Source: a virus
Length of the DNA: 43,722 nucleotides
Direction: 5' to 3' (one strand)
IMG/VR virus record: IMGVR_UViG_3300037628_000345
Span: 1 to 43,722 of that record
The notes below the pieces were generated by a model. The model did not search any database. It saw nothing but the letters and a program-made list of their open reading frames with translations, and was not told the DNA's origin. The translations under genes were made by a program, and so were the position numbers. Positions 1 through 43,722 of this stretch are shown piece after piece (position 1 is the stretch's first letter; the number at the start of each line of letters is the position of its first letter).

Positions 1-89
1 GCTCCACCGCTCCCTCTTTCGCGCCGCCCAAAATCCACTTTGTAATATTCTTTCGTTTGGACAGAAACCCTTACCTATTCACAATCCCC

Positions 90-118
90 TTGACAGTAGC
101 GCATTAGTCTGCTATCCA
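90..118 (+). promoter_or_regulatory. Sigma70-like promoter of the late block, predicted leaderless start
   Basis: A perfect TTGACA at 90-95 is followed by a 17-nt spacer and TATCCA at 113-118. The first late gene starts at 126, only 7 nt after the -10 box, so the expected transcription start falls on or next to the ATG. No Shine-Dalgarno sequence precedes that ATG. Initiation on a leaderless mRNA is inferred from the spacing. Confidence 0.6.
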
Positions 119-125
119 CATTCGT

Positions 126-785
126 ATGACAAAAGAACTCACAAAATTGACAGACGCCAGTGGGAAAGTGGTGTCCATTCCCGTCAGCCTCTCGGATATC
201 CCCCCGGACGATGACAGTCCCCTCTCGGCACTCACTCCGATGATGTTGAAGTGGGTCGAGGGTTTCCTCGCGCTCGCCGGAGAGTATGGTGCCATGACCC
301 GGGCGGCTGAATACGCGGGGTACGCGGAGGGAACCTGGGCAGTCACAGGGTCGAGGCTCCATCGTGATCCCCGGATCACTGCGGTGATCAAGTACCTGGC
401 TGAGAAGAAAGCCCACATTTCTGCCTATGCGGCGATGAGCACCATGGAACAATTGATGCGTACCGGGACTGACGCCATACGGATGAAAGCCGCGAAGGAA
501 CTCCTGGGTCATGCCGGTGTCCTCCTGGCTACGATCCATCAGCACGAGCACACTGTCAAGGACAACAGGGACGAAGAACAGATTGAGAAGTCAATCCAGG
601 AGAAGATGAAAACCCTTGGCCTCGGTGAGATGATTGTCGTCCCGCACAAGAACACTCGCGAGAGCGGGGAACGGAAGGCCAGTCAAGACGAAGGCCCCCC
701 GAAGTGGAAGAGACAACTCATTCCGAACCGGGCACCTACGGAGGAAGAGATTGATGACATGGACTGGATGGATGTAGAAGTATGA
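126..785 (+). CDS. terS: Terminase small subunit
   Basis: A 219-aa protein, first gene of the late block, directly before the large terminase. Residues about 45-95 carry the helix-turn-helix pattern of Terminase_2-type small subunits (GAMTRAAEYAGYAEGTWAV, then SRLHRDPRITAVIKYL), which recognises the packaging site on phage DNA. The rest is helical and highly charged, consistent with oligomerisation and docking to the large subunit. The ATG at 126 lacks a ribosome-binding site but lies 7 nt after a -10 box, which fits a leaderless mRNA. The stop overlaps the next ATG as ATGA. The assignment rests on the HTH pattern, the size and the position; the exact recognition site is unknown. Confidence 0.85.
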   Translation: MTKELTKLTDASGKVVSIPVSLSDIPPDDDSPLSALTPMMLKWVEGFLALAGEYGAMTRAAEYAGYAEGTWAVTGSRLHRDPRITAVIKYLAEKKAHISAYAAMSTMEQLMRTGTDAIRMKAAKELLGHAGVLLATIHQHEHTVKDNRDEEQIEKSIQEKMKTLGLGEMIVVPHKNTRESGERKASQDEGPPKWKRQLIPNRAPTEEEIDDMDWMDVEV

Positions 786-964
786 GAATTTTATTTGCCG
801 CTTGGCTTCTAAAGAAGGAAGTCCTGAAAGAAGAGAATTTTTCTGTGACAGTTGATCTGACTGAGAAGACCCGATGGGCTATTGGGACGCCTTGGCGAAT
901 GACAATGGAACGCTTTCCTGGTAGGAAACGCCCGTGTCCACATTGCGGGAATGGTCGCAAATGA
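782..964 (+). CDS. Small protein between terminase genes
   Basis: A 60-aa ORF joined to both neighbours by ATGA overlaps: its ATG overlaps the terS stop, and its stop overlaps the preferred terL ATG at 961. This tiling is the best evidence that it is translated. The C-terminus has a CPHCGNG half zinc-knuckle and a basic tail. I do not recognise the family. Its position suggests a packaging accessory or a purely coupling role, which is inference. Confidence 0.6.
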   Translation: MRILFAAWLLKKEVLKEENFSVTVDLTEKTRWAIGTPWRMTMERFPGRKRPCPHCGNGRK

Positions 965-2403
965 GTGAGAAGCGCATAAAGAAGCTACAGCAGTTAGAGA
1001 AGGAAATTGATCGCGCTCTCGTAACCAAGCGATACAACAAACTCCGTCACTACGTCCCATACATGAAACAAGTCGAGTTCCACGCAATGGGCGCCTTCAA
1101 GCGCGAACGTCTCCTCATGGCCGGTAACCAGCAAGGCAAGACCTACTGCGGTGGGATGGAGACAGCCTTTCACTTGACTGGTCAGTACCCTGACGATTGG
1201 GTAGGGAGAACCTGGGAGCGTCCTACACATGGCTGGGCCGGGGGTGTGACATCCCTCGCCACCCGAGACATCGTCCAGGCTCAACTCCTGGGGCCGTCCG
1301 AAAGCTGGCCGGACTTCCTCGGTGAGGGAGCGATCCCCAAAGAACACATCGGCAAGTATTCCATGGCGCGGGGCATCCAGAACGCCGTGGACACAGTCTC
1401 GATCAAGCACGTCAGTGGTGGGTGGTCTACACTCTCATTCAAGTCCTACGAGCAAGGCCGGGCCAAGTGGCAGGGCGTGCCCCGGGACTTCATCTGGTTC
1501 GATGAGGAGCCGGACCAGGACATCTACTCCGAAGGACTGGCGCGTGTAACGGCCACGAAGGGCATGGTCTACATGACGTTTACCCCGTTGAAGGGGATGT
1601 CCTCAGTTGTCAAGCGGTTCCTCAATGAGAGCACCGCCGACCGTGGTTACGTCAACATGACGATAGACGACGCGGACCACATTGACCCGGAGGAGCGTCA
1701 ACGCATTATCGACGGTTACGAGGAGTACGAGCGCGACGCACGAATAAAGGGGATACCCATGCTGGGGGAGGGTCGGATCTTCATGACCCCGGAGGAGCAC
1801 ATCACTTGCGACCCCTTCGAGATACCCCGGTACTGGCCGGTTCTGGCTGCACTGGACATCGGGATCGCCCACCCGACAGCCGCAGTCTATATGGCTTGGG
1901 ACAGAGATCTGGATATCATCTACATCATTGGAGAGCACCGCTTGTCCGGCGCCAACATCCCCACGCACGCCTCGGCCATCCGGAGTTGGTCCCCGGACAT
2001 CCCCGTTGCTTGGCCTCACGACGCCCACAGTCGCGACAAGGGTTCCGGGGTCAAGATCTCGCACCAGTACAGGGACGCCGGGCTCAAGATGATGTCGGAA
2101 CATGCCCAGTTCTCAATAGATGAGGGGGGAGGGAACTCGGTCGAGGCCGGGATCTCGGAGATGAATGAGCGCATGAAGACAGGGAAATGGAAGGTTTTCC
2201 GCCCCTGCACGAAGTGGTTTGAGGAATATCGCCTGTACCATCGCAAGGACGGGATGATTGTCAAGGAAGATGATGACTTGCTTTCTGCATCGCGCTACGG
2301 TATGATGATGAAAAGATGCGCGCGACCGTTGACTGATCTCACCGGACGCAGCCGGAAGAAACGAGGCCGAGCAAAGGGTCTCGATTTTGATGTTCTAGGA
2401 TAA
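961..2403 (+). CDS. terL: Terminase large subunit (ATPase-nuclease)
   Basis: A 480-aa DNA-packaging motor. Counting from the ATG at 961, Walker A (GNQQGKT) is at about residues 55-61. Walker B follows as DFIWFDEEP with its catalytic Glu pair, and the coupling motif as TFTP. The C-terminal half is an RNase H-like nuclease with ALDIG, WPHDAHSRDKGSG and the acidic EDDDLLSASRYG segment, expected to cut the concatemer. An upstream in-frame GTG at 934 exists, but the ATG at 961 overlaps the preceding stop (ATGA) and gives the usual N-terminus, so I chose it. The protein works with TerS at the portal vertex. Length and motif order are normal for the family. Confidence 0.95.
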   Translation: MSEKRIKKLQQLEKEIDRALVTKRYNKLRHYVPYMKQVEFHAMGAFKRERLLMAGNQQGKTYCGGMETAFHLTGQYPDDWVGRTWERPTHGWAGGVTSLATRDIVQAQLLGPSESWPDFLGEGAIPKEHIGKYSMARGIQNAVDTVSIKHVSGGWSTLSFKSYEQGRAKWQGVPRDFIWFDEEPDQDIYSEGLARVTATKGMVYMTFTPLKGMSSVVKRFLNESTADRGYVNMTIDDADHIDPEERQRIIDGYEEYERDARIKGIPMLGEGRIFMTPEEHITCDPFEIPRYWPVLAALDIGIAHPTAAVYMAWDRDLDIIYIIGEHRLSGANIPTHASAIRSWSPDIPVAWPHDAHSRDKGSGVKISHQYRDAGLKMMSEHAQFSIDEGGGNSVEAGISEMNERMKTGKWKVFRPCTKWFEEYRLYHRKDGMIVKEDDDLLSASRYGMMMKRCARPLTDLTGRSRKKRGRAKGLDFDVLG

Positions 2404-2414
2404 GGATCTCGCAA

Positions 2415-2690
2415 ATGCCCCACAAAAATACCCTCGGTCAAGCCTTGAAACGCAGAGCCTCTGGTGAAGCAGGACCCGGAAGTCTCATTGATCGGGCCAT
2501 CGACACATCAAGTCCGGGTGAGACGAAGGGTCGCAGTGTAGGTGGGGCCGATGTGTCTGTCCTGTCCGGCTTTCGGTCAGAACCCTCCAATCCTACAAAC
2601 CCGGTGAACGAAGACCGGTCCCGGCAGAAGACCCGCCGTAAGGCAATGGAAGCACTCGGTCGTGGCTTCGGCAATCAAAGGACCCTGTAA
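2415..2690 (+). CDS. Small hypothetical protein between terL and portal
   Basis: A 91-aa protein, rich in Gly, Ser, Arg and Pro and probably disordered, with a basic C-terminus. An AAGGA lies about 9 nt before the ATG. The stop shares bases with the portal start (TAATG), so the two are probably translationally coupled. I do not recognise a family. A packaging or head-assembly accessory is suggested only by position. Confidence 0.6.
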   Translation: MPHKNTLGQALKRRASGEAGPGSLIDRAIDTSSPGETKGRSVGGADVSVLSGFRSEPSNPTNPVNEDRSRQKTRRKAMEALGRGFGNQRTL

Positions 2691-4345
2691 TGGTGACTAT
2701 TCCGGGAATGCAGTCTGAGCGCGACCAAGGTATTGTTGATGGCGTTCTGCACGATCATCGAGAGATGTCAGGTAACCGCACGATCTGGGAAGGCCATTGG
2801 GATGAAATCGCCCGGCGCCTGTGGCCAGAGATGCGCGACACCTTTCGGCCCGGTGAGAACAGAATTGTTCCCGGTGAGAAGAAAACCAATATGCAGTTGG
2901 ACGCCACTCCTCAGATTGCTCTCAATCAGTTTGGTGCTATCCTCGACAGTCTCCTCACACCTCGGAACCAGACCTGGCACAGGATCAATGCGGACAACGA
3001 AGATCTCAACAAAGAACGCCCCGTACAGGAATACTTCGCCGCCGTAAACAAGACCCTCTTTCGGCAACGCTACTCCCCGGAAGCGAACTTCGCCGGGCAG
3101 AACCAACTCGTCTATAAGATGCTTGGCTCCTTCGGGACCGGAACCATGTTCGTAGACGGAGCAATCAGTGGCCGGGGCCTGCGGTACAAGTCCGTCCCCA
3201 TCGGGGAAACATACTTCAGGGAGAACCATCAGGGCATCGTAGATACCGTGCTTCGGTATTATGCCCTCAGTGGCCATGCGGCAATGTCCGAGTTCGGCAA
3301 CCGTCTGCCTGCGGATCTTCGAGAGCAAGCGGGCAAACAGAAAGAGAAGCTGTTCTACTTCATCAACCTGGTTCAGCCCAACAAAGATCTTGATCCCCAG
3401 CGCCTGGATGCGAAGGGTATGGCTTTCGAGAGTATCACAATTTCCGTGGACAAGAAGTGGCTTCTGCGCGAAGGGGGTTTCCATACCTTCCCCTACGCTG
3501 CGACACGCTACGAACAGATCCCGAATGAGACATATGGTCGGTCGCCTGCGATGATGGCACTGCCCGCAATCAAGACCCTCATGGCACAGAAGAGTACGAT
3601 CCTGAAGCAGGGACACCGGACGGTAGACCCGGTCCTCCTGGCCCATGACGACGGAGTGATCGACGGAGTGGACCTGACCCCGGGCGCCGTGAACTATGGT
3701 GGCGTGGATGCTGCCGGGCGAGCCCTCATTCAGACCCTGCCAGTTGGTCGAGTAGACATCGGTAAAGAGATGATGGACGACGAGAGGGAGATGATTAACG
3801 CTGCCTTCCTCGTGCATCTGTTCCAGATCCTGACTGAAACTCCGCGCATGACAGCAACGGAAGTCATTGAGAGGACCCGGGAGAAGGGAATTCTTTTGGC
3901 CCCGACCGTCGGTGCACAGCAGGACGGATACCTTGGGCCGCTGATTGATCGTGAGATCGACCTTCTGAACCAACAAGGATTACTGCCGGAACTCCCGGGC
4001 GTCCTGGTTGAAGCCGAGGGTGAGTATGTCATCAAGTACGACAGCCCCCTGTCCCGTGTGATGCGGGCAGAAGAAGCCTCCGGGTTTATCCGCACACTGG
4101 AAATGGTCCTGCCGATGGTCAATACGACGGGTGATATCAGTCCCCTCGATCACTTTGACATGGATACCATCACACCCGAGATCGCGGATATCCAGGCCAT
4201 GCCGGTTAACTGGATCACGGACCCCGAAGTCGTTGCGGCGAAGCGACAAGCTCGGGCCGAACAAGCGGAACGTGAAGAAGACATTTCTGCGGCGCCTGGT
4301 GCTGCCGCCCTTATGAATGCCTCAGGCAAACAAGGAGCCGCGTAG
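2690..4345 (+). CDS. Portal (head-to-tail connecting) protein
   Basis: A 551-aa protein of the T7 gp8-like head-tail connector family, which forms the dodecameric ring through which DNA is packaged and ejected. Supporting motifs are WPEMRDTF near residue 45, LDSLLTPRNQTWHRI near residue 85, and the family signature PRMTATEVIERTREKG near residue 387, followed by LGPLIDREIDLLNQQGLLP. The C-terminal tail is Ala- and Glu-rich. It follows the terminase and precedes scaffold and capsid, as in other podoviruses. A related MTATEV motif occurs out of frame in the primase-polymerase gene at about 37.36 and 37.55 kb. Confidence 0.93.
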   Translation: MVTIPGMQSERDQGIVDGVLHDHREMSGNRTIWEGHWDEIARRLWPEMRDTFRPGENRIVPGEKKTNMQLDATPQIALNQFGAILDSLLTPRNQTWHRINADNEDLNKERPVQEYFAAVNKTLFRQRYSPEANFAGQNQLVYKMLGSFGTGTMFVDGAISGRGLRYKSVPIGETYFRENHQGIVDTVLRYYALSGHAAMSEFGNRLPADLREQAGKQKEKLFYFINLVQPNKDLDPQRLDAKGMAFESITISVDKKWLLREGGFHTFPYAATRYEQIPNETYGRSPAMMALPAIKTLMAQKSTILKQGHRTVDPVLLAHDDGVIDGVDLTPGAVNYGGVDAAGRALIQTLPVGRVDIGKEMMDDEREMINAAFLVHLFQILTETPRMTATEVIERTREKGILLAPTVGAQQDGYLGPLIDREIDLLNQQGLLPELPGVLVEAEGEYVIKYDSPLSRVMRAEEASGFIRTLEMVLPMVNTTGDISPLDHFDMDTITPEIADIQAMPVNWITDPEVVAAKRQARAEQAEREEDISAAPGAAALMNASGKQGAA

Positions 4346-4346
4346 G

Positions 4347-4607
4347 ATGAATACTCTGGAGAGAGAACAGAAGGGCCGGGCTTTGCTTGGTCGGCGCAAA
4401 CGATCCTACAAAATGACACTTGGAGCGCCCGCAGGCGACGCTGCCCTTCGGGACTTGGCAAAGTTCTGTAGAGCACATGGAACCACTTTTCACCCCGATC
4501 AACCTACCTCGGACAAGCTTCAGGGACGCAGGGAAGTATGGCTCAGAATTCAGAGCTTTCTCAATTTGACTGACGAAGAACTTTGGAACCTTTATGGAGG
4601 AAATTGA
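4347..4607 (+). CDS. Bbp19-like small protein
   Basis: An 86-aa protein starting at the ATG 4347, which has AAGGAG 9 nt upstream; a longer reading from 4317 overlaps the portal and is less likely. The pattern LRDLAKFCRAHGTTF, then GRREVWLRIQSFLNLTDEELWNLYGG, matches the small Bbp19-type family found between portal and scaffold in many podoviruses. The function is not established; a structural or assembly role is inferred from position. Confidence 0.8.
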   Translation: MNTLEREQKGRALLGRRKRSYKMTLGAPAGDAALRDLAKFCRAHGTTFHPDQPTSDKLQGRREVWLRIQSFLNLTDEELWNLYGGN

Positions 4608-4609
4608 CT

Positions 4610-5452
4610 ATGCCTGATGATGTAACACCACCAGTAACCCCACCCGTAACTCCGCCTGTAACCCCACCGGTTACTCCGCCCGCTGCGGCTTGGCACGAAG
4701 GCTACACTGAAGACGACAGGGGCTGGATTAACAATCGCGGCTGGGATGCCCTCTCGGTACAAGATGCCAACGCACAGCTCCTGAAGGGCTTCCGCAATAT
4801 GGAAAGCACTCTCGGTGTGCCCCACGACCAAGTCATCAAACTCCCGACCGACCGCAAGGCCGATGGTGCCATGGACGAAGTTTACACGAAGCTCGGCAGG
4901 CCAAACGAAGCCAAAGGCTACGAACTCAACGTCGGCGCCGATGACAAGACCGGGATCTCGGACTGGGCGCGAGACGCCTTCCACAAGGCCGGTCTCAGTC
5001 AGGATCAAGGGTCTGCCGTCTATGACAGTCTTGGTGCCTTCCTGACGGACATCATGACCAAAGCGGACGGTGAAGCCGGGATCGCGCTGGCTGCGGATAA
5101 GGAGAAGCTCAAGACCGAATGGGGTTCGACATATGAGGCGAACCTGGCCAGGGCGCAAGATACCGCTCGCAAGTTCGGGATTGACGCGGAAACAGTCGCG
5201 GCTTTCGAAGAAGCAGCGGGCTTCCCGAAGGTTATGGAAATGTTCGTCAAGATCGGTACAGCTATCGGTGAGGACAAATATGTCAGTGGAGGAGTTAACG
5301 ACTTTGGCCCTGGATACCCGACGACCCCTGCCGGTGCGAAAAGTAAAATTGCTGAACTCAAGCGTGACAAGGCTTTCGTCGGTCGATATCTGGCTGGTGA
5401 AGCCGAAGCAAATAACTTCTTGACAAATTTGCAGATTATTGAAAATTCCTGA
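4610..5452 (+). CDS. Putative scaffolding protein
   Basis: A 280-aa acidic, mostly helical protein directly upstream of the major capsid gene, the usual place of the scaffold that guides procapsid assembly and then leaves. The start at 4610 has GGAGG 9 nt upstream. The N-terminus has a VTPP repeat of five 12-nt units, probably a flexible extension. The C-terminal part has a helical, charged segment (AKSKIAELKRDKAFVGRYLAGE) resembling the capsid-binding tails of podovirus scaffolds. Identification rests on position and composition. Confidence 0.7.
   Translation: MPDDVTPPVTPPVTPPVTPPVTPPAAAWHEGYTEDDRGWINNRGWDALSVQDANAQLLKGFRNMESTLGVPHDQVIKLPTDRKADGAMDEVYTKLGRPNEAKGYELNVGADDKTGISDWARDAFHKAGLSQDQGSAVYDSLGAFLTDIMTKADGEAGIALAADKEKLKTEWGSTYEANLARAQDTARKFGIDAETVAAFEEAAGFPKVMEMFVKIGTAIGEDKYVSGGVNDFGPGYPTTPAGAKSKIAELKRDKAFVGRYLAGEAEANNFLTNLQIIENS
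4622..4681 (+). repeat. Five 12-nt tandem repeats encoding VTPP
   Basis: Five consecutive 12-nt units of the form GTAACNCCNCCN encode Val-Thr-Pro-Pro repeats at the N-terminus of the putative scaffold. Units differ mainly at third codon positions, so the amino-acid repeat is kept while the DNA has diverged. Confidence 0.9.
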
Positions 5453-5458
5453 CAGGGG

Positions 5459-5487
5459 TTGACACGCAATAATCTTTCGTGTAGTCT
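5459..5487 (+). promoter_or_regulatory. Sigma70-like promoter before the capsid gene
   Basis: TTGACA at 5459-5464, a 17-nt spacer and TAGTCT at 5482-5487. The predicted start near 5494 gives a leader of about 100 nt. The left arm of a perfect 11-bp inverted repeat overlaps the -10 box, so a bound protein could occlude the promoter. Confidence 0.5.
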
Positions 5488-5536
5488 CTTGCGTGAAACC
5501 TGGTAACCCCGATAGGGTCAGGCTTACGCAAGAGAC
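5484..5536 (+). promoter_or_regulatory. Nested stem-loop upstream of the major capsid gene
   Basis: GTCTCTTGCGT at 5484-5494 pairs perfectly with ACGCAAGAGAC at 5526-5536. Inside it, CCTG pairs with CAGG and ACCC with GGGT around a CGATA loop. No T-run follows, so it is not a standard terminator. On read-through transcripts it would be a strong RNA hairpin (processing or stabilising site); at the DNA level it may be an operator. Confidence 0.7.
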
Positions 5537-5592
5537 CTCCGGTTTTCCGGGCAACGGCTCGAACCCCTTGAATTTTATGCAAAGGATCGGCC

Positions 5593-6477
5593 ATGTCCGC
5601 CAATATTCCCACACATTTCGTGAGCCAATTCTCTACTCTTATTGAATTGCTGCTCCAGCAAAAGGGCTCCAAGCTCCGGGGTAACGTCCGCACGGGCACC
5701 CATGAGGGCAAACAAGCCTCTCCAGTTAATCAATTCGGTGCAATTACTGCGCAGGCTCCCGCCGGTCGCTTCGCCCCGAAGAACCGCACAGACGCTCCTG
5801 CCGCTCGTCGGTGGGTCTTCCCGCAGGACAAAGAGATCGACCAGCTTCTGGATGATTTCGATATGCTCCGCTTGATTGAAGACCCGAAGGGTGCTTATTC
5901 GGAACTTGCTTCTCACGCTATCGGTCGCGCTTATGACGACGCAATCATCGACGCTGCCCTCGGTACTTCGAATACCGGTGAAACTGGTTCTGGTACGGAA
6001 GCCTTCGACAGCACGAACTTCCAGGTCGCAGTCGATTTCGGCGCTTCTTCGGATGTCGGTCTCACGGTGGCCAAGCTTGTTGAAGCCCGGCGCAAGATGC
6101 GCGGCGCGGAAGTTGATCTTGAAGGTGACCCGCTGACGCTGATTATCAGCGAAAATCAGGAAGCTGATTTGCTCAACCAGATCGAAATTGTTTCGACGGA
6201 CTTCAATGCGAAGCCGGTTCTGGTTGATGGCAATTTGGTCAAGTTCCTGAACTTCGACATCATCGTCTCGACCCGTCTCGATGTTGCCTCCAGTCATCGC
6301 TCTTGTATCGCTTATGCCAAGTCTGGCATGTATCTCGGTCTGTGGCGCGATATTCAAACGCGGGTTTCCATCCGGAATGACTTGTCGTCCGAGCCTTGGG
6401 ACCTGTACAGCAACGCGACTTTCGGCGCCACCCGCCTTGAACAAGGCAAGGTCGTCGAGATCCTCGCACAAGAGTAA
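5593..6477 (+). CDS. Major capsid protein
   Basis: A 294-aa protein in the expected place after the scaffold, with AAAGGA before the ATG, its own promoter and a structured leader. The sequence fits podovirus capsid proteins of the HK97 fold: a flexible N-terminal arm, a P-domain with helix and acidic segment (EIDQLLDDFDMLRLIEDPKG), the spine helix (LTVAKLVEARRKMRG), LTLIISENQEADLL, and a C-terminal strand region (YAKSGMYLGLWRDIQTRVSIRNDL). A highly expressed product is expected. Confidence comes from gene order plus this pattern. Confidence 0.88.
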   Translation: MSANIPTHFVSQFSTLIELLLQQKGSKLRGNVRTGTHEGKQASPVNQFGAITAQAPAGRFAPKNRTDAPAARRWVFPQDKEIDQLLDDFDMLRLIEDPKGAYSELASHAIGRAYDDAIIDAALGTSNTGETGSGTEAFDSTNFQVAVDFGASSDVGLTVAKLVEARRKMRGAEVDLEGDPLTLIISENQEADLLNQIEIVSTDFNAKPVLVDGNLVKFLNFDIIVSTRLDVASSHRSCIAYAKSGMYLGLWRDIQTRVSIRNDLSSEPWDLYSNATFGATRLEQGKVVEILAQE

Positions 6478-6491
6478 TCTCCAGGGTGAAG

Positions 6492-6529
6492 GGATCGGGA
6501 TGAGATGAAACTCTCCCGGTCCTAGATCC
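6492..6529 (+). promoter_or_regulatory. Stem-loop between capsid gene and next gene
   Basis: CGGGA, a bulged T and GAG pair with CTC and TCCCG around an ATGAAA loop, and GGATC/GATCC forms an outer stem. No U-tract follows, so a processing or stability element is more likely than a terminator. It sits in the 73-bp gap after the capsid gene. Confidence 0.5.
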
Positions 6530-6550
6530 TGAAACGTAAGGAAATGTCTA

Positions 6551-7066
6551 ATGTCAAGTGTTCTTTCTGACCTTATCACAAACCGCGACGCTACTCCGGT
6601 TGTACGTGATAACTCCAGCCAACTCGGCGGATTTATGCGCGAAACCATTGCACAAGTTGACAGTGATGCCGACACCGCAGTTACCGTCAACTTCATCATG
6701 ATGGCTATCCCATCAAATGCCCGGCTCACTTCGCTTGCTATCCGTCACGCGGAAGCTGCGACTACCGGCCAGGGCAACATTGGTATCGCTCGGCTGGTTG
6801 ATGGTGTCTATACATTTACGGGCGGCGACGCTGACCGGTTCGCATCCGCTTATGACTTCGACGACACTGGTACGGCTACGAATGCCTGGGTCGAGGTTCT
6901 GTTCGAGAGCACGACGGTTACGGAAGCTTTGGCGCTTCTCCCTCTCTGGGGTATGCTTGGTCTCTCTGCGGACCCGGGCGAAGATCTGTATATCGCCATT
7001 GATGTGAGTGAAATTTTCTCCGGCGGTCCCACGAGCATCTCAATGCGCGCACAGTACGCCTACTAA
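6551..7066 (+). CDS. Putative capsid decoration or structural protein
   Basis: A 171-aa protein directly after the major capsid gene, with AAGGA 8 nt before the ATG. It is predicted to be beta-rich, with alternating hydrophobic residues and many Thr, Ala and Asp. It lacks a signal peptide and membrane segments. I do not recognise the family by motif. The position between capsid and tail genes, and a flanking RNA hairpin on each side, suggest a well-expressed virion component such as a head decoration protein (inference). Confidence 0.6.
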   Translation: MSSVLSDLITNRDATPVVRDNSSQLGGFMRETIAQVDSDADTAVTVNFIMMAIPSNARLTSLAIRHAEAATTGQGNIGIARLVDGVYTFTGGDADRFASAYDFDDTGTATNAWVEVLFESTTVTEALALLPLWGMLGLSADPGEDLYIAIDVSEIFSGGPTSISMRAQYAY

Positions 7067-7071
7067 CAACC

Positions 7072-7154
7072 CTCGTCGTACTAGAGACGAGAAACAGGTC
7101 CCTGCTTGAGCGGGTGACTGCTGAGAACCCGGGAGGGTGAGAAAAGCAGGGACC
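7072..7154 (+). promoter_or_regulatory. Two adjacent stem-loops in a 109-bp gap
   Basis: CTCGTC at 7072-7077 pairs with GACGAG at 7086-7091. Next, GGTCCCTGCTT at 7097-7107 pairs perfectly with AAGCAGGGACC at 7144-7154 and encloses an inner CGGGT/ACCCG stem. The 11-bp outer stem with a nested inner stem mirrors the element at 5484-5536. No U-run follows. Confidence 0.7.
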
Positions 7155-7175
7155 ACCTAATTACGAGGAACACTC

Positions 7176-7361
7176 ATGGCAGACAGATTTTATGGAGTAG
7201 ACAGGGGCGAGAGTAAAGCAACACTCGCTACATCCACGACCGGTAAGGATGTCGAAGCCGTCATTGACGACGCCGTCAGCCTCACAAAGCTCGACAAGAT
7301 CACGGCGCTGGAAAAAATCATCAAGGCGGTCAAAGAAGACATCGTCGTAACGGACATTTAA
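7176..7361 (+). CDS. Small hypothetical virion-region protein
   Basis: A 61-aa protein with GAGGA 7 nt before the ATG. It is acidic and has a helical C-terminal half (LDKITALEKIIKAVKEDI). It is separated from the next ATG by 3 nt. The family is not recognised; a head or fibre accessory role is suggested by the neighbours only. Confidence 0.6.
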   Translation: MADRFYGVDRGESKATLATSTTGKDVEAVIDDAVSLTKLDKITALEKIIKAVKEDIVVTDI

Positions 7362-7364
7362 ATC

Positions 7365-7646
7365 ATGGCTCTACAATGGTCCGCAGTACTTATGGAAGAC
7401 GGTGATGACAACACTGGCGACGCGTTCCCTTGGCCGGGTGGTATTCTTAGCATCTCGGCATCTGGAACAGTTGTAGCAGGTGTTGCTATTGAACGGCAGG
7501 ACGGGAACGGAGCTTGGGTTCCTATCGCCTCTCTGGCCCACACCGCCGTTGGTATCAAGAATGATTTTGTACCCGCCGGACCAATCCGGGCAGTAGATAC
7601 TGGCGGGACTTTAGTCTACGTCTACGCGATGAGGGTTATCACATAG
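7365..7646 (+). CDS. Small hypothetical beta-rich protein
   Basis: A 93-aa protein, predicted mostly beta-strand (ISASGTVVAGVAIERQDGNG). It follows the preceding small gene by 3 nt, so coupling is likely; no strong ribosome-binding site is seen. Its location just before the gatekeeper gene suggests a minor structural protein. The family is not recognised. Confidence 0.6.
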   Translation: MALQWSAVLMEDGDDNTGDAFPWPGGILSISASGTVVAGVAIERQDGNGAWVPIASLAHTAVGIKNDFVPAGPIRAVDTGGTLVYVYAMRVIT

Positions 7647-7660
7647 AAGGATGATGCACC

Positions 7661-8260
7661 ATGGTAAGTGCCGTAGACATTGCAAATCGGGCGCTCCAAA
7701 AGGTCGGTGTATCGAGACGGATAAGTACCCTCGACGACCCTTCCCAAGAAGCCAAGGCCGTCAAGAATTGTTACGAAAGTCTTCGTGACGAAGAACTCCA
7801 GAAAAATGTTTGGGTTTTCTCTGTCGTGCGCATCGAGATCGCAGCCGACACGGCCACCCCCACCTGGGGCCGGTTCTTCCAATATCAACTCCCAGAGAAT
7901 TACTTGCGCCGGGCGCCGACGACCCCCCTATTCAGTCTTCGTAAGGATGACTTTCTCAGAGAGGGGCGTAAGATCCTGTCTGATGAGATTTCTCCCTTGC
8001 AACTCAGATATGTCCGAAGTGACGCGCCTCCTGAACAGTACGATCCTCAGTTCGCCGGGGCTCTCGCAGCGCGTATCGCGATTGAGATCGTCGAAGAGTT
8101 GACGCAGTCCAATACGAAAAAGGACAACCTGGAAAGCAGCTATCTTTTCCACATCCAGAGTGCCCGCAAAGCGAACGGGATCGAAAAGGCCCCGACGATG
8201 CCTCAGCGCGATAGCTGGGAAACAGTGCGGTCTGATGGGACACTCCGGGGGGATTGGTAA
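7661..8260 (+). CDS. Tail tubular protein A-like gatekeeper
   Basis: A 199-aa protein with AAGGA before the ATG. The N-terminal pattern AVDIANRALQKVGVSRRISTLDD, then EAKAVKNCYESLRDEELQKNVWVF, is typical of T7 gp11-type tubular proteins and related head-tail adaptors, which sit under the portal and close the head after packaging. WGRFFQYQLPENYLRR further matches the conserved centre of this family. Its stop overlaps the start of the next gene (TAATG at 8258-8262), pairing gatekeeper and nozzle as in T7-like phages. Confidence 0.85.
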   Translation: MVSAVDIANRALQKVGVSRRISTLDDPSQEAKAVKNCYESLRDEELQKNVWVFSVVRIEIAADTATPTWGRFFQYQLPENYLRRAPTTPLFSLRKDDFLREGRKILSDEISPLQLRYVRSDAPPEQYDPQFAGALAARIAIEIVEELTQSNTKKDNLESSYLFHIQSARKANGIEKAPTMPQRDSWETVRSDGTLRGDW

Positions 8261-11200
8261 TGGTCCGGTCCAGTTTTGAACAAACCTCATTCCGTTTTGG
8301 TGAGTGGTCTCCGACATCGCAAGGTCGGTCGGACAGAGATGATTACTATGGCGCGATGAACCGCTGCCTGAACTATTATCCCCTTGATGAAGGTCCCTGC
8401 ACACGGAGATCCGGAACCCGGTTCTCTTCCACTGTGGACGCTCTCCAGGGGGGTGCGACGGCAGCAGTCAACCTGATGCCCTACGTCACGGATGCGGGTG
8501 TTTCAACTCTTGTGACCCTTCTCCCGACCGTGGTTCAGTTCTTCCAGGCCGGAGTACCTTTCGGTCTCCCGGCAGACCTTGAGACTGTGGACACCATTTC
8601 CAGCGCCACCCCTGCTGTCGTTGAGACTGCGGCGGTACATGATTATTCCACTGGTGATATCGTTCGTTTTGTTTTTGGAACAGAAGTCGGTTTGACCGGT
8701 GATGTGTCTCTTGTGAACAGCCTCTTCAAGATCACTGTGCTGACGACTACGACATTTTCCATTGAGCACGAGGGCTCCCGTTCCGGAGACGTGGACGGGT
8801 CTTTGATTGATTGGCAGGGTGGTCAGGTTTTAAAAATCCGTCAACTTACCGGACCCTGGACAGTGTCGCAGGTAGATGACGTCAAATATACTCAGGATGC
8901 GGACTTCTTGTATCTGTTCCATACGTCCCATGAAATAAGACTGATTGATGAAGATTTGGCTCTTTCAACAGTTACATTTGAAGACGGACCGTACCTGGAT
9001 CTGAACCTCACAGCGACGACACTGACGCCCTCCGGGACGTCCGGGTCCATCACAATCACTGCGTCTGCTATAACCGGAATTAACGGGGGCCAAGGTTTTC
9101 TGGTGACCGACATCGGACGACTGATCCGTATGCTGGACAGTGCATCGAACTGGACCTGGCTCACTATAACCGCTCATGCGTCTACGACGTCAATCACTGC
9201 CACAGTCAGTGGGGAGGATCTCACGGATACTTCCGCAGTTACATCCTGGCGTCTGGGCCTCTTCTCTGATACTACGGGCCACCCGGTCCATGGTGTTCGG
9301 CATGAGGGGCGCCTGTGGCTTTGCTCTGACGCGGAGACTGGACGGGTAGATGGTTCCGAGATCATTGAAAATCAACTCACGAAAAGCGTCTTTTCTTTCG
9401 CCCCTACGGCGGTGGATGGTACGGTAGCAGACAGCAACGCGGTCGCGGTGATCTTTGATAGCGAAAAGCGCAACCGGCTCAATTGGCTGGCAGCGGATGA
9501 TACTGGCCTCCTTGGGGGTGCTGAAGAGGGTATCTGGAGCATTCAGGCGTCCTCGCTCGATGACCCGATCACGCCTACGAGCATCCAGGCCCGACGGAAA
9601 ACACGGTCTGGCTCCTCGGATACGCAGGCTGTCCTCGTTAACCGGTCCACGGTATTTGTAGACGCTCTGGAGAGGCAACTCGTTGAGATCCGCCGGTACG
9701 AAAGCGGATATGACATAAAGATAGCCTCCCGCACTGGGGACCATCTCATTACAGAAGGTTTGGCCGAAATCCAGTACTCTAATTCACCCGTCCCGATAAT
9801 TTGGGGCCGGACGAACGACCAGCGACTTGTTGGCGTATCTTTCCGCAGGGACATTGACGGGGAACAGACGGGCTGGCATGACCAGGATTTGACGTATTGG
9901 CTTGATCCGGATCAGACGGCGACGTTGGGGAAAGTCCTGTCGATAGCCACCCTGCCGAAGTCTGATATTGACGAAAGTCTGGAAGAGACCTTATGGGTCT
10001 GTGTTGAGCGTAATGGCTTTTACAGCGTTGAAATTCTGTCTCGTCTTTTTGACGCAAGTCGAATTGAGCTGGAAGAGTTTTTTGTAGACAGTGGCGTGGG
10101 CTATGATAGTGAGGGTTTCTCGTCTACCTGGAATAAAACAGGGGATAATCAGTATACCTTTTATGGTCTTTGGCATTTGGAAGGAAACACTGTAGACGTC
10201 GTATTCAAGGATGTTGATCTCGGAACAGGAACGGTTTCCGGAGGTCAGGTGACAGTTCAGGTTCCCCCGGAGGCCCTTCTCCTTCCGGATGCTTCTCTGA
10301 TCTACAATGACAGCGACAATGACATCTGGTTTATTGACGAATACACTCGTGACTTCACCCCTGATTTTGTGAGTGCTCAGGCTACTGTGGTTAGTCCGAC
10401 CCCGAATGGGGGCGGGTATGTTCTCGGAGAAGACGGGAATACATATTACATCTCCAATCGTCATATCGTTGACCGGGCCACGGGAACAGCAACGCAGGTT
10501 TTCTCCAACGCGATACTCCATACCGCTGCCCAGGCATCTGGGATCGACCCGACAGGCCGTTTTGAGCAGGCGTCAATGACTACATCCGTATTCGCAGTGA
10601 CAGGAACGAAATATATCATAACGGTCGTTAACTTCGGATTGCCAGCGGGCTTGTCGCCCGCAGAAGTTATTGCCACAATGTATTGGAAAATCAATAGCTC
10701 TGGAGCAGTTGAGTTGGTCGGTGCGTATGCTGACACTGTTCCGAGTGTTGTAGTAACGCCTCCCCCGTCAGGTACAAATATGATAATTGGCGTTGGTTTC
10801 CTTGGTAATGGGACCAACACATTGACAAACGACATGCTCATGGTATTCGCGGTAACAACGAGGGCAACGAAAGTGCTCCGTATACCTTCTGTTGCGGAAA
10901 TGCTCGGTCAGTTTATCCCCTGGGAGAGCACTTCAACGACATCCTGGTCAACGAGACTGGAGAGCATTGATGAGTGGGGAGATGAGTTGTTAGACCCGAC
11001 TTTTACTGGAGTATCCATAGACATCCCTATGCAGAACAGAGTTTCAATTGTCCCTACTCGGGCCGGAGGAACTCCTGCTGTTTACATCATGATGCACATG
11101 AACAGAGACTTCGCCCAATCGGATATCGCCGGGTCCTTCTCCAGGAGCACTGCGTTTTCCCTCGCGACGGCTACGGCAAATCCGGATGGGTATCTTGTAG

Positions 11201-12120
11201 CTGTTCTTTACACCCCGGATGATGGCGTTTCCGGGGCGATAGGAGATAGTCAACTTTTTAATGGTCGTTTCCGTGATGCCTCAGCGACCGCTCTCGTCCC
11301 ATTTGCGGATGCTGGATTTGACCGGTTTGGTGACCGCAACAGCGCAGCGGATGACTACTTCAACCCATCTGTGTACCCCACAGATCCGGATGATGCTTTG
11401 AAACCCTGGCTGATCTTTTTCCCCAAGGTCTACTACAGTGATGACACGGTTGACCCGACCGGAACGTACATGGGCTTGAGGGTGTTCCAATGGAGCCCCG
11501 TTACAGGCACTGCGACGCAGTTGGAGAACCTGGAGGGTTCCCTCTTTGACATGAATGCTCAATTGGGAGTGGCGAATGCGAACAACTTGATGCAGGACGT
11601 GACGGTTCAGTGGGACCGGAGTACCGGGCGGATCGAGTTTCTGATGTGGTATAACTCAGGGAGCGTTCCAGTCTCCCCCCGGGCTATTGTCGCAGGTTTT
11701 GGGACATTGACAGTGGCTCTTGATGGTTTGATCCAGCAGCAAGCCTTAAATCGAGGGTTCGACGCAGTTGTTGGCCTCAATTATTCAAGTCGCGGCCAAA
11801 TACTCCGGCCTCAAGAGGGCGGCAGAAATGGTCCGATGCTGGGTAAAACGCGCCGGATTGACCAATTCGCTGTCCATACTCATCGCACCGGCCAGATCCA
11901 GTTTGGAACGAACTTTGAGGATATGACACCTAACTTCTTGACGCACCCGGGAGATGATGCTACAGATGACAGCGGTCGTCGGCCTCTGTTTTCCGGGGTT
12001 TATGAGGGTGCTTTGAACGCTCGGTATGACTTTGACAGTATGATCGCCTGGGAACAGCCCAGACCGGCCCCGGGAACTATTCTCAGTATCGGTGGTTTTT
12101 TAAAGGTGAGTGACAGATAA
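8260..12120 (+). CDS. Tail tubular protein B-like nozzle protein, oversized
   Basis: A 1286-aa protein. A TTG at 8254 is in frame, but the ATG at 8260 overlaps the previous stop and has a G-rich ribosome-binding site upstream. The N-terminus has the pattern FRFGEWSPTSQGRSD, then YGAMNRCLNYYPLDEGPCTRRSGTRF, seen in podovirus nozzle or stabilisation proteins (T7 gp12 role), which build the tail tube below the gatekeeper. T7 gp12 is about 794 aa, so this one carries roughly 500 extra residues. The centre (about residues 600-1150) is beta-rich with repeated Asp/Thr/Ser segments and could be a knob or fibre-docking insert. The C-terminus (SGVYEGALNARYDFDS) is compact. It is followed by internal virion proteins, as expected. 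Confidence 0.75.
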   Translation: MVRSSFEQTSFRFGEWSPTSQGRSDRDDYYGAMNRCLNYYPLDEGPCTRRSGTRFSSTVDALQGGATAAVNLMPYVTDAGVSTLVTLLPTVVQFFQAGVPFGLPADLETVDTISSATPAVVETAAVHDYSTGDIVRFVFGTEVGLTGDVSLVNSLFKITVLTTTTFSIEHEGSRSGDVDGSLIDWQGGQVLKIRQLTGPWTVSQVDDVKYTQDADFLYLFHTSHEIRLIDEDLALSTVTFEDGPYLDLNLTATTLTPSGTSGSITITASAITGINGGQGFLVTDIGRLIRMLDSASNWTWLTITAHASTTSITATVSGEDLTDTSAVTSWRLGLFSDTTGHPVHGVRHEGRLWLCSDAETGRVDGSEIIENQLTKSVFSFAPTAVDGTVADSNAVAVIFDSEKRNRLNWLAADDTGLLGGAEEGIWSIQASSLDDPITPTSIQARRKTRSGSSDTQAVLVNRSTVFVDALERQLVEIRRYESGYDIKIASRTGDHLITEGLAEIQYSNSPVPIIWGRTNDQRLVGVSFRRDIDGEQTGWHDQDLTYWLDPDQTATLGKVLSIATLPKSDIDESLEETLWVCVERNGFYSVEILSRLFDASRIELEEFFVDSGVGYDSEGFSSTWNKTGDNQYTFYGLWHLEGNTVDVVFKDVDLGTGTVSGGQVTVQVPPEALLLPDASLIYNDSDNDIWFIDEYTRDFTPDFVSAQATVVSPTPNGGGYVLGEDGNTYYISNRHIVDRATGTATQVFSNAILHTAAQASGIDPTGRFEQASMTTSVFAVTGTKYIITVVNFGLPAGLSPAEVIATMYWKINSSGAVELVGAYADTVPSVVVTPPPSGTNMIIGVGFLGNGTNTLTNDMLMVFAVTTRATKVLRIPSVAEMLGQFIPWESTSTTSWSTRLESIDEWGDELLDPTFTGVSIDIPMQNRVSIVPTRAGGTPAVYIMMHMNRDFAQSDIAGSFSRSTAFSLATATANPDGYLVAVLYTPDDGVSGAIGDSQLFNGRFRDASATALVPFADAGFDRFGDRNSAADDYFNPSVYPTDPDDALKPWLIFFPKVYYSDDTVDPTGTYMGLRVFQWSPVTGTATQLENLEGSLFDMNAQLGVANANNLMQDVTVQWDRSTGRIEFLMWYNSGSVPVSPRAIVAGFGTLTVALDGLIQQQALNRGFDAVVGLNYSSRGQILRPQEGGRNGPMLGKTRRIDQFAVHTHRTGQIQFGTNFEDMTPNFLTHPGDDATDDSGRRPLFSGVYEGALNARYDFDSMIAWEQPRPAPGTILSIGGFLKVSDR

Positions 12121-12545
12121 TGGTAGCTTTAGCCACAGTTGCGGCAGTCGTGAGTATCGGGAGTTCCCTCCTCGGGGCCTTCGGTAAGAAAAAGAGTGCC
12201 AAGGCGCAGGAGAAGGCTTTCAAGTTAAATGCGAAGGCCATCGAAAAGCGCGGCGAGATTGAGAGTATCCTCAGTGAACGGAAGTTCATCAAAGGCATCG
12301 GAGCGACAAAAGCAGATATTGCCGGGGCAGGGCTAACTCTCGGTGGCTCTGCGGGTGACCTTCTACGAGAGGCCGCACGGGATGCTGAGTTCGAACTCCA
12401 GAGTATCCAGTCCGTCACAAAAATGGAAGCCGAGGCTGCCCGCCTGGGATCGTCCTCCGCGAAGGCTGCGGGTAACATCGGCGGAGCCGCGTCACTTCTT
12501 GGCGCCGTTGGACCAATTGCTTCTCTGCTTCCGAAAAAAGGATAA
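12120..12545 (+). CDS. Internal virion (ejection) protein A-like
   Basis: A 141-aa protein overlapping the previous stop (TAATG). An N-terminal hydrophobic segment (ATVAAVVSIGSSLLGAFG) is followed by a long Ala/Glu/Lys-rich helix and a second Gly/Ala-rich hydrophobic stretch (AAGNIGGAASLLGAVG). This architecture matches small podovirus internal core proteins (T7 gp14 role), which leave the virion and form a pore in the outer membrane. The homology claim rests on architecture and position. Confidence 0.75.
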   Translation: MVALATVAAVVSIGSSLLGAFGKKKSAKAQEKAFKLNAKAIEKRGEIESILSERKFIKGIGATKADIAGAGLTLGGSAGDLLREAARDAEFELQSIQSVTKMEAEAARLGSSSAKAAGNIGGAASLLGAVGPIASLLPKKG

Positions 12546-12548
12546 CTC

Positions 12549-14063
12549 ATGGGGAACATCAGAACAACAGGCGCAACGCCACGAGTACCTCAGCCGACAG
12601 CCACCGCTGCCCAGCAAGGGGCTTTGGTAGGCCAGGCAGTCGGGGACTTGAGCCGGGCTGTGGGGGACCTGGGAGCTAAGTTAGAAGCCCGGGCCACGCA
12701 GAATGACATAACGGCGATCAATGCCCAGGCCGCGACGGATCAGGCCGAACTCACGAATGCTTGGATGGTCAAGCTGGGTAAGGCCGAGTTAACGGACACT
12801 GGTCTGTCTCAACGGTTTCTTGATGAAGACGTCAGTGATCGGATGGACGCGCTCAGTGAACTGGCAACAACGAGAGACGCGCAAGCCCACGCATCTCGCT
12901 TACGGGCGGGCATCACGGGTCATTTTATTTCGACGACGGCAAAGGGCCAGGCTGATCTGGCTGGGCAGGCCGCAGTCCTCAGTTATGAGACAGTACTGAA
13001 CCAACTGACGAATACTATTAGTGCGGACCCGGCGGCTCTGGATGGAATAATTGAACTCAACGATATTATGCTTGAGGATATGGTCAATCGGGGGGATCTC
13101 ACCCGGAGTAATATGCTGAAACTGCGGAGTAAGAGCCGGAAGAAACTTGCTATGGCTCAGGCTTTCGCAGTTATAGAGCGAAGCCCCGGGTCACTAAAAG
13201 AACTTGAAAAGAGTGGTTTGTATAATGAGTATCTTGACCGGGTCGAGATAGCAAGTCTTCTCTCTACGGCGAGGGCTGCGGAAACAGCCCTGGAAGTTGA
13301 GGGCAGACGTGTTCGGACGGCTGAAGCAACAACGGTATCTAATGACATATTTGAAGCTATGGTTAATTCGAAAGGTGAGTTTGCGCCTACTCCTGATACG
13401 GTGCTTGATATTCTTCGTGCTCCAGAACTTGACACACCAGAGGGTTTTCCGCTCAAACGAATATTGGTCAGTATGGTCCAATCGGGAAACGCGGCGAATA
13501 AAAGCGGAAAAGCCCTAGAGACGAATGGCGAATTGTTCCGAAGGCTCGCGATAGGCGCCCGCCTTGAAAAGGACGATCCCGCTAGGACAACCCGTGAGAT
13601 GCTCGGCTCTTTTTTTGGAAACGGCCTGTCCCCGACTGCGTATAATCAGCTTGTTAATTTCCTGGAAAACGAGGACAGTCCCGAAGGGAAAATGCGGAAC
13701 GCTTTTATGGCCGGTGGCCTTGAGAGAGCGAGGATAGAACTTCGCACTCAGCCGAACGTGGCAATTCTCGACCCGGAGGGCGCGAAGAGGCTCTTTAACT
13801 TTGAGAAATTTGCGTGGCAAATGGAACAGAAACTTGAGGACGAGGATGTCCCTGTCGCGGAACGCTGGGCCGATGACGGACCGATTATGAAAGAGTTAGA
13901 GCGTTTCAAGAGATCACCCCGCGAAGCCTTGGAAGATATGATCCGGATCATGCAGGGGATGGATGTTGTCACTCCAGGCATCAAATTCGAGGACACGCAG
14001 ACACCGGCAGAGGGGGTCAGAACCCCGGAGCAATTGAAGAAACTTCTGGAGGATAATGAATAA
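12549..14063 (+). CDS. Internal virion (ejection) protein B-like
   Basis: A 504-aa protein, almost entirely helical, Ala- and Glu-rich, without membrane segments. It starts 3 nt after the preceding stop, with AAGGA upstream. It lies between the small and the large internal protein genes, the place of T7 gp15-like periplasmic tunnel components. The N-terminal Gln/Ala-rich region resembles other ejection proteins. The function is assigned by architecture and gene order rather than a specific motif. Confidence 0.65.
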   Translation: MGNIRTTGATPRVPQPTATAAQQGALVGQAVGDLSRAVGDLGAKLEARATQNDITAINAQAATDQAELTNAWMVKLGKAELTDTGLSQRFLDEDVSDRMDALSELATTRDAQAHASRLRAGITGHFISTTAKGQADLAGQAAVLSYETVLNQLTNTISADPAALDGIIELNDIMLEDMVNRGDLTRSNMLKLRSKSRKKLAMAQAFAVIERSPGSLKELEKSGLYNEYLDRVEIASLLSTARAAETALEVEGRRVRTAEATTVSNDIFEAMVNSKGEFAPTPDTVLDILRAPELDTPEGFPLKRILVSMVQSGNAANKSGKALETNGELFRRLAIGARLEKDDPARTTREMLGSFFGNGLSPTAYNQLVNFLENEDSPEGKMRNAFMAGGLERARIELRTQPNVAILDPEGAKRLFNFEKFAWQMEQKLEDEDVPVAERWADDGPIMKELERFKRSPREALEDMIRIMQGMDVVTPGIKFEDTQTPAEGVRTPEQLKKLLEDNE

Positions 14064-17000
14064 TGACAATTGGCGCGGAAGAGATACGGAGACTTCGGGC
14101 TCTGGGCGCTTCTGAGGAGGAGCTTGCAGGCTATGAGGAAAGCACTCGTAAGGAACTGTCTGAAAAGGGCGCGAGCCCAGTAGAGATCGACAATTACTTT
14201 GGCCTTGGTCCCGCGAACTTCCAGTCCGTAGCAAATCGTATGAACGCAGTGCCCCTTGAGGACGCGGGTGAAGCCGGTGATCCTGCCGAAGAAAGGGACC
14301 TTACGGCCAAGGAAGCAATCATATCCGGATATCAACATTCTCTCACCGGTCTTTCGACACGGGGAGAACTCCCGGATTTCGCGCCGGGTGAAGAAGAGGA
14401 TCTGACTGATATGATCCTTTTTTCCCTGGCTCAAGCGGTCGGGGACATTCCCGTGTCCCTCCCGGCATTCATAACCGGTGCCAAAGTTGGTGCAGTTGCT
14501 TCTGCGCCCGTAGGTGCTCTTTTCGGCCCGGTGGGCGCTGGTATCACCGCAGTAGTAGGCGCGGGCGTCGCTGGCGGGGCTGCGGCGGGTTTCGTTGCCG
14601 AAGACCTTCGACTGGCTTACATGGACTTCTATGAAGACAACGAGGGTCGAGATGTTGGTCCGAGAGAATTTCTCACGGGGATGGTTACGGCTGCGATGAG
14701 TAAAGAGGTCCTTAAAGAAGCAGGGAAAGCGGCGGTGATTGAAGGGGCTCTGGGTGTCGTGGGTCCAGTTGCCCGGGGCTTTACCGGGCCAGTAAGTTCC
14801 ACTATTGCGAGAGAACTGGTAGTTACTTCCTCCGAGGTGACTGCTGCGGCAACCTTTATTGCGGGCATGGAAGGGCGCTTCCCGACCCAACGAGATTTTG
14901 CTCTGGCCGTCGGACCTATCGTGGCCTTTAAGAGCGGGGAAGTAGCCTTCCGCCGGGCAACGAAGACCGGGCGTTTGACTAGAACGGCGGAAGAGAAACT
15001 GTTCAAGGATATCGAGAAGCGGGTCAGAGACATCTATCGACGCACTGGGGAGAGCCCCATAGACGTCGCCAAGAGGGCACAGGACGACCCTGTCTTGCGG
15101 CAGGAGCTTCTTACCGGCGAGGACCAGATCTCTCCTCAACGGGCGGAGATGGACGTTAACGTGGTAGATACCCTCGGGGGCACGGACGTTGAGACCATTA
15201 CGATCAATCACCCGGATATCGACCCCTTGAATATCAAGGACATCGACCCAACATCTTCAGCCCAATCGCAGGCAGTTGCAGCCGCGAAGCCTGGAACTCC
15301 TGGGGTACCACTCCCGAAAAAGGTAGCCAGTCCCTCGAAAGAACTTGTCGTGGTAAGCGACGCAGAAGCGGCGATGCAAAGAGCGAACGGCCTGGAGTTA
15401 GATGCGCCCGCGCCAAAGGACCCCCCGAAGGATACTCCTGAAGGAGAGGCCCCACTAACTGTCGCACAAGCGCAGTTGAAAATGTCTGAGATGACAGCGA
15501 GGGAAAAGAGAAAAATGTACTGGATAGACGATTTTCGGTACGATTTTGTGACGGATCTCCAATTTGCGGTAGTGATCCCGGAGAGGGCCTTCCGTTCCGA
15601 GACCGGGAATAAGCTGTCTATTGAACAAAACCCGGGTCAGTTAGTGAGACTGGCCTATGGAGCGCATGGCCGGGCGGACCTGGAACTGAAAGTCGGGATT
15701 TTCAATGACGCAGGCGAGAAAATTGGCCCAGGATTGACAGAAATTCTTGACCAGATACCAAAAGCAGACCGGAGTGCTTTTAACAATTACCTGGTATCCA
15801 GACGCACTCTGGAAAAAGAAGGCCAGGGGTTTGACACTGGTATGCCGACGGATGCCGCGAAAGTACTTGTTCCGGTAGGCGACGCGAAGCCCGCTTTTGT
15901 GAAAGCGAGTAAAGAAATCCAAATTTGGCAAAACTCAGCGATCTCCCTTCTTGTTGACAGTGGTATGCTCAATCAGAAGAGGGCAGACAGTATTATTGAT
16001 CTGAATAAGGACTTTGTTCCATGGTTCCGATTGATGTTCGAAGGCGGCAGAGGCCCGGCGGGAACGACTTCACGGGGTATCCCTGTCCGGAATGCAGTGA
16101 AGAAATTTAAGGGCACGAAAAAAGATATCCCGATACGGAATATTTTCGAGAGTATGATAAAGAACCGTTACTCTCTCACTCAACTCGCTATGAACAACCA
16201 GGCGAGGACACGTTTCGTTACATTTAATGACAAGTTATCCCCGGAAAATCAGTTCATCACTCGCATTGGGCCGATGACTATTAAGATCCGGGACTTGGGA
16301 CTTGATGCCGAGTTCAAAGCATTTCTGGACGACAATGGCATGGACCCATCTGATGCACCGGACTTCGCGGCGTACAACACACTTACCAAATTCCTTGATC
16401 CCGATGAGTTTATTGTATATGAAGGAGGTGATCCTATTCGATACCGGGCGGACGATCCCAATCTTGTCCGTTCCTTAATGTCTTTAGACGCGGGTTCTCA
16501 GAGTGCGGTACTCCGGGCTTTGGCTGTTCCTGCGACGCTGATGAGGTCTGGTACGGTTCTTACTGTAGATTTCATGACTAGAGCCACTATTCGGGACCAG
16601 ATGTCCGCTCCGCTAATTAACGCTTTTAAGACCGTACCCGTTATTGACGCGGCAATCGGTGGCGCTATGATTGCTCTGGGTCCTGAAAGGAGCAAGAAAT
16701 TTGCCCAGCAGATTATGGAAGGAGGCATGAACGCCGCATTACTTGATGCGGATAAAAACGTGCTCAGTCGGGGGATACTCGAAGACGCCGCAGTTGGAGA
16801 ACATACCGTGCGATCTGCATGGAACACTGCAATCACCCCCTGGAGGTACGCTTCTTTCGCAGCAACATTCCTGGATAATGCAACTCGGTCAGGACAATTT
16901 AGCAGATCCCTCAAAGGAAAGGTGCCAGAAGGCCCACTGGATATAGCGACGGCCAAACAGGTAGCAGCTTTAAGAGGCCGGGATATAAATCTGGACTTCA

Positions 17001-18184
17001 GCGGTAAAATGGGCGCTCGGATACGGGGGTTGAATATCCACTCATCTTTCCTTGGCGCCTACATTAACGGTCTCGACAGGACGTATGCTGCATTCAAAAA
17101 TCACCCACGGCGGACGTTTATGTTTGGTCTCGCGTCTATAACTCTCCCGGCAATTCTGACGTGGTTATCAAGCAGGGATGAGGACTGGTACAAGAACCTG
17201 GAGGAGTGGGAGAAAGCCATGTTTTTCCAATTCCGGTATGGCGGTACAGAAGAAGACCCCAAAGTATTCACGCCTCCCATGCCCCCTGTGTTCGGGGTAC
17301 TGTTCGGGTATGTCCCGATCAAAATGCTGGAGGCTTTTGTGGAAGATGACCCGGAAGCCATTGACGAGATCAAAGAAAAATTATTTGAGGAAGTTGTCAG
17401 CGGGCCGCTCAAGACAGCGATCCCAAGAGTTACCATTCCTTTCCTCGAAATCTCTTCAAATCATAGTTGGTTCACGAACAAGCAGCTTGTGGGCACATGG
17501 CTTGAGAAAAATGCGTTACCGGAATATCGGTATACTCCGTACACAACAGAGATCGCAAAGAAAATGGCGAAGTTGCTCGGCGCCCTGGGGCAACCCCTCG
17601 GAGAAAGGTTCCGCACACCGAAAGCGGTAGAACACATCGTACAACAGTGGACTGGCACTATAGGCATCGCGGCATTGCGATTAGTTGACGGGGCGCTACA
17701 AGACATTGGCGTGCTTCCTAATCAAGTTCGACCAACGGATACGAACATACCTTTGCTCCGCAGTTTCTGGTTCCGACATGCGGACGGCAGGGGGCAAGTG
17801 GACCAGTTCTTCAGGAATGTTGACAAAATAAATCAGATAAGCGGGTCTATCGTTTCGCTGCAAAAGGAGGGTCGTTTCGATGAGGCGATCAATTTGTTCA
17901 GTGCATACGGGCACATGACTATTGATCTCGACGACCAGGTCAGGTCAGTGAGCAACCTCTACAACGTGTCCCGGGGTATAGCAATGATGCCCCCGCTGTA
18001 TCCAGAGGGATCAACGCGGGCTGAAAAAAGGCAACTTGACAAGCATTTTGCTGATGAGAAAAGACAACAGACAGACGCACTTAACCTACAGATCATCGCA
18101 ATAACAGGGGCAATGAACGACGCCTTTACAGAAGCGCGGAAACTAGCTAAGGTACTCCAGGAAGAAGCCGGGGAAGAACAGTAG
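14063..18184 (+). CDS. Large internal virion protein with LPD38-like C-terminus
   Basis: A 1373-aa protein with GGAGG before the TAATG overlap. It is expected to be packaged inside the head and ejected with the DNA (T7 gp16 role). Residues about 135-185 are Gly/Ala-rich and hydrophobic (VGALFGPVGAGITAVVGAG), probably membrane-active. Residues about 440-470 are a Pro/Ala linker. The region after about residue 830 (MRSGTVLTVDFMTRATIRDQ, then TPWRYASFAATFLDNATRSG, DFSGKMGARI and a helical membrane-like segment) resembles the LPD38 domain of polyvalent proteins and phage internal proteins. No clear lytic transglycosylase motif is seen. The size and position are diagnostic. Confidence 0.75.
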   Translation: MTIGAEEIRRLRALGASEEELAGYEESTRKELSEKGASPVEIDNYFGLGPANFQSVANRMNAVPLEDAGEAGDPAEERDLTAKEAIISGYQHSLTGLSTRGELPDFAPGEEEDLTDMILFSLAQAVGDIPVSLPAFITGAKVGAVASAPVGALFGPVGAGITAVVGAGVAGGAAAGFVAEDLRLAYMDFYEDNEGRDVGPREFLTGMVTAAMSKEVLKEAGKAAVIEGALGVVGPVARGFTGPVSSTIARELVVTSSEVTAAATFIAGMEGRFPTQRDFALAVGPIVAFKSGEVAFRRATKTGRLTRTAEEKLFKDIEKRVRDIYRRTGESPIDVAKRAQDDPVLRQELLTGEDQISPQRAEMDVNVVDTLGGTDVETITINHPDIDPLNIKDIDPTSSAQSQAVAAAKPGTPGVPLPKKVASPSKELVVVSDAEAAMQRANGLELDAPAPKDPPKDTPEGEAPLTVAQAQLKMSEMTAREKRKMYWIDDFRYDFVTDLQFAVVIPERAFRSETGNKLSIEQNPGQLVRLAYGAHGRADLELKVGIFNDAGEKIGPGLTEILDQIPKADRSAFNNYLVSRRTLEKEGQGFDTGMPTDAAKVLVPVGDAKPAFVKASKEIQIWQNSAISLLVDSGMLNQKRADSIIDLNKDFVPWFRLMFEGGRGPAGTTSRGIPVRNAVKKFKGTKKDIPIRNIFESMIKNRYSLTQLAMNNQARTRFVTFNDKLSPENQFITRIGPMTIKIRDLGLDAEFKAFLDDNGMDPSDAPDFAAYNTLTKFLDPDEFIVYEGGDPIRYRADDPNLVRSLMSLDAGSQSAVLRALAVPATLMRSGTVLTVDFMTRATIRDQMSAPLINAFKTVPVIDAAIGGAMIALGPERSKKFAQQIMEGGMNAALLDADKNVLSRGILEDAAVGEHTVRSAWNTAITPWRYASFAATFLDNATRSGQFSRSLKGKVPEGPLDIATAKQVAALRGRDINLDFSGKMGARIRGLNIHSSFLGAYINGLDRTYAAFKNHPRRTFMFGLASITLPAILTWLSSRDEDWYKNLEEWEKAMFFQFRYGGTEEDPKVFTPPMPPVFGVLFGYVPIKMLEAFVEDDPEAIDEIKEKLFEEVVSGPLKTAIPRVTIPFLEISSNHSWFTNKQLVGTWLEKNALPEYRYTPYTTEIAKKMAKLLGALGQPLGERFRTPKAVEHIVQQWTGTIGIAALRLVDGALQDIGVLPNQVRPTDTNIPLLRSFWFRHADGRGQVDQFFRNVDKINQISGSIVSLQKEGRFDEAINLFSAYGHMTIDLDDQVRSVSNLYNVSRGIAMMPPLYPEGSTRAEKRQLDKHFADEKRQQTDALNLQIIAITGAMNDAFTEARKLAKVLQEEAGEEQ

Positions 18185-18187
18185 ACT

Positions 18188-18218
18188 GCGCCAAGAGACA
18201 TAACGAGAGCTTATGCGC
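18188..18218 (+). promoter_or_regulatory. Stem-loop before the tail-fibre genes
   Basis: CATAA at 18199-18203 pairs with TTATG at 18211-18215, with an outer GCGC/GCGC pair. The 58-bp gap also has near-direct repeats AAGAGACATAA and AAGACACATAA. CAAGAGAC recurs in the capsid-leader hairpin arm. No U-tract. Confidence 0.45.
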
Positions 18219-18242
18219 TAAGACACATAAAAGGAACACGAC

Positions 18243-19457
18243 ATGACAGTAGCAGCAGGATTGAGATCTACAAACGCCGGGGATGGAACGACCCCGACAT
18301 TCACCGCTCTTTTCTCAGCGAAGAACGAAGCAGACATAAGCGTTGTCCTCATCGACGACAGTGATCTCTCGATAGTCGAACAAGTTCTGAATACGGACTA
18401 TACAGTTGCCTTCGTGAACAGTATCCCGTCTGTCACTTTCACGACAATCCCGGCTGTGGACTTCACGGTGCTGATTTACCCGGCGGCCCCATTGACGCAA
18501 ACGGCTGACATCACAAACGGCGGGTCGTTATTCGGCTCGTCTATTGAGGAAGGACTGGACAGGAACACGATCAACATCCAGGATCTCCAGGACCGCATCG
18601 CAATGTGCATCCAAGTGCCACGCACGGACGCATCAGTGGACGCCCTTCTCGGGGCCACCGCCCGGACTGATAAGTATCTGTACTTCAACGCTACGACCGG
18701 CCAGCCGGAGATGAGAGACTTGGCCGTAGTTCAGGCAGATCTCGGAATGCTCGATGCCGGTCTCGCTGAGATTGCCGCACTGACCCCGGACAACGACGAC
18801 ATCATCCAGACCAAGGCCGGAGCATACGCCAGTCGATCAATGGCTGAAGTCGCTGTCGATCTCCTTGTGAAGGTCGCAGACGGACTGGTGGGTACACCGA
18901 GTGTTGCGTTTGCGGATGATACTGACACTGGCCTCTTCCGCATAGCAGCGAACAAGTTCGCACTGGTAACCAATGGTGTGTCCCGTCTTATTGTTGACGC
19001 TGACGGAAACATTACACTGCCATCAAACTCCGCTTTCCTGGCAATCGCAAACTCTGACATTCTCAATGTGACAGGCGACGGGACTGCATACACGATGTTG
19101 TTCAACACGGAAGTCCATGACCGAGGGGGTGACTATGTCCCTGCGACCGGGATCTTCACAGCCCGGGCCACGGGTCTTCATGACTTCAGTGGCGCGATCT
19201 CGTTGCTGTCCGTTGGTGGCATAACTAGTATTTTGGTGGAACTCGTAACCAGCAATCGAACGTATCAGCTCATAAATATCGCCGGGGCAGACAATGTTTC
19301 TGGCGTGACGACTTTGAACTGGTCTATGGCCGGTGCGGACATGGACGCTGCGGATACTGCATTTGTGCGTTTAACGGTAGGTGGCGGTTCCCTTGCTGTT
19401 GACATCGACGGCGATGCGGCACCGCGTACATTCTTCTCAGGGAGACTGGTAGCCTAA
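18243..19457 (+). CDS. Tail fibre protein with T7-type attachment domain
   Basis: A 404-aa protein with AAAGGA 7 nt before the ATG. Residues 1-135 follow the T7 gp17 N-terminal attachment pattern: ADISVVLIDD, LNTDYTVAF, VTFTTIPA, TDITNGG-type turn, then IEEGLDRNTINIQDLQDRI. This part should anchor the fibre to the tail. The C-terminal about 140 residues (LFNTEVHDRGGDYVPATGIF, then ARATGLHDFSGAISL) resemble C1q/TNF-like trimeric beta-jelly domains, a likely receptor-binding tip. It shares its stop with the next start (TAATG). Confidence 0.8.
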   Translation: MTVAAGLRSTNAGDGTTPTFTALFSAKNEADISVVLIDDSDLSIVEQVLNTDYTVAFVNSIPSVTFTTIPAVDFTVLIYPAAPLTQTADITNGGSLFGSSIEEGLDRNTINIQDLQDRIAMCIQVPRTDASVDALLGATARTDKYLYFNATTGQPEMRDLAVVQADLGMLDAGLAEIAALTPDNDDIIQTKAGAYASRSMAEVAVDLLVKVADGLVGTPSVAFADDTDTGLFRIAANKFALVTNGVSRLIVDADGNITLPSNSAFLAIANSDILNVTGDGTAYTMLFNTEVHDRGGDYVPATGIFTARATGLHDFSGAISLLSVGGITSILVELVTSNRTYQLINIAGADNVSGVTTLNWSMAGADMDAADTAFVRLTVGGGSLAVDIDGDAAPRTFFSGRLVA

Positions 19458-20935
19458 TGACAGCGGGTAACCGGGCAGGCCGGTCAATACGAGGTATACG
19501 AACGCCTTTACGGGAGAGCACTCTCGTCGGTCGCCTGTCGGCTGGAGACGGGCAAGCAGAAATGCTGGATATCTCTGACGTCCTCGGTTTCCTGAACCTG
19601 ACTGAGGAGAACATACAAGATCTTGTCGGGGGCATGCTGACGGATACATCCTCGGCAACGATGACGTATGATGACCCGGCTGGGACAATTCAAGTAGACG
19701 TGATACCAGAGTTTGTCGAAGACACCGTCGGTACTATGGTCGTTAACACAACGACAATCAACTTCACATACGACGATGGCGCCGGGTCACTCGCCGCCGA
19801 TGTCAATGACGATAGCATCACCCTCGCAAAAATTCAGGTAGCTGCGGCCAATTCAAAGTTGGTAGGTAGTGGTGCGTCAGGGTCCGGTGCAAACTACGTG
19901 GAACTGACCCTCGGCACAAACCTGTCCATAACTGGAACTACCTTGAACGCGGCAGGCGGGGGTGCATCCCCTCTGACAACAAAGGGGGACGTCTTTACAT
20001 ACGACACGGACGACCAGCGCCTGGCTGTTGGCGCCGACGGGGAAGTGCTCACAGCGGACGCCGCAGAGGCGACTGGGCTGAAGTGGGCAGCAGCGGCTGG
20101 TGGCGGGGGCGACTTTCTTGAGACGAATGAGGTCATCCATGTGCGGGACGAAAAAGCGACTGGAACGCACGGGGGATCATCCTCATCCGGTGACAATATC
20201 CGAACACTGAATACTGTGGTCACCAACACCCTGTCCGGGGCTTCCCTGTCGTCAAACCAGATAACCCTCCCTGCGGGAACATACTTGATTGATGCGTGGG
20301 GGATAGCAATGCGCTCCAATCAAACCCGGGCGATCTTGTATAACGTGACAGATGCCGCTGTTGAGCTTTTAGGCTCCGTCGAGTATTCGGGTCAGTCCGA
20401 TACTACGGCACTCCCGGCCCTTGTGCGTGGGCAGTTCACAATAACGTCAGAAAAAGACTTCGAGTTAAGACAGTACTTCAACAATGCCACAGCATCAATA
20501 GGGTTTGGGAACAGATCAAACGACGGCAGAACGGAAGTATATTCTGACGTTTACATACGGAAAATCAACGCCGCCGCCATTGTTGAACACAGTGTACAGA
20601 CGACTGACGCTACAGTCACCGACCTCCTGACTGTTGATGTAGGCTCGGGCGAGGCTGTCGCAATTGAAGTGTTTGGTATGGCCATAGAGCCTGGAAACGA
20701 AAAGTCCCTCGCCTTCAAGGTTCTTGGCAGTGCGTCCAACACAGGAGGGACAACAAGGCTCAACGGGTTTATAGTGGATATTGCAAGAGACGAGGCAGAC
20801 AGCCCCGGCGTCGCCGATTGGGATATTGATGTTGATATCGACGACACAGCCGACACCATCCGGGTGCGCGTCACTGGTGAGGCAGCCACCACAATTGACT
20901 GGCAGGGCAACCTGGCCAGTATTACGAGGTCATGA
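19457..20935 (+). CDS. Second tail fibre or spike protein
   Basis: A 492-aa protein with low-complexity Gly/Thr/Asp/Ala repeats typical of trimeric fibres. The motif ASPLTTKGDVFTYDTDDQRL, then GADGEVLTADAAEATGLKW, is a common phage fibre module. The C-terminal half is beta-rich and could be the receptor-binding part. It lacks the T7-type attachment domain, so it may dock onto the product of the preceding gene, to which it is coupled by TAATG. Confidence 0.75.
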   Translation: MTAGNRAGRSIRGIRTPLRESTLVGRLSAGDGQAEMLDISDVLGFLNLTEENIQDLVGGMLTDTSSATMTYDDPAGTIQVDVIPEFVEDTVGTMVVNTTTINFTYDDGAGSLAADVNDDSITLAKIQVAAANSKLVGSGASGSGANYVELTLGTNLSITGTTLNAAGGGASPLTTKGDVFTYDTDDQRLAVGADGEVLTADAAEATGLKWAAAAGGGGDFLETNEVIHVRDEKATGTHGGSSSSGDNIRTLNTVVTNTLSGASLSSNQITLPAGTYLIDAWGIAMRSNQTRAILYNVTDAAVELLGSVEYSGQSDTTALPALVRGQFTITSEKDFELRQYFNNATASIGFGNRSNDGRTEVYSDVYIRKINAAAIVEHSVQTTDATVTDLLTVDVGSGEAVAIEVFGMAIEPGNEKSLAFKVLGSASNTGGTTRLNGFIVDIARDEADSPGVADWDIDVDIDDTADTIRVRVTGEAATTIDWQGNLASITRS

Positions 20936-20936
20936 C

Positions 20937-21434
20937 ATGACAATAAGCAAAGGCCTTGATGACCTTTTCGCGAAAACCGTTGTCGCAGAGACAGGTATCA
21001 AGCTCGGCGGCGTAGCTGCAAAAAACTTACTCGACGATTATCAAGGGTCGGGGACATGGACCCCAGGCCTTGACGCCCAAGGCGGAGGAGGGATAACGTC
21101 GTTCACTACCTCCGTGGCAGATGGCACCTTTGTGAAGGTGGGAAACCTTGTTTTTGCTCAGTTTGATTTGAGGCTTGCCTCAATTACAATTGGTCCGGGC
21201 ACTGGCGCGGTTATCATTACGGGGCTTCCATTTACCGCGGCTCAACAAGTTACATCCGGGGGCATCGGAACGGCTATTAACTTTGCGAGTGGTCCTCCTA
21301 TAAGCACCATAGTTGATGGCGCTGGTACGCATATACGCCTTGCAGGTTTGTCAGCGACTAGCATATCGCAAATGGATATCTCAGTTTTTTCGGGTAATGA
21401 GATAATGATCGGAACCGTCGCGTACTTCGTATAA
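20937..21434 (+). CDS. Putative tail fibre accessory protein
   Basis: A 165-aa protein. The ATG at 20937 has GAGG 7 nt upstream; a longer in-frame reading overlaps the previous fibre gene and is less likely. Residues about 30-60 (LLDDYQGSGTWTPGL) and the Gly/Thr-rich beta-strands that follow resemble short C-terminal fibre modules. Receptor binding or fibre capping is inferred from position. Confidence 0.65.
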   Translation: MTISKGLDDLFAKTVVAETGIKLGGVAAKNLLDDYQGSGTWTPGLDAQGGGGITSFTTSVADGTFVKVGNLVFAQFDLRLASITIGPGTGAVIITGLPFTAAQQVTSGGIGTAINFASGPPISTIVDGAGTHIRLAGLSATSISQMDISVFSGNEIMIGTVAYFV

Positions 21435-21456
21435 TAGCCATGAGGATAGAACAATC

Positions 21457-22284
21457 ATGACACAGACAAAAGCATTCGACACAAACGCGATCCAGCCCTA
21501 TGATAACCGGGGCAATCCGTTAGTCGCCATGGACGCGACACTGGAAATTGCCTTGGGGAACATACCTGGTCGGACGCACGAACGGAAATTTGGCTTTAAT
21601 GACAATCTGGGTAATGTTGCTTTCGAAACAGTGTGGGCTCCAGCGGGGCGCGTCCAGTTCCTCAGCACCGGGGAGATCATGTCAATCGTTTCAACAGATG
21701 TGAATGACATCGCAGGAGGGACTGGTTCTCGGGCAGTAGCCATTATTGGTGTTGATGAGAACTTTGAATTAATGACGGAGATCGTCGTGCTCAACGGGAC
21801 AACACCAGTTCTTACTTTAAATAAATTTTGGGTTATCAATCGAATGATCCATGTCAGTGCCGGGTCCAACAAATTAAACCACGGGGACATTGACGCAACA
21901 GCAACGATCACCGGGACATTACAAGCCAGGACGCCAGCCGGGTATGGATCAACACAACAAGTTTTTGTAGCGATGCCAGTAGGGTTTGGGAGTGTGGTGT
22001 GGACATTTGATTTGATCGGAACCAAGCTCGCCGGAGGTGCTAAACCCCTCATCACCGCTCGGGTGTACCTGCATGAACTTCTGGACAATGAAGGAATGCA
22101 AACGATTGTCTTCGAAGAAGCCTTCGATACCGGAGTAACAAACAGAACAAGCGATGGGACAATACGGGGACAGATCGTTGGTCAGGGTCAAGTTGTGGAA
22201 CTGACGGCCTTGTCGGACACACTGAACTCAGGTGTGTATTCCCGGGCAGCATATACCCAGGTTGAGAACTCCCAGAGAATTTAA
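21457..22284 (+). CDS. Putative tail-associated structural protein
   Basis: A 275-aa beta-rich protein with GAGGAT before the ATG. It is the last gene of the late plus-strand block. I recognise no catalytic motif. It resembles hypothetical virion proteins that close the fibre cluster in environmental podoviruses. Its stop codon abuts the stop codon of the converging lysis gene with no base between them. Confidence 0.6.
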   Translation: MTQTKAFDTNAIQPYDNRGNPLVAMDATLEIALGNIPGRTHERKFGFNDNLGNVAFETVWAPAGRVQFLSTGEIMSIVSTDVNDIAGGTGSRAVAIIGVDENFELMTEIVVLNGTTPVLTLNKFWVINRMIHVSAGSNKLNHGDIDATATITGTLQARTPAGYGSTQQVFVAMPVGFGSVVWTFDLIGTKLAGGAKPLITARVYLHELLDNEGMQTIVFEEAFDTGVTNRTSDGTIRGQIVGQGQVVELTALSDTLNSGVYSRAAYTQVENSQRI

Positions 22285-22653
22285 TTATTTCCGTTTGAGA
22301 AATGCTTTAGTTGCCCGGACGCCAACGGCGGCGAGCATCACTGTCACGAAAGTCCAGTGGAACCAGTCCGGCGTCTTGCCCATCACCTCAAAAGCATAGT
22401 CTACTCGGTCAATGACATCGGGTTTATCAAAGAGGGCGGCGATAAACAGGACCCCATACGGGGCGGCCATGAAGATCGTGACGAACTCATCCTTCCAGGA
22501 ATTCTGTCCGGACTTCGCTTGCTCGGTCTCCCAGTCACTGATGTGAGTAATCTTGGCAAGTTTCTGTTCGTGCTTCGCCACAGAGACCTGTCGCCGGTTC
22601 TCCATCCATTGACCACCAAGACCTGATATGATGCCTGCTATTGCTGTGAACAT
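22285..22653 (-). CDS. 3-TM holin-like protein (GTA holin type)
   Basis: A 122-aa membrane protein. The N-terminal segment (MFTAIAGIISGLGGQW) is amphipathic. The centre has KDEFVTIFMAAPYGVLFIAAL and the C-terminus FHWTFVTVMLAAVGVRATKA, two clear membrane helices before a basic tail. The spacing and the KDE motif before the membrane segment resemble the GTA_holin_3TM family of alphaproteobacterial phages and gene-transfer agents. It overlaps the endolysin stop (TAATG) and should help disrupt the membrane. It could alternatively be a spanin-like or antiholin component. Confidence 0.75.
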   Translation of the reverse strand: MFTAIAGIISGLGGQWMENRRQVSVAKHEQKLAKITHISDWETEQAKSGQNSWKDEFVTIFMAAPYGVLFIAALFDKPDVIDRVDYAFEVMGKTPDWFHWTFVTVMLAAVGVRATKAFLKRK

Positions 22654-23222
22654 TATCTGAACCTCCGCATCGTTTTTTCCCGTTGTTCTTCTGACAGGTA
22701 CGTGAGAGACCTGGCCAGCTTCTCCTGGATGTCCCGGGACTTAAAATCCTCCACGTGCCCAACAAGCCGGAAGACCCGATTGATCCACCCGGCGCCATAC
22801 TTGTCATAGTTCCGCATCCCGACGTAACTCCGGACACGTTCTGAATTGAAGAGGACACACAGCTCATCGACGTCATACCGCATCACTGCCGCCTGTGTCC
22901 TTGGCCCCCATCGACCATCGACCGCGACATTTCCCAGAGCCTTCTGGAGGAGCTTCATCGCCGTCCTGGGACCGGCATTGTATGCCATGTCCACGACGTA
23001 GATATTGAGGGGGGAGGGGAGTAGGGGCGCCTTGACTTCCAGCCAATATTTTTTCACAAAAATTGCTTCGGCTTCTTCATATGAAAGGTTCTTGATATCG
23101 AGATCCGGGTAAGCCTTCTGAGAAACCCCGTACTTCGTAAGACCACCGCTGTCTGTGATGACCTTGCTACCGCCCTCCAGATCCATGATGATAATGCGGG
23201 CGGCGTCCTTGTAGGTAATCAT
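22653..23222 (-). CDS. Endolysin, GH108 family
   Basis: A 189-aa peptidoglycan hydrolase. The N-terminal motif DLEGGSKVITDSGGLTKYGV carries the GH108 catalytic Glu (E16 in EGG). The segment SYEEAEAIFVKKYWLEV, then VVDMAYNAGPRTAMKLLQKA, and the C-terminal region GNVAVDGRWGPRTQAAV match the family and its fused peptidoglycan-binding part. There is no signal peptide or N-terminal anchor, so export needs a holin; candidates flank it on both sides. Its start overlaps the holin stop (ATGA). Length is normal. Confidence 0.92.
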   Translation of the reverse strand: MITYKDAARIIIMDLEGGSKVITDSGGLTKYGVSQKAYPDLDIKNLSYEEAEAIFVKKYWLEVKAPLLPSPLNIYVVDMAYNAGPRTAMKLLQKALGNVAVDGRWGPRTQAAVMRYDVDELCVLFNSERVRSYVGMRNYDKYGAGWINRVFRLVGHVEDFKSRDIQEKLARSLTYLSEEQREKTMRRFR

Positions 23223-23404
23223 TTCTTTCTCCGAAATTTTGTGCGCAATTTACCGAAAGTCTTACTCTCCCAGATCTGAATTGATATCCAGATTACCGAG
23301 AGGAGGGCTGCGAAGGATGGGAGCCATCCCACAAAAGAGGCGGCGATGGTGCCGAAGGCTCCCAGATCCAGTACAACTTTAGTCGGTGTGTCAAGGTTTT
23401 GCAT
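23219..23404 (-). CDS. Small holin
   Basis: A 61-aa protein with a hydrophobic core (LGAFGTIAASFVGWLPSFAA, then LLSVIWISIQIWES) making one or two membrane helices, and a strongly basic tail. This is the size and pattern of class II-like phage holins. The start at 23404 lies 6 nt after a TATCCT -10 box, suggesting a leaderless mRNA. An alternative ATG at 23419 overlaps the upstream stop and could be used on read-through transcripts, giving a dual-start arrangement. It overlaps the endolysin start. Confidence 0.75.
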   Translation of the reverse strand: MQNLDTPTKVVLDLGAFGTIAASFVGWLPSFAALLSVIWISIQIWESKTFGKLRTKFRRKK

Positions 23405-23408
23405 CCTC

Positions 23409-24158
23409 TCAGGATACATTATCCGGGTGGTCTTTGTCAAGAGCCGCAGTAATCGCATTCTGCAAGTTCGTACCATCGGACCGACAGGAGCCATTGTCCC
23501 CCTCAATCTCCTTCTGGAGGTTCGCCAGGGCACGCCAGGCAACCTTGGTAGAGTGCCGGACACCATCAGTGTCAAGGGTTCCAGCGCCCAGTATATGCCG
23601 CATGAGGGCATCCAGCTCGTCACCGGATTTGCTGCGGTCCCAGTGCAGAGGCTTGCCCGGGTTGTGTTGTTCGTTCCCAATCCGGGACAGTTTAGCCACC
23701 TCGGCCAAGGCATCAGGGAAGTAATTGATGCAACCACTGTAGAGGGGGATTGCCTTCCGGGCCTTGGCGTCGGATGGGAGACCAACAGAAGGGGCGCAGT
23801 ATCCTGTGGGTTCCTCCTTCTCTTTTCGGCGGTTCTCGCAAATGCGCATCGCACTTTTAACTGAAGACCCGCTAAGTGCTTGTTGGGATACGTCGAGTGC
23901 CATATCTTGCCAGCCTCCTATTCCCTCTCTCTGTATTATCTTCTGGTCCCCTGTTCCCTTCGTTCGGTATATCTCACCCTGCTCGGTCCAAGAATTTCCC
24001 ACCCGGGCTTTCTTCGGGCATGTGTGGACGTGACTGTCATAAAGTCTCGCGCCACATTGATTACACTTTCTTTGACCCGGCGGGATACTGTCAGGGCATG
24101 AATGTCCTTCATTCGGGTCATATCTCATTTGACATCTGTGACAGTATTTCGTTTTCAT
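23409..24158 (-). CDS. Zinc-ribbon protein with dATP/dGTP diphosphohydrolase-like domain
   Basis: A 249-aa protein. The start at 24158 has GGAG 6 nt upstream; an ATG at 24170 is an alternative. The N-terminus has two Cys pairs with HxC partners (KYCHRCQMRYDPNEGHSC, then RKCNQCGARLYDSHVHTC), likely zinc ribbons. The C-terminal about 100 residues (PLYSGCINYFPDALAEVAKL, then DELDALMRHILGAGTLD) match the all-alpha phage domain annotated as dATP/dGTP diphosphohydrolase (DUF5664-like). A role in dNTP pool control is plausible. No PurZ-like gene is present, so Z-genome chemistry is not implied. The N-terminal ribbons are unusual for this family. Confidence 0.7.
   Translation of the reverse strand: MKTKYCHRCQMRYDPNEGHSCPDSIPPGQRKCNQCGARLYDSHVHTCPKKARVGNSWTEQGEIYRTKGTGDQKIIQREGIGGWQDMALDVSQQALSGSSVKSAMRICENRRKEKEEPTGYCAPSVGLPSDAKARKAIPLYSGCINYFPDALAEVAKLSRIGNEQHNPGKPLHWDRSKSGDELDALMRHILGAGTLDTDGVRHSTKVAWRALANLQKEIEGDNGSCRSDGTNLQNAITAALDKDHPDNVS
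23411..23440 (-). promoter_or_regulatory. Lysis promoter, predicted leaderless start
   Basis: On the minus strand, TTGACA (23440-23435), an 18-nt spacer and TATCCT (23416-23411) lie inside the end of the upstream gene. GAGAGG and the ATG at 23404 follow directly. The transcription start should fall at the ATG. This gives the lysis genes a promoter separate from the replication block. Confidence 0.5.
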
Positions 24159-24180
24159 CATGCTCTCCATTTTCCATTGT
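24156..24180 (-). repeat. 25-bp direct repeat, copy 1 (RBS region)
   Basis: This 25-bp stretch is identical to 24391-24415. It contains the GGAGAGCATGATG translation-start region of the 249-aa gene. The other copy is also the 3' end of the phosphoesterase gene. Confidence 0.9.
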
Positions 24181-24393
24181 TTACAAATCTGTTGTGCCTT
24201 CTACGCCCTCTGCCCACTGGCAGTTTCCACCATCATGCTTTCCTGGGTCATGCACCTCCCCGCATCTGCGGCAGCGATACATCCCATGCGAGAGACGTTC
24301 CGACGATCCCCCTCCGCAACACGAATGCCCAATAGGAAGTTGCCCTTTACCAAAAGTTGTCCCGCAGACGCATTCCCTCTTCGGCATTTCCAT
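24181..24393 (-). CDS. Small zinc-ribbon protein
   Basis: A 70-aa Cys/His-rich protein. ECVCGTTFGKGQLPIGHSCC and YRCRRCGEVHDPGKHDGGNC form two ribbon-like units, the second similar to the first ribbon of the downstream 249-aa protein. The start at 24393 has GGAG 6 nt upstream and overlaps the stop of the phosphoesterase gene. With the duplicated start region, this suggests a tandem duplication of a ribbon gene. Nucleic-acid or protein binding is inferred. Confidence 0.65.
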   Translation of the reverse strand: MEMPKRECVCGTTFGKGQLPIGHSCCGGGSSERLSHGMYRCRRCGEVHDPGKHDGGNCQWAEGVEGTTDL

Positions 24394-24415
24394 CATGCTC
24401 TCCATTTTCCATTGT
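24391..24415 (-). repeat. 25-bp direct repeat, copy 2 (3' end of phosphoesterase gene)
   Basis: Identical to 24156-24180. Here it encodes the last residues (YNGKWRA) and stop of the phosphoesterase while providing the start region of the 70-aa ribbon gene. This copy is probably the ancestral one, because it is functional in two frames. Confidence 0.9.
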
Positions 24416-26075
24416 AACAAGTGATGATCGCGCGCTTCCCGTTCGGATAAAGCACGATGTGTGAATAAGACCAGGAGCCATCGCCTCGTGTCCAGTCGTT
24501 GTTGTCAATCTCTTCGAATGTGCCTGCGACATGGACGCCATCCCAAATGCCCGCAGAATGTTTATCACCGATGTTGACCTTACGTCCCATTTTGGTGAAG
24601 CCCATCGGCGTTCCCCGAGAGCCATTAGCCCCCCGGTCGCCGTGGATATCACACCGGACACCCCCACCGTGCTCCTCACAACGGATCGTGATCTCATCCT
24701 CCATCAGGAATTTGACCTGGTCGAGAACCCGGCTATTTGGATAAGCAGTTTTTATTGCCAGTTCAAGGTAATTGGGTTCAAGATAGAGATCTGTGTCCCG
24801 GATGTGCTTGAAGGTCGCTGCCTGTAATTCAGACCAGAAGAGGGCATTGACAGGATCAAACCTCGCATCAGCTTCCTTGAGCCATCGGCCAAGATGCCGC
24901 TCGTGGTTTCCGTAAACTGAATAAGTCTGGCAATCAGTCCGGAGCATCCTGTTAAGCCAGAGTGCCGCCCCCGCTACCTCCGTCTTAACACAGCCGAGGC
25001 CCTGTTGCTTGCGTTGATACATGACATGTGGGTCTTTCATGTCGTGGTGAGACCGGCTCTTGAAACTGATGACATCCCCAATGAAATCCGCTCTTGGCCG
25101 CAGTGCATCTTTAATCCCCCCATTGTCGAATGCGAGGGCCACCATTGGTTTATTCGCTTCAGCAGCGTGTCCATCCCCCCAATAGATGCTATCGACGCGG
25201 TGCCCCTCAGTAACGAGACCAGCAGCGACCCGAGTGTCGAGATCCTGGAAACTGCCATCACTGTCGGCATTGATCTGCCGGACGAACCAGGTGCCCTTGT
25301 GATCGACTTCGACCAGGAGGGCGCCGTAGCAGTGATGGAACTCGGCTTTCATGCCTGCCTTGCGTTGGATGTAATTGCGCTGAGTGACTGTTCCGGTGGT
25401 GTAATTATGTTTCGTGCCCTCGTGTTTCCCTGACGCTACCGGCTCCATGGAGATCTTGGGGTGGGGGAAGACGCCGGAAGCCCGCCCCGTGTAGCTCTCC
25501 AGGCCGCTCAAGGGCCGGACAGCAGTCGGGAGTATGTCCAGGTCCGCACACCAGACAAGCCCTCCTGCAAGCTCTACGCGGTCCTCAGACAGGTACGGGA
25601 GGACTTCCTTTGCCCAGGATATTTCGGCTTGTTGCGCCTTCACACTCTTCCTGAGATGCGGAGAGGGACCATTGAGGGCGTAAGTGAACCGGGAGACATG
25701 GACTTTAGCGCCGACGTGCTCTGCAAACACCAGCAGGTTCTTCCAGAATTCGTGGTGGATTTCTGTGTTGTTCTGGGCGCAAGTCAGGAGGTATCTCTTG
25801 ACGCCGGACCGGGGCCGGGCGATGCGTTTCATTTTCTTGGGGTGGATGCGCTCACTGTCCCGGGCGGCCCGACGCTCCGTGGTCCCATCGGCACCGGACA
25901 CCGGGGTCTTACCGGATCGCTCTGAGACAGACAAGGTGCCATCGCGCCTGTGGAAAGGGTTCTTCGCTTTCGAATTCCTGTAGCCCATAGTTCGCCGGGG
26001 GATACCTGATGCCCGGGAAGCCGCCGCTATAGTACCGTGTTTCCTGCAAAGGTCCGCTGTTTCATCAGGTGTCAT
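24393..26075 (-). CDS. HTH-metallophosphoesterase, A1-like
   Basis: A 560-aa protein. Residues 1-32 form a homeodomain-like HTH (TADLCRKHGTIAAASRASGI). A basic linker follows to about residue 90. The rest has metallophosphoesterase features: YWGDGHAAE, DFIGDVISFKSRSHHD, TYSVYGNHERHLGRW and GDKHSAGIWDGVHVAG, which together could bind two metal ions. This organisation resembles proteins annotated as A1 in T5 and other phages, linked there to host DNA degradation during early infection. The match is from memory of motifs, so the family is moderately sure and the role less so. A DNA repair exonuclease is an alternative. Confidence 0.6.
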   Translation of the reverse strand: MTPDETADLCRKHGTIAAASRASGIPRRTMGYRNSKAKNPFHRRDGTLSVSERSGKTPVSGADGTTERRAARDSERIHPKKMKRIARPRSGVKRYLLTCAQNNTEIHHEFWKNLLVFAEHVGAKVHVSRFTYALNGPSPHLRKSVKAQQAEISWAKEVLPYLSEDRVELAGGLVWCADLDILPTAVRPLSGLESYTGRASGVFPHPKISMEPVASGKHEGTKHNYTTGTVTQRNYIQRKAGMKAEFHHCYGALLVEVDHKGTWFVRQINADSDGSFQDLDTRVAAGLVTEGHRVDSIYWGDGHAAEANKPMVALAFDNGGIKDALRPRADFIGDVISFKSRSHHDMKDPHVMYQRKQQGLGCVKTEVAGAALWLNRMLRTDCQTYSVYGNHERHLGRWLKEADARFDPVNALFWSELQAATFKHIRDTDLYLEPNYLELAIKTAYPNSRVLDQVKFLMEDEITIRCEEHGGGVRCDIHGDRGANGSRGTPMGFTKMGRKVNIGDKHSAGIWDGVHVAGTFEEIDNNDWTRGDGSWSYSHIVLYPNGKRAIITCYNGKWRA

Positions 26076-26104
26076 CGTTCAATATTCCTTCATGAGTACA
26101 AGTT

Positions 26105-26467
26105 TCATCTTTCGGCGCAGAGTATAGGAATTTCACAATATTCATCCTCATTTATGGGCCCCAAAGCCCGAACAATTCGGTTCTCATCCCCATCTAAACC
26201 AAGCTCGTTATCCAGCACAATACGAAAACCGGCAATATGCTGGAGCATTCCCGTATCGCTATATGAAGCGCGCCCTATTGAAGCCTGATTTTCAAGATCC
26301 GTATACTGTACTAAAGAAACGTGGATGCGAATATCCGAATTAATCAGATCGACGTTCTCTTCAAACAAAAGTACTTGGGCTTGCCCCAATTTCCCTAGCG
26401 TGAGGCCTACAGGCCCGGAACACCCAAAGTCACTGACTATCGTTCCTTTACTCTTTGTGCATCTCAT
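26105..26467 (-). CDS. Hypothetical protein after RuvC-like gene
   Basis: A 120-aa protein. The ATG at 26467 overlaps the resolvase stop (TGATG); the longer reading upstream is a shadow of the resolvase gene. It is acidic, with alternating strands (QAQVLLFEENVDLINSDIRI) and a C-terminal CEIPILCAER. The family is not recognised. The coupled start suggests a replication or recombination accessory. Confidence 0.6.
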   Translation of the reverse strand: MRCTKSKGTIVSDFGCSGPVGLTLGKLGQAQVLLFEENVDLINSDIRIHVSLVQYTDLENQASIGRASYSDTGMLQHIAGFRIVLDNELGLDGDENRIVRALGPINEDEYCEIPILCAER

Positions 26468-26928
26468 CAGCCTATCTCCATTGTTGCTTTCACGTAGTGC
26501 CACATGCAGACTGCATCGGCAGAGTGTTCGTCCAGGTCCAGACCCGTCAATTCTTTTGCCCGTTCGATCATCGGGTTCTTGGACCCTTGTTTCTTCCCGG
26601 TTCCGGTTGCCCACTGCCGGATCTTCTGATTAGACGGGTCCAGGATTGCAGCCTGGTATTGGTCGGCCAGGGCCTCAATGATCCCGGCGTACCCCCATCC
26701 GGCGCGAGTGGCCCCCAGTCCCCGGTTAAAGGGCTTCTCGTAAGCGACAACGTCCGGGCCTTCCTGCAAGAAGTATCTGTCCAGGAAACGCATCGCATTC
26801 CCAAATCTCCTTGGCCGGAACTCATCCGCACCCCAGCCTTTAGGAGGATCACCAAGAAACTCCGTGTGGGCATCTTCCCCATTGAAGACGCCGATGAACT
26901 TGCCGAGGTCGATTGCGATGAGTTTCAT
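26467..26928 (-). CDS. RuvC-like Holliday junction resolvase
   Basis: A 153-aa protein with the RNase H-like resolvase arrangement: D7 in IAIDLGK, E64 in VVAYEKPF, and H135 and D138 in DEHSADAV. These are the expected metal-binding positions. It should cut branched DNA produced during replication and recombination and clear it before packaging. It is slightly shorter than bacterial RuvC and of typical phage size. It overlaps its neighbours by ATGA and TGATG, so it belongs to the polymerase operon. Confidence 0.85.
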   Translation of the reverse strand: MKLIAIDLGKFIGVFNGEDAHTEFLGDPPKGWGADEFRPRRFGNAMRFLDRYFLQEGPDVVAYEKPFNRGLGATRAGWGYAGIIEALADQYQAAILDPSNQKIRQWATGTGKKQGSKNPMIERAKELTGLDLDEHSADAVCMWHYVKATMEIG

Positions 26929-27056
26929 TTAAACCCGTCGATCATAACCCAGAAAAACAGGAATTCAAAGATGATTGCCCTGTTAACTCCTCGGCAAGAG
27001 TTGCTCACCCCTAAACCAAAATCATACCTACGACTTCTTCCAATGTGTATCTTCAT
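26925..27056 (-). CDS. Micro-ORF linking DNA polymerase and RuvC genes
   Basis: A 43-aa ORF joined to both neighbours by ATGA overlaps: its ATG overlaps the DNA polymerase stop and its stop overlaps the resolvase ATG. The sequence is basic at the N-terminus and hydrophobic near the end (NRAIIFEFLFFWVMIDGFK). It fills an otherwise empty 124-bp gap exactly, which is the main evidence that it is real. The function is unknown. Confidence 0.6.
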   Translation of the reverse strand: MKIHIGRSRRYDFGLGVSNSCRGVNRAIIFEFLFFWVMIDGFK

Positions 27057-29146
27057 TTCCTGTACCTTTCTCCAATCCAGCACTCCGCCTGTACGGGGAT
27101 GCCTAGTTCACGAGCCCAGGGGGGGGCATCACACATAACTTCTTCCATCGCCTTCTTGTCGGCCCTGTGTTCTTCCGGCTCCGTGATCTCCTCATCATGG
27201 ACTGTGAGGATGTGGGGGTAACCGAGTTCGAATTCTACCTTGAACATGCTGTTGACCATCAAGTCCCGGGCCAGACCTTGTACCACATTCTCGGTCAGCA
27301 GTCCACCATAGGCGTGCTTCGTGACCCACTTCCCGGACGTTGTAGTCTGGTACGTGAAGCCCTCTCTGATGTCATTCTCATCCCAGGGGACAGCTTTCTT
27401 GACTTGTTGGGGGTTGAAGTACCACAGGAGGCGCCCGGAAGGCAGGCGGCACGTCAGCCAGGCGTCATGAAGGGCGTAGGTGACCCCGAAGGCCTCGTGG
27501 GGCGTCCGGTCCCACACGGTGCGTATGGCGGCGTCCTGAAGACCATACCAGAGCTTCGGAACCAGAGGCGCGAACTCTTTGCGGTATGTCTTAACGACCT
27601 TTTCTGCCATTTCCAGTGAAATTTCCATGCCGGTCTGTTCCTTGACCTGGGCCTTGAACCGGGGTGCTCCCATCTGGAACCCGCAACCCAGTACCCCACT
27701 CTTCCCCATTTGGCCTTCGAGTTTGTGGGCGTCGGACTTGCGGTCCACCTCAAAGCCAAAGATCGTCGAGGCCAAGGCGTTATAGATATCCAGGCCCTGT
27801 CGCATCAACTCAGTCTGGTCATGCTGCCCTGCGAGGGCCAGGACGATCCGGGCTTCAATGGAAGAGAAGTCACCGGCACACAAGATCCTCCCGGGCCGGG
27901 CGATGATCCCATGTCGGAGAGAGGAGGCCAGTATTTTGACTGTCGAGTTCCCGAACATTGTAGCCAGGAGTTCTGCGTCCCGGTGCATGATGGTTGCGAT
28001 CAGTGTGGCGATGTCGTACTTGCCGATGACGCCCCGGGGGAAGTTCTGCGGCTGAATGAGGCGCCCACCCCAGCGACCCGGCCCGGCGGCGTGGTACTGA
28101 AGCATCCCGACAGCGATCCCGTCCTTGTCGGTGGACCGTCGCATCGCATCGACTTTCTTGATGCTGGCAGACGTTAAGTCGCTTCGGAGTTCCATAGCCG
28201 ACCGGACATCCTCGGGGAGGTCTCCTCGGAGCATGAACTCCTCGACGACGTCCTTGACCATATTGGGAAGTTGTTCTTCCGCTGTCAGAACTTCGAGATT
28301 ATCATTCTCGTCAATGGCGCCGCTGTATACTGGAGGAAGACGCTCTCTTATCCACGCGAGGACTTTGTCTCTTTGTGTTGCTGCAAGGCCACCAGTAATC
28401 TCCGCAAACTTTTCGGCCAGGGGTACGCACGCCTGCTGTATAAGATCTTCACATGCTGAGACGTAATCAAGGTCGAAGCGGACCCCTCGCTCATTAATGA
28501 CCTGGTCAAGTTCCCATACTGCTTGTTCCACTCGGGAGAGAGTTCGAACACGATCAAGTAACCCGTCTTCGGTTCGTACATCCGTGCGACAGTACTCCCC
28601 GGTGATGCGGTATAATTCCGGGTCATTGTTCCAGCCAAAGCCCTCTTCGCAATGTTCATCAGGGACAAGATTGTGCTCCTTTTTCTTTGGCATCTTCTGG
28701 GGCTTCATGATCTGATGGAGTGCCCGGGAACCGGCAGTGTCTTTCTGGATGCGGAGATCGAGGACTTGCCCGGCCCGCACTAACTTCAAGGGTATCGCCT
28801 TCATGGCACAGACAGCCATCGTGTCCATCCAACGGAACTCCGACCGACTTGGCCAGCCGTATCTCTTCTCCATGATGTGCGTCCAGATCATCTTCTCGAA
28901 GAGACAATTGTGGGCCACAACGAAGGGGTCTTCACTCTCGATAAATTCAAACAGATCATCGGGGGGAGGGTCAGGCAGGACACCGGTCATGAAATTCCCG
29001 GCGGACCAGAGTTTCGGTGTACCCCCGTTGAAGGAGTAACCGAGAAACGTGGCATCTGTTGAGGGGTGCTGGGCATAGACCGAGGCGCCGCACTTGTTCA
29101 AGTCACAAGCTGATTTTGTCTCAAAATCAACAGTCACATGGGCCAT
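27053..29146 (-). CDS. DNA polymerase, family A with 3'-5' exonuclease
   Basis: A 697-aa replicative polymerase. The start at 29146 (MAHVTVDFETK) puts Exo I (D7, E9) at the N-terminus as usual; the longer reading adds unrelated residues. Exo II is AHNCLFEK (N79), Exo III is YCRTD (Y184, D188). Polymerase motif A is AGDFSSIEARI (D425, E430), motif B lies around R468-K481, and motif C is TVHDEE (H650, D651). There is no 5'-nuclease domain. This type travels with DUF2815, DUF2800 and SNF2 genes, all present here. Its start overlaps the stop of a 54-aa gene. Confidence 0.95.
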   Translation of the reverse strand: MAHVTVDFETKSACDLNKCGASVYAQHPSTDATFLGYSFNGGTPKLWSAGNFMTGVLPDPPPDDLFEFIESEDPFVVAHNCLFEKMIWTHIMEKRYGWPSRSEFRWMDTMAVCAMKAIPLKLVRAGQVLDLRIQKDTAGSRALHQIMKPQKMPKKKEHNLVPDEHCEEGFGWNNDPELYRITGEYCRTDVRTEDGLLDRVRTLSRVEQAVWELDQVINERGVRFDLDYVSACEDLIQQACVPLAEKFAEITGGLAATQRDKVLAWIRERLPPVYSGAIDENDNLEVLTAEEQLPNMVKDVVEEFMLRGDLPEDVRSAMELRSDLTSASIKKVDAMRRSTDKDGIAVGMLQYHAAGPGRWGGRLIQPQNFPRGVIGKYDIATLIATIMHRDAELLATMFGNSTVKILASSLRHGIIARPGRILCAGDFSSIEARIVLALAGQHDQTELMRQGLDIYNALASTIFGFEVDRKSDAHKLEGQMGKSGVLGCGFQMGAPRFKAQVKEQTGMEISLEMAEKVVKTYRKEFAPLVPKLWYGLQDAAIRTVWDRTPHEAFGVTYALHDAWLTCRLPSGRLLWYFNPQQVKKAVPWDENDIREGFTYQTTTSGKWVTKHAYGGLLTENVVQGLARDLMVNSMFKVEFELGYPHILTVHDEEITEPEEHRADKKAMEEVMCDAPPWARELGIPVQAECWIGERYRK

Positions 29147-29310
29147 TATGCAGGATACCCGGCGTACCAGACATGCGCACCAAAGGGTCCAAATTTGAAA
29201 GCGATTTGGCGCGTGGACGTCCAAAACCAAAATTGCCAATTGAAGGGGCGGAGAGTGACACCAATTTCCATAAAATGAATTCGCTTCAATAGACTGTAGC
29301 GTGTCGGCAT
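29146..29310 (-). CDS. Small hypothetical protein before DNA polymerase
   Basis: A 54-aa ORF with GGAG 7 nt before the ATG and a TAATG overlap with the polymerase start. The pattern RPFNWQFWFWTSTRQIAFKF is aromatic-rich and looks like alternating strands. An in-frame ATG at 29412 could extend it to 88 aa but has a weaker start context. The function is unknown; coupling to polymerase translation is likely. The 171-bp stretch from 29311 to 29481 holds only a possible 17-aa peptide (29470 leftwards) and nothing else I can support. Confidence 0.5.
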   Translation of the reverse strand: MPTRYSLLKRIHFMEIGVTLRPFNWQFWFWTSTRQIAFKFGPFGAHVWYAGYPA

Positions 29311-29481
29311 GAGAAATCTCCAGGGAAGGGGGAAAAGGACGCCCGTACTCGGGATTATTACAGTTGATCCTGGGCTACACCGGTCTATGGGGCCTTGCGA
29401 GCTGTACCACATCCATTATGCGTTGCCAGTTTCTTCTGCCCACTGACGGGCGTCAAGTGCGTCATCCATGGTGAGGGATGT

Positions 29482-30114
29482 TTAGAAGGGGATCTCGTCG
29501 TCGAGACCGAGGGCACCACCAGTCGGGTCTTCATTGGATGCCTGACCACGGATGCCCCGGAAGGCTTCAGCGGCATTGCGCCCGGCGATGCGTTCACCCT
29601 TGCGGACATAGCAGACGATATTGAGGTAACAGGTCACGCCGTCTTTGCCATCCGCTTGGGTGCGGTCGTAGGCAACGAAGTTCACTTCCGCCGCAACGTA
29701 ACAGCCGGAGTACACCAGCTTCTGGTCGATAGTTTCTGAGAGTGGATCATTGCGTGCGTCCAGAACCACCGGCTCAAACTTCGATGAAGTCTTCAGGAGG
29801 ATCATATCCTCGTAGAACGCACCGTCCTTGCTGTCGGCTTCAGCCTTAGCCTTTTGGGCGTTGCCGTCCGAGAAGGGGAACTTGAGGGACTTTGTGTCCA
29901 CTCCCGGCCACTTGGCCTTCGCAACTTCGACAGCGCGGGTCTTGATTGCAGCCAGATCCGGATGATCCTTCGGGAACATGAACAAAGCACTGTATTTCGC
30001 CTCGCCGCTTTCCTTGCCGTTGCGTTTGAATTTCTTGGGGGTGAATAAGTTGGGGAAAACAATTCGGGCTTGTTCAAGTTTCCCGAACATAATAATTCCA
30101 AGGGGTTCTGCCAT
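29482..30114 (-). CDS. Single-stranded DNA-binding protein (DUF2815 type)
   Basis: A 210-aa protein. The ATG at 30114 has AAGGA 6 nt upstream. IIMFGKLEQARIVFPNLFTP, SALFMFPKDHPDLAAIK and VYSGCYVAAEVNFVAYD fit the DUF2815/Enc34-type OB-fold ssDNA-binding family (T7 gp2.5 role). The acidic C-terminal tail ends in LDDEIPF, typical of SSBs that recruit polymerase and helicase. It is preceded by a promoter and a leader of about 100 nt. Confidence 0.88.
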   Translation of the reverse strand: MAEPLGIIMFGKLEQARIVFPNLFTPKKFKRNGKESGEAKYSALFMFPKDHPDLAAIKTRAVEVAKAKWPGVDTKSLKFPFSDGNAQKAKAEADSKDGAFYEDMILLKTSSKFEPVVLDARNDPLSETIDQKLVYSGCYVAAEVNFVAYDRTQADGKDGVTCYLNIVCYVRKGERIAGRNAAEAFRGIRGQASNEDPTGGALGLDDEIPF

Positions 30115-30218
30115 GTCAATTCCTTTCAATATGGTCAATCTGTGTGGGAGTTGCTCTCCACCCCCAAAGTCACACTTCGAGCATTTAACGTCCGCAGAGT
30201 GTCTTGGACAACGAGAGG

Positions 30219-30247
30219 ACCCTAGACCTGTCCGGCCTGAGTGTCAA
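30219..30247 (-). promoter_or_regulatory. Sigma70-like promoter before the SSB and polymerase genes
   Basis: On the minus strand, TTGACA (30247-30242), a 17-nt spacer and TAGGGT (30224-30219). It overlaps the end of the deoxyribosyltransferase-like gene and would drive SSB, polymerase and downstream genes. The 129-bp gap also has a small hairpin (GTGGAG/CTCCCAC) near 30150-30170. Confidence 0.45.
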
Positions 30248-30714
30248 GTCCCGGGAAGCAGAATATGCTCGGCCAAAAGAACGGCGTCTTCAAGAGTGCG
30301 AACCCGGAAGCCCGCAAGGTGCGTGAGCATGACGTGCTCATGGACATTTCCCTCGTCTTCCATGATGAGTATAATAGGCTTGTCATACCTGTCTGCCCAC
30401 CCGAACTCGACCGCCGTTCCCAGGGACCGTTGGGTTGCACCCAAGAAGTTCACAATCATGAGGTCGCATGTCCGTACATCATTCCGATCCCGGGCCACGA
30501 TAGCAGCAGCAGTGGTGACCGGGTTGACCCCGTAGTCCTTCTCCAGGCTCGTGAACTTCGACGTGCCCTTGAGGTGCTCACAGCCCCGCATGGGGGACAG
30601 GCAGCTAATGCCCTCCTCGTCGAGTTGCGCGGCGATCTCTTTTCGCCAGCCGTTCGTGGCCTCTTCGTAACTGGTGCCGGTGATAGGACCAGCCAGATAA
30701 ACGGTCTTTCTCAT
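30244..30714 (-). CDS. Nucleoside 2-deoxyribosyltransferase-like protein
   Basis: A 156-aa protein with YLAGPITG at the N-terminus, WRKEIAAQLDEEGISCLSPM, RDRNDVRTCDLMIVNFLGA and SLGTAVEFGWADRYDKPIIL. These match the Rossmann-like nucleoside deoxyribosyltransferase / DUF4406 family. The Glu of TAVEFGWA sits where the catalytic Glu of the family lies. It may act on nucleotides for DNA synthesis; related phage proteins can have other base-exchange or hydrolase roles. It overlaps the DUF2800 gene by ATGA. Confidence 0.8.
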   Translation of the reverse strand: MRKTVYLAGPITGTSYEEATNGWRKEIAAQLDEEGISCLSPMRGCEHLKGTSKFTSLEKDYGVNPVTTAAAIVARDRNDVRTCDLMIVNFLGATQRSLGTAVEFGWADRYDKPIILIMEDEGNVHEHVMLTHLAGFRVRTLEDAVLLAEHILLPGT

Positions 30715-31871
30715 GCCTTTATTCCTTTGAATTTCTCTTCGGGTTTCTCGACAGAAATTGCTGCCGATCTGTTAGACAACGGAACGAACGTCAGTCCACC
30801 CTTCTTGGGCTTGTGGGCGTATTCCGAGACGAACTTCGGTCCGCCGACGCAGGTCTTCTCAATCTGTGCCGGGGACTTGAGTTTCTTTTCAACGTAGGCA
30901 TCGTCTCCAAATTGCTCCGGGGCTTTCTCTACACCGGCTTCATTCAGTACCCTGTCAACCTTGCTCTCGACCAACTTGCCACCGGGGATATGAGCGCCCT
31001 TGATGGCCCGGGAGTAGGACATATCCTTGATAGCTTTGACATACTTCAAGACCAGACTGGCTCGTTCGTATTCCAGACCGAGTTCCTTGTCAGAGAGGTT
31101 CTTCGCATCCGCGAGGTCCGCTTTTGCAGCGGCGTCAAACATTGCAGCCATGATTGGGCATCCTGTTTTGGCCGGACAGAACAAACAATGGTCTCCGGAC
31201 TTGAGTGTTGGGCCGATGTCATCGACGGCTTCCATGGCAGGGAGGAGTTTTTCAGTTCCCCACCGCATCAGGTTCTCGTGGTATATCCAGCTATCCCGGA
31301 TTGGCCCCTTGGGGTGGAAGGCCCGAGGCTGTACAATGACAACACAAGCCTGTTGTATCGCCTCTTGCCGGTCGGCCTCCAGTGCGAGATATGATCCGAG
31401 GGCGTAGTATTCGATCTGGGGATTTCCCAGGGCATCCTTGGCAATACCAACGCCGTGCTTGTAGTCCACGACGTAGATGGCAGTGTCAGTAATTAGAGTG
31501 AAATCCGAGGTCCCACCGAAGTCCGGATGGAATGCCTTGTTATCGACACGTTTCTCGATCAGGACAGTCGCCTTGGGAAACTTGGCCATGAGGTCTCGGC
31601 AGTAATCCAGGTAGACTTGAACAGCAACCACCATGTCCGCATTGACTTCGTGTTCATAGAATGTTTCCCCGAAGTGCTCCCAGGCATCAGTGCCGTCTTC
31701 AAGGCAAGTGGAAGCCAGTTCATGGGCCGCAGTACCCTCTGCCGCATAGGAACTCTCTTCGCCTTCAAGGCCAAACATCTCGGCAATCTGGATCGACGCC
31801 GGGCACTCCATCCACCGTTCGGCGCCGGAGGCAGAGAGACGTGTGTGGTCGGGGAGGATTTCTTCAGTCAT
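30711..31871 (-). CDS. RecB-type nuclease, DUF2800 family
   Basis: A 386-aa protein. PD-(D/E)XK residues are visible: H50 in AAHELAS, D123 in GGTSDF, D136 and K138 in VVDYKHG. C23 together with C229, C232 and C238 could hold an iron-sulfur cluster as in AddB-like nucleases. QIEYYALGSYLAL is the QxxxY motif. It should process DNA ends in recombination-dependent replication. It is a standard member of the DUF2815, polymerase A, DUF2800 and SNF2 gene set. Confidence 0.88.
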   Translation of the reverse strand: MTEEILPDHTRLSASGAERWMECPASIQIAEMFGLEGEESSYAAEGTAAHELASTCLEDGTDAWEHFGETFYEHEVNADMVVAVQVYLDYCRDLMAKFPKATVLIEKRVDNKAFHPDFGGTSDFTLITDTAIYVVDYKHGVGIAKDALGNPQIEYYALGSYLALEADRQEAIQQACVVIVQPRAFHPKGPIRDSWIYHENLMRWGTEKLLPAMEAVDDIGPTLKSGDHCLFCPAKTGCPIMAAMFDAAAKADLADAKNLSDKELGLEYERASLVLKYVKAIKDMSYSRAIKGAHIPGGKLVESKVDRVLNEAGVEKAPEQFGDDAYVEKKLKSPAQIEKTCVGGPKFVSEYAHKPKKGGLTFVPLSNRSAAISVEKPEEKFKGIKA

Positions 31872-32121
31872 TTTTTATGGCTCCCGCACGTAGTGTTTTT
31901 CTAATGAGGTTGCAGTACTGTCGGATTACGAGTTCCGGTCGGTCCCTACGGAACTGAAATTCACCAAACGGGATCACCCTGTCGCAAGCCCAGTTGTTTT
32001 GGGACGCTCGGATCTTGATGCCTTCATCCGTAATTTCATATACCCAATGTTCCGGGTCCTGGTATTCAGACAGGACAGAAATCAGAACATCAGCGGCGAG
32101 CTGTTTCAATGCATCAGCCAT
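31864..32121 (-). CDS. Hypothetical protein, 85 aa
   Basis: An 85-aa protein overlapping the DUF2800 start by 8 bp and the upstream gene by ATGA. It has a helical N-terminus (DALKQLAADVLISVLSEY) and strands (HWVYEITDEGIKIRAS). No family is recognised. It is translationally coupled in the replication operon. Confidence 0.65.
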   Translation of the reverse strand: MADALKQLAADVLISVLSEYQDPEHWVYEITDEGIKIRASQNNWACDRVIPFGEFQFRRDRPELVIRQYCNLIRKTLRAGAIKND

Positions 32122-32300
32122 CAGTACTCTCCCAATTTCTTTCGCTGGTGTTTAGTGGTACTCCGGGCAGTGTTGATCGCCGCCCGGAGTTTTTTGACAA
32201 GATCCTCAGCCTCAGAGGGGGTCAAGGCATTTGTAGAGCCATAAATACCCCCGGATGATCCGACAACGATCATTCCATCCTTTGTGACTGAGATCTCCAT
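32121..32300 (-). CDS. Hypothetical protein, 59 aa
   Basis: A 59-aa protein. The ATG at 32300 has GGAG 7 nt upstream. It has a strand-turn N-terminus (EISVTKDGMIVVGSSGGIYG) and a basic helical C-terminus (SEAEDLVKKLRAAINTARST). No family is recognised. Confidence 0.6.
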   Translation of the reverse strand: MEISVTKDGMIVVGSSGGIYGSTNALTPSEAEDLVKKLRAAINTARSTTKHQRKKLGEY

Positions 32301-32304
32301 TGTG

Positions 32305-32994
32305 CTACTCCATAGCATCCAGTTTGTTCAGGAACTTGCGACGCGAGCCCTGGGGCAGTTGCTTCACCGTGAACGGACCATCGTCCGGTGCGAAGGCCCG
32401 GATTGCGGCCTTGACTTTCTCGACACCATCGGGGTCGTTGTCGTCCTTGAACCGCTTGAGACGGAGGTTGATGGCAGTCTGGAGGTCACCATCCAGGATT
32501 TCTTCAGCCGGGTCACTGAGGTCTTCATCCATATTGAATTCGACTTCAGGTTCCGCAGGGGCACTCGTGTCGCCCATGACATCAGCCATCGGGTCAGCAT
32601 TCGCAGCAGCAGCGGCAGCCTCTTCAGCAGCTTTCTTGAGCTTGTTACGAGCACGAGTGCGGGCGGACCTTTGGCCCGGAGTAAGATCCTCTTCAGGGAT
32701 TTCCTCCATTTTAACGGGGCGCGTATCCGAACTTTTGCCACCGTTCGAAGCTGTACTCGGGGGTGACGTATTCGACTTTTTTTCCGGGGCACTCTCGATA
32801 CCAAGGTGTTGACGCACGACACTCTTTGCCTGACCCATGGCCTCATCGAGTTCGATCCCGATGCTGTCCACTTTCAAGTCCGCGAGGTCATCGAAGGCCA
32901 CTTCAATTTCGGCAGTCGCTTCCTTGTTGTCATACGTGCCCTGGGGCGCGACTTTCTGACTGTAGGAAGCCTTAATTTTAGTTACAGTACCCAT
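32305..32994 (-). CDS. Hypothetical acidic replication-region protein
   Basis: A 229-aa protein with a folded N-terminus (residues 1-70), a disordered Ser/Pro/Asp-rich middle, an Ala/Glu helix and a C-terminal basic segment. It follows the helicase gene by 3 nt. No catalytic motif is seen. The composition suggests a DNA-binding or bridging accessory, but the family is unknown to me. Confidence 0.6.
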   Translation of the reverse strand: MGTVTKIKASYSQKVAPQGTYDNKEATAEIEVAFDDLADLKVDSIGIELDEAMGQAKSVVRQHLGIESAPEKKSNTSPPSTASNGGKSSDTRPVKMEEIPEEDLTPGQRSARTRARNKLKKAAEEAAAAAANADPMADVMGDTSAPAEPEVEFNMDEDLSDPAEEILDGDLQTAINLRLKRFKDDNDPDGVEKVKAAIRAFAPDDGPFTVKQLPQGSRRKFLNKLDAME

Positions 32995-32997
32995 AGC

Positions 32998-34665
32998 TCA
33001 TATCTCCTTGTCCAGGGCTTCGTGAATGTCTTGCATCTTCTCAAGACTTGATCCTAACACGCGCTCGGAAAATGATCCGCGCACCATCATGTAATCTGCT
33101 TGCACCGAAAGTTCCTGTCCGTTCCTTCGGAGACGTCGAACCGTTTGTTCGTTCTCTCCGGACACCCAGGAAACTTCTCCGAGCACTGCACGATGACAGA
33201 CGTGCTGTAAACCGTCAGTGCCGACGCCCCCGGACATATAGTTGGCGAGAAAGACCCCCATTTTGGGGTTATTGATAAAATCTAATTTCGCCAAGTTCTT
33301 TTGACCGTCGGGCGTTGACCCATCAACTCGTGCTACTCCCCACTTATGGAGTTTATTCTCCCAGATGTCAAGCACTTCTTTATGCCATCCCGAAAGAAAG
33401 ATCTTGTCTACCCCACTCCCGAGCAGCATTTCAACATACTGCGCCACTCCAGGAGCCATGGCGAGACCCATCATCATGCGGACTGTAGAGATAGGACCAT
33501 CGACACTGGCCGACAGACCGTCCAGCTCATGGGGGTCGATGTCAAGCATCCGCTCCGCCTCCAGAGCCTTCCGGATCGCGCCATTGATTTCTATGTGCTG
33601 AACTTGGTGGCTTGCCTTGGGTAACTGAGGCATCACTTCGTCAAGACCCCGGCGGATCATAAAGTTCGCCCGCAGTCGGGCATTCAGTTCCGACAGTCTC
33701 CCGGCCTCTTCTCTCTTGTACTGACCATTGTACACGGCAGGATTATACTTGTTGCGGAACTCCGTCTCGGTCTGCCAGTCGATACTGTCCCAGCAAATAT
33801 TCTTGGCCAAAGTATAGCATTCTTTCGGTCTGTTCGGTAAGGGCGTCCCACTCAGGCCCAGGACATAACCGCAGTTCTCAGTCAGCCCGCCGAGTAATTC
33901 TGCTGTTCGTTTCGACCAATCGTTCGGGTCCTCGGGGTCCTTGTGCCAGATCGTCCCTCCGAAGATATGCTTCGTGCGCAGGGCTTCCGAGCTTTTCAGG
34001 AAATGGATCTCGTCAATGATAATCAGGTCGAATTTACCCTTGCGCAACGCATCATAGATCCCTCGGGAACACGCAAGGCCGAACGAAACAAACGTCCAGT
34101 TCGCCGTGGGGTGGACGCCGTCGGAACTCTTCATGATCGGGTACATTATAGGGCGACCGGGCATGGTGGACCAGAGGCGGGCGCAGTCCATCCACTGGAG
34201 CCGGATACTGGCCGGGCAGATCACCAGGACCCGCTTCGCCTTCATTTCGTTCGCGAGGAGTATGGCTTCCCCGGTCTTGCCGACGCCGGGCTCGTCTCCC
34301 CCCAGTGCGCCATTTCGTCGCATACAGTACTCAACGAAGGCCCCCTGGAAGGAGTAGGGCGACCCAATAATTCGGGCAAACTCTTCCGTATCCGGATAGG
34401 TCGTTTTGAAGTTACTGGTCAGGGCTCGGGAGGACTGGATCTCACCATAGAGGCCCTGGAGTTTCGTCCGGGCTCTGTCGTTGGCGTGTTTGATGAAGTT
34501 CACGGCGGCATAGGGTTCACGAGTGAAGACTACCGCCCGCTCCGGAGTTGAGGCCGGTCGGGAATAGTCCATCCCGTAGCCTTCCACAAGTGCCCGAAGA
34601 TCCGCGTCACCGCGATTGACATACAGACAGAAGGCGCCGGTACTCTCGGCATAATCAAGGATCAT
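32998..34665 (-). CDS. SNF2-type DEAD-like helicase
   Basis: A 555-aa superfamily 2 ATPase. Walker A is GDEPGVGKT (K130), Walker B is DEIH (218-221), motif III is GLSGTP, and the C-terminal RecA-like lobe has VDGSTPDGQKN, then NYMSGGVGTDGLQ (motif V) and ENEQTVRRLRRNGQ (motif VI). This is the SMARCAL1-like single-chain helicase or translocase usually encoded beside phage DUF2815, DUF2800 and polymerase A genes. It probably remodels forks or anneals strands. Length is normal. Confidence 0.9.
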   Translation of the reverse strand: MILDYAESTGAFCLYVNRGDADLRALVEGYGMDYSRPASTPERAVVFTREPYAAVNFIKHANDRARTKLQGLYGEIQSSRALTSNFKTTYPDTEEFARIIGSPYSFQGAFVEYCMRRNGALGGDEPGVGKTGEAILLANEMKAKRVLVICPASIRLQWMDCARLWSTMPGRPIMYPIMKSSDGVHPTANWTFVSFGLACSRGIYDALRKGKFDLIIIDEIHFLKSSEALRTKHIFGGTIWHKDPEDPNDWSKRTAELLGGLTENCGYVLGLSGTPLPNRPKECYTLAKNICWDSIDWQTETEFRNKYNPAVYNGQYKREEAGRLSELNARLRANFMIRRGLDEVMPQLPKASHQVQHIEINGAIRKALEAERMLDIDPHELDGLSASVDGPISTVRMMMGLAMAPGVAQYVEMLLGSGVDKIFLSGWHKEVLDIWENKLHKWGVARVDGSTPDGQKNLAKLDFINNPKMGVFLANYMSGGVGTDGLQHVCHRAVLGEVSWVSGENEQTVRRLRRNGQELSVQADYMMVRGSFSERVLGSSLEKMQDIHEALDKEI

Positions 34666-34874
34666 GTGTGCAACGATTTTCTTAAATTGCGGGCGTGTAT
34701 GACCATGATAATGATATTAACTACGGTCATGGGAAAGGAGTTTGTAAACCCGGCCAGCATAAGGAACAGAGCCGTCGCCAGTATACCCGAGACAGGTCCT
34801 TTCCAGTCCTGGAAACCATACATCCAGATACTGAGGATCACAGACAACCAGGCTAACCATTCAAGCCAGAGCAT
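34662..34874 (-). CDS. Small membrane protein
   Basis: A 70-aa protein. The ATG at 34874 has GGAGG 7 nt upstream. It has two or three hydrophobic helices (WLEWLAWLSVILSIWMYGF, then ILATALFLMLAGF) and ends in HARNLRKSLHT. It loosely resembles small PnuC- or YgjV-like membrane proteins. It overlaps the helicase start by 4 bp. The function is unknown. Confidence 0.6.
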   Translation of the reverse strand: MLWLEWLAWLSVILSIWMYGFQDWKGPVSGILATALFLMLAGFTNSFPMTVVNIIIMVIHARNLRKSLHT

Positions 34875-35346
34875 GAGGTGGCCTCCCGCAACCCTTCTCG
34901 GCACGGATGGCCCGCAGTTCGGCGCCACTGTACCCCTCGTTGGAGATGCGACCGAGTTTCAGAGTGAAGGGCTCGTGCTTGTCACCGGAGACAATAGCCA
35001 GGAGACCCTCCTTCTGGAGTTTCCCATCCTTGGCCTTCTTCTCCAGAGCGGTGCATTTGGCATTGTGTTCAGAAATGCGGCGACCCCGGAGAGCCCGGGA
35101 TGCCCGGACTTTCTTGAAGGCAATCGGTGCCGGAAGCTCCGCCTCCTCTTCTCCAATTGTCCGTTGGGCCGTCTTGCAAACAATTTTCAATTTGTGTGAC
35201 ATGCCCTTCCATCGAATAACCATACCCTCGTGCTTGGTAGGAGGCTTCGTTCGGGGGATTGGCTTCGCCTGGTATCCTTGGCCGACTGGAAATGGCGCCT
35301 GGTCCGGGCGGGACTGTTTTACAGGGGCTTGCTCTTGTTCTTGCAT
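34861..35346 (-). CDS. Hypothetical basic protein, 161 aa
   Basis: A 161-aa protein with a disordered Gln/Pro-rich N-terminus and a Lys/Arg-rich body (RKSRAL-type helix ALRGRRISEHNAKC). It overlaps both neighbours, so it sits in a tight operon. Nucleic-acid binding is possible from charge alone. The family is not recognised. Confidence 0.6.
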   Translation of the reverse strand: MQEQEQAPVKQSRPDQAPFPVGQGYQAKPIPRTKPPTKHEGMVIRWKGMSHKLKIVCKTAQRTIGEEEAELPAPIAFKKVRASRALRGRRISEHNAKCTALEKKAKDGKLQKEGLLAIVSGDKHEPFTLKLGRISNEGYSGAELRAIRAEKGCGRPPHALA

Positions 35347-35612
35347 GATATTTTCTCCAGAAATCTGTACGACTGAGGACTCAGCCGCACCGCAATGTAT
35401 TCATAATAACCCATCCCGTCCGTAGACTGAAAGAGGGCGACAGTTCCGTTATCACTGAGAGATCGTGCCCGGTACATGAGACCTGCGAGACCGAGAGAGG
35501 GGTCCTGACTTTCAGAAAGGGTGTTCCGGCCCGTCCGGTAAGTGATCCGGTCCCCCGGGAGGGCATTAGTTGCCCACTTTTGGAACTCTTTTACATCAAT
35601 TCGCGTTGTCAT
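35319..35612 (-). CDS. Hypothetical protein, 97 aa
   Basis: A 97-aa protein overlapping the next gene by 28 bp. The pattern ALPGDRITYRTGRNTLSE, then YRARSLSDNGTVALFQ and YYEYIAVRLS, suggests a small alpha/beta domain, resembling short phage proteins of unknown role that bind DNA ends or regulators. The family is not confirmed. Confidence 0.6.
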   Translation of the reverse strand: MTTRIDVKEFQKWATNALPGDRITYRTGRNTLSESQDPSLGLAGLMYRARSLSDNGTVALFQSTDGMGYYEYIAVRLSPQSYRFLEKISCKNKSKPL

Positions 35613-35794
35613 TATTCTACTGCCTTTGGAAGGGGGAAAGTCTCTACGGTTTGGAGGGCCTTACTGACGGCGAGAATCATTGGTACCACGTCACTCTGTT
35701 CCAGATCGTCCAGAAACAAGGCCACAAAATCCAGTGCCAGAACGCGTATCCTTTGTTCGGCAGTGAGTTCCTTGGTGAGAGTGGCGTGCGTCAA
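35612..35794 (-). CDS. Hypothetical helical protein, 60 aa
   Basis: A 60-aa acidic, helical protein. Its stop overlaps the next start (TAATG) and its ATG overlaps the preceding stop. No family is recognised. Confidence 0.5.
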   Translation of the reverse strand: MTHATLTKELTAEQRIRVLALDFVALFLDDLEQSDVVPMILAVSKALQTVETFPLPKAVE

Positions 35795-35931
35795 ATGCTG
35801 TACTCCGCGACTTTGTAGAGAATACGCATGATCGCAGCAGACAGCCCACTTTCAACAAGACCGGCAGTCCACAGACCCATCGAGAAAGCGAAGCCCCACC
35901 AGAAAACTGTGATTGGCTTAACTCCGAACAT
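35791..35931 (-). CDS. Single-pass membrane peptide
   Basis: A 46-aa protein. The ATG at 35931 has GGAG 6 nt upstream; longer readings cross the divergent promoter and are rejected. It has one hydrophobic segment (PITVFWWGFAFSMGLWTAGL). The first minus-strand gene left of the divergent 59-bp gap. The function is unknown. Confidence 0.5.
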   Translation of the reverse strand: MFGVKPITVFWWGFAFSMGLWTAGLVESGLSAAIMRILYKVAEYSI

Positions 35932-35952
35932 TTGTCTCTCCTTCAATTTCCG

Positions 35953-35982
35953 TTGACAACTCCAGTTCCTTTCCTGTATAGG
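35953..35982 (+). promoter_or_regulatory. Promoter of the primase-polymerase gene, predicted leaderless
   Basis: TTGACA at 35953-35958, an 18-nt spacer and TATAGG at 35977-35982 (or GTATAG with 17). The ATG at 35991 is 8 nt after the -10 box, with no Shine-Dalgarno sequence. The expected transcript begins at or within a few bases of the ATG. Confidence 0.6.
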
Positions 35983-35990
35983 ATGACCCC

Positions 35991-38510
35991 ATGGCCAAGT
36001 CAAGAAGTTTCTCAGAAAAACATCGCATTGCGCGGGAGTGGGCCGAGGCCGGTTTCCACGTATTCCCGTGCGTGCCAAATATGAAAGTCCCCATGCACAG
36101 CGGGGGCTTCAAGACTGCCACGACCGACTTGGCCCAGGTTGACAAGTGGTGGTCCGAGTGTCCCGAGGCGAACATAGGGTGTGCCCCTGCCGCTTCGGGA
36201 CATTTTGTCCTGGATGTAGATGATAAAGGATATAAACATGGTTCCGAAACTCTACGAAAGCTTGAGCAGACAAATGGTAGCCTGGCTACAACATTTACCG
36301 TATCCACTCCCTCCGGGGGCCGTCATCTTTGGTTCGCAGGAAGTGCTCCAAGCACTGCTGAAAGAATTGGGGAGGGGCTCGACACACGGGGCAAGGGGGG
36401 GTACGTCCTGCTTCCTGGGTCTGCCGCTGATGGAGGACAATATACTACGGAGCGACAGGCTGCAATTGGCCTTGGCCCGTCCTGGATCAGTGCCCTCCTG
36501 TCGGTCTCATTACGTGATACTGAGCGAGCTATATCTGAAGCTGACGACAGTGCCCGCAACATCCGACGAGCCACAACCTACCTCGAAGACCTTGTCCGGG
36601 GAGGAACTGTGGCAGTCAGTGGTGCAGGCGGCAACTCACTAACTTTCAAAACGGCCTGCATGTTGCGAGATATTGGCATCTCTGAAGACATGACAGTTGA
36701 CTTGATACTCGATCACTGGAATGATGCCTGTGATCCACCCTGGACAGAAGAGGAACTGACCGATGAAATCCACTCTCCCATTTACCACGCATATCGCTAT
36801 GCAGAGAACGAAGCAGGCTCAAAGGGACTACGAGATGACCTCTCGGACTTCACCGGTATCCGAGGCGCCGACGCCCCCGACGATGGTGATGGTCATGACC
36901 GAGAAGGGCGGACGGATGGTCCCGGCGAATTCTATCCCCGAGACGAGACCGAACAAGACAACCGACCGGAACCCGAATGGGTGGTACCAGGATGGTTCCA
37001 AAAAAACAGCACCATCCTTCTCTACGGGCCGCCTGAAAGCTACAAATCTTTCGCCGCACTGGATATCGCCCTGTCGTTCGCGTCCGGGAGAAAGCCCCTC
37101 GGACTTGGTTACTCGACAACAGGAGGACAACAGCATCCGGGCGAAAGCCCAAAGGTATCTGGCGAACCAGAAGACCCTGATGGACTGCGATCTCAAGGAC
37201 GTAATCCCTCTTGCACGGTCAATGGACCGCGAGATGGAGAAACGTCAGTGGGGCAAGGCTCCTGGTCAAGTGGCCCTGGACCCGGGTATGTCCGGTTCAG
37301 AGGTATCCGTGGTGCGGACACCCGAGGGCAACCATCACGTATTCACCAACGTGAAGGAACCGATGACTGCGACGGAAGTCCAGAACCGGACATACCAACA
37401 CCAGATGGAGCCGAAGTTTCTTCAGCCACTCATAGAAGCCAACATAAAAAGGATGGAAGAAGCATTCGCTCTCAAACCCTCCCTTCTGAGAGACGTGCTG
37501 ACGGACGACGAAATGCGGGACCATCTGAAGGCGGTACCCTTACCGAAGGAACCGATGACTGCGACGGAAGTCCGGCAGCGTCAAGCAGACTGGAAAGTAC
37601 CCTCTCCGGCGTTTCAGATCCTACTGGACGATTATCACAAACAACTCGAAGCAGTGCTACTATCTACGCCGCCGGTGAAGGAGCCATCGGCATCGAACGA
37701 AAGCGCCGACCGGCCTGGAGAGCACATCGACTTGAGACCCGGGGGATTGAATTTTACTCCGTGTCCGCAGTCCCTCTTATCCGGAGCCCCGAAAGCATCA
37801 AAGGCTTCATTCAAGCCATTCAAGATCGACTGGGAAAAGGTCGCAAAGGAACAAATGCGCAAACTCGCAATCCAGGACTGATAGTCCTCGACACTCTGTC
37901 CCGTATGATGGCGGGCATGAATGAGAACGATGCAGCGGATGCCTCCTTGGCCATAGAAGCCATTGAAGCAATCAAGAGGGCCTTCGACTGCACCGTCCTC
38001 GTTATACACCACACCGGCAAGGATGAGAAGTCAGAGCGCGGCTCCTCAGTCTTCCGGGCTGGTTTCGATACCCTTATATCCTGCAAGGCGAACCAGACAC
38101 ATCGTCTCCTCACCATTGAAGTCACCAAACAGAAAGACGCTGAGAAGCCCGGGCCTATCACCCTGAAGGGCCACCGCGTTCTGAACAGTCTTGCGTTCTC
38201 TCAGGCCAATATAGAGGAAGTCGATCTTGCTGCTCAACGCGAAGGACCGGACCAGAACGCGTTGATCCGGACGGACGTTGGCAAGTATATGCGGGAGAAC
38301 GGCATCAAGGGTCTCGGCAACGCGATCACGACGAAAGTCCTGGCTCATTCCGTTCTCGAATTCCAGGGTAAACTCCCCGTAGAGTGGGAAGAACAAACCG
38401 TAGCCCTTGACATAATGATGAAGGCCCTCCGGAAATTATCCAAAGGGCCTCTATCAGGGTACGTTATAAGTATTCCGAATACCGCCCTTATGTGGGCTCT
38501 CCCAGAATAG
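35991..38510 (+). CDS. Primase-polymerase fused to RepA-like ATPase, with an internal insertion
   Basis: An 839-aa protein, the only plus-strand gene in the replication half. Residues 1-180 are a Prim-Pol domain: VLDVDDK (catalytic acids), TPSGGRHLWF and RGKGGYVLLPGS. Residues about 190-280 resemble a primase C-terminal helical domain. A linker leads to a RepA/RecA-like ATPase: Walker A GPPESYKSF near residue 346, the strand ATIYAAGEG near 555, Walker B GLIVLDTLSR near 630, and VIHHTGKDEKSERGSSVFRA. In relatives, Walker A and the AGEG strand are about 30-40 residues apart. Here about 177 Gly/Ser/Arg/Asp-rich residues intervene, and the +1 frame of that stretch looks like real protein. It should prime and unwind DNA. 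Whether the insert is tolerated, processed out or bypassed is unknown. Confidence 0.88.
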   Translation: MAKSRSFSEKHRIAREWAEAGFHVFPCVPNMKVPMHSGGFKTATTDLAQVDKWWSECPEANIGCAPAASGHFVLDVDDKGYKHGSETLRKLEQTNGSLATTFTVSTPSGGRHLWFAGSAPSTAERIGEGLDTRGKGGYVLLPGSAADGGQYTTERQAAIGLGPSWISALLSVSLRDTERAISEADDSARNIRRATTYLEDLVRGGTVAVSGAGGNSLTFKTACMLRDIGISEDMTVDLILDHWNDACDPPWTEEELTDEIHSPIYHAYRYAENEAGSKGLRDDLSDFTGIRGADAPDDGDGHDREGRTDGPGEFYPRDETEQDNRPEPEWVVPGWFQKNSTILLYGPPESYKSFAALDIALSFASGRKPLGLGYSTTGGQQHPGESPKVSGEPEDPDGLRSQGRNPSCTVNGPRDGETSVGQGSWSSGPGPGYVRFRGIRGADTRGQPSRIHQREGTDDCDGSPEPDIPTPDGAEVSSATHRSQHKKDGRSIRSQTLPSERRADGRRNAGPSEGGTLTEGTDDCDGSPAASSRLESTLSGVSDPTGRLSQTTRSSATIYAAGEGAIGIERKRRPAWRAHRLETRGIEFYSVSAVPLIRSPESIKGFIQAIQDRLGKGRKGTNAQTRNPGLIVLDTLSRMMAGMNENDAADASLAIEAIEAIKRAFDCTVLVIHHTGKDEKSERGSSVFRAGFDTLISCKANQTHRLLTIEVTKQKDAEKPGPITLKGHRVLNSLAFSQANIEEVDLAAQREGPDQNALIRTDVGKYMRENGIKGLGNAITTKVLAHSVLEFQGKLPVEWEEQTVALDIMMKALRKLSKGPLSGYVISIPNTALMWALPE
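37121..37126 (+). promoter_or_regulatory. Perfect internal Shine-Dalgarno AGGAGG
   Basis: AGGAGG lies inside the primase-polymerase coding region at the left edge of the insertion. Eight nt downstream, in the +1 frame, is an ATC (37135), and the first +1 ATG is at 37180. It may initiate a nested product or be a remnant of the inserted gene's own start region. Confidence 0.4.
37180..37881 (+). CDS. Candidate nested +1-frame gene within primase-polymerase
   Basis: A 233-aa ORF from the first +1 ATG, with a weak GAAG 6 nt upstream; initiation at the ATC 37135 behind AGGAGG would add 15 residues. Residues 1-155 (MDCDLKDVIPLARSMDREME onward) look like a genuine helical protein and contain two copies of KEPMTATEV, each followed by an Arg-containing helix with P-x-F and an EA pair. 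MTATEV is a hallmark of podovirus portal proteins, including the portal in this genome. The last about 75 residues overlap the essential ATPase core in another frame. Expression is unproven; it may be a fossil frame of inserted DNA. Confidence 0.35.
   Translation: MDCDLKDVIPLARSMDREMEKRQWGKAPGQVALDPGMSGSEVSVVRTPEGNHHVFTNVKEPMTATEVQNRTYQHQMEPKFLQPLIEANIKRMEEAFALKPSLLRDVLTDDEMRDHLKAVPLPKEPMTATEVRQRQADWKVPSPAFQILLDDYHKQLEAVLLSTPPVKEPSASNESADRPGEHIDLRPGGLNFTPCPQSLLSGAPKASKASFKPFKIDWEKVAKEQMRKLAIQD
37353..37381 (+). repeat. 29-bp direct repeat, copy 1
   Basis: Identical to 37545-37573, 192 nt (64 codons) away. In the +1 frame it encodes KEPMTATEV. The following residues of the two copies remain similar (R near +3, P-x-F, then a Lys/Glu-Ala end), which implies duplication of a protein module of about 38 residues. 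Confidence 0.9.
37545..37573 (+). repeat. 29-bp direct repeat, copy 2
   Basis: Second copy of the KEPMTATEV-coding repeat. Its module ends with LEAVL, just where the primase-polymerase frame resumes recognisable ATPase sequence. Confidence 0.9.
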
Positions 38511-38531
38511 ACCTTGCCGGACTAAGGTCTA
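38508..38531 (+). terminator. Palindromic stem-loop between converging genes
   Basis: TAGACCTT at 38508-38515 pairs perfectly with AAGGTCTA at 38524-38531 around an 8-nt loop. The arms contain the stop codon of the primase-polymerase and the stop of the converging membrane-protein gene. There is no T-run on either side, so a bidirectional terminator or RNA-stability element are both possible. Confidence 0.4.
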
Positions 38532-38971
38532 AACCTCCCCAAATCATGCGCTTCCGGGTCCTTCGTGTGCTTGTCAAACATCTTGCCATGGCGCTTACCA
38601 GCCCGGGCCAGGAAAGCCACAAGGACCAGCACTGCGACAGTCAGGGGTAAGGCGTAGAAGTGCAAGAGAACCACCACCAACATCCCCAGGATTGGAACCC
38701 AAACCGCGCCAAAGATGCCCGTTAGAATTACATCCCAAAGATCCCGGATCTTTCCACTTTTTGTCACGAGGTGTTTGCAGTATCGTTTTTCGACGATATC
38801 CAGTCGGAACAAGGACAACATTGGGTGTTTGTACTCCCCGTCATTGTCATCGACCCACCGGATCGCCGCGATCCACGCGAAACCCAGAAGGAAGGCAGCA
38901 AGCCACCCGGCCCAGAAACTGAAGCCGACCATGGCTCCAATCTTGACCGTCATTTCAGTTAAAGGTATCAT
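38522..38971 (-). CDS. Multi-pass membrane protein
   Basis: A 149-aa protein with GGAG 8 nt before the ATG. Hydrophobic segments lie near residues 10-35 (GAMVGFSFWAGWLAAFLLGF) and 80-125 (two further helices), separated by a charged loop (DNDGEYKHPMLSLFRLD). The C-terminus is basic and hydrophilic. The function is unknown; superinfection exclusion or membrane anchoring are possibilities without direct support. Confidence 0.6.
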   Translation of the reverse strand: MIPLTEMTVKIGAMVGFSFWAGWLAAFLLGFAWIAAIRWVDDNDGEYKHPMLSLFRLDIVEKRYCKHLVTKSGKIRDLWDVILTGIFGAVWVPILGMLVVVLLHFYALPLTVAVLVLVAFLARAGKRHGKMFDKHTKDPEAHDLGRFRP

Positions 38972-39027
38972 AATTGTCTCCAGTGTTAGAGTTCAGTTTC
39001 TCTTCCCAATGGTCCCCACCCTCACCC

Positions 39028-39384
39028 TTATTTGTAGGTCCATTCATCCCGGAGGAGTTTCACGAGGGTTGACGTGATTTGGTACAGGAGGAGAGTTTCA
39101 GTCCCCACCTCGCCGCCTTCGAAGATCGGTTGACCATTGCGGTCGATGGCCTGAACCGTCTCTATGACAGCGCTCTTGGCCCGGCCTTTCTCCTGCTTAA
39201 AGACCAGCTCCCCCCGATGGTCCTTCTTCTGGCGCTCAATCATCTTCGGGTCACCGGCAGCAATGGACAACAGGTTCAAGTGCTCCTCACACAGATCGAG
39301 GAGGCATTTCTTCCGGGCATTCTCTTTGCCCCGTTGTTGGGCCTCGTGGCGCAGTTTGTCTTCATCAATAACAAAAGGTCGCAT
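39028..39384 (-). CDS. Hypothetical protein, 118 aa
   Basis: A 118-aa helical, charged protein (KLRHEAQQRGKENARKKCLL). No family is recognised. It lies in a chain of small genes read leftwards. The 56-bp gap after it (38972-39027) holds only the ribosome-binding site of the next gene. Confidence 0.6.
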   Translation of the reverse strand: MRPFVIDEDKLRHEAQQRGKENARKKCLLDLCEEHLNLLSIAAGDPKMIERQKKDHRGELVFKQEKGRAKSAVIETVQAIDRNGQPIFEGGEVGTETLLLYQITSTLVKLLRDEWTYK

Positions 39385-39386
39385 AG

Positions 39387-39536
39387 TTATTTCCTCTTCC
39401 TGTTTCGTGTCTTACCCAAGGCTTTTGAGTATCGACGTTGTCTACGATAACGTATGGCCCGATCTATGGCCCAGTAAATTCCCGCCGGGGCGTAAACCCC
39501 GACAGCAACAGAGAGTGCGAGTGTCAGATCAATCAT
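39387..39536 (-). CDS. Small membrane protein, 49 aa
   Basis: A 49-aa protein. The ATG at 39536 has AAGGA 9 nt upstream. It has one hydrophobic helix (LTLALSVAVGVYAPAGIYWA) and a strongly basic tail. It overlaps the preceding 47-aa gene. Size and topology fit many phage membrane microproteins; the function is unknown. Confidence 0.55.
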   Translation of the reverse strand: MIDLTLALSVAVGVYAPAGIYWAIDRAIRYRRQRRYSKALGKTRNRKRK

Positions 39537-39672
39537 TCTTGTACTTCCTTTCATCCCACCAATCCGCAATCCGGTCAAAGAACCTGAACAGATACGGGCG
39601 CAGCAGGGGCGCAAGGAGAAATTGGCCTACCAGAAAGCCAAGGATCATTGCGAGTATCACAGTATCAGTCAT
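39529..39672 (-). CDS. Small membrane protein, 47 aa
   Basis: A 47-aa ORF with AAGGAG 6 nt before the ATG. The N-terminal helix is TVILAMILGFLVGQFLLAPL, followed by an amphipathic, aromatic segment (RFFDRIADWWDERKY). Its stop lies within the start of the 49-aa gene. The strong ribosome-binding site supports translation. Confidence 0.6.
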   Translation of the reverse strand: MTDTVILAMILGFLVGQFLLAPLLRPYLFRFFDRIADWWDERKYKND

Positions 39673-39682
39673 TCAATTCTCC

Positions 39683-39748
39683 TTACATCATGAAAATGGT
39701 GATAACCGTGACGATAGCCAGCATCACAAAAAACATTGGGTCTTTCAT
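39683..39748 (-). CDS. Candidate 21-aa membrane micropeptide
   Basis: A 22-codon ORF with a GGGGGAAG ribosome-binding site and an ATG placed one base after the upstream stop. The peptide is nearly all hydrophobic (PMFFVMLAIVTVITIFMM). It fills a gap of about 77 bp. Expression is unproven. Confidence 0.4.
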   Translation of the reverse strand: MKDPMFFVMLAIVTVITIFMM

Positions 39749-39749
39749 A

Positions 39750-39923
39750 TCAAACTTCCCCCAATTTATCAACTGCTTCCTTAAGGAGCCTGACGCTCTG
39801 AATTATAGAAACTCGATAGACGCCTTCAGCCTCATGAGTAACAATACATTGCTGAAGGGCTATTTGAGCAAGCAGTAGGCTTTTTATGACGTCCTGGACC
39901 AACTGGTCGCCTTTCAATCTCAT
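39750..39923 (-). CDS. Hypothetical helical protein, 57 aa
   Basis: A 57-aa protein. The ATG at 39923 has AAGGAG 7 nt upstream and overlaps the preceding stop (TGATG). It is all-helical by appearance (QDVIKSLLLAQIALQQC). The family is unknown. Confidence 0.6.
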   Translation of the reverse strand: MRLKGDQLVQDVIKSLLLAQIALQQCIVTHEAEGVYRVSIIQSVRLLKEAVDKLGEV

Positions 39924-40291
39924 CAGTCTTCTCCTTTTATCTCTTGTCCACACAGTTCACAGATCGGAACCGGCGCCGGGGCCTTGTAGGCGTGCCAGAA
40001 GTACTGCACGGCTTTCTCTCCGGGCCGGAAATGGTTGTTCCCCATGGCTGTGAAGTGATAGTGCTTCAGTCCGTCTTCGCGCTTGGCGAGGGCTCTCAGG
40101 GCTCTGGCGCAGCGCGTCCGGGTCGGTCTTGTGGCATCACGGCCAACAATCTCGACCACCAGCCATGATGTACCCATCGTTTCGTTGCTCTTGACTTTCG
40201 AGAGAGCATCCCTCGCCGACGCATTGACTTTCGGATAGCAGAGTTGATAGCCCTGATCGGGGGCGAGGATGTTGTTCCAGTTCTTATTCAT
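39923..40291 (-). CDS. Hypothetical protein, 122 aa, CxxC C-terminus
   Basis: A 122-aa basic protein (RPTRTRCARALRALAKRED) ending in PICELCGQEIKGED, a half zinc-knuckle. It could bind nucleic acid. It overlaps its neighbour by 8 bp. The family is not recognised. Confidence 0.6.
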   Translation of the reverse strand: MNKNWNNILAPDQGYQLCYPKVNASARDALSKVKSNETMGTSWLVVEIVGRDATRPTRTRCARALRALAKREDGLKHYHFTAMGNNHFRPGEKAVQYFWHAYKAPAPVPICELCGQEIKGED

Positions 40292-40478
40292 AGAACCCTC
40301 CCTCCAAATCCTTTATCACGGCACTCAGCCGCTGGGCACTCTTGCCGAGGAGGTTGACGTCCACAAGTGACTGCTTGGGACTATCAAACTCGTCAGCCAT
40401 CAATTGTTGGAGAGCAGACTGTTGCAGCCGCAACTCTTTCATGACCCGTTTGATCCGGGAGCGCCGCTGATTATCCAT
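40284..40478 (-). CDS. Hypothetical coiled protein, 64 aa
   Basis: A 64-aa helical protein (RIKRVMKELRLQQSALQQLM) without recognised family. Its ATG overlaps the upstream 58-aa gene end, indicating coupling. Confidence 0.6.
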   Translation of the reverse strand: MDNQRRSRIKRVMKELRLQQSALQQLMADEFDSPKQSLVDVNLLGKSAQRLSAVIKDLEGGFYE

Positions 40479-40647
40479 CGTTGAAATCCTCCAGTTTACT
40501 GCCGAGGTAGCAGGGGATAACCCGGTCGGCCTTGATGTGTTTCTGGCACTTGTCTATGAAATCCCCCATATCGAAACTGTGAGAGCCCTTGTCCTTCACG
40601 GTCTCTTTCACCGTCGTACCGTCGGCGTATACAAACAGGACATTCAT
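40471..40647 (-). CDS. Hypothetical protein, 58 aa
   Basis: A 58-aa ORF with GGAG 8 nt before the ATG. It starts MNVLFVYADGTTVKETVKDK and ends YLGSKLEDFNDG, with two isolated Cys. Its stop overlaps the next start. It is the first gene of the 38.5-40.6 kb leftward chain, downstream of a long leader and a promoter candidate. Confidence 0.6.
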   Translation of the reverse strand: MNVLFVYADGTTVKETVKDKGSHSFDMGDFIDKCQKHIKADRVIPCYLGSKLEDFNDG

Positions 40648-40735
40648 ATCAATTCTCCAGTTCTACAGGGCTAAATATTGAAACAATCTTTCGTTCCAGA
40701 TCACTCTGGACTGTCGAGGTCATAAGGTCAAGGGG

Positions 40736-40785
40736 AAAGTGCGTAGGGTTCGGTGTCTCCAATGACCCTAAAAGTGCGTAGGGTT
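40736..40785 (-). repeat. 15-bp direct repeat pair in the leader region
   Basis: AAAGTGCGTAGGGTT occurs at 40736-40750 and again at 40771-40785, with starts 35 bp apart. ACCCTA just before the second copy can pair with TAGGGT inside it. Between 40648 and 41073 no gene is visible. The repeats lie in the predicted leader of the leftward transcript, so regulator binding or RNA structure is possible. Confidence 0.7.
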
Positions 40786-40863
40786 AGAGTCTCATCAGTC
40801 AGACTGGGCTACGTGGCCCGCCCTCCCTGGAAGGGGTCGTACCAAGCCCGTTGGCTTGTGAGA

Positions 40864-40892
40864 CAAGTACACCTAAATGAAGGAGTTGTCAA
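40864..40892 (-). promoter_or_regulatory. Minus-strand promoter candidate
   Basis: TTGACA (40892-40887), a 17-nt spacer and TACTTG (40869-40864) on the minus strand. The predicted transcript has a leader of about 210 nt before the first gene (ATG at 40647). An inverted repeat TAACG/CGTTA at 40911-40926 lies just upstream and could be an operator. Confidence 0.45.
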
Positions 40893-40954
40893 GAGGGGGT
40901 AGGAAAGAATTAACGTTTAACCGTTATTTCCCTCGATATATTGGCCGTAGACAA

Positions 40955-40985
40955 GAAAAAACCCCTGAAACCCGGGGCAAGGGGT
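40955..40985 (-). terminator. Rho-independent terminator for the early leftward transcript
   Basis: On the minus strand, ACCCCT (40985-40980) pairs with AGGGGT (40966-40961), with further C/G pairing in the loop, followed directly by a T-run (TTTTTT). It ends transcription from the rightmost gene block and separates it from the next promoter. Confidence 0.75.
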
Positions 40986-41073
40986 CTCAAGGGTTTCTGA
41001 GATCATACAGGCTGTAACCCACAGTTCTCTATAAGCCGGGCAATGAAGGGAGCACCTCCCGGCCTATGCCGTG

Positions 41074-41298
41074 TTAGTGTAAGTCTTTATCAAAGTGAAC
41101 TCCGCGGGGTAAGGTTCGCTGTTTTTGCAGTTCACCTACTGCTTGGGCTATGGCCAGCAAAGCATGACTTTGAGCCGTTGACTGGTTAAGTATGAGCACG
41201 AGTGTTGCGTTAGGCTCTGTCATCCCGCCTGCGAGATTTGTAAGCTCTTTTTTGATATCAATACTCAGTCTATCGACAATCCATTGAGCTAAAAGCAT
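41074..41298 (-). CDS. Hypothetical protein, 74 aa
   Basis: A 74-aa protein. The ATG at 41298 has GGAG 7 nt upstream. It is helical, with a C-terminal basic stretch (VGELQKQRTLPRGVHFDKDL). It is the last gene before the terminator. The family is unknown. Confidence 0.6.
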   Translation of the reverse strand: MLLAQWIVDRLSIDIKKELTNLAGGMTEPNATLVLILNQSTAQSHALLAIAQAVGELQKQRTLPRGVHFDKDLH

Positions 41299-41311
41299 GA
41301 CCAGTCTCCTT

Positions 41312-41680
41312 TCATTCCACAAGGGTTGTTTTGAGGGGTGAGCATTCCTTACTGCACACGGGGCACTCATCATCCGTCGGGCCGTCCCAATGGGCGGACC
41401 AAGCGATGCCACAATGCCCGTAGAAGTTCTCATGCGTCAGAGGTGGGTGCTTCTCCAAGGCGTCGGAAGCCTCGGCGATATCGTTCTCTGCCTTCAGGAT
41501 TGCAGTGATAAGCGCCAGTTTCACATTGACAGCCACCAATCGTTGCGCGACTTCATACAAGAGTGTCAAGTCAGGCGTTTGTGGATTGATACCAGCCTTC
41601 GACTTGGCCGCCATGGCTGCCTTGTGCGTCCGGGGGCTCTTGTTCAGGTATTCGCTGAAGTGATAAATATTGTCAGTCAT
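41312..41680 (-). CDS. Hypothetical protein with C-terminal zinc motif, 122 aa
   Basis: A 122-aa protein. The ATG at 41680 follows a repeated start-region pattern of this block (AAAGGGTAGTCCT before the ATG). A helical body is followed by GHCGIAWSAHW and ECPVCSKEC, a likely zinc ribbon. The function is unknown. Confidence 0.6.
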   Translation of the reverse strand: MTDNIYHFSEYLNKSPRTHKAAMAAKSKAGINPQTPDLTLLYEVAQRLVAVNVKLALITAILKAENDIAEASDALEKHPPLTHENFYGHCGIAWSAHWDGPTDDECPVCSKECSPLKTTLVE

Positions 41681-41684
41681 AGGA

Positions 41685-41861
41685 CTACCCTTTCTCGTTT
41701 GTGCAATGCCCGGCTTCAATCAGGGCTTGGGCTGTTCGCCCATAATGTCCCTGTAATGACCATGCTTGCCTGGTATCAATCAGTTCCTGAAAGAAGGAGA
41801 TCAATTCCTCTTCTTCCATAGAACCATTTTCATAGTCGATGATTTGGTCAACAGTTACCAT
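41685..41861 (-). CDS. Small conserved phage protein (YGRTA motif)
   Basis: A 58-aa acidic protein. VTVDQIIDYENGSMEEEELI, then FFQELIDTRQAWSLQGHYGR and TAQALIEAGHC, match a small family common in phage accessory regions. The role of the family is not known. The start at 41861 has AAGGA in the block's repeated start-region pattern. Confidence 0.75.
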   Translation of the reverse strand: MVTVDQIIDYENGSMEEEELISFFQELIDTRQAWSLQGHYGRTAQALIEAGHCTNEKG

Positions 41862-41865
41862 GGGA

Positions 41866-42057
41866 CTATCCTTTCTCGTTCCGCAGTGACGCAATGTTGG
41901 TTAATGTCTCTTCACATGAGACAGGCCCGGCTGCTATTGCCTGATGTAGGTCAACGAAGTCAGAGAATTGTGACATCACGTTGCCCGATGTGTCAATGAC
42001 TTCGTAGTGCTTGGCATTGCACCCGTCAATGAATACGTATGGAGTGAAGGCTTTCAT
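41866..42057 (-). CDS. Hypothetical protein, 63 aa
   Basis: A 63-aa protein with strand-helix appearance (KAFTPYVFIDGCNAKHYEVI). It ends in RNEKG, as the next gene ends in TNEKG, because the shared AACGAGAAAGG sequence is both coding end and ribosome-binding site of the following gene. Confidence 0.6.
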   Translation of the reverse strand: MKAFTPYVFIDGCNAKHYEVIDTSGNVMSQFSDFVDLHQAIAAGPVSCEETLTNIASLRNEKG

Positions 42058-42061
42058 GGTC

Positions 42062-42307
42062 TCACCTATAGAATGTTGAATTAGGGTACATTTCTTGCGC
42101 GTCGCGCTTTGCTACACCCCGAGACCTTGCCCTTATTTCTTTATGGATTGCTCCGCAATCGCATGCAAGACAATAAATAGGCTCGCCAATACCATAGTAA
42201 GAGCCGTTTGGGGTGTAGCCATACGCATTGATATACAATCTATACAGACGAAACTTGTGCTTTTCAAGGCGCAATGGGTGACCATATGCTGATCCAAAAG
42301 TGTTCAT
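42062..42307 (-). CDS. Small conserved phage protein, 81 aa
   Basis: An 81-aa basic protein. FRLYRLYINAYGYTPNGSYY, then GIGEPIYCLACDCG and ARSRGVAKRDAQEMYP, resemble a small phage family with a YxGxGxPLY-type core. The role is unknown. Possible metal-binding Cys residues in the centre. Confidence 0.65.
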   Translation of the reverse strand: MNTFGSAYGHPLRLEKHKFRLYRLYINAYGYTPNGSYYGIGEPIYCLACDCGAIHKEIRARSRGVAKRDAQEMYPNSTFYR

Positions 42308-42317
42308 GGTCTATTCC

Positions 42318-42494
42318 TTACTTTTCCCAGTCTTTGTTGAGGATGCACCACGTATCAAAACCCTTGGTGGCTATGTGGTCTATCATTTCACCTTTAGATG
42401 GTTCAATATCACTCTCTATAGTGAATGTTGCCCCATAAGTGATCCCGATTGCATTATGCTTTCGGACTCGTGCGTCAAATGTCCATGCTTTCAT
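42318..42494 (-). CDS. Hypothetical protein, 58 aa
   Basis: A 58-aa ORF starting MKAWTFDARVRKHNAIGITY and ending CILNKDWEK. AAAGGACAGTACA precedes the ATG, in the pattern shared by this block. It lies after a hairpin in the 81-bp gap. No family is recognised. Confidence 0.6.
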   Translation of the reverse strand: MKAWTFDARVRKHNAIGITYGATFTIESDIEPSKGEMIDHIATKGFDTWCILNKDWEK

Positions 42495-42525
42495 TGTACT
42501 GTCCTTTCTTCTGATTAGTCACACT

Positions 42526-42564
42526 GCGGGGTCCTGAGAGCCTCGCCAAAGGACAAGACCCCGC
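42526..42564 (-). promoter_or_regulatory. Stem-loop in the early gene block
   Basis: GCGGGGTC at 42526-42533 pairs perfectly with GACCCCGC at 42557-42564, with an inner CCT/AGG pair. No T-run follows on the minus strand, so processing or stabilisation is more likely than termination. Confidence 0.5.
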
Positions 42565-42575
42565 TGCATTACCAA

Positions 42576-42971
42576 TCAAACAACATGGTAATAAGTATCC
42601 TGACCAATATCGTATGTGTACGCCTCACTATTGAGAGCCGTGGTGAGGTCACACTCGACAAACTGGCCAATGTGTTCTGGCACGAGACCCTCCGCCGGGC
42701 GGAACAATGACGCTTTGCGAGAGCTGTCGAGGTAAAGAGCGCTCTCTTGTCCGAATTGTTCCACAAGTGAGAGGGCTTCTATATGAGAACACTTGACCAC
42801 GAAGGATACTTCTGTCCGGCCCTTGTAACAGCCCCGGACGCGCTTGTGGTCAATGTTCAGGTCATTCAGTATGGTCCGCAAGTCCTGAGTGCGTTGGATG
42901 TTGGTTGCGTGGTCGAGAGTGTCAAGCTCGGCACTAATGATGTAAACGGCGTCGTTGATACGGTCTAACAT
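42576..42971 (-). CDS. Hypothetical protein, 131 aa
   Basis: A 131-aa alpha/beta protein (NDLNIDHKRVRGCYKGRTEV, then SFVVKCSHIEALSLVEQFGQ). The central strand-helix order resembles small phage proteins that adopt an ACT- or ferredoxin-like fold, but I cannot assign a family. The start region has AAGGGATAGTACA, in the block's repeated pattern, and overlaps the upstream gene. Confidence 0.6.
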   Translation of the reverse strand: MLDRINDAVYIISAELDTLDHATNIQRTQDLRTILNDLNIDHKRVRGCYKGRTEVSFVVKCSHIEALSLVEQFGQESALYLDSSRKASLFRPAEGLVPEHIGQFVECDLTTALNSEAYTYDIGQDTYYHVV

Positions 42972-43186
42972 TGTACTATCCCTTGGTTACGTCGTGTTGA
43001 TTGAACCTCACGAGCTATCTTGACTGCCCGCTTGTGAGACGATGAATTGTGATTGAAGGGTGATGACTTCACCTTGCCCTCTTTGTCGAGTACTATGCGC
43101 ACGTTGTCCATGTGGCAGAAGGGTACTCGGACGCTGATCTGACCTTTGGCCAGTGACACAAAGTGAGTGTGGTTGATGTTTTCCAT
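42965..43186 (-). CDS. Hypothetical basic protein, 73 aa
   Basis: A 73-aa protein with strands at the N-terminus (HFVSLAKGQISVRVPF) and a basic helix at the C-terminus (SHKRAVKIAREVQSTRR). DNA or RNA binding is possible by charge. AAAGGGCACGCT precedes the ATG. Confidence 0.6.
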   Translation of the reverse strand: MENINHTHFVSLAKGQISVRVPFCHMDNVRIVLDKEGKVKSSPFNHNSSSHKRAVKIAREVQSTRRNQGIVQC

Positions 43187-43248
43187 AGCGTGCCCTTTCG
43201 ATGGTCATTAGGTGAAACCCGCCCCAAAGGGCGAGAAACATCTAGCGA

Positions 43249-43443
43249 TCAATACCCAAGCCACACCATAAGGTTGCCCGCATCAACTACATTAGCAATT
43301 CGTTCTTCAGTCGCGGCGAACTCCTCTGGGTTTGCACCATGCTCTTTGCAGATTTGTTGCACGTACTTCCAGTCTATCAGGTATGCGTCGTCAGTCCCTT
43401 GCTCCTCAAGAGCTTCTTCGGATGTAAACTGCTCATTTAACAT
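43249..43443 (-). CDS. Hypothetical acidic protein, 64 aa (first early gene)
   Basis: A 64-aa acidic protein (EALEEQGTDDAYLIDWKYVQ). The ATG at 43443 has AGAGGG upstream; a longer reading from 43518 runs into the control region and is less likely. As the first gene after the control region it is probably expressed immediately on infection. The 62-bp gap to the next gene (43187-43248) holds a small CGCCC/GGGCG hairpin. Confidence 0.55.
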   Translation of the reverse strand: MLNEQFTSEEALEEQGTDDAYLIDWKYVQQICKEHGANPEEFAATEERIANVVDAGNLMVWLGY

Positions 43444-43531
43444 GGTGGTTGCCCTCTGTCGATGGTGATGAACTAAGCAGGTTGCCCTGTCCCTAAGACA
43501 TAAGCACACATCACCCACCTATTCAAGTAAT

Positions 43532-43668
43532 ATTGTTGCGTATTTGGGTAACATTGTTGCGTACATAGCCTTTTATGGGTAACAATGCACTGCATGCTGT
43601 GCGCACCACCAAAGCACGCAAGATTATTACCCAATGTGAGCGCTCACTCACCTCTATCACGCAACAAT
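43532..43668. promoter_or_regulatory. Iterated-motif control or origin region
   Basis: ATTGTTGCGTA occurs at 43532-43542 and 43553-43563 (starts 21 bp apart), and its reverse complement core at 43659-43668. TGGGTAACA occurs at 43545-43553 and 43576-43584 (starts 31 bp apart), with an inverted TTACCCA at 43627-43633. GCACTGCATGCTGTGC at 43587-43602 is a near-perfect palindrome. The spacings are close to two and three helical turns. The region 43444-43722 has no gene and precedes the early leftward block. Binding sites for a repressor, activator or origin protein are inferred. Confidence 0.6.
43636..43647. promoter_or_regulatory. Perfect palindrome GTGAGCGCTCAC
   Basis: A perfect 12-bp palindrome identical to the core of the symmetric lac operator, typical of LacI/GalR-family operators with a central CG. 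No LacI-like gene is in the window, so a host regulator or another phage protein would have to bind it. Confidence 0.5.
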
Positions 43669-43722
43669 CTTAGCTTATACTCAGGGTGAGCATATGTCAT
43701 CCCCTGTAGAATAAAGTATCAC

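Follow-up and report, generated by a model that had tools for sequence, protein, structure and literature searches.

A 525-bp insertion with +1-frame coding texture in the ATPase domain of a podovirus primase-polymerase

Alignment with nine homologues shows that about 525 bp are inserted in the ATPase domain of the primase-polymerase of this phage, and the inserted DNA has the coding texture of a gene in the +1 frame rather than in the frame of the primase. Our preferred account, held at little better than even confidence, is that an internal piece of a gene was captured off frame and is translated, as part of the primase, into a disordered loop. The window, the whole stretch of DNA analysed here, is the entire virus record IMGVR_UViG_3300037628_000345, a single contig of 43,722 bases. 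Judging from its terminase, portal (head-tail adaptor in PHROGs), capsid and tail genes, this contig is a podovirus. Two syntenic contigs of like length, G040 (44,550) and G041 (43,975), have terminase, portal, capsid, DNA polymerase, SNF2 helicase and primase genes in common with it, at about 36–56% identity. The features that define the insertion are as follows.

35991–38510, + strand: primase-polymerase with RepA-like ATPase, 839 aa including the insertion (Pfam and PDB profile matches)
37020–37058, + strand: Walker A strand and helix LLYGPPESYKSFA, just 5' of the insertion; aligns with LFGPPGSLKSYLA and similar stretches of homologues
37116–37120, + strand: left ACAAC, insertion edge, microhomology or 5-bp target duplication (sequence reading)
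37121–37645, + strand: inserted segment, 525 bp (175 codons), missing in nine homologues; codon-phase segment 37122–37655
37641–37645, + strand: right ACAAC, insertion edge (sequence reading)
37659–37685, + strand: next ATPase strand TIYAAGEGA, 3' of the insertion; aligns with VVYVAGEGA and similar stretches of homologues

The primase ORF is a single uninterrupted frame. Its product has an N-terminal Prim-Pol (AEP) domain (Pfam PF09250, residues 14–165, E=2e-35) and an AAA_25 ATPase domain (Pfam PF13481, E=2.2e-28), the best stretch of which covers residues 553–679. A profile built from the primase and five homologues matched RSF1010 RepA (1g8y, E=2.4e-10) in the PDB, together with the ORF904 structures, and the RepA/AAA_25 ATPase motifs are intact and aligned with those of the homologues. 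Domain order, Walker motifs and the C-terminal part are thus shared with other phage primase-polymerases (PF09250 and PF13481; RSF1010 RepA 1g8y), from which this enzyme differs in that the Walker A helix and the strand that follows are about 175 residues further apart. An earlier reading of this DNA, made from the sequence only, had stated that these two elements lie close together in RepA-like ATPases, and this proved correct: they are separated by about 12 residues in 1g8y and by about 5–18 residues in the nine homologues aligned (L006, L092, L093, L094, L097, L148, L149, L150 and L152; 27 to ~42% identity). A short link of this kind, usual though not strictly defining for RepA-like ATPases, is not found here. 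The alignment, which had been proposed as a check, found the segment missing in 9/9 of these proteins. In the closest homologue (L148, ~42–43% identity), the flank-to-flank length agrees within 1–2 residues with that of our protein without the insert. Joining the edges at ACAAC, one among several possible joins, yields the protein GLGYSTTRSSATIYAAGEG, which is within 1–2 residues of the corresponding stretch of L148. Sequence reading revealed no homopolymer at either edge. No second carrier of the segment was found, and the insertion is known from one contig; a broader primase alignment (A3) was rejected as too divergent for scanning collections. Upstream of Walker A, at 37000–37007, the primase gene has seven A residues followed by C, phased A AAA AAC, a candidate slippery site at which the loss of one A in transcription would putatively lead into the +1 ORF.

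The primase gene was scanned for the maximal off-frame-looking segment, with frame statistics trained on the other genes of this phage. The best segment, 37122–37655, scored 39.1 nats, against 2.6–7.6 for ten other genes; this unbiased scan returned almost exactly the segment (37123–37654) previously reported as coding in another frame, and its edges concur with those given by homology. In sliding windows, the texture shifted to the +1 frame inside the insert and then back to the primase frame. The mean codon score of the insert was 0.183 in the +1 frame (true genes 0.163 ± 0.046; off-frame maximum 0.062) and −0.122 in the primase frame, which is mid-range for off-frame readings (true-gene minimum 0.059), whereas the flanks on either side retain good primase-frame codon scores and motifs. 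The in-frame residues of the insert (G 16%, S 14%, R 10%, P 10%, D 9%; Met absent) are indeed rich in Gly, Ser, Asp and Arg, and composition and codon scores agree with the earlier description of them and of the normal texture of the +1 frame. Structure prediction, also among the proposed checks, gave a pLDDT of about 25 for residues 367–554 (AlphaFold, from a shallow alignment), which fits disorder.

Both frames had been described as open for about 530 bp; they are, and the +1 ORF extends further than had been claimed.

36763–37881, + strand: +1-frame ORF, 372 aa, overlapping the primase; consistent protein-like texture only within the insertion

With the +1 protein kept and its codons recoded synonymously, the primase frame of the insert acquired a mean of 8.7 stops under codon usage and of 6.1 under codon permutation, as against none in the actual sequence; it stayed free of stops in 5e-5 and 2e-4 of the trials, respectively. 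Of 5326 windows of 175 codons taken from the genes of this phage, none was open in that relative frame. With the in-frame residues fixed instead, the +1 frame was open by chance in 5–7% of trials; openness of the +1 ORF over 372 codons, given the primase residues, had an overall P of 0.0014–0.0028, and its flanks outside the insert are open about as often as chance gives. The primase frame has therefore been filtered for openness (0 stops versus 6–9 expected; P of 5e-5 to 2e-4 for this site alone, or ~0.01–0.03 per window with a rough factor of 100–200 for a window-wide search), but no such claim can be made for the +1 frame. The match between the homology edges and the codon edges is independent of the window-search factor.

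The +1 peptide of the insert has a balanced composition and a pI of 7.2; an AlphaFold prediction for it alone (pLDDT 45) was uninformative. No endonuclease, HNH or any other domain or family was found for it in Pfam, PHROGs, NCBIfam or the PDB. Likewise, no relative or donor was found in phage and plasmid records, viral contigs, species genomes, 42 related phage records and the syntenic relatives; donors below roughly 75% identity could, by our estimate, have escaped the pattern scans, which covered viral and species genomes. The insert contains a direct repeat in two copies.

37353–37388, + strand: direct repeat copy 1, KEPMTATEVQNR in the +1 frame; 29/29 identical core
37545–37580, + strand: direct repeat copy 2, KEPMTATEVRQR in the +1 frame; 192 bp from copy 1

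These copies (36 nt at 92% identity, with the core identical) are longer than the repeats in 500/500 synonymous shuffles, and their identical 29-bp core encodes KEPMTATEV, present twice in the +1 peptide. Since synonymous shuffling does not reproduce this identical repeat, a duplication at the DNA level has occurred in the insert. Several resemblances were examined and rejected. KEPMTATEV matched a single protein, L107, which is short and unrelated. The pattern MTATEVxxRT recurs in portals, including that of this phage, but a profile of 77 portals scored the insert no higher than the best shuffles. A resemblance to terminase reached E values of 4 or more only, and a 14-bp inverted repeat was within the range of synonymous shuffles.

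Out-of-frame insertions of this kind have a precedent. In ShiLan, an insertion of 202 aa hides an HNH endonuclease in another frame (PMC11855218; earlier PMC9957025), has a GTG start 18 bp in and a stop at its end, and is present patchily in many phages (PMC11855218). The insert studied here resembles the ShiLan type in its similar size (175 aa) and location in a phage DNA-metabolism gene, in a host frame that lacks stops and is meaningless or disordered where another frame is protein-like, in the lack of an intron or intein signature, and in its absence from relatives (here, nine homologues). Unlike that of ShiLan, it lies in a variable loop of a replication enzyme, and no recognisable domain was found in it. 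One carrier was found, the closest relative of which is 42–43% identical. We have not assigned it to the ShiLan type, because the HNH domain, a conventional start near the 5' edge and a stop are all missing. Overprinted viral genes, in which the new frame usually arises within an old host gene (PMC8227390), also have two open frames, as found here over ~530 bp, but in this case the host-frame reading appears to be the new one, the alternative frame having the old coding texture.

In the account we prefer as the most economical, about 525 bp of coding DNA, an internal piece of some gene with the codon habits of this phage, would have been inserted off frame into the ATPase loop that joins the Walker A helix to the strand after it, probably through illegitimate recombination, for which the ACAAC shared by the edges would have supplied the short homology. 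The primase gene would stay alive only if the insert measured a multiple of three and was open in the host frame; the segment observed would thus be the survivor of a rare capture. The ribosome would go straight through it, and the 839-aa enzyme so made would carry on its ATPase a long, disordered loop rich in Gly, Ser, Arg and Asp. We infer the recombination route, the read-through and the tolerance of the loop, and likewise the capture itself, because the donor gene was not found in any collection searched. The +1 frame lacks a conventional start near the 5' edge of the insert, has no stop inside it and runs past both edges, as an internal gene fragment predicts; this frame is most likely a relic rather than an expressed gene. 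Against capture, a random off-frame fragment of this length would be open in about 1/10,000 cases and of the right length in 1/3, making the event improbable without many trials. The sequence-only reading had suggested that foreign coding DNA entered out of frame and was kept open; out-of-frame entry and the open host frame stand, whereas "foreign" is unproven, because the codon usage of the insert is that of this phage and the donor was not found. That reading had also envisaged a nested protein, and the possible starts bear on this.

37121–37137, + strand: AGGAGG, first bases of the insert; 8 nt 5' of an in-phase ATC; −10.3 kcal/mol with the anti-Shine-Dalgarno sequence

It is possible, but unlikely, that the +1 frame is a working nested gene, perhaps selfish, reached by internal initiation, with the host frame kept open to the benefit of host-gene survival, as has been proposed for ShiLan. 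Its texture equals that of real genes, it is open over 372 codons (overall P 0.0014–0.0028), the ATG at 36763 has a fair Shine-Dalgarno sequence (AGAGGAA, 7 nt upstream), the strong AGGAGG occupies the first bases of the insert, and the ShiLan insertion is a direct precedent (PMC11855218). However, the databases yielded no domain, the insert has no stop and thus no conventional start-plus-stop pair, the +1 flanks alone are open about as by chance, and no second carrier was found. AGGAGG is the strongest ribosome site, but the in-phase ATC after it is a poor start and the motif occurs 34 times in the window, counting both strands; this pair may be the relic of a translation start, and we treat it as a lead only. 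We give still less credence to the idea of a new class of selfish or nested gene, hidden out of frame within a replication enzyme and devoid of HNH, with both frames shaped to stay open.

Removal of the segment, by a novel self-splicing intron, an intein or programmed bypassing, seems very improbable. ATPase genes are frequent targets of inteins, and the RNA of the insert folds better than dinucleotide shuffles (z about −2.9) and than most coding windows, but it is not unique in this: a coding stretch of the tail fibre gene (19457–20027) folds equally strongly (z −2.9). The RNA splicing suggested earlier found no backing, as no Rfam intron family matched the insert at E≤1 (covariance models); the in-frame residues had no Pfam match at E≤10, Hint included, and no Hint, LAGLIDADG or HNH domain was found in either frame. 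Moreover, an excised intron would need no open host frame, and ribosome bypass is not needed, because the primase frame has no stop to skip. An artefact or a dead genome, that is, a chimeric contig or a defective phage with a broken primase, is improbable, if less so than removal. The segment is known from a single contig, with no further copy, and its edges have just five bases in common; nevertheless, the probability that a chimera formed by chance has a length divisible by three and is open is only ~2e-5 to 7e-5, the segment uses codons as this phage does, and the flanking motifs are intact. Least credible of all is the in-frame insertion of a domain with two compensating frameshifts, erroneous or programmed, at the edges: it would account for the +1 texture inside the insert and the frame-0 texture on either flank, but it leaves the open primase frame (P≤2e-4) unexplained, there is no homopolymer at the edges, and the domain is in no homologue.

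In phage methylases, which are dispensable in relatives, insertions out of frame with a host gene that stays readable have been described before; the present one affects a replication primase, in its ATPase domain. Provided that it is real and expressed, it would represent the gain, in a single step, of a long and wholly new protein segment by an important enzyme, and hidden-frame elements may then form a class wider than HNH endonucleases. More cases could be sought in all phage genes with the codon-phase scan, which is one short script.

Three observations concern other parts of the genome. An ORF on the − strand (26105–26614) resembles part of the major capsid protein of this phage (5593–6477; 33% identity over 89 aa, E=7e-7 pairwise) and the capsid protein of G041 (28% over 131 aa); on this resemblance, it is a partial, diverged copy of the capsid gene, located in the opposite half of the genome. 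A 29-bp direct repeat (24152–24180 and 24387–24415) is 96.6% identical. Finally, the − strand gene at 23409–24170 encodes a protein with a dATP/dGTP diphosphohydrolase N-terminal domain (PF18909), in which a 92-residue stretch is 74% identical to G040, far above the other shared genes.
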